Of a stretch of DNA of 20,936 nt, positions 1 to 20,936 are shown one piece after another; within the stretch, counting starts at the first letter, position 1, and every line of letters starts with the position of its first letter. The translations under genes were made by a program, and so were the position numbers. This stretch comes from a virus. The stretch spans positions 1 through 20,936 of IMG/VR virus record IMGVR_UViG_3300032334_000163. One strand, 5' to 3'. The notes beneath the pieces were generated by a model, which was not told the origin of the DNA, searched no databases, and worked only from the letters and a program-made list of their open reading frames with translations.

Positions 1-381
1 CCGTTGATCTTTTTAGAAAGTTTCAACAGTCCGGCCCTGGTACTAAAGATTGGTGATAACATAATCAAGATGCCTGTGGATTGGCATGTGTTAATTGGAG
101 AACCCGATCTAGGCGACCTAGAAGTAGTTCCATTAACCAGTATTAATGATCGTGGCTTTAGTGTGTTCTGTTTCAATCCCCTAAGCAGCTTCCGTCCAGA
201 GTTTGCCACAATTGAGATTGTGGACATATACCAGGATGTCAAATGGTACTTTCCTAAACTCAAACCTGGACAGTTATTAGCAATACCGTTAGAAACTGGA
301 ACACAAAAGCCCTTGTGTGCATATTTCGTAAAAGACATTTCAAGACAAAGTGAGGTAGTGGATTATGGCAAATGCTGGTAG
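1..381 (+). CDS. Conserved marine-phage protein, 5' end cut by window edge
   Basis: The frame is open to the left edge, so the gene very likely begins upstream. A TTG at base 4 is the first possible start inside the window but has no visible ribosome binding site. The visible part (about 125 residues) is compact and acidic-to-neutral, with no membrane segment. It contains a conserved-looking core, GDLEVVPLTSINDRGFS, followed by FNPLSSFRPEF and KWYFPKLKPGQLLAIPL, and ends VVDYGKCW. I recall very similar proteins of unknown function in T4-like cyanophages, usually near replication genes; that is memory and not a search. It overlaps the next gene by 17 bases, which suggests one transcript. No function can be assigned. 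Confidence 0.7.
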   Translation, partial: PLIFLESFNSPALVLKIGDNIIKMPVDWHVLIGEPDLGDLEVVPLTSINDRGFSVFCFNPLSSFRPEFATIEIVDIYQDVKWYFPKLKPGQLLAIPLETGTQKPLCAYFVKDISRQSEVVDYGKCW

Positions 382-649
382 ACTAGAACCTGGAGCAACT
401 TATGTATACGAAAAAGCTGACGGCGTAACCTATGCCAGAAAGACGGGTGATCCGCCAGATGCTAGATTTGAAATAGGTAGAGATTACGATAGTGAAAAGC
501 TACACAAAGAATTAATGGATGCCAAGCTTTGGGGACGAATACATCGAGCTGCTGAATCCAATCCTGCTTTACAAGAAGCACTGGATCGTGTTATAGTTAT
601 ATACGAACTAAGTAGACAAGATGAATCCATAATGCATCATCCAGTATGA
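365..649 (+). CDS. Small conserved hypothetical protein (94 aa)
   Basis: ATG start inside the end of the preceding gene (17-base overlap); its stop overlaps the next start in an ATGA arrangement. The protein is hydrophilic with no signal peptide or membrane helix. An N-terminal part (residues 1-45) with GATYVYEKADGVTYAR looks like a beta hairpin. A helical C-terminal half includes LHKELMDAKLWGRIHRAAESNPALQEALDRV. I do not recognise a family with a known function. Its position directly before a gp62-like clamp-loader gene, with translational overlap on both sides, suggests it is expressed with the replication genes. Confidence 0.75.
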   Translation: MANAGRLEPGATYVYEKADGVTYARKTGDPPDARFEIGRDYDSEKLHKELMDAKLWGRIHRAAESNPALQEALDRVIVIYELSRQDESIMHHPV

Positions 650-1110
650 GTGATAAACTAAACATTGCAAACGAAATGCGGGCCTTTGATAGCAAGGATC
701 GCCGTTTTTACGCTGACTTAACAGATGAAGAGCGCAAGAAGTTCAGTAACTATCTCATGGTACGTTGGGGTAGTAGTGTGCAAGGCAGCGCAGAATTACA
801 ACAGTATTATCTACTGTCCTGCAACGAGAATTTAAACAAGCACTTCTTTGATCTAGCCAAGCATCCGGAACTGCAATGGCTGTCGGCTACTACAGTTAGT
901 CCAGGTATGGGTAACTTTAGACATGACTGGATCAAACAAAAGAAACGCGACAGCACAGATAACAAGACTGTTAAATTTTTAAGACACTTCTATCCCGATT
1001 ACGGTGTAGATGAATTGGAGTTATTGGCAGCAATTAATACCAAAGATGATTTAAAACAACTAGCACGTGATCACGGGTGGGATCAAAAGAAAATTAAGGA
1101 ATATCTGTGA
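646..1110 (+). CDS. 62: Probable clamp-loader small subunit (T4 gp62-like)
   Basis: In T4, gp62 combines with gp44 to load the gp45 sliding clamp and is needed for replisome processivity. This 154-aa protein has the layout I associate with phage clamp-loader A subunits. There is an N-terminal helical segment with a FSNYLMVRW block (residues about 34-42). A central basic segment, RHDWIKQKKRDSTD, sits at about residues 93-106. The C-terminal helical region ends LKQLARDHGWDQKKIKEYL. T4 gp62 has a comparable RGKRYGKWAKL segment followed by helices. It is shorter than T4 gp62 (187 aa) but close to the cyanophage forms as I remember them. Overlaps flanking genes by 4 bases on each side. No gp44 or gp45 gene lies in the window. 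The assignment rests on weak similarity and context; regA-type or unknown function remains possible. Confidence 0.5.
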   Translation: MSDKLNIANEMRAFDSKDRRFYADLTDEERKKFSNYLMVRWGSSVQGSAELQQYYLLSCNENLNKHFFDLAKHPELQWLSATTVSPGMGNFRHDWIKQKKRDSTDNKTVKFLRHFYPDYGVDELELLAAINTKDDLKQLARDHGWDQKKIKEYL

Positions 1111-1991
1111 TAGATCTAGTGACAGTGGTATACTCACCAGAGATTAATTTATTAAAAACTCAGGCTTTGAGCATACAACAAAGATTTAAGTTAGAACATG
1201 TAAACAAGATTTATGTAGTAATCAATGATTACCCACATGTGGCAGAGTTAATTTTAAAAGATTGGTATGGAATTTTTGCATCCAAAATAGAAATAATACT
1301 AGATTGGCCTTGGACTGATGCCGATGATGCACACAAAGAACTTAGTTTAACTCATGGATGGTACAAACAACAAGCTTTAAAATTACTAGCTGTATCAAAA
1401 TCACAATCTGAATGGTGCATGGTTCTAGATGCTAAAACATGGTTTATTAAAGATTATAATCCTGAGGATTTTTTTACTGGACATCGTGCTAGATGTAATT
1501 TAATTCCTACTGTGGATTGCTTTCTTGATGTACAAAAAGTATTAGAAAATTATTTTCAAACATCAAACACAGGAAAAACAATATATCCGGCTGGAGTTCC
1601 TGCATTATTAAAACCAAGTGTTGTTCGGGAGATAATCCAGACTACACAAGATCAAAAGCAAGAAGATTTTTTAGAATACTTCATTAAACATACTACATAT
1701 TATTCTGTTTATGGTTTAGTTGATGCTGCTATAACAGAGTTTATTTTATATTCAGTTTATATTTTATATAAACAATTATTTGATGTATATTATACTGGGG
1801 AATCCGATTGGATAAGTGACAATCTTGCTCATCAAGAATCTAATAGATTTGAGGAATTTATGCGTAATCTAAATGATGATAGGGCAGTGACTGCCAGTAT
1901 TCATAGTAGAGCATTCGATGAAGAATTATCAATTGAACAAAAACAACGTTGGGTTGAGTTTTTAAGTTTAAAAAATTTAAGTTTATTCTAA
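1107..1991 (+). CDS. DUF6492-like glycosyltransferase-fold protein
   Basis: 294 aa from a GTG start (overlapping the previous stop) with AAGGA about 7 bases upstream. The N-terminus IDLVTVVYSPEINLLKTQALSI resembles the first strand and helix of GT-A glycosyltransferases. GWYKQQALKL (residues 84-93) followed by CMVLDAKTWF (104-113) matches the order seen in DUF6492-type putative glycosyltransferases, where a GWYxQQxLKL helix precedes a metal-binding LDxD strand. Here the second Asp of the DxD is replaced by Lys (D108-A-K110), so metal binding may be lost or shifted. The gene is visibly more AT-rich than its neighbours and interrupts a run of replication genes, which suggests acquisition as cargo. 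A possible role is glycosylation of phage DNA, virion or host surface; substrate unknown. It could be an inactive relative. Confidence 0.6.
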   Translation: MIDLVTVVYSPEINLLKTQALSIQQRFKLEHVNKIYVVINDYPHVAELILKDWYGIFASKIEIILDWPWTDADDAHKELSLTHGWYKQQALKLLAVSKSQSEWCMVLDAKTWFIKDYNPEDFFTGHRARCNLIPTVDCFLDVQKVLENYFQTSNTGKTIYPAGVPALLKPSVVREIIQTTQDQKQEDFLEYFIKHTTYYSVYGLVDAAITEFILYSVYILYKQLFDVYYTGESDWISDNLAHQESNRFEEFMRNLNDDRAVTASIHSRAFDEELSIEQKQRWVEFLSLKNLSLF

Positions 1992-2665
1992 TGTATCAAT
2001 GCAAATATTGTGAAAAAGAATATCGTAAGGAAAGTACTCTTGTGGCACATCTTTGTGAGCCGAAGCGACGTTGGCAACAAGAAACAGAAACTGGTGTACA
2101 ATTTGGTCTAAGATCTTATTTACAGTTCTATGAATCTACACAGGGCAGCGCACGGCTGAAAAGTTATGAAGATTTTGTTAACAGTCCTTATTATAATGCT
2201 TTCGTTCGTTACGGCAGACATTTGGTTGCTGTTCGGGCTATCAATAGCACTAGTTTCACTGCATGGCTTTTAAAGAACAATAAAAAATTAGACTTCTGGT
2301 GTAAAGACAGCTTCTATGAAGAGTGGTTACTAGAATATCTAAAGAAAGAGTCACCACAAGACGCACTAGAACGTGCATTACGGGAGATGGAAGATTATGC
2401 TGGAAATAGTGACATTGCTAGTTTTAGTCATTACTTTATATACGGCAATACTAATCGTGTTTGCTACCATATTACTACCGGTCGCGTTAGTCCTTGGGTT
2501 GTTTATAACTGCGACAGTGGCATTGAATTTCTTGGCAATCTTAGCGAAGAACATTTGGGTTTGGTTATGCCTTATATTGATCCTGATTTTTGGAATCGTA
2601 AATTCAGTGACTACGTTGCTGATGTAGAGTGGTGTAAACATATTTTAAAAGAAGCAGGACTATGA
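1991..2665 (+). CDS. Zinc-finger protein of marine T4-like phages, unknown function
   Basis: 224 aa; ATG overlaps the preceding TAA by one base, and the end overlaps the next gene by 4. The N-terminus is a single zinc-finger-like element: Cys4 and Cys7, a 12-residue spacer, then His20 and Cys22 (CxxC...HxC), followed by a basic stretch KRRWQQ. The rest is aromatic and charged, with FVNSPYYNAFVRYGRHL, a mid helix WLLEYLKKESPQDALERAL (a typical coil/helix pattern) and a C-terminal FWNRKFSDYVADVEWCKHIL. I recall close relatives in cyanophage genomes annotated only as hypothetical. A nucleic-acid or RNA-polymerase contact is plausible from the finger and basic tail, but this is inference. No membrane segment or enzyme motif was seen. 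Confidence 0.75.
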   Translation: MYQCKYCEKEYRKESTLVAHLCEPKRRWQQETETGVQFGLRSYLQFYESTQGSARLKSYEDFVNSPYYNAFVRYGRHLVAVRAINSTSFTAWLLKNNKKLDFWCKDSFYEEWLLEYLKKESPQDALERALREMEDYAGNSDIASFSHYFIYGNTNRVCYHITTGRVSPWVVYNCDSGIEFLGNLSEEHLGLVMPYIDPDFWNRKFSDYVADVEWCKHILKEAGL

Positions 2666-3249
2666 AATTTACCTCGGACATTGATATTGACGTAGGCGAT
2701 AGAGACAAAGCATTAGCTCTACTAATCTATACTGCAGCCTCTATTATCAAAGAAGGTAAAAATACCCGACACAATACAGGTGTATATTTTACTGATATTC
2801 CTGTAGACCCCTTTACTGGCAGAGCAAGTCTAGACTACCAAGCAGCAGAAGAACGCGGCTACGTTAAAGTTGACGTACTTAATGTTGGCTTATATAAACA
2901 GATTACGAACGAAGAACATCTGCAGCAATTAATGCAACAGGAACCGGCTTGGGATAGATTATATGAACCAGAGTTTTGTGCTCGACTGATACATATAGGC
3001 GCACATTATGATACACTTGTTAAAATGCCCGAAGCTGTTAACAGTATCCCAAGATTGGCTATGTTCTTGGCTGTGATACGTCCTGCAAAGCGGCATTTAA
3101 TTGGGCGTACTTGGCGGGAAGTTGCTGAGACTGTTTGGGAAAAGCCTGCAGATGATGGATATTTCTTTAAAAAGGCTCACGGAATTGCCTACTCACATCT
3201 AGTAGCAGTTAATATGAATCTGCTTACCCAAGCTTCCTTACAAGCGTAA
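2662..3249 (+). CDS. Miniature DnaE (C-family polymerase)-like protein
   Basis: 195 aa. Four blocks follow the order of the DnaE active-site region. DIDIDVGDRDKAL (residues 6-18) resembles the DnaE P-D-[FI]-D-[IV]-D-F element with two catalytic aspartates. TRHNTGVYFTD (35-45) resembles R-[KN]-H-A-G-G-V-V-I. GYVKVDVLNVG (66-76) resembles GLVKFDFLGL with the third catalytic aspartate (here D71). DGYFFKKAHGIAYSHLV (165-181) resembles the fingers motif GYGFNKSHSAAYALVSY. A segment IPRLAMFLAVIRPA (129-142) also resembles DnaE ALVALFRPG. A DnaE subunit is over 1000 aa, so most of the enzyme is absent: no PHP domain, no beta-clamp or OB region. I recall uncharacterised relatives in marine phages. 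It overlaps the zinc-finger gene by 4 bases and ends convergent to the minus-strand gene. Polymerase activity is unproven. Confidence 0.65.
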   Translation: MKFTSDIDIDVGDRDKALALLIYTAASIIKEGKNTRHNTGVYFTDIPVDPFTGRASLDYQAAEERGYVKVDVLNVGLYKQITNEEHLQQLMQQEPAWDRLYEPEFCARLIHIGAHYDTLVKMPEAVNSIPRLAMFLAVIRPAKRHLIGRTWREVAETVWEKPADDGYFFKKAHGIAYSHLVAVNMNLLTQASLQA

Positions 3250-3601
3250 TACTACGCCTTTTGCTGCGTTTTGCAGCAATTTCTTTAAGGCTCACTTGCG
3301 GGCCAAATTTAATATTCACATCTTTGCTGTTCATGGTCTTTAACAAAGGCCTGAATTGCTGCCATTCGGACTTTAAAAACACATTGATAGGAATTAATCT
3401 ATTACTTTCCCACCACCACATCTCTGCAAGTTCTAAAAACTGCTGTTTTTGCTCTAGGGTGCGCAATGCGCCGTAGTCGTAGATAGTGGTAATAACTTCA
3501 TCCAAGTTTTGAATAACACCAATGTAATCGTTACCACCGTAAACAAGGTAGGTCAAGAATGGGTATTTTTTAAGTAATTCTGCGTAGTCTGGTTCAACCA
3601 T
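3224..3601 (-). CDS. Small conserved phage protein on the reverse strand (125 aa)
   Basis: The only convincing minus-strand gene. It starts at ATG (3601-3599) and ends at TAA within the last 26 bases of the convergent DnaE-like gene. The protein has an aromatic N-terminal half (KYPFLTYLVYGGNDYIGVIQNLDEV), a distinctive tryptophan run EMWWWESNRLIPINVF (residues about 60-75) and a basic C-terminus, AAKRSKRRSITLVRKLG, which could bind nucleic acid or a phosphate-rich partner. I recall relatives of unknown function in T4-like marine phages. Only 21 bases separate its start from the next forward gene, so its promoter must lie in or beyond that coding start; no clear promoter was seen. The terminal basic patch is too short to define a domain. 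Confidence 0.75.
   Translation of the reverse strand: MVEPDYAELLKKYPFLTYLVYGGNDYIGVIQNLDEVITTIYDYGALRTLEQKQQFLELAEMWWWESNRLIPINVFLKSEWQQFRPLLKTMNSKDVNIKFGPQVSLKEIAAKRSKRRSITLVRKLG
3261..3286 (+). terminator. Putative intrinsic terminator after the forward replication run
   Basis: Perfect 7-bp stem TTGCTGC (3261-3267) / GCAGCAA (3273-3279) with a 5-base loop, followed by TTTCTTT. It begins 12 bases after the stop codon of the DnaE-like gene and lies inside the 3' part of the opposite-strand gene. The T-run is interrupted by one C, so termination may be partial. Confidence 0.4.
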
Positions 3602-3607
3602 TTATTC

Positions 3608-3615
3608 AATAAATA
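3608..3615 (+). promoter_or_regulatory. T4-type late promoter (AATAAATA)
   Basis: One mismatch from the T4 late promoter consensus TATAAATA. If transcription starts 6 bases after the element, as in T4, the mRNA begins at about base 3621, two bases before the ATG at 3623, so this transcript would be almost leaderless. It would drive the tail module. Confidence 0.55.
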
Positions 3616-3622
3616 CATAATA

Positions 3623-4117
3623 ATGCAAATTCAATGTTATTTATATTCCAATATAGTACCGGTCCAAATTTGGGATCCTGCTATATTCTCACCAAGGAAC
3701 AGAGTCGTGTACAGTCGCCCAATTACCGTGTATCAAGGGATAGATAATCCCCTACAAATTGTGATTAAAAATCAGGATCAAAAACCAGTAAATTTAACCG
3801 GTTATACTGTTCAGCTGAATATAGAAGATCCAGTTCATAAAACTACTGCTTATAGTTTAGCAGTCTCTTTTACTGATATCACCAAGGGACTAGGCACAGT
3901 TATTGTTGATACTGCAACTGTCAACAGCCTGGATCAGAGAATTTATAAACTGACACTAAAAAAAGTATTAGCAGCAGACGGTAGCGAAAGCCCACTTTAC
4001 ATTGATGATAACTTTGGAGTTCCGTTGGATTTGGATGTGCGAGACGCATATTATTCAACAACAGAACCTGCACCTGCACTGAACGAAGTTGTAATTGACA
4101 GCGGATTATTACCATGA
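3623..4117 (+). CDS. Baseplate/tail protein with Ig-like N-terminal fold (BppU-like)
   Basis: 164 aa. The central part (residues about 32-120) has the pattern of the phage baseplate-upper-protein N-terminal domain: ITVYQGIDNPLQIVIKNQDQKPVNLTGYTVQLNIEDP, then a threonine/valine-rich strand series ending with KLTLKKVLAADG and DDNFGVPLDLDV. This fold attaches fibres or receptor-binding proteins to a baseplate in many phages. The first 30 residues (LYSNIVPVQIWDP) form an extra N-terminal segment. The stop overlaps the ATG of the giant tail-fibre gene (ATGA), linking the two translationally, which fits an attachment protein for that fibre. No cysteine pair or membrane segment. The assignment is from pattern and neighbourhood; the exact position in the virion is unknown. 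Confidence 0.6.
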   Translation: MQIQCYLYSNIVPVQIWDPAIFSPRNRVVYSRPITVYQGIDNPLQIVIKNQDQKPVNLTGYTVQLNIEDPVHKTTAYSLAVSFTDITKGLGTVIVDTATVNSLDQRIYKLTLKKVLAADGSESPLYIDDNFGVPLDLDVRDAYYSTTEPAPALNEVVIDSGLLP

Positions 4118-7100
4118 CAACAGCGAATGTAAACATAACCAAGGTACTGCTGAAACGCGGTAATACTGTACAGAACGATAATTACACAGGTGTTTCTGGT
4201 GAACTGACAGTTGACACACAATTAAAAACCTTACGAGTACACGATGGTGTAACTGTTGGCGGTAACGCTATAACTGCGTTGGGCGCAATTGGTTCGTACA
4301 GCAATACAAATACTGCCGCATATTTGGCCTCGCAAAGTATTACCAGCGCAAACATTGGGGCATTTCAAACTTTTGCCAATTCCAATGCAGCTACACAGTC
4401 CATAAGTATTAATTCTATTAATGCCAATGTTGGCGCATATCAAACTTTTGCCAATTCCAATGCAGCTACGCAAACCACAGAGATAAATTCATTACGAGCA
4501 AATATTACTGCGGCTAACACCGCAATAACGAACTTAACTAGCAATGCAGCTATACAAGCAACCTTGCTAGACACATTGACTGGTAATGCGGTTACACAAA
4601 GTCAAGTACTTGATACACTAACATCAAATGCTGCTGCACAAGCTACATCACTGACCACACTATTAAGTAACGCCGTTGCACAACAAACATCACTGATTGA
4701 TTTAGTTGCTAACGCTGCTACACAAGCACAGGCAATTGCCAATGTGACAGGAACATACAGTAATACTAATGTAGCGGCATACTTGACCACAGTTACTGGC
4801 AACATTCTTCCAAGTGCTAATGTAACCTACAGTCTTGGTAGTTCAACCCGCCAATGGAAAGACCTGTGGGTCAGTAATAACACAATTTATATTGGCAATG
4901 TTCCTATTACTGTCAGCAATGGAAATTTATTAGTTAATGGAAGTTTAGTAACAGGCAGTGGCGGAAGTGGCACAGATGATGTCTTGAGAGCCAATGTTGG
5001 TGCGTATCAAACATTTGCTAACAGCAATGCCGCAACACAGGCCACAAGTATTAATTCAATCAATGCCAACATTGGCAGTTTCTATACCTATGCCAACTTA
5101 AACTATGGCACCAGCAGTTACGCCAATGCTAACGTGGCTGGTTATCTAGCCAGTCAGAACATTACCAGCGCCAACATTGGCGGCGGTCAGACATACGCAA
5201 ACACACAAGTTAATTCAATTAACGCCAACCTGGGCGCATATCAAACATTTGCTAACAGCAATGCCGCAACACAGGCCACAAGTATTAATACATTTAACGC
5301 TAATCTGGGTGCATATCAAACCTTTGCTAATTCTAACGCTGCTACTCAGGCAACAAGTATTGCAACATTACAAACACAAGTATATGCCAATACCAATGTA
5401 AACACATACCTATCATCTAGTGTGATTGGATCATTGTCAACTAGTGGTAACTTAACAGTGGGCGGCAACTTGATTGTAAACGGCAACAGTACTATTATTA
5501 ATACTGCCAGTTACACCATTGATGACAATATACTACAGATAGCAGATGGCAATCCGGCTGATACGCTAGACCTGGGTTTTGTTGGTCACCGCACAGTAGC
5601 AGGCAATCTCCAGCATACTGGATTGGTACGCGATGCCAGTGCAGGCAACTGGAGACTATTTAGTAATGTAACAGCACAGCCTGGTAATACAGTCGACTTT
5701 ACTAATGCTGTCTATGATGACCTGGTAGTTGGTAATATTTCTGCCAACATTGTTAAGAATAACTACACCTGGACCTTTGGCACAAATGGCACTACAACAT
5801 TACCAACGGTGCTTGCAGGAGATACCTCAATAGGTACTGCGTTTAATACAAACCCTCCGGGACATACTGTAACATTGAAACACAACGGAGGCGTGAGCGG
5901 TGGCAGCGGCGGCGAACTAAAATTTGATTACGGAAATGCTCAAATCAAAGTTGTTAAAGATGCTGGTACTACACAAACCTGGACTTTTGGCACAGATGGC
6001 ACAACACAATTCCCTAATAGCTTAATACTAGCACCAGTTAGTCAAAGTATCACTATGCAGAGTGATCAATATTCACAGTTAATGTGGGAAAACGCTAATC
6101 TAACCGTGGCCCCAAATATGGCCATTAACTCAAACTTCTATGTAGCACAAAATAATGCTACCTTGGACATTGGCTATCGCGACGGTAGTGGTACCCAAGT
6201 AATCAAATCGTGGTATTGGAATGCAGATGGCATCATGACATTACCAACTGCTGGTCGAATAAATTTTGATAATCTTTCTATCAGCAGTGATGCCAATGTT
6301 TCTGCATTTTATGCTCCGGCTGGAAATGTTCAACTTGCTGCCGGCATTGGTGATGCACAAATAGTTGCAAGTTCCCTAAGTGATTCTAAAATCTGGAACT
6401 TTGGCGCAAATGCCAATCTAACACTACCCGAAACAGGATACCTGCGAGTGGGCTCGGGCATTGTACCTGCATTTATATCAAGTCCTGCACCAATCATTAC
6501 TGGATTCAGTAACATCAGTGCTCAGAATTTTACTTTCCTGGCCAATGGTGTAAACATTTTATCCACTGTGGGTGCTGGTGCATATGGCAACACACAAGTG
6601 GCCAGTTACCTGCTAAACTTTGACGGAGATATTGAATTTACTTCAAGCACAGCAAAGATTGGCAATGTGGATGTGATCACTGTAATGGACAGCATACGAA
6701 GTCCCGCCTACCAATTCAGCAACGGTACAAGTATTTTTGATGGTATAACTGGTGGCGGCGGAACAACGTACACCAATGCCAACGTGGTCGCAATGTTGGC
6801 TGCTAATAGTGCAGTCTTCGTTGGTAACGTGGGCAACGTCAGTGGATTTTCGTTACAGGCCAACAACACACAGTTTTTCATTGGCGGCAACACAGTCATT
6901 GCGTCAGGCAACGCTAACGTAACAAATTCAACAACGTTTCTGCACAACATGTACTTTGCAGCCAACGGTACTAGACTGGTTCGTAATACCGGTGCTGGTG
7001 TAGGCCTGCTTTCATTTGATTCAACCGGCTTTACTGTCAGTGGGCTTGTTACTGTACAGACAGCGAATGCTACACCGGCCTTGCCCCAATGGATAAAGGC

Positions 7101-9075
7101 CAACGCCAGTGGTTTGTTTGCCCCTAGTGGGTTTACTACCAGCACCATGACAGCCAGTGGCACAGTAGCAGTCAATGGCGCAAATGGTATAACAACCACA
7201 CAAACTACATTCCCGTTGGTCAATGCTACTGCAACCACAATCAACATGGGCGGTGCCGCAACCAACACATTTATTGGTGCCAATAGTGCTGGTACTGGTA
7301 GTAACGTATTTGTTGGTAATACCGTGGGAACTCTATACAGCAATTTAACAATACGTGCTCGAGGCGTATATAATCAACCTCTAAACGGTTCGGTGGCCAG
7401 CGGCGGCGGATATCCTGCTACCTACTACACCAACGTGGCCACCACTGGCGGGTCAGGCACAGGAATGATTGTAACTATCCAAGGTGGAGCCAGTGGATAT
7501 CTCCAAGGCGCTAATGTGACCAATCCTGGTACTGGATATCGGAATGGTGACACCATAACCATACCAGCAGGATCTGTCCCAGACGCACAAGCCGGTGGTA
7601 GTGGTGCTTCATTTACTTTGACCAATTATAATCCTAACTACTCTGGAAACACAACTGGACAGGCCGACTACTTGTTTGGTATAGACGGTAACTTGACGTT
7701 GCCAGGTAACGTAACAATAGCTGGTGTTGGTAGCATACGTTATGCCAATGGTATAAACTACGCATCAACTGTAGTTGGCACATACAGCAATGTAAATGTC
7801 GAAGCATACATTGGTGGTAATATTGGAGCTTACTACGCTTTTGCCAACGCAAATGCTGCTACTCAGGCAACAAGTATTAACACCATTAATGCCAACATTG
7901 GTGCATATCAAACTTATGCCAATGCCAATGTTGTAGCAATACAAGCCAATTTAGGTGCATATCAAACTTATGCAAATGCAACATTTACATATGGTAACAC
8001 ACAGGCCAATGCCTTGTTATCCAGCAACACAGTCAGTACCGTAAGCACAACTGGTAATATCACAACTATAGCCAACCTAGTGGCCACTGGTAACGTATAT
8101 GGTTCAACCTTTGTTGGTAACGTGGTAGCGTCTGGTAATAACACAGTTGGCAACTTGATTACCACCGGAAACTTATACGGTAACGTAGTTGGTACCACTG
8201 GCGTATACTCAGGCAACGTTAACATCAATGGTGTTACGACATTAACTGGTAACTTGGGTGTCAACGGTAGTAGTGTAACCATACTTGACAGCATATTGGG
8301 ACTACATACCTTTGCCAATCTAGCGGCATGGACCACCGATGATGGCCGAGATATTGGTATACGTATGCACTACTACAGTGGTACAGACAAAGCGGCATTT
8401 TTAGGATTAGAGAACACAACCAAATCTCTACAGTTTATAGCAGATGCCACAGAAACCACCAGTAATGTGACAGGTACGTTTGGTAATGTACAGTTTGGTA
8501 GTTTGTTATTAAGTAATGCCACTGCTGCAACCAGTACAACTACAGGTGCATTGATAGTATCAGGTGGTATTGGTGCTGTTGGCAACATTTGGCAAAGTGG
8601 GCAGCATATCATATCAAATGCCACTACAAGTACCAGTACCACAACTGGGGCTTTGGTAGTCACAGGTGGCGGCGGTTTTGGCGGTAATGTGTTTGCTAAC
8701 AACATCGTAGCCAATGTTACACCAGCGGTAACATCAACTCCGGCAACAGGTGTTGGTTATATAGGTATGCCACAAAATGCCACCGGATCAGCCACGTTGA
8801 CAATAGCTGACGCTGGCAAGCACATTTACATAACGTCAACAGGGCAAACTATAACTATCCCTGCTAACAGCAGTGTGCCATATCCAATCGGAACAACAAT
8901 TGCATTTATTGCCGGCCCAAGTGCTACTACAGGAACTATTGCTATCACAACAGATACCATGTACCTGGCAGGCACAGGCACAACTGGATCAAGAACATTG
9001 GCTGCATATGGTATGGCCACAGCAGTCAAGGTAGCAGCCACAACATGGTTTATTAACGGAACAGGATTAACCTAA
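4114..9075 (+). CDS. Giant repetitive tail-fibre / receptor-binding protein (1653 aa)
   Basis: Residues about 11-50 (LKRGNTVQNDNYTGVSGELTVDTQLKTLRVHDG) match the N-terminal attachment domain common in phage tail fibres (major-tropism-determinant-like). Residues 141-210 are five tandem 14-residue units of type LTSNAAxQATxLDT, with leucines spaced for a trimeric coiled coil. A motif GA[YF]QT[FY]AN recurs seven times (coding positions near 4357, 4434, 4999, 5233, 5308, 7900, 7954). A W-x-F-G-x-D/N-G-x-TLP unit recurs near 5767, 5977 and 6391, with a looser version near 6211. Near 8512 and 8617 two copies of SNATxxTSTTTGALxVxGG occur. The C-terminus from about residue 1553 (ADAGKHIYIT...IPANSS...LAGTGTTGSRTLA...INGTGLT) is a tail-tip domain I recall from other phage fibres. 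Composition is rich in Asn, Thr, Ala, Gly; no catalytic motif. Probably an adhesin that determines host range. Confidence 0.85.
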   Translation: MTTANVNITKVLLKRGNTVQNDNYTGVSGELTVDTQLKTLRVHDGVTVGGNAITALGAIGSYSNTNTAAYLASQSITSANIGAFQTFANSNAATQSISINSINANVGAYQTFANSNAATQTTEINSLRANITAANTAITNLTSNAAIQATLLDTLTGNAVTQSQVLDTLTSNAAAQATSLTTLLSNAVAQQTSLIDLVANAATQAQAIANVTGTYSNTNVAAYLTTVTGNILPSANVTYSLGSSTRQWKDLWVSNNTIYIGNVPITVSNGNLLVNGSLVTGSGGSGTDDVLRANVGAYQTFANSNAATQATSINSINANIGSFYTYANLNYGTSSYANANVAGYLASQNITSANIGGGQTYANTQVNSINANLGAYQTFANSNAATQATSINTFNANLGAYQTFANSNAATQATSIATLQTQVYANTNVNTYLSSSVIGSLSTSGNLTVGGNLIVNGNSTIINTASYTIDDNILQIADGNPADTLDLGFVGHRTVAGNLQHTGLVRDASAGNWRLFSNVTAQPGNTVDFTNAVYDDLVVGNISANIVKNNYTWTFGTNGTTTLPTVLAGDTSIGTAFNTNPPGHTVTLKHNGGVSGGSGGELKFDYGNAQIKVVKDAGTTQTWTFGTDGTTQFPNSLILAPVSQSITMQSDQYSQLMWENANLTVAPNMAINSNFYVAQNNATLDIGYRDGSGTQVIKSWYWNADGIMTLPTAGRINFDNLSISSDANVSAFYAPAGNVQLAAGIGDAQIVASSLSDSKIWNFGANANLTLPETGYLRVGSGIVPAFISSPAPIITGFSNISAQNFTFLANGVNILSTVGAGAYGNTQVASYLLNFDGDIEFTSSTAKIGNVDVITVMDSIRSPAYQFSNGTSIFDGITGGGGTTYTNANVVAMLAANSAVFVGNVGNVSGFSLQANNTQFFIGGNTVIASGNANVTNSTTFLHNMYFAANGTRLVRNTGAGVGLLSFDSTGFTVSGLVTVQTANATPALPQWIKANASGLFAPSGFTTSTMTASGTVAVNGANGITTTQTTFPLVNATATTINMGGAATNTFIGANSAGTGSNVFVGNTVGTLYSNLTIRARGVYNQPLNGSVASGGGYPATYYTNVATTGGSGTGMIVTIQGGASGYLQGANVTNPGTGYRNGDTITIPAGSVPDAQAGGSGASFTLTNYNPNYSGNTTGQADYLFGIDGNLTLPGNVTIAGVGSIRYANGINYASTVVGTYSNVNVEAYIGGNIGAYYAFANANAATQATSINTINANIGAYQTYANANVVAIQANLGAYQTYANATFTYGNTQANALLSSNTVSTVSTTGNITTIANLVATGNVYGSTFVGNVVASGNNTVGNLITTGNLYGNVVGTTGVYSGNVNINGVTTLTGNLGVNGSSVTILDSILGLHTFANLAAWTTDDGRDIGIRMHYYSGTDKAAFLGLENTTKSLQFIADATETTSNVTGTFGNVQFGSLLLSNATAATSTTTGALIVSGGIGAVGNIWQSGQHIISNATTSTSTTTGALVVTGGGGFGGNVFANNIVANVTPAVTSTPATGVGYIGMPQNATGSATLTIADAGKHIYITSTGQTITIPANSSVPYPIGTTIAFIAGPSATTGTIAITTDTMYLAGTGTTGSRTLAAYGMATAVKVAATTWFINGTGLT
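4534..4743 (+). repeat. Five tandem 42-bp units (14-residue coiled-coil-like repeats)
   Basis: Encodes LTSNAAIQATLLDT, LTGNAVTQSQVLDT, LTSNAAAQATSLTT, LLSNAVAQQTSLID and LVANAATQAQAIAN in register. The protein pattern is conserved while the DNA has diverged, so these are old duplications held by selection. Fourteen residues equal two heptads, which suits a trimeric fibre stalk. Confidence 0.75.
5005..5289 (+). repeat. Exact 51-bp direct repeat within the tail-fibre gene
   Basis: Bases 5005-5055 and 5239-5289 are identical by eye over 51 positions. Their offset is 234 bases, a multiple of three, so recombination between copies would remove 78 codons without shifting the frame. A diverged third copy of the same protein motif follows at about 5308-5350. 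Confidence 0.85.
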
Positions 9076-10415
9076 TGACCGGTATTGCAATGCTTAATGC
9101 CAGTTTTGCTTCTGCTCCACCGGCTGCGTTAGTTCTCAACCTTGATGCAGCGATAGGAGCATTACCAGGATCGGCACTTGGTAACAGTGCTGATTTTAAT
9201 GGTACAAGTCAGTACCTAACATTACCGGCCAGCACAAATTGGGCTCTTGGCACTGGTGATTTTACCATTGAGTGGTTTCAATATATGTCTAGTACACCAA
9301 ATGCTTACGAAAGAGTATTTTCTGTAGGAAGTTATCCAAGTGCATCAATTGCAGTTAGCATTGAAGGGGGAACATTTTACCTATGGGAAGCAAGCGGATC
9401 TAGATTTAGTCAGTCAATAATTGACTATCAAGAGATATGGGTGCATTTTGCTATATCAAGAGTTAGTGGTCAAACCAGTGTATATCAAAACGGAACGCGG
9501 CTAGGATCAGCTTATGCTGATACTAACAATATTAACAATTCCAGTAGTGTTTTGGCCATTGGACAGGAAAGTACTCCTACCGTTGGTTCTTACTTTACAG
9601 GATATCTAAGCAATTTTCGCATAATCAAAGGCACAGGATTATATTCGGGAGCATCGTTGACTGTGCCAACCACAGCATTGCTTCCAGTATCTGGTACAGT
9701 GGTGTTACTGCCATTGACAGCCTCACCATTCATGGACATGTCCACTAATAACACTACTGTTACTAATGTTGGTACAGTTACAACATCTGCAGTAAATCCA
9801 CCACTAAGTGCTCCTAACACAGATCTACTAGGCACCTCTGTGACCAAAAGAAACACCAGCAGCACCATGGCCTGGGCCACTACCACAGGAGGTATATTCC
9901 GTAAGACTACAACCGGTACTGCTGACTTCTTGACCTTTGGACCAGATTATTCAGCAACTTCTAAAGCCTATACTGTGATGATGGTTTATCGTACTGGTTC
10001 AACTGCTGGTAGATTGTTAAACGCCAATACTGCAAGTCCAGATTGGTTAATGGGCATATGGGGTAGCCCCAGTCATGTACAGAATATTTTCTTCAATGGC
10101 AATTTTGTTGGCGCAAGTAATACCGCCGCAACCGGTGCGTGGACTTTTCAATGGGTCACTTACAACGGTCAATCAGCTGCCGCTGTGTCAAACAGTTATG
10201 TGGCCACAAACAGTCAACCAACAACTACATTTGGCACTGGTTCAACCAATGGTGGATTTAATCAGCTGAGATTGTTTGGCAGATTTGTTGATGCCACAAC
10301 CATTTCAGAGGTAGGTGTTTATGATACAGCATTGGTCAAAGTTTGGGATGGTGTGTTGACACTGGCACAGATACAGGCTCAGTATGCGGCTTACAAATCA
10401 AGATTTGGATACTAA
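9075..10415 (+). CDS. Tail-tip adhesin with two concanavalin-A-like (LamG) domains
   Basis: 446 aa; the ATG overlaps the preceding TAA by one base. The first jelly-roll domain spans about residues 37-195: SADFNGTSQYLTLPASTNWALGTGDFTIEWF opens it and GYLSNFRIIKGTGLYSG closes it. Both are signatures of the LamG-like domain frequent in phage tail proteins. A linker rich in Thr, Ser and Pro follows (about 196-265). A second, more divergent domain (about 285-440) has LTFGPDYSATSKAYTVMMVYRTG and a final helix, WDGVLTLAQIQAQYAAYKSRFGY. Such domains bind sugars or other surface ligands. Placement directly after the giant fibre suggests it is the fibre tip or an accessory receptor-binding protein. No enzymatic residues were recognised. 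Confidence 0.75.
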   Translation: MTGIAMLNASFASAPPAALVLNLDAAIGALPGSALGNSADFNGTSQYLTLPASTNWALGTGDFTIEWFQYMSSTPNAYERVFSVGSYPSASIAVSIEGGTFYLWEASGSRFSQSIIDYQEIWVHFAISRVSGQTSVYQNGTRLGSAYADTNNINNSSSVLAIGQESTPTVGSYFTGYLSNFRIIKGTGLYSGASLTVPTTALLPVSGTVVLLPLTASPFMDMSTNNTTVTNVGTVTTSAVNPPLSAPNTDLLGTSVTKRNTSSTMAWATTTGGIFRKTTTGTADFLTFGPDYSATSKAYTVMMVYRTGSTAGRLLNANTASPDWLMGIWGSPSHVQNIFFNGNFVGASNTAATGAWTFQWVTYNGQSAAAVSNSYVATNSQPTTTFGTGSTNGGFNQLRLFGRFVDATTISEVGVYDTALVKVWDGVLTLAQIQAQYAAYKSRFGY

Positions 10416-10450
10416 CATTTACAAGTTCAATGTAAAGCAATAAGTATAGT

Positions 10451-11152
10451 ATGACCATACTATACACTCTAATACTTACACATATCACTATCGCCTGCGT
10501 CACATTATATCTACATCGCAGCCAAGCACATCGCTCAGTAACATTCCATCCTGCGATAGCTCACTTTATGCGAGCCTGGTTATGGTTAACCACAGGCATG
10601 GTTACTCAACAATGGGTAGCTATCCATCGTAAACATCACAGATTCAGTGATGCGGAAGGCGATCCGCACAGTCCGCATGTGTTTGGGCTTAAACAAGTAT
10701 TGATTAAAGGAGCAGTATTATACCATGCTGCAAGCAAAGACAAAGACATGATTGAACAGTACGGCGCAGGTACTCCTGATGATTGGATTGAAACAAATGT
10801 TTATTCCAAGCATAGTCGGTTAGGTATTATGATAATGTTATTAATAAATATTTTACTGTTTGGATTTCCGGGTATTGTTGTTTGGGCGATACAGATGTTA
10901 TGGATTCCTTTCTGGGCTGCAGGTGTAGTTAATGGTATAGGACACTGGTGGGGGTATAGAAATGGAACGACACGAGATCAATCTAGAAATATTAGCCCTT
11001 GGGGTATTATTATTGGCGGTGAAGAGCTTCACAATAATCACCATCTGGACCCTGCTAGTCCCCGTCTTTCGTTAAAGGCATACGAATTTGATATTGGTTG
11101 GATGTATATTCGACTTTTTCAATCATTGGGTTTGGCAACCGTCAAAAAATAG
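10451..11152 (+). CDS. Membrane fatty-acid desaturase (delta-9 acyl desaturase type)
   Basis: 233 aa. All three histidine boxes of the di-iron membrane desaturases are present: HRSQAHR (residues 22-28, HxxxxH), HRKHH (59-63, HxxHH), and HNNHH (194-198, HxxHH). The extra histidine of the NGIGHWWG segment (H165) is there as well. Hydrophobic segments at about 1-21, 40-56, 124-143 and 146-168 give the usual membrane layout. It is shorter than host-type enzymes (often 300 aa or more), lacking N- and C-terminal extensions but no catalytic box. The product would introduce a double bond in membrane lipid acyl chains, altering fluidity of the infected cell. Desaturases are known auxiliary genes of cyanophages. 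It sits alone between the tail genes and the primase; its ATG directly follows a weak TATAGT sequence, and no ribosome binding site is clear. Confidence 0.9.
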   Translation: MTILYTLILTHITIACVTLYLHRSQAHRSVTFHPAIAHFMRAWLWLTTGMVTQQWVAIHRKHHRFSDAEGDPHSPHVFGLKQVLIKGAVLYHAASKDKDMIEQYGAGTPDDWIETNVYSKHSRLGIMIMLLINILLFGFPGIVVWAIQMLWIPFWAAGVVNGIGHWWGYRNGTTRDQSRNISPWGIIIGGEELHNNHHLDPASPRLSLKAYEFDIGWMYIRLFQSLGLATVKK

Positions 11153-11160
11153 TATATAAT
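11132..11160 (+). promoter_or_regulatory. Sigma70-type promoter for the primase-helicase genes
   Basis: TTGGCA (11132-11137), a 17-base spacer, then TATAAT (11155-11160). Only one base differs from the E. coli consensus. It overlaps the end of the desaturase gene. The expected start, about 7 bases after the -10, falls on the A of the primase ATG (11167), so a leaderless mRNA is predicted. Confidence 0.65.
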
Positions 11161-11166
11161 ACTAGC

Positions 11167-12189
11167 ATGTTAGATTCTATCCAGCAAACAGTTTTGCAAC
11201 TACTGCCTGCCCGTAAAAAAACGGGTCAGAATGGATGGACCAGTTTTAACGCACCTTGTTGCGTACACAATGGCGAAAGTGCCGACACAAGAGGACGAGG
11301 CGGAATAAAAACAAATGCAGGACAAATTTCCTTTCATTGCTTTAATTGTGGTTATACTAGTAGTTTTATTCCGGGCCGGCATCTAACTTTTAAATTTCGT
11401 AAACTGTTGCAATGGTTAGGTGCAGATGACTTGACTGTACGCCGATTAGTAATAGATGCAGTGCGTTTAAAAGACTTAGTTGCACCTGAAGAGATCGCCG
11501 AACCCGAACAAGAGATAAAGTACGAAGCAAGAACACTACCAGCAGAAGCAAGAAACATTGTTGACCTGGCATCTTTTTATGCCACCGGAGATTATACAAA
11601 TGTGCCAGCAGAGTTATTGGCAGCAATTGAATATGTGCATCGTAGAGCAATAGATATCAACCAATACAAGTTCTATTGGACTCCTGAAGAAGCATATAAT
11701 CTACATCGTAGGATTGTCGTTCCTTTCTACTATCAAGGTGAAACCGTTGGTTATACTGCAAGAGCAATAGCGGATGGCGTAAAACCCAAGTACTGGAGTA
11801 ATCATCCCGCAGACTTTGTGTTTAACCTAGACACGCAGCAAAAAAATTGGCAGTTTGTTGTTGTATGCGAAGGACCCTTTGATGCAATGAGTGTAGATGG
11901 TGTGGCACTAAACGGCAGTGAAGTGTCAGATCAACAAGCAGAATTAATTGATCGCTTACAGCGTGAAGTCATTGTTGTACCCGACGGTGATAGAGCAGGA
12001 CGTAAACTTGTTGATCGTGCGATTGAACTGGGGTGGACAGTGAGTTTTCCGGTGTGGTTGGAGACCTGTAAAGACATCAACGAAGCAGTCTTAAAGTATG
12101 GCAAACTTTTTGTAATCAAAGCAATACTTGATGCAAAAGAGACTAGTCGACTAAAAATTGAATTAAAGAAAAAGAGATTATATTCATGA
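11167..12189 (+). CDS. 61: DNA primase (T4 gp61-like)
   Basis: 340 aa from this ATG, close to T4 gp61 (342 aa). An in-frame ATG at 11098 lies inside the desaturase gene upstream of the promoter and would add 23 unrelated residues, so it was rejected. A zinc-binding module opens the protein: Cys31, Cys32, His34 and the CxxC pair Cys58/Cys61. The TOPRIM catalytic domain shows CEGPFDA (234-240, Glu235), the metal-binding DGDRAG (273-278, Asp273 and Asp275) and the KDINE segment (302-306) typical of DnaG-type primases. GYTARA and KYW (about 195-210) fit the RNA-polymerase core that precedes TOPRIM. It synthesises RNA primers for the lagging strand with the helicase encoded downstream. Its 3' end overlaps the SGNH-like gene by 4 bases. 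Confidence 0.9.
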   Translation: MLDSIQQTVLQLLPARKKTGQNGWTSFNAPCCVHNGESADTRGRGGIKTNAGQISFHCFNCGYTSSFIPGRHLTFKFRKLLQWLGADDLTVRRLVIDAVRLKDLVAPEEIAEPEQEIKYEARTLPAEARNIVDLASFYATGDYTNVPAELLAAIEYVHRRAIDINQYKFYWTPEEAYNLHRRIVVPFYYQGETVGYTARAIADGVKPKYWSNHPADFVFNLDTQQKNWQFVVVCEGPFDAMSVDGVALNGSEVSDQQAELIDRLQREVIVVPDGDRAGRKLVDRAIELGWTVSFPVWLETCKDINEAVLKYGKLFVIKAILDAKETSRLKIELKKKRLYS

Positions 12190-12944
12190 CAACATTTACT
12201 TTTGTAGGGTGCTCTTTTACTGTTGGAATAGGGCTCGAGCTGGAAAAAAATGACCCAGGTAATTATGTAAATACAGTTTCTGCATATTTTAACGCAGAGG
12301 CAAATAATTTAGCAGTAGTTGGCCACAGTAATTATAATATTTTTATGTCTGCTCTCAATGAACTACTTTATTGTCGTCCTGATAAATTATTTGTTCAATG
12401 GACTGCATTAAATAGAACATGGTTATATCCTGGACCAGATACAACATTTAGTTTGTCACACACAATTAAAGAAGATTATAAGTATAGAGATTTATATTTT
12501 TCAAAAAAAGATTTACAAAAGGTATCAGACGTATACCATCTTCTTAATCATGATTATTGTAATCTAATAGAATTAATAAATTATTCAAGAATATTAGAAT
12601 CTCTCGCCAAAGGAAAAACACAATTGATTTTTATAAATGGGTTAGTTCCGTGGACTAAAGAAATTAATGATCAGTCTACTGTCACCGACTATGCAACGAA
12701 ACTCAGCGAATACTCAAAAGAAATATTGGAATTTGAAAGCAGAGATGACCAGGAATTAGCGAAATTTTTCAATGATTTAAATTATAAAATAAACAGTTTA
12801 CAACACGACCAATGGGTGAATATGTTTGAATCCCTGTATGAATTACAAATAGATTTTGGAAACGATAATCAACATCCAGGGCCTAACAGTCATAAATTAT
12901 ATGCAACTAAAATTATTAATTACTTAAATAATCACAATGACTAA
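12186..12944 (+). CDS. SGNH/GDSL-hydrolase-like protein
   Basis: 252 aa, placed between primase and helicase (overlaps of 4 and 8 bases). FVGCSFT at residues 6-12 matches the GDS block with nucleophile Ser10. VVGHSNYNIF (44-53) fits the glycine/asparagine blocks. DNQHPGPNSH (227-236) is a clear block V, with Asp227 and His230 as the other catalytic residues. SGNH enzymes hydrolyse esters and acetyl groups on lipids, polysaccharides and peptidoglycan; this substrate is unknown. The gene is more AT-rich than the replication genes on either side, which suggests it was inserted into that operon. There is no signal peptide, so it would act in the cytoplasm or be released at lysis. De-O-acetylation of a surface polysaccharide or phage product is a reasonable guess. 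Confidence 0.65.
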   Translation: MTTFTFVGCSFTVGIGLELEKNDPGNYVNTVSAYFNAEANNLAVVGHSNYNIFMSALNELLYCRPDKLFVQWTALNRTWLYPGPDTTFSLSHTIKEDYKYRDLYFSKKDLQKVSDVYHLLNHDYCNLIELINYSRILESLAKGKTQLIFINGLVPWTKEINDQSTVTDYATKLSEYSKEILEFESRDDQELAKFFNDLNYKINSLQHDQWVNMFESLYELQIDFGNDNQHPGPNSHKLYATKIINYLNNHND

Positions 12945-14364
12945 AGACTACAACGCCGATATACAGAAACTATTCTTGGAAATGATGCTGCAAGACGCAG
13001 AAACTTATGTGCGTGTGCAGAACATTTATAACCCAGAGAACTTTGATCGTAGCTTACGTGCCACTGCAGAGTTTATTAAAAAGCACAGCGATGATCACAA
13101 AACTTTGCCCACTAGAGATCAAATTAAGGCAACAACAGGTGTAGAATTACGCCCAGTTCCGGACATGATCGAAGGACACTATAATTGGTTCCTTGAAGAG
13201 TTTGAAGGCTTTAGTCGTCGCAATGAACTTGAACGTGCTATCCTTAAAGCAGCAGACCTATTAGAAAAAGGCGAGTACGATCCTGTAGAAAAACTGATCA
13301 AGGACGCTGTACAGATTAGTCTAACCAAAGACATGGGCACAGATTACTTTGAAGATCCTCGTGCTCGACTGATGGCAATCAGGAGCAATAACGGACAAGT
13401 CAGTACAGGCTGGCCCACTATGGATGCCAGACTGTTTGGTGGTATGAATAGGGGAGAACTAAACATCTTTGCTGGTGGATCTGGGTCAGGTAAATCGTTG
13501 TTTATGCAGAACATTGCCATTAACTGGATGACTGCAGGACTTAACGGTGTGTTCCTTACACTAGAACTCAGTGAAGGTCTCACTGCTATGCGTATGGATG
13601 CCATGGTAGCAAACTGCAGCACCAAGGAAATCTTTAAGGATCTAGACACACTGGAAATGAAGATTCGCATGGTAGGCAAGAAGTCCGGCAAGTTGCGTAT
13701 CAAGTACATGCCAGCACAGAGCAATGTAAATCAGATACGAGCATACCTGAAAGAATTAGAAATACAAACAGGCATGAAAACAGACTTTATCATGGTTGAC
13801 TACCTGGACTTGGTAATGCCGGTGTCGGCTAAGGTTAGTCCCAGCGACTTGTTTGTTAAAGACAAATATGTTTCAGAAGAACTACGTAACCTAGCTAAAG
13901 AATTTAACATACTAATGATCACTGCAAGTCAGTTAAATCGTAGCGCAGTTGAAGAAATTGAATTTGACCATAGTCATATTAGTGGTGGTATAAGTAAAAT
14001 TAACACAGCAGATAATGTGTTTGGTATTTTTACAAGTCGTGCCATGAAAGAGCGCGGACGTTATCAAATACAACTAATGAAAACACGTTCGAGTAGTGGT
14101 GTAGGTACCAAGGTAGACTTAGAGTTTAACATGGAAAGTCTACGTATTACAGATCCCGGCGAAGAGGCACAAACAGAAAATGGTGGCTTTGGGCACCAAA
14201 CCGGCAAAGGCATAATGGATCAAATCAAGAGTACCAGCACCGTCTCTCCGATGATAGCTGCTAAACCTCGAGAAGGTTTCAATATTGAAAGTAAAGTACA
14301 GGGTTCAGTAGATAGTACTAAACTGAAACAAATGCTAGCCGGATTAAAAAGTAAAGCAGAATGA
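12937..14364 (+). CDS. 41: Replicative DNA helicase (T4 gp41-like, DnaB family)
   Basis: 475 aa, the same length as T4 gp41. Residues 1-130 form the helical N-terminal domain. The RecA-like motor follows: GGSGSGKS at 180-187 (Walker A), FLTLELSE at 206-213 with a catalytic glutamate, DFIMVDYLDL at 283-292 (Walker B, hydrophobic strand ending in Asp), ASQLNRSA at 330-337 (Gln sensor) and MKTRSSSGVG at 381-390 (arginine-finger region). The gp41 hexamer unwinds DNA on the lagging strand and works with the gp61 primase, encoded here just upstream. The C-terminal tail (about residue 405 on) is Gln/Ser/Lys-rich and probably disordered. Start ATG overlaps the SGNH-like gene by 8 bases; the stop overlaps the next ATG by 4. 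Confidence 0.92.
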   Translation: MTKDYNADIQKLFLEMMLQDAETYVRVQNIYNPENFDRSLRATAEFIKKHSDDHKTLPTRDQIKATTGVELRPVPDMIEGHYNWFLEEFEGFSRRNELERAILKAADLLEKGEYDPVEKLIKDAVQISLTKDMGTDYFEDPRARLMAIRSNNGQVSTGWPTMDARLFGGMNRGELNIFAGGSGSGKSLFMQNIAINWMTAGLNGVFLTLELSEGLTAMRMDAMVANCSTKEIFKDLDTLEMKIRMVGKKSGKLRIKYMPAQSNVNQIRAYLKELEIQTGMKTDFIMVDYLDLVMPVSAKVSPSDLFVKDKYVSEELRNLAKEFNILMITASQLNRSAVEEIEFDHSHISGGISKINTADNVFGIFTSRAMKERGRYQIQLMKTRSSSGVGTKVDLEFNMESLRITDPGEEAQTENGGFGHQTGKGIMDQIKSTSTVSPMIAAKPREGFNIESKVQGSVDSTKLKQMLAGLKSKAE

Positions 14365-14846
14365 ATAGCGAAACTATAGAATTTGAATTACATTTATTGT
14401 CAGAATCTTGGAATAAACCACCACAAGCAAAAATCTCCGTTGATGACACGGAATATTTTAACGATGTTGTTCCTAAAGGATCACATGTCGTAAAATTTAC
14501 ACACACCTGTGACTTTGATAGACCGCATAGACTAACATTAACCAGATCTGGTAAAGACGACAGCCAATGTAAAATGTTGCCCAATGGAAAGAAGTTAGAT
14601 CAAATTTTGACATTAGAAAAACTTAAAGTTGATGGTATAGATATACGAAATATTGTTTGGTCTCAGAGCATTAACATAGCCGAATATCCAGAGCCCTGGG
14701 CCACCGAACAACGTACTGCAGGACATATACTAGAACAAGAAGCTATAGGTGTTACAACATTTGGCCATAACGGAACTTGGTACTTAGATTTTACAAGTCC
14801 ATTTTATATTTTTATTATGCACTGGATGGGGGGAGGTCCAAAATGA
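14361..14846 (+). CDS. Beta-rich conserved protein, possibly carbohydrate-binding-like
   Basis: 161 aa. The sequence alternates in strands: IEFELHLLSESWNKPPQAKISVDDTEYFN, then VVKFTHTCDFDRPHRLTLTRSGKDDSQCK, then DQILTLEKLKVDGIDIRNIVWSQS, and finally GHNGTWYLDFTSPFYIFIMHWM. This is what a small beta-sandwich looks like, and the lone aromatic ridge near the C-terminus suggests sugar or ligand contact. I recall similar proteins of unknown function in marine T4-like phages. It ends with a GGGGGGAGG run (bases 14828-14836) that also serves as the ribosome binding site of the next gene. It overlaps the helicase gene by 4 bases and the next gene by 4. No enzyme motif and no secretion signal. Confidence 0.7.
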   Translation: MNSETIEFELHLLSESWNKPPQAKISVDDTEYFNDVVPKGSHVVKFTHTCDFDRPHRLTLTRSGKDDSQCKMLPNGKKLDQILTLEKLKVDGIDIRNIVWSQSINIAEYPEPWATEQRTAGHILEQEAIGVTTFGHNGTWYLDFTSPFYIFIMHWMGGGPK

Positions 14847-15670
14847 TTGACTATAACGGTATACAATTAAATGAAAAACTAATTCCTGTAGTAGATACGT
14901 ACATGCAGGAGTTAAAAGCAAACTGGTATAATAAATCACAAACCACAGTTAATAACAACGATTTTGTGCCAATGGCCGATGAATGGTTTAAGAGTACACG
15001 CATTAATAACTTGCAAGGGTGGGATCAATTTCCCTGTCAGGATATCATACTTGGTTGTACTCACTATATTGAATCTATTGTGTTAAAATATGGTTGGGAT
15101 GGATTTCAAATCTTACCCGAAGACTATGCCTACTATGGATTAATGGGAAAATTTGGTGTTGGCATTGGAAATTTAGCATCCAACGTTCCGTTACTAGTAT
15201 CTTTACCAAATTGGAAATATTCCGATCTACGCCCTGAGTGGGCAGCAGTATTACAAGAATGCGAAGAAAAGAATATTGATATTCACATTGATATGGCCTG
15301 GATAATTACAGCCAAAGATATAGAGATAGATTTAGGTCACCCTAACATAAAATCTTTTGCAATGAGTATGAGCAAGTACAATATGGAGTGGAATAGAATT
15401 GGCTTACGTTGGTCAAAACAACGAACAATGGATTCTATTACCATTTTTAATCACTACTATGGTAATGTCAATAATGGAACTGTATCTTGTGGTGCATATA
15501 TGTTGAAAAATATACCTCGAGATTATGTATGGAACACATACGGTGCAAAATACGATTCTGTATGTGAAGATCATGATTTAGTTAAAACTAAATTATTACA
15601 TGTGGCTAGAATTCCGGGTAATGATTATCCTAACGGTATCAGCCATTTATTAGCCAGTGACAGTGAATGA
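14843..15670 (+). CDS. PLP-dependent aminotransferase-fold-like protein (short)
   Basis: 275 aa from ATG 14843, chosen over the ATG at 14777 because of the strong GGGGGGAGG upstream and the 4-base overlap with the previous stop. Motifs follow the order of fold-type I aminotransferases. VPLLVSLPNWKYSD (115-128) resembles the NPNNPTG turn. IDIHIDMAW (145-153, Asp150) resembles the DEAY aspartate that contacts the PLP ring nitrogen. HPNIKSFAMSMSKYN (166-180, Lys178) resembles the SLSK Schiff-base lysine, followed by NRIGLRWSK (184-192, compare GxRxGY). The C-terminal small domain is largely missing: the family is usually 370-400 aa. Thus it could be a minimal enzyme, a partner subunit or an inactive relative. 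It is translationally coupled to the amidinotransferase-like gene (4-base overlap). Confidence 0.55.
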   Translation: MIDYNGIQLNEKLIPVVDTYMQELKANWYNKSQTTVNNNDFVPMADEWFKSTRINNLQGWDQFPCQDIILGCTHYIESIVLKYGWDGFQILPEDYAYYGLMGKFGVGIGNLASNVPLLVSLPNWKYSDLRPEWAAVLQECEEKNIDIHIDMAWIITAKDIEIDLGHPNIKSFAMSMSKYNMEWNRIGLRWSKQRTMDSITIFNHYYGNVNNGTVSCGAYMLKNIPRDYVWNTYGAKYDSVCEDHDLVKTKLLHVARIPGNDYPNGISHLLASDSE

Positions 15671-16788
15671 CATATTCAGTACATCAACATTGGGATCCTT
15701 TGCGTGTCTGTGCTGTAGGCAAAATGTATCCTGCTGAGTTTTTTAATTTCATCACTGATTCAGAAGCACGTGACATTATGCAGCGTATTGCCAGTGAAAC
15801 AGAACAAGACCTGTTGAATTTAGCAAAAGTATTAAAAAGTTTTGATGTTGAAGTAATTAGAACAGATGTGGAAGAAAACACAGATTGTTATCACATAGGC
15901 ACTGGTTATTTGCCGCCTCCCATGACTCCTCGAGATGATACCGCAATGATAGGCACAAAGTTTTTTATGCCTACGCCGGATCGTAATCGTAAATGGGATA
16001 GACTAAGAGGAACATCGTGGCCAGCCCGTCCACCGGTCACTGAAGAAGAATTTTGTTCATTACCTAAATTTGTACTTGAAGAGCTAATAGACATTTTTAA
16101 TATTGATAATGTGTTTCAATTATACGATAGAGATTATTCAACATTAACAACAATTCAGAATCAAGTCAAACAACAAGGAAATACTATCTATTACGATCAG
16201 CAAATTGATAGTGCAATGGTTTGCAGACTAGGTAAAGATTTATATTTTGGAACATGGGATACATCTCAATATAATAGCGAATACTTAACAAAATTTCAAA
16301 ATCTATTCCCGGAATATCGATGCCATATTGTAAACACCGAAGGGCACTTGGATGGAACATTTTGCCCTGTTAGCGAAGGGTTAATTATTTCTAGTAGATC
16401 AATTGAGCTAGAAGTATTTGATAAATTATTTCCTGGATGGGAAGTGGTATACACAGATATTAACACACCTCCAGGTATTAAGAAATGGTGGGTTCCGGGA
16501 GAAGAGAACAATATAGCATTTACAAATTTTGTAAATACTTCGCTTAAAAACTGGGTTGGATCAATTGAAGAAACATCAATTGATGTAAATTTTCTTATAA
16601 TTAATCCTACTAATATTTTATGTACACAAGAAAATGATGTATTGTTTCGAGCATTAGAGAGATTTAATATTAAAGCACATGTGGTGCCTTTTAGACATTC
16701 AACATTCTGGGACGGCGGACTGCATTGCTTCACTACAGATTTAAATAGGGACGGTGCTATTAAAGATTACTTTCCAGAAAGAAATTAA
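15667..16788 (+). CDS. Glycine-amidinotransferase-like enzyme (guanidino-group transferase)
   Basis: 373 aa. Family members move the amidino group of arginine to an amine acceptor such as glycine. Matching segments, by comparison with human AGAT as I remember it: WDPLRVCAVG near the N-terminus; PRDDTAMIG (88-96); IDSAMVCRLGKDLYF (180-194, Asp181, like human Asp254); HIVNTEGHLDGTF (220-232, His227 and Asp229); and GGLHCFTTDLNRDG (350-363, catalytic Cys354). Every residue of the Cys-His-Asp apparatus is present, so an active enzyme is likely. Human AGAT is 423 aa including its targeting peptide; this length fits the catalytic domain. The acceptor cannot be told. Overlaps of 4 bases upstream and 1 base downstream link it to the aminotransferase-like and oxygenase genes. 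Confidence 0.8.
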   Translation: MTYSVHQHWDPLRVCAVGKMYPAEFFNFITDSEARDIMQRIASETEQDLLNLAKVLKSFDVEVIRTDVEENTDCYHIGTGYLPPPMTPRDDTAMIGTKFFMPTPDRNRKWDRLRGTSWPARPPVTEEEFCSLPKFVLEELIDIFNIDNVFQLYDRDYSTLTTIQNQVKQQGNTIYYDQQIDSAMVCRLGKDLYFGTWDTSQYNSEYLTKFQNLFPEYRCHIVNTEGHLDGTFCPVSEGLIISSRSIELEVFDKLFPGWEVVYTDINTPPGIKKWWVPGEENNIAFTNFVNTSLKNWVGSIEETSIDVNFLIINPTNILCTQENDVLFRALERFNIKAHVVPFRHSTFWDGGLHCFTTDLNRDGAIKDYFPERN

Positions 16789-17381
16789 TGCCACTTGATT
16801 TTACTCTAATAGAAAAAGCAACTAACTATTCAATTGATCAATTTGATAAAAAAACTTCAACAGATTGTCCTTATATTTTTATATTATATGAGTTCTTGGA
16901 TCCTGAACTACTAGAAAAATTATACAAGTTTGCCTTATTTAATAATAACTGGAGCATACAAGAAGACTATAAAAAAATAGGATATCGTAACAGTAGATTT
17001 AAACTCAATTGGGAAAGTGATACTGTCATCGAGGAAACACATATTGTTCTTGAAAATTTAACCAAAGTTCTCAATCAGTTTTACAAAAAGAATAATAAAT
17101 TTCTAGGTATAAATCTATGGAAAGATGTAACAGGATTTAGTCTGCCTACACACATAGATAACCCAGACATAGATCTAGCAATGCAAATTTACTTAAACAA
17201 CGGCACAGATGATCTAGGCACTACGTTTACCTATCAAAGCAATATTATCAAAACACCGTATATTGAAAATCACGGATACATAATGGACAATTTAGGGAAA
17301 GTTATACACTATTTTGATTCAACAATTCCATTGGATTACACAAGATACAGTCTTTATGCTATATGGGCCAAAATTCAATAA
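16788..17381 (+). CDS. 2-oxoglutarate/Fe(II)-dependent oxygenase
   Basis: 197 aa; ATG shares one base with the previous TAA. The metal-binding triad is visible as HID at residues 122-124 (His122, Asp124) and VIHYFDS at 172-178 (His174). The 2OG-binding arginine is probably Arg186 in TRYSLYAIWAK. The spacing fits the prolyl-4-hydroxylase-like group common in marine phages: LPTHIDNPDIDLAMQIYLN, GTTF, DNLGKVIH. Phage members may hydroxylate proteins, nucleotides or small molecules. Here it follows the amidinotransferase-like gene, so it may hydroxylate that pathway's product, though it could equally act alone. The gene is AT-rich like the two before it. Its last 19 bases overlap an alternative ATG of the next gene, and the late-promoter-like AATAAATA spans its stop codon. 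Confidence 0.75.
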   Translation: MPLDFTLIEKATNYSIDQFDKKTSTDCPYIFILYEFLDPELLEKLYKFALFNNNWSIQEDYKKIGYRNSRFKLNWESDTVIEETHIVLENLTKVLNQFYKKNNKFLGINLWKDVTGFSLPTHIDNPDIDLAMQIYLNNGTDDLGTTFTYQSNIIKTPYIENHGYIMDNLGKVIHYFDSTIPLDYTRYSLYAIWAKIQ

Positions 17382-17384
17382 ATA
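17377..17384 (+). promoter_or_regulatory. T4-type late promoter (AATAAATA)
   Basis: One base from the TATAAATA consensus, overlapping the oxygenase stop codon. The predicted start at about 17390 leaves GGGG (17395-17398) and the TTG at 17405 on the mRNA, but excludes the ATG at 17363. Confidence 0.5.
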
Positions 17385-17404
17385 CTTTAAATTCGGGGCA
17401 GATT

Positions 17405-17653
17405 TTGCAAAAAAAGACTCGTAGCATACTTGATGAATTGGCACATTTACCAGTGTCGCGTGATCGCGAAAATCTGGTAGAAAGTAGAGCTACGCACGTA
17501 ATTAGTGGGGCTATCAATCTTATTAATTATATTAAAGAAAATTATGATCAAGAGCAAGCGGCAGAATTAGAACGTAGACTTCTTAACAGTATCAGATCGC
17601 AAGATCCTGCAAAATTTAGCCGCGGTGTAAGGAGATTTAAGAATGATAATTAG
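17405..17653 (+). CDS. Small helical conserved phage protein (82 aa, TTG start)
   Basis: The start is taken as TTG 17405, 6 bases after GGGG, since the promoter-like AATAAATA lies just upstream. An ATG at 17363 in the same frame would add 14 residues encoded inside the oxygenase gene and remains possible for read-through transcripts. The protein begins LQKKTRSILDELAHLP and continues ESRATHVISGAINLINYIKENYDQEQAAELERRLLNSIRSQDPAKFSRGVRRF, a charged all-helical protein with a basic C-terminus. I recall relatives in marine T4-like phages starting at the equivalent residue. No function known. It overlaps the nucleotidyltransferase gene by 11 bases. Confidence 0.7.
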   Translation: MQKKTRSILDELAHLPVSRDRENLVESRATHVISGAINLINYIKENYDQEQAAELERRLLNSIRSQDPAKFSRGVRRFKNDN

Positions 17654-18383
17654 CGAAGGCGGGAACGTATTTAAAGGTCCCAACAAAGAACCACTAACAC
17701 AACGTATTAATCGTGAGGATGTACCTGCTACCGTCAAGTGGCTTGAAAATGCTACCGGGCTAGCATTTCCTGAACAAACATGGTTGGGCACAACAGGACG
17801 CAAGTCAAGTTCCGGAGACTTAGATTTATCAGTTGACGAATCTAAATTGGACAAAGACACATTAGTACAAACTTTACTAGCCAATGGCGTAGATAAAAAC
17901 AGTATTAAAAAGTCCGGAGACAGTGTACACGTTAAAACACCTATTGCCGGCAATCCCAGTAACGGATTTGTGCAAGCTGATTTAATGTTTGGTGAACCAG
18001 ACTGGCAATCATTTAGTATGAGCGGATCTGCTGAAGGCAGTCAGCTGACTGGCATGAGCCGTCATATTATATTGGCCAGCATAGTCAGTGCATTGAACCC
18101 AGGACTCAAGTGGAGTTACAAAAACGGTCTAGTGGATCGTGTCACAAACACCACGATAGAAAACGGAAAAAGTCCAGCTACACTAAGCAAGATCACTGGT
18201 ATACCTGTAGCCAAGTTAAACTCCGCAGATGATATTATTGACGCTGTTAGTAAACGACCTAACTATGCTCAATTAGTTGCAGCAGCGAGAGAAACACTGG
18301 CACAGAGTGATATACAACTACCTGAAGCAGCACCCGCACCGGGTACTGCAGCATGGTTTAGAACATATAGCGATAAGTTTTAA
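17643..18383 (+). CDS. Pol-beta-fold nucleotidyltransferase
   Basis: 246 aa; AAGGAG about 9 bases before the ATG. The fold signature is LGTTGRKSSSGDLDLSVD (48-65): a glycine-rich G-T-x-G loop, then D-x-D with Asp59 and Asp61. A third acidic strand, FVQADLMFG (109-117, Asp113), completes the metal-binding triad of the superfamily that includes tRNA nucleotidyltransferases, poly(A) polymerases and antibiotic nucleotidyltransferases. The middle part, GMSRHIILASIVSALNP (137-153), fits a helical subdomain. The C-terminal third has alternating helices and a proline-alanine stretch (about 227-237). Related marine-phage proteins are, to my memory, described only as hypothetical or nucleotidyltransferase. 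It is directly followed by a ligase-fold gene (1-base overlap), suggesting a joint role in transferring or joining nucleotides. Substrate unknown. Confidence 0.7.
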   Translation: MIISEGGNVFKGPNKEPLTQRINREDVPATVKWLENATGLAFPEQTWLGTTGRKSSSGDLDLSVDESKLDKDTLVQTLLANGVDKNSIKKSGDSVHVKTPIAGNPSNGFVQADLMFGEPDWQSFSMSGSAEGSQLTGMSRHIILASIVSALNPGLKWSYKNGLVDRVTNTTIENGKSPATLSKITGIPVAKLNSADDIIDAVSKRPNYAQLVAAARETLAQSDIQLPEAAPAPGTAAWFRTYSDKF

Positions 18384-19495
18384 TGATATTAGATTTTATC
18401 AACATGCTTACCGAGGCAGCAGATCCTCGTACACCGCACCCCGAAGATGCTATCTTTCAAGGTAGCGCCGCTGCGGCACAACAAGTGGCCGGTCTTAAAT
18501 CAGTGATTGCAAATCCTACCAATCTAACAATTAAGTGGGACGGTAAGCCAGCATTAATATTTGGAAGAGACAAAGACGGCCAATTGGCCGTCATGGACAA
18601 GTATATGTGGGACGCCGGTGTGTTAGCCAAGAGTGTGAAAGAATGGCAGACCTATGATGCTAACAAAGCATCAGGTAATCTGCGTGGTAGCTTATACGAC
18701 CTATTAGAAGTCGTATGGCCAGGTTTAAATGCAGCAGTACAAGGTCCTGGGTTTTATTGGGGCGATTTATTATATGCCGGACAACTGCAACCAGTACAAG
18801 GCAAGTTTGTTTTTCGCCCTAACCTAGTAGAATATCGTATCCCGATTAGCAGTCCTCTTGGTAAACAAATGGCCGGAACTGTGGGCGGAGTTGTAGTACA
18901 TCAATACTATTCAGAACGCGGAGCAGCACCCGTACAATGGAATGGTAAAGGCTTAGGTACAGTACCCGGCGGTGTTGCAATTATAAGTCCGACTGCAGGA
19001 AATAGATTTGCATTAAAAACTCCGGTACAACAAGAACGAGCTGCAGATGCTGCACTACAAAAATATGGTGCCGCGGTCGATCAATTACTAAGCACCGTTC
19101 CGCAGAGTGCTAGAGATAGAATTAAAACATACTTTAATAAATTTATCACAGGCCAAACTAAAGAAGCATTACACGATTGGCTGGCAGCAAATGTCAGTGG
19201 CAAGCAATATCAAGCACTAGCCGGCGATGATCATACAGGTAGTTTATTTGCACAAGATGATCAAGGACAAATTGTAGAAAGTCCAGGTTATGTAGGGTTA
19301 AAAGCAATTTGGAACAGCGTCTATGCTTTTAAACAAAATCTAGCCAAGCAATTGGCACCACAAGTGCAAGGACTAGAAGAGTATGTAAATGGACAACCCG
19401 CCGGGGAAGGATTTGTGTTTCCCACACCCAGTGGACTAGTAAAAATAGTAGATAGAGAAGTGTTTTCCGCAGCCAATTTTGCGAAAAATGGCTAA
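18383..19495 (+). CDS. Ligase-fold covalent nucleotidyltransferase-like protein (DUF6267-like)
   Basis: 370 aa. Several motifs match covalent nucleotidyltransferases such as DNA and RNA ligases. LTIKWDGKPALIFGR (48-62) carries motif I, KxDG, with nucleophile Lys51, and an arginine 11 residues later. GFYWGDLLYAG (123-133) resembles motif III. GEGFVF (341-346) matches motif IV (EGxV) and GLVKIVDR (351-358, Lys354) matches motif V. Motifs III and IV are about 210 residues apart, further than in small ligases, with an inserted domain (160-300) rich in Ala and Gln. It starts within HPEDAIFQGSAAAAQQ, resembling a phage family I recall as DUF6267. It overlaps the Pol-beta-fold gene by one base. Whether it ligates, caps or labels nucleic acid is unknown. 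Confidence 0.6.
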   Translation: MILDFINMLTEAADPRTPHPEDAIFQGSAAAAQQVAGLKSVIANPTNLTIKWDGKPALIFGRDKDGQLAVMDKYMWDAGVLAKSVKEWQTYDANKASGNLRGSLYDLLEVVWPGLNAAVQGPGFYWGDLLYAGQLQPVQGKFVFRPNLVEYRIPISSPLGKQMAGTVGGVVVHQYYSERGAAPVQWNGKGLGTVPGGVAIISPTAGNRFALKTPVQQERAADAALQKYGAAVDQLLSTVPQSARDRIKTYFNKFITGQTKEALHDWLAANVSGKQYQALAGDDHTGSLFAQDDQGQIVESPGYVGLKAIWNSVYAFKQNLAKQLAPQVQGLEEYVNGQPAGEGFVFPTPSGLVKIVDREVFSAANFAKNG

Positions 19496-19499
19496 CTGG

Positions 19500-19507
19500 T
19501 ATAAATA
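19500..19507 (+). promoter_or_regulatory. T4 late promoter, exact TATAAATA
   Basis: Perfect match, five bases after the ligase-fold gene's stop codon. With the T4 spacing the transcript begins at A19513, the first base of the conserved hairpin described at 19513-19525. Confidence 0.8.
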
Positions 19508-19512
19508 TTAAC

Positions 19513-19525
19513 ATGCGGTAACGCA
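19513..19525 (+). promoter_or_regulatory. 5'-terminal hairpin / AUG-CGG-UAA minimal ORF
   Basis: Starting at the predicted +1: ATG CGG TAA, which is also a hairpin with stem TGCG (19514-19517) / CGCA (19522-19525) and loop GTAA, a GNRA-type tetraloop. The same 13 bases occur before the next gene at 20061-20073. AAGGAG and the ATG follow 7 and 20 bases later. Confidence 0.65.
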
Positions 19526-19545
19526 AATAATTAAGGAGAATTAAA

Positions 19546-19998
19546 ATGGCAATCGGAGTTACAAGAGTAAGTGGTGATTCACAATTAGTGAACAATATCG
19601 GTGACGGTTACACCCTAAACGCAAATGCACAAATTATCAACACAGGTATTGCAAGCCCAATCAAGGCTTACAAAATTACTACACTAGGTGTTACTGCTAA
19701 CTTAGCAGCAGAACTAAAAGGTCCAAGTACAGCAGGAAAAGACCCAGCGGTACACACTTTGTTAAAAACTATTGCAGCCAATGCTACAGTTTTAGCATAT
19801 CAAGTTGATGCATCAGGTTCAACAGCACAACTAAGCGTTATTGTTGAGCGTAGCAGCTGGGGCAGCGATGCAGACCTACAAGCCACTATTCGTACACTAA
19901 GTCACGATGGTACAGCTGGTGCTAACATTGGTGCATACGGTAACGTATTCCCAGCTTTAGCGGCAGTTACATCAACAGGCGGTATCAAAATAGCTTAA
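19546..19998 (+). CDS. Small late structural-type protein, paralogue A (150 aa)
   Basis: AAGGAG at 19533-19538 gives a clear start. The N-terminus MAIGVTRVSGDSQL matches the next gene's MPIGVTRSAG. The protein then has INTGIASPIKAYKI, a helix (DPAVHTLLKTIAANATVLAYQVD) and TAQLSVIVERSSWGSDADLQATIRTL. It ends in a beta-rich tail with TSTGGIKIA. I recall similar short proteins in T4-like cyanophages, thought to be virion or capsid-associated; no enzyme motif. It has its own exact late promoter and terminator, so it is probably made in large amounts late in infection, fitting a decoration or other abundant structural protein. No signal peptide or membrane segment. Confidence 0.7.
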   Translation: MAIGVTRVSGDSQLVNNIGDGYTLNANAQIINTGIASPIKAYKITTLGVTANLAAELKGPSTAGKDPAVHTLLKTIAANATVLAYQVDASGSTAQLSVIVERSSWGSDADLQATIRTLSHDGTAGANIGAYGNVFPALAAVTSTGGIKIA

Positions 19999-20013
19999 TT
20001 AAACTAAGCGTTT

Positions 20014-20039
20014 AAAAAGCAGCTTCGGCTGCTTTTTTT
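20014..20039 (+). terminator. Strong intrinsic terminator (TTCG loop)
   Basis: Perfect 10-bp stem AAAAAGCAGC (20014-20023) / GCTGCTTTTT (20028-20037) with a TTCG tetraloop, followed by further T. It ends the transcript of the 150-aa gene, before the promoter at 20048. Confidence 0.92.
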
Positions 20040-20047
20040 ATGACTGC

Positions 20048-20055
20048 GATAAATA
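20048..20055 (+). promoter_or_regulatory. T4-type late promoter (GATAAATA)
   Basis: One mismatch from TATAAATA. Using the T4 spacing, +1 falls on A20061, again the first base of ATGCGGTAACGCA, exactly as in the previous gene. Confidence 0.7.
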
Positions 20056-20060
20056 TATAC

Positions 20061-20073
20061 ATGCGGTAACGCA
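20061..20073 (+). promoter_or_regulatory. Second copy of the 5'-terminal hairpin
   Basis: Stem TGCG (20062-20065) / CGCA (20070-20073), loop GTAA; the ATG-CGG-TAA reading is also repeated. The run ACATGCGGTAACGCAAAT is shared with the upstream copy, and AGGAG follows at 20082-20086. Confidence 0.65.
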
Positions 20074-20093
20074 AATATTTTAGGAGAAATAAA

Positions 20094-20456
20094 ATGCCAA
20101 TCGGAGTTACAAGAAGCGCAGGTTATGCGTATACAGGTACAACTGGTGTGTTAAATGGTGTACAATACACCAACGCTGGTCAAAGTATTAAATTATATGT
20201 TGTTGCATCGTTAAACTTATCGTCTGAAGATGACGCAGCAGACGAAGCATTCGAAGCAATCATTCAACTTTTTCCACCTGTGTTAGCATATTATTCTCAT
20301 GCTACTACTGGTGCAATTAGCTTGATCTGCGACGGTGTTAACGCACCAGCAGCAAGTGCATTACAAACAGCACTACAAGCAATTGGAGCCAAGAAAGGCG
20401 CAGTTAACCTATCAAGTGCAACTGTTACTGATGGTACAAGTTTTGTAATTAGCTAA
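20094..20456 (+). CDS. Small late structural-type protein, paralogue B (120 aa)
   Basis: ATG with AGGAG 7 bases upstream. It shares the N-terminus [MP]IGVTR and overall plan with the 150-aa gene. After the first 14 residues come a beta segment (SIKLYVVASLNLSS), an acidic helix (EDDAADEAFEAIIQLFPPVLAYYSHA) and a C-terminal helix-strand part (AASALQTALQAIGAKKGAVNLSS...FVIS). The helix and LAYY stretch align with TIAANATVLAYQV of paralogue A. The two genes, with near-identical leaders and separate terminators, look like a duplication that diverged strongly in protein sequence while the regulatory leader was kept. A minor virion or decoration protein is the best guess. Confidence 0.7.
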   Translation: MPIGVTRSAGYAYTGTTGVLNGVQYTNAGQSIKLYVVASLNLSSEDDAADEAFEAIIQLFPPVLAYYSHATTGAISLICDGVNAPAASALQTALQAIGAKKGAVNLSSATVTDGTSFVIS

Positions 20457-20477
20457 TCTAATTTAATTTAGTACAAA

Positions 20478-20505
20478 CAAAGGCAGACTTGTTCTGCCTT
20501 TTTTG
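20478..20505 (+). terminator. Intrinsic terminator after paralogue B
   Basis: Stem AAAGGCAGA (20479-20487) / TCTGCCTTT (20493-20501), 5-base loop, then TTT. It lies 22 bases after the stop codon. Confidence 0.88.
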
Positions 20506-20510
20506 TTGTC

Positions 20511-20518
20511 TATAAATA
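20511..20518 (+). promoter_or_regulatory. T4 late promoter, exact TATAAATA
   Basis: The T4 spacing puts +1 at A20524, which is the A of the next gene's ATG, so its mRNA would have no leader. Confidence 0.75.
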
Positions 20519-20523
20519 TCTAT

Positions 20524-20936
20524 ATGAAATTCTACACTGGTGTTACATTAGTTGATATTACTGCCACTGGAGTCACAAGACATCGAGCCGAGCAAGAGCT
20601 TGAACGTGATCAACAACGTAATTGGGAAACAGTATTACAATGCATTGGACTCAGAGCGCAACCACAATTAATTGATGGTCCATTCTGTGATGAATACACA
20701 GTCGACGAGACCAGCTTCTTTGGGGAAATGTACTACGGTAAGCAAAAGGTCTGGCTTTTTAGTTTTGGGGTAGAGTTTGATGATGTGTTTTTATTGGATG
20801 GAGATCCGGTGGGGCAATTAGATAAGGACTTTGCACAAGTGCCGATTATTTGTGGACTTGAAGAATCAGCTAGATTCATACTCCCTATTTTTTACCCATA
20901 TGGGGCAATCAAAAACATATACTTTATAGATGGCAG
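20524..20936 (+). CDS. Conserved late phage protein, 3' end cut by window edge
   Basis: Open from ATG 20524 to the right edge (about 137 codons). It reads MKFYTGVTLVDITATGVTRH, then AEQELERDQQRNWETVLQCIGLRAQPQLIDGP, KVWLFSFGVEFDDVF, GDPVGQLDKDFAQVPIICGLEES and FYPYGAIKNIYFIDG. The RNW/QxxGLRxQP block and DPVGxLxxDFxxVP are features I recall from a conserved family in T4-like cyanophages whose function is unknown to me. No ribosome binding site precedes the ATG; the exact late promoter 6 bases upstream predicts a leaderless mRNA. No transmembrane segment is visible. A virion-assembly role is possible because of its late promoter, but nothing in the sequence proves it. Confidence 0.75.
   Translation, partial: MKFYTGVTLVDITATGVTRHRAEQELERDQQRNWETVLQCIGLRAQPQLIDGPFCDEYTVDETSFFGEMYYGKQKVWLFSFGVEFDDVFLLDGDPVGQLDKDFAQVPIICGLEESARFILPIFYPYGAIKNIYFIDG

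Follow-up and report, generated by a model that had tools for sequence, protein, structure and literature searches.

Two adjacent genes near one end of the window (the whole 20,936-nucleotide stretch of viral DNA that was analysed) encode an X-family-polymerase-like nucleotidyltransferase, P1, and a divergent, ligase-fold-like protein of the DUF6267 family, P2. Our best explanation, to which we give about an even chance, is that they form a fill-and-seal nucleic-acid repair pair that is encapsidated in a T4-like head and ejected from it. We put forward more tentatively the general proposal that T4-like phages of aquatic bacteria pack an X-family-type polymerase with a new ligase family, DUF6267, and that fused versions are polyproteins divided by the prohead protease during head maturation. 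A P1-type polymerase packaged with DUF6267 in T4-like phages was not found described in the open-access literature. The features of the locus are as follows.

17363..17653, + strand: gene directly upstream of P1, head/packaging virion protein family (phrog_11854 'virion structural protein', E 3.3e-18)
17643..18383, + strand: P1, X-family-polymerase-like nucleotidyltransferase, 246 aa (conserved motifs, predicted fold, profile comparison)
17643..17657, + strand: putative P1 leader MIISE, predicted cut before GGN (residues 1-6 with pLDDT < 50; relatives starting MGG)
17817..17825, + strand: P1 catalytic D59-L-D61 (invariant, 47/47)
17979..17981, + strand: third catalytic Asp of P1, D113 (invariant, 47/47)
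18381..18385, + strand: TAATG, stop and start sharing one base (sequence)
18383..19495, + strand: P2, DUF6267 ligase-fold-like protein, 370 aa (PF19782, E 1.7e-31; motifs; fold)
18383..18415, + strand: putative P2 leader MILDFINMLTE, predicted cut before AAD (residues 1-15 with pLDDT < 50)
18533..18544, + strand: P2 motif I KWDG with predicted nucleotidylation lysine K51 (invariant, 97/97)
18764..18766, + strand: P2 motif III acidic residue D128 (96/97)
19406..19411, + strand: P2 motif IV E342-G343 (95/95)
19442..19456, + strand: P2 motif V K354 ... R358 (K354 in 94/95)

The two ORFs lie where the sequence-only reading had placed them, with the 1-base overlap that it described. Relatives were sought by scanning viral contigs, which gave at least 584 confirmed stretches for P1 and at least 567 for P2; the observation is confirmed, far beyond chance. 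Among close relatives dN/dS is about 0.03-0.07 for P1 and P2 alike, which indicates functional genes under constraint. The cluster to which the upstream head/packaging gene belongs stands immediately 5' of the P1/P2 unit in 53 loci.

The P1 motifs run in the order G49-x-x-G52 ... S57-G58-D59-L-D61 ... Q111-A-D113, and G49, G52, S57, G58, D59, D61, Q111 and D113 are invariant in all 47 aligned relatives, two jumbo phages included, which confirms the Pol-beta D-x-D...D set noted earlier. Family-model searches with P1 found nothing in Pfam or PHROG, and nothing significant in NCBIfam. Its predicted model (pLDDT 90) was matched in the PDB by X-family polymerases in 50 of the top 50 hits (Pol mu, lambda, beta and TdT; E 2.4e-4 to 1.4e-3, prob 1.00, 160-200 columns), with TM scores of only 0.39-0.50. 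In HHalign, a profile built from 44 P1 sequences aligned with bacterial PolX at Prob 90.8 and, reckoned for a single comparison, E 1.2e-6. This alignment is colinear from the palm to the thumb strand, where P1 'GLKWSYKNGLVDR' is paired with PolX 'GLKLNEYGLF'. Of 31 neighbouring families run as controls, 30 gave background-level scores (at most about 2 among the matches listed), and the sole family above it was cluster 39, a second Pol-beta-type enzyme. P1 therefore has two marks of the X family, a palm with D-x-D ... D and a thumb colinear with PolX, and lacks a third, a direct match to a Pfam or NCBIfam model; since no curated model matches, it is labelled PolX-like and not a PolX member. Motifs and predicted fold support the assignment of P1 to the Pol-beta superfamily, specifically as an X-family-polymerase-like protein with predicted polymerase activity. 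The earlier call of a Pol-beta nucleotidyltransferase holds at superfamily level and is narrowed to X-family-like by fold and HHalign.

Two other assignments of P1 were rejected. RlaP (PF10127) gave no Pfam match and an HHalign Prob of 0.1 against 90.8 for PolX, and the match of the P1 profile to the PDB 'CAP repeat' entry 8vd6 (E 1.2e-8) is an artefact of a repeat protein summing five weak matches. The cluster 39 enzyme (L095 2066-3079, L097 1996-3015 and 7 other genes) is encoded between P1 and P2 in some loci, carries the motifs GRPTGSS ... GDIDLQM ... VQIDFMWH and a leader ending LEGG, and has a profile that resembles P1 (Prob 92.7) and not PolX.

P2 belongs to DUF6267 (PF19782, 110.4 bits against a cut-off of 27, residues 19-368) and also matches phrog_455; neither family has an assigned function. 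At least 467 phage records contain DUF6267, and none of the open-access papers searched mentions the family by name. The sequence-only reading could name no role for either protein family; it is refined here, P2 being in a named though uncharacterised family and P1 being X-family-polymerase-like. Motifs I, III, IV and V follow the order of the ligase superfamily (K51xDG, D128, E342G, K354). In K51-W-D53-G54 the K, D and G are invariant throughout the 97 relatives, D128 lies within 'WGDLLY' and replaces the usual E of motif III, E342-G343 of 'EGFVF' is present in every sequence reaching that far, and K354 of 'LVKIVDR' is near-invariant, so that the covalent nucleotidyltransferase set read from the sequence stands. 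P146, Y151 and H173 are also invariant. The long insert that had been noticed between motifs III and IV was found as well: it comprises about 190 residues between III/IIIa (about 124-151) and IV (342), and is shorter in cyanophage relatives.

The ligase identity of P2 came out weaker than had been claimed. The nearest fold relatives of the predicted model (pLDDT 88.5) are members of DUF6267, alone or fused to a cytidylyltransferase. Beyond the family, the only convincing matches are phage RNA ligases in BFVD (E 1.7e-5 and 1.4e-3, prob 1.00, low TM). ATP-dependent RNA/DNA ligases head the PDB list and account for 26 of its best 50 entries, at E 0.066 or worse and with low TM. The fold is therefore ligase-like, but divergent and modestly matched. 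HHalign, run against 29-sequence alignments of each ligase family, found no significant sequence-profile link (DNA ligase Prob 3.2, motif I only; RNA ligase 0.8). The chain stops about 12 residues past motif V and therefore has no C-terminal OB domain. ATP-dependent DNA ligases have such a C-terminal OB fold, and its absence argues against a standard DNA ligase. The best reading, from motifs and predicted fold, is that P2 is a divergent ligase-type covalent nucleotidyltransferase.

Whether the pair stays together was assessed in the 110 P1 loci fetched. P2 was nearby in 96, a strong co-occurrence, which the sequence-only reading had named as a check: it was adjacent in 78, fused to P1 in one ORF in 12 and within 4 kb in 6. 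It was truly absent from 11 loci, and in 3 more a contig end left its presence undecided. Over all loci, with some contigs counted more than once, 53 fused P1-P2 ORFs were found, and they occur in different sequence groups (e.g., L030-L032, L034-L037 and L068-L093). In L015-L026, P1 is 59-82% identical to the window P1 while most of these loci carry a P2 that is only about 36% identical, implying that the two genes form one unit whose modules can be exchanged in evolution. In two jumbo phages, Atu_ph07 and Phosso, another gene takes the place of P2: it overlaps the P1 relative and weakly matches Pfam RNA_ligase (E 0.002 and 0.085). The P2 fold search matches an Atu_ph07 'RNA ligase' of 324 aa, the same length as the gene beside the P1 relative and very likely that gene. 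P2 often occurs in loci that lack P1, too, most notably in Kyanoviridae; there, a cytidylyltransferase domain replaces P1 as the neighbour or fusion partner of DUF6267. Adjacency, fusions in several groups and the ligase replacement in jumbo phages support functional coupling of P1 and P2. The earlier suggestion that the pair could add and join nucleotides is partly supported: it is correct in its outline, sharpened for P1 and of moderate strength for P2.

Several further genes accompany the unit. Cluster 19 (22 loci; L126 4357-4920, L097 5107-5655, L100 6782-7588) is a third conserved gene, often located after P1/P2, of unknown function, with leaders such as MEFIKDITE and no Pfam family. A HAD-type nucleotidase (cluster 38 and L027 3469-4005; NT5C E 2.8e-4) lies 5' of P1 in several P2-less loci and is possibly an end-cleaning enzyme. 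An IscU-like iron-sulphur scaffold protein, identified by eye, is encoded downstream of the pair (cluster 12, 34 loci; L064 6388-6735, L095 7632-8003). A search for defence systems gave no PADLOC matches.

What the pair would act on bears on a first alternative. In phages, the Pol-beta-superfamily enzyme RlaP is encoded with the covalent-lysine ligases Rnl1/Rnl2 and has been suggested to replace missing nucleotides ahead of ligation (PMC7824862). By analogy, P1 and P2 might be a packaged pair that mends and religates tRNAs after cleavage by anticodon nucleases of the host, a reading that we consider possible but doubtful. RNA ligases are the best fold links of P2, the jumbo-phage partner of P1 is RNA-ligase-like in Pfam, P2 has no OB fold, a HAD phosphatase adjoins some P1 loci, and RlaP-RNA ligase pairs are a described strategy of large phages. 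Against an RNA substrate, P1 is X-polymerase-like and lacks RlaP similarity, the window has zero tRNA genes, no adjacent kinase is present, and a primase and a DnaB helicase are encoded alongside P1/P2. The systems differ, too, in that P2 is DUF6267 and that the P1/P2 leaders suggest packaging.

Those leaders and the T4-like virion context were missed by the sequence-only reading. Internal proteins of T4 reach the head via short leaders, and gp21 cuts after L/I-x-E (PMC9026906); the N-terminus of T4 Alt, for instance, is MELITE|L. Both proteins of the window begin in the same manner, with leaders that terminate at the [L/I]-x-E site of the T4 prohead protease (MIISE|G in P1, MILDFINMLTE|A in P2). 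Relatives have leaders such as MQLNE, MIILE, MKHLLE and MYQLLYE in P1 and MKAFEFLTE and MLLEFITTLTE in P2. Counted over distinct N-termini, [LIVF]-x-E within the first 18 residues occurs in 83/97 for P1 and 128/148 for P2 versus 1/146, 10/124, 7/88, 5/66 and 1/32 in neighbouring families, counts that overstate the evidence because related sequences are not independent trials. The frequency is also high in neighbouring clusters 4, 7 and 8 and intermediate in clusters 3, 10 and 17, so the contrast is one by family. At 25 of 25 distinct fusion junctions, [LIVF]-x-E is retained just ahead of the H-P/L-E-D motif of P2. The leaderless P1 relatives of L029, Phosso and Atu_ph07 start M-GG, which is the predicted cut point, and that of L027 starts MHM-GG. 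In the models, the low-confidence N-termini (residues 1-6 of P1 and 1-15 of P2) are as expected of removable leaders. Since the window is a 21 kb fragment in which no prohead protease was found, prohead genes were sought in relatives, and all seven of the records longer than 130 kb (7/7) encode a gp21-type prohead protease and gp23.

Over whole genomes, the enrichment of L/I-x-E close to N-termini is only mild, so that a single match is weak evidence. This enrichment was discarded as proof of packaging, being too weak alone, and the family-level tests were used instead. It would also agree with a conventional repair pair that is synthesised in the infected cell and left unpackaged, and whose N-termini match the protease site by chance; the replication genes near P1/P2 and the absence of a DUF6267 protein, S-CREM2 gp87, from virions point the same way. 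We regard this as unlikely, as leaders are retained family-wide and leaderless relatives start at the cut site, the site is kept at the fusion junctions, the leaders are unstructured in both models, and a head-protein gene lies immediately 5' of P1. We infer packaging of the pair from evidence that is strong though indirect.

Other phages provide virion data on proteins of this kind. The virion proteome of cyanophage S-CREM2, obtained by MS, includes non-structural enzymes (PMC10665884), and these have N-termini like those above: MKDFDSFLEE (SAM hydrolase), VKRFDAFLTE (kinase) and MKNFSSFLTE (cytidylyltransferase). S-CREM2 gp87 (DUF6267) is leaderless and absent from the virion list (PMC10665884), which is consistent with the leader rule and is also the only direct observation that speaks against packaging across the DUF6267 family as a whole. 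S-CREM2 gp156 (L398 8013-8726), of which MS detected 6 peptides, is a nucleotidyltransferase of the Pol-beta type (PF01909, 21.4 bits, just above cut-off) with no detectable relationship to P1. It is annotated as hypothetical, and its gene is near that of the virion cytidylyltransferase. S-CREM2 gp12 (L399 7704-10313, minus strand), a virion protein annotated as Cas9, carries the leader-like LRFASFMAE at about residue 24, and its start is possibly mis-called. In S-SM1, T4-GC190 is present in virions (PMC3037559), has the leader MKKFSAFLNE and is encoded beside DUF6267. Atu_ph07 gp65/gp66 lie within a gene cluster (CDS 31-76) for which, as a whole, 29 MS-detected proteins were counted. In this Agrobacterium phage (L100 7588-12462), the P1 relative is followed by tandem paralogues with leaders such as MRWHQLTEA and with YRG/SIFCT motifs that give them the look of ADP-ribosyltransferases, with no Pfam support.

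In T4-like cyanophages, the other virion enzymes with leaders modify the host (a SAM hydrolase, a kinase and a cytidylyltransferase), and P1 and P2 could likewise be injected effectors which, analogous to T4 Alt, move nucleotides onto host proteins or metabolites and have no part in nucleic-acid repair. The modest likeness of P2 to ligases and the fusion of DUF6267 to a cytidylyltransferase domain in some phages would fit. However, P1 retains the thumb region of the DNA-binding X-family polymerases and matches them specifically, and jumbo phages substitute a ligase-like gene beside P1, making this reading quite improbable in our judgement.

For the packaged fill-and-seal pair, we envisage that the leaders would bring both proteins into the prohead core, where a gp21-type prohead protease would cut after [L/I]-x-E to give mature P1 and P2 and would split the fused versions in two. 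The mature proteins would be ejected into the host together with the DNA and be active ahead of any phage gene expression. P1, with the palm and thumb of an X-family polymerase, would add nucleotides at a gap or 3' end. K51 of P2 would be charged with a nucleotide from an NTP, and 5'-phosphate and 3'-hydroxyl ends would then be joined. As the substrate, we slightly prefer gapped or nicked phage DNA entering the cell to cut RNA. DNA is favoured by the polymerase type of P1 and by the primase and DnaB helicase genes alongside, RNA by the RNA-ligase-like character of P2 and its jumbo-phage counterpart. Bacterial NHEJ polymerases are reported to prefer ribonucleotides (PMC7072297), and by speculative analogy P1 might add a ribonucleotide to a DNA end that the RNA-ligase-like P2 then seals.

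Each part of this proposal has a precedent, in the packaged PolX and ligase of African swine fever virus, the PolX-ligase fusion of Phaeocystis globosa virus, RlaP with RNA ligases, and the T4 internal proteins. The virion of African swine fever virus carries PolX (O174L), DNA ligase (NP419L) and AP endonuclease (PMC12172490). An X-family polymerase and a ligase are thus held in the virion for use on arrival, as we suppose for P1 and P2, but this is a eukaryotic virus with a true DNA ligase, and no AP endonuclease was seen beside P1/P2. The PolX of Phaeocystis globosa virus is reported to be a natural polymerase-ligase fusion with polymerase, lyase and ligase activities in vitro (PMC5537341). 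It resembles the P1-P2 fusions in joining an X-family-type polymerase to a ligase-type protein, but its ligase domain is that of an NAD-dependent DNA ligase and the fusion is unrelated. T4 IPI-III and Alt share with P1 and P2 a short leader and an L/I-x-E site and, if our reading is right, ejection with the DNA (PMC9026906). The Alt leader MELITE is similar to P1 leaders, while the T4 internal head proteins are a different cargo without polymerase or ligase. The cyanophage virion cytidylyltransferases (S-SM1 T4-GC190, PMC3037559; S-CREM2 ORF154, PMC10665884) are leader-bearing as well, that of S-SM1 directly beside DUF6267. Unlike P1, they belong to the HIGH superfamily, and the neighbouring cyanophage DUF6267 is leaderless.

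A ligase-like role with an X-polymerase partner gives DUF6267, whose function has so far been unknown, a testable role. If the pair is packaged, T4-type heads carry repair enzymes as African swine fever virions do, and the phage can start mending nucleic acid ahead of its own gene expression. The fusion junctions would offer a clean test case for polyprotein processing by a phage prohead protease.

Elsewhere in the window, a fatty acid desaturase (10451-11152; PF00487, E 2.1e-14) is a host-type metabolic gene on a phage contig, and 15667-16788 encodes an arginine-deiminase/amidinotransferase-like protein (PF02274 below cut-off, E 0.008; phrog_25854).

What the first reader, a model, noticed from the sequence alone, without database searches (positions are those of the whole stretch)
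19500..20094. Two late transcripts predicted to start with the same AUGCGGUAACGCA hairpin
Upstream of two paralogous genes, T4-style late promoters place +1 on the first base of an identical 13-base element: a 4-bp stem closed by a GNRA-type loop. The encoded proteins have diverged greatly, while this leader did not. The element is also AUG-CGG-UAA, a start-Arg-stop mini-ORF. It could stabilise the mRNA 5' end, set ribosome loading or bind a regulator.
Basis: seen in the sequence. Interest (0 to 1): 0.7.

Follow-up and report, generated by a model that had tools for sequence, protein, structure and literature searches.

The report
Conserved hairpin starting phage late mRNAs
In a large group of uncultured T4-like freshwater phages, the messages of one family of small late genes are predicted to begin, at their very first bases, with a tiny RNA hairpin whose sequence drifts but whose base pairing is kept, which most likely protects the front end of the message from decay.

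Summary
Confirmed. ATGCGGTAACGCA lies at 19513-19525 and 20061-20073, each exactly five bases after a T4-type late promoter box and 33 bases before the start codon of two remotely paralogous genes. The published T4 spacing (box at -13 to -6) puts +1 on the A. I collected homologues by protein, not by the element: all 135 distinct leaders fold into a hairpin with 0, 1 or 2 unpaired 5' bases, and 130 reach -3 kcal/mol (7.6% of shuffles do). The stem is rebuilt with compensating changes in many relatives (UGCG/CGCA, UGCA/UGCA, GUGC/GCAC, UACGC/GCGUA, AUG-bulge-AGUUC/GAACU-CAU), so base pairing is conserved, not sequence. Other late leaders of these phages, and T4's own, lack it. Most likely it is a 5'-terminal mRNA-stabilising hairpin (ompA/papA type) built into the late transcript's first base. 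The AUG-CGG-UAA mini-ORF is secondary: the +1 AUG occurs in 124 of 135 leaders and is lost in several lineages, although an in-frame stop follows in 120 of 124. Sequence-specific regulator binding is disfavoured. No Rfam family reached its threshold. Start sites and function have not been measured; no cultured phage carries these genes.

The parts
19500..19507 (+). T4-type late promoter box TATAAATA (predicted -13 to -6)
   Evidence: sequence; spacing rule from PMC1524935
19513..19525 (+). 5'-terminal hairpin element, copy 1: A + UGCG/CGCA stem + GUAA loop; predicted +1 = 19513
   Evidence: conserved in relatives
19534..19538 (+). Shine-Dalgarno AGGAG of gene 1, predicted unpaired
19546..19998 (+). 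late gene 1, 150 aa (P1 family), function unknown, predicted ferredoxin-like core
20014..20039 (+). intrinsic-terminator-like hairpin (AAAAAGCAGC-UUCG-GCUGCUUUUU) between gene 1 and the next promoter
   Evidence: read from sequence; not listed by the simple terminator scan
20048..20055 (+). late promoter box GATAAATA (predicted -13 to -6)
20061..20073 (+). 5'-terminal hairpin element, copy 2; predicted +1 = 20061
   Evidence: conserved in relatives
20082..20086 (+). Shine-Dalgarno AGGAG of gene 2
20094..20456 (+). late gene 2, 120 aa (P2 family), remote paralogue of gene 1
20479..20504 (+). intrinsic terminator of gene 2

Best explanation
The element is an RNA hairpin built into the first transcribed bases of gp55-type late transcripts of one gene family in T4-like phages. 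The late promoter starts the mRNA on the A, and bases 1-3 onward fold at once into a short hairpin (mostly 4-5 bp, up to 9) leaving 0-2 unpaired 5' bases. An unstructured AU-rich linker and an open SD follow. Most likely mechanism: the hairpin masks the 5' end from RppH-type pyrophosphohydrolase and from 5'-end-dependent RNase E (or the host's equivalents), lengthening the life of these short late mRNAs, each of which also ends in a terminator hairpin. Shown by computation: position, conserved pairing, specificity for these genes. Inferred: start site, stabilisation, the enzymes involved, high expression.
For: All 135 distinct leaders of protein-retrieved homologues fold with 0 (14), 1 (111) or 2 (10) unpaired 5' nt, and 130/135 reach -3 kcal/mol. 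Only 7.6% of dinucleotide shuffles do so, and 13/179 other late leaders in the same loci. Mean MFE of the first 22 nt is -4.6 against -1.4 for shuffles and -1.2 for other late leaders. Compensatory stems: 35 non-AUGCG leaders average -4.9, but chimeras joining one leader's 5' half to another's 3' half average -1.8. The AUG..CAU subclass pairs 100% in register against 24-57% when slid, with 2 of 5 pairs changed on both sides. Loop length (3-8) and sequence vary. The hairpin does not cover the SD. In a 137-kb relative it is before these two genes and not before the other late leaders listed, including a probable tail sheath gene. E. coli RppH and RNase E need single-stranded 5' ends, a 5' hairpin stabilises bla mRNA, and B. 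subtilis RppH needs at least two unpaired 5' nt (PMC3997798).
Against: No 5' end, RNA half-life or expression has been measured. The host is unknown. A 5' end hairpin has no effect on some mRNAs (rpsO, T7-made lacZ; PMC3997798). The AGC-GNRA-GCA variants fold at only about -1.6 kcal/mol, weak for a protective cap. Probable highly expressed late genes such as the tail sheath lack it, so it is not a general late-mRNA stabiliser. One P2 lineage (MAGITRSSGYEF; L190, L207, L208, L242, L251) lacks it.
Confidence: 0.6

Rival explanations
1. The 5'-terminal AUG is the functional part: 70S ribosomes bind it as on a leaderless mRNA, translate a two- or few-codon ORF (AUG-CGG-UAA) and reload at the SD-led start, or use the 5' end as a standby site; the hairpin tunes this.
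For: +1 AUG in 124/135 leaders. The AUG frame is closed by a stop before the main start in 120/124, against 69 and 75 for the other frames. Where codons 2-3 hold no stop, 51/56 have one later against 33 expected from linker shuffles. The next gene is predicted leaderless with AUG on +1, so 5'-terminal AUGs are probably used in these cells. E. coli 5'-uAUGs bind 70S ribosomes and can raise downstream expression (PMC4965119).
Against: AUG is lost in 11/135 leaders of several lineages (AAGCGC, AGCG, AUACGC, AUAAAA) while the hairpin stays. U2 and G3, and in one subclass all of AUG, are paired, which should hinder 5' AUG use. Position of the stop and the second codon vary. Closed frames could simply avoid interference with the main gene. 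Leaders are phylogenetically related, so the counts are not independent.
Confidence: 0.17
2. The hairpin is a binding site for a phage or host RNA-binding regulator, possibly the late gene product itself (its predicted core resembles RRM/S6-type ferredoxin folds).
For: The element is specific to one gene family. The P1 model resembles RRM, S6 and ACT domains.
Against: Stem and loop sequence and loop length vary widely, and the hairpin does not overlap the SD. The fold match has Z below 7 on a very common fold and shows no function; the N-terminal 35 residues of the model are low-confidence.
Confidence: 0.1
3. The conservation is at the DNA level: an initially transcribed sequence or operator for promoter escape, or hitch-hiking of a promoter-leader-N-terminus cassette between genes.
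For: Spacing to the promoter box is fixed at N5. Leader plus first codons (M[AP]IGVT[RK]) are shared between paralogues and with other small genes such as MAIGVTKVHGNTKSFGAAG.
Against: Compensatory pair changes and variable spacing of the two arms are not expected of a DNA operator. Shared ancestry alone does not explain kept pairing.
Confidence: 0.07

Closest known systems
5'-terminal stabilising stem-loops of E. coli ompA/papA mRNA and synthetic 5' hairpins (Emory, Bouvet and Belasco 1992, as reviewed in PMC3997798)
   Same: Stem-loop at or within a few bases of the mRNA 5' end, upstream of an open SD; sequence is free, pairing counts.
   Different: Here it is placed by a phage late promoter on base 1, is only about 10-23 nt long, usually begins with AUG, and is a conserved property of one phage gene family.
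T4 gene 32 mRNA 5' leader (Gorski 1985; cited in PMC8948821)
   Same: T4-group phage 5' leader with a hairpin reported to confer mRNA stability.
   Different: Gene 32 is a ssDNA-binding-protein gene, not of this family; the cited hairpin is of CUUCGG type. T4 late leaders themselves have no comparable +1 hairpin.
Rfam freshwater-2 RNA (RF02980)
   Same: Occurs in the same phage (G001, 52.4 bits) starting 1 base after a predicted late +1, first hairpin at the 5' end, SD downstream.
   Different: Two to three hairpins, different gene. The window element does not pass its threshold (21.8 against 49.9) and the second hairpin is missing.
E. coli 5'-uAUG mRNAs (PMC4965119)
   Same: AUG at the mRNA 5' end followed by a normal SD-led gene.
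   Different: No hairpin requirement described in the passages read; here the AUG is partly or wholly base-paired and dispensable.

Membership tests
T4-type (gp55) late promoter | TATAAATA-like box with +1 six bases after it | tested here: met
   TATAAATA and GATAAATA with N5 before the A; all 209 protein-retrieved records have TAAATA upstream
T4-type (gp55) late promoter | late, gp55/gp45-dependent initiation at that base | not testable with these tools
   needs 5' end mapping
5'-terminal mRNA-stabilising stem-loop | hairpin with few or no unpaired 5' bases | tested here: met
   135/135 leaders with 0-2 unpaired bases, counted from the predicted +1
5'-terminal mRNA-stabilising stem-loop | pairing, not sequence, conserved | tested here: met
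5'-terminal mRNA-stabilising stem-loop | longer mRNA half-life when present | not testable with these tools
   experiment needed
Rfam freshwater-2 (RF02980) | covariance model score above 49.9 bits | tested here: not met
   21.8 bits, second hairpin deleted
5'-uAUG / leaderless-type initiation | AUG at the 5' end | tested here: inconclusive
   124/135 leaders; absent from 11
5'-uAUG / leaderless-type initiation | 70S binding or translation from it | not testable with these tools
   toeprint or ribosome profiling needed

The most novel reading that the evidence does not exclude
Late mRNAs of this gene family carry a composite 5' cap: a hairpin that hides the 5' end together with a 5'-terminal AUG start-stop ORF that is itself engaged by ribosomes, a dedicated initiation device of T4-like phages whose neighbouring gene is translated leaderless from the same kind of +1 AUG.
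Probability: 0.2. Interest if true: 0.75.

Novelty: new variant of a known kind. Interest (0 to 1): 0.58.

Why it matters
It would be a conserved, promoter-anchored 5' RNA structure in a widespread group of uncultured T4-like phages, not matched by Rfam. It gives a compact natural system for asking how a 5'-terminal hairpin, a 5'-terminal AUG and a Shine-Dalgarno site share control of one message, and how lytic phages protect chosen late mRNAs after host takeover. The hairpins are short and come in dozens of natural variants, so the question is directly testable in reporters.

Tried and rejected
Homologues in cultured phages by tblastn with four family proteins: none. Homologues in 84,980 bacterial and archaeal genomes: none, so no host assigned. 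Pfam/PHROGs gave no family for P1 and a sub-threshold DUF7252 hint for P2. Rfam gathering-level search of 15 relatives: none. Reverse-strand PsrR1, STnc130 and similar weak hits in the window are below their thresholds and judged chance. General late leader of T4: rejected, T4 leaders are mostly unstructured at +1. General late leader of these phages: rejected. MAFFT alignment of the unbulged class misplaced the 3' arm, so pair statistics for it rest on chimeras and shuffles. Protein fold searches: no solved relative by sequence, only common ferredoxin-like matches under Z 7; the best predicted matches in BFVD were uncharacterised phage proteins.

Full report
What is there. The window ends with two small late genes, each a self-contained unit: late promoter box, five bases, ATGCGGTAACGCA, AU-rich linker, AGGAG, start codon. 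A terminator-like hairpin stands between gene 1 and the second promoter (read from sequence at 20014-20039), and a terminator follows gene 2. The element occurs exactly twice in the window and folds as one unpaired A, a 4-bp stem and a GUAA loop. Published T4 spacing puts +1 on that A (PMC1524935). In the first 120 nt of each predicted message the stem persists and the SD is open.

The two genes. Sequences alone do not connect them, but their family profiles do (96.8%, E 2.9e-10). AlphaFold2 gives P1 a confident C-terminal alpha-beta core (mean pLDDT 78, first ~35 residues poor) with common ferredoxin-like matches. Function is unknown.

Relatives. An exact scan of 2.9 million viral contigs for box-N5-element found 44 stretches, nearly all before homologues of these genes. 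To avoid choosing leaders by the element, I gathered homologues by protein in further scans and read their leaders. Some seed proteins for two of those scans came from contigs first found by pattern, a mild bias; the homologues themselves were found by protein. All 209 protein-retrieved records have TAAATA upstream, with the hairpin starting after N5. Four leaders that looked different contain overlapping boxes (TAAATAAATA) and fall in line with the first box.

Structure is conserved, sequence is not. The 135 distinct leaders all fold with 0, 1 or 2 unpaired 5' bases, and 130 reach -3 kcal/mol. Shuffles do so in 7.6% of cases and other late leaders in 13 of 179; several of those 13 are the same element before other small genes. 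Stems of at least 4 bp start at +2 in 78% of leaders and in 42% or fewer at any other offset tested. Stem classes include UGCG/CGCA, UGCA-GAGA-UGCA, UGCAU/AUGCA, GUGC-GCGA-GCAC, UACGC-GAAA-GCGUA, AGCGC-GAAA-GCGUU, and a bulged class AUG-u-AGUUC/GAACU-CAU and AUG-a-GGC/GCC-CAU. Exchanging halves between classes destroys folding (-4.9 to -1.8 kcal/mol). In the bulged class the five outer pairs are 100% formed in register against 24-57% when slid, with changes on both sides in two pairs. Loops are 3-8 nt; 42 of 54 four-base loops are GNRA.

The mini-ORF. AUG opens 124 of 135 leaders. The AUG frame is closed before the main start in 120 of 124, and the excess of stops holds where the loop does not supply one (51 of 56 against 33 expected; other frames 25 and 33 against 35). 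So the AUG is probably visible to ribosomes, or its frame is kept shut to avoid interference. But AUG is absent from several lineages that keep the hairpin, so it is not the core of the element. The leaders are related by descent, so these counts are not independent trials.

Specificity. In 137-kb and 260-kb relatives the element is only before family members. In the 137-kb contig, the other late-type leaders listed, including a probable tail sheath gene, lack a comparable hairpin; the clearest exceptions with a strong 5' structure are a heat-shock-like gene and the freshwater-2 leader. T4 late leaders lack it. One P2 lineage lacks it. Related cassettes occur before a few other small genes.

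Mechanism. RppH and RNase E prefer single-stranded 5' ends, and appending a 5' hairpin stabilised bla mRNA (PMC3997798). A hairpin starting at base 1-3, with free sequence and an open SD, is what that model predicts and is not what a sequence-specific operator or SD-masking switch predicts. I put 0.6 on the stabiliser, 0.17 on the 5' AUG device, 0.1 on a bound regulator and 0.07 on DNA-level causes. Start site, host, half-life and expression are all unmeasured.

Known families. The window matches no Rfam family at its threshold, nor do 15 relatives. One relative's genome holds a freshwater-2 RNA at the start of another late leader, suggesting that structured 5' ends of late messages are a wider habit in this phage group; the weaker freshwater-2 matches in three other contigs could not be placed at a promoter by my simple script.

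Noticed in passing
window 20511-20934: The next gene (MKFYTGVTLVDITATG...) has its ATG exactly on the predicted +1 of TATAAATA and no SD: a predicted leaderless late mRNA. In relatives the ATG is at offset 0 in 86, +3 in 29 and a few others near; 42 homologues had no box-start pair found.
   Followed up: partly
L432 13744-13810 (-), G001 133744-133810: Rfam freshwater-2 RNA (52.4 bits) lies one base after the predicted late +1 of another small gene (MARGLKISHERSDG...), linking that orphan RNA to T4-like late leaders.
   Followed up: partly
L173, L306, L163, L301, L212, L247: The same late box-hairpin leader, sometimes with the MAIGVTKVHG N-terminus, precedes other small genes, as if promoter, leader and first codons move as a cassette.
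   Followed up: no
G001 around 6354 (-): A heat-shock-like gene (MTQFQINTLDLPQ...) has a strong predicted 5' structure (-9.4 kcal/mol) right after a late-type box; could be chance or a thermosensor.
   Followed up: no
L025 1792-1816 (+): One exact box-N5-element copy precedes an unrelated gene (MLDNIIGVEEAGEILGLSPGTVKNYC...); may be chance.
   Followed up: no
L190, L207, L208, L242, L251: A P2 lineage (MAGITRSSGYEF) has lost the hairpin and has its SD almost at the predicted +1, while gene 1 of the same phages keeps the hairpin.
   Followed up: no
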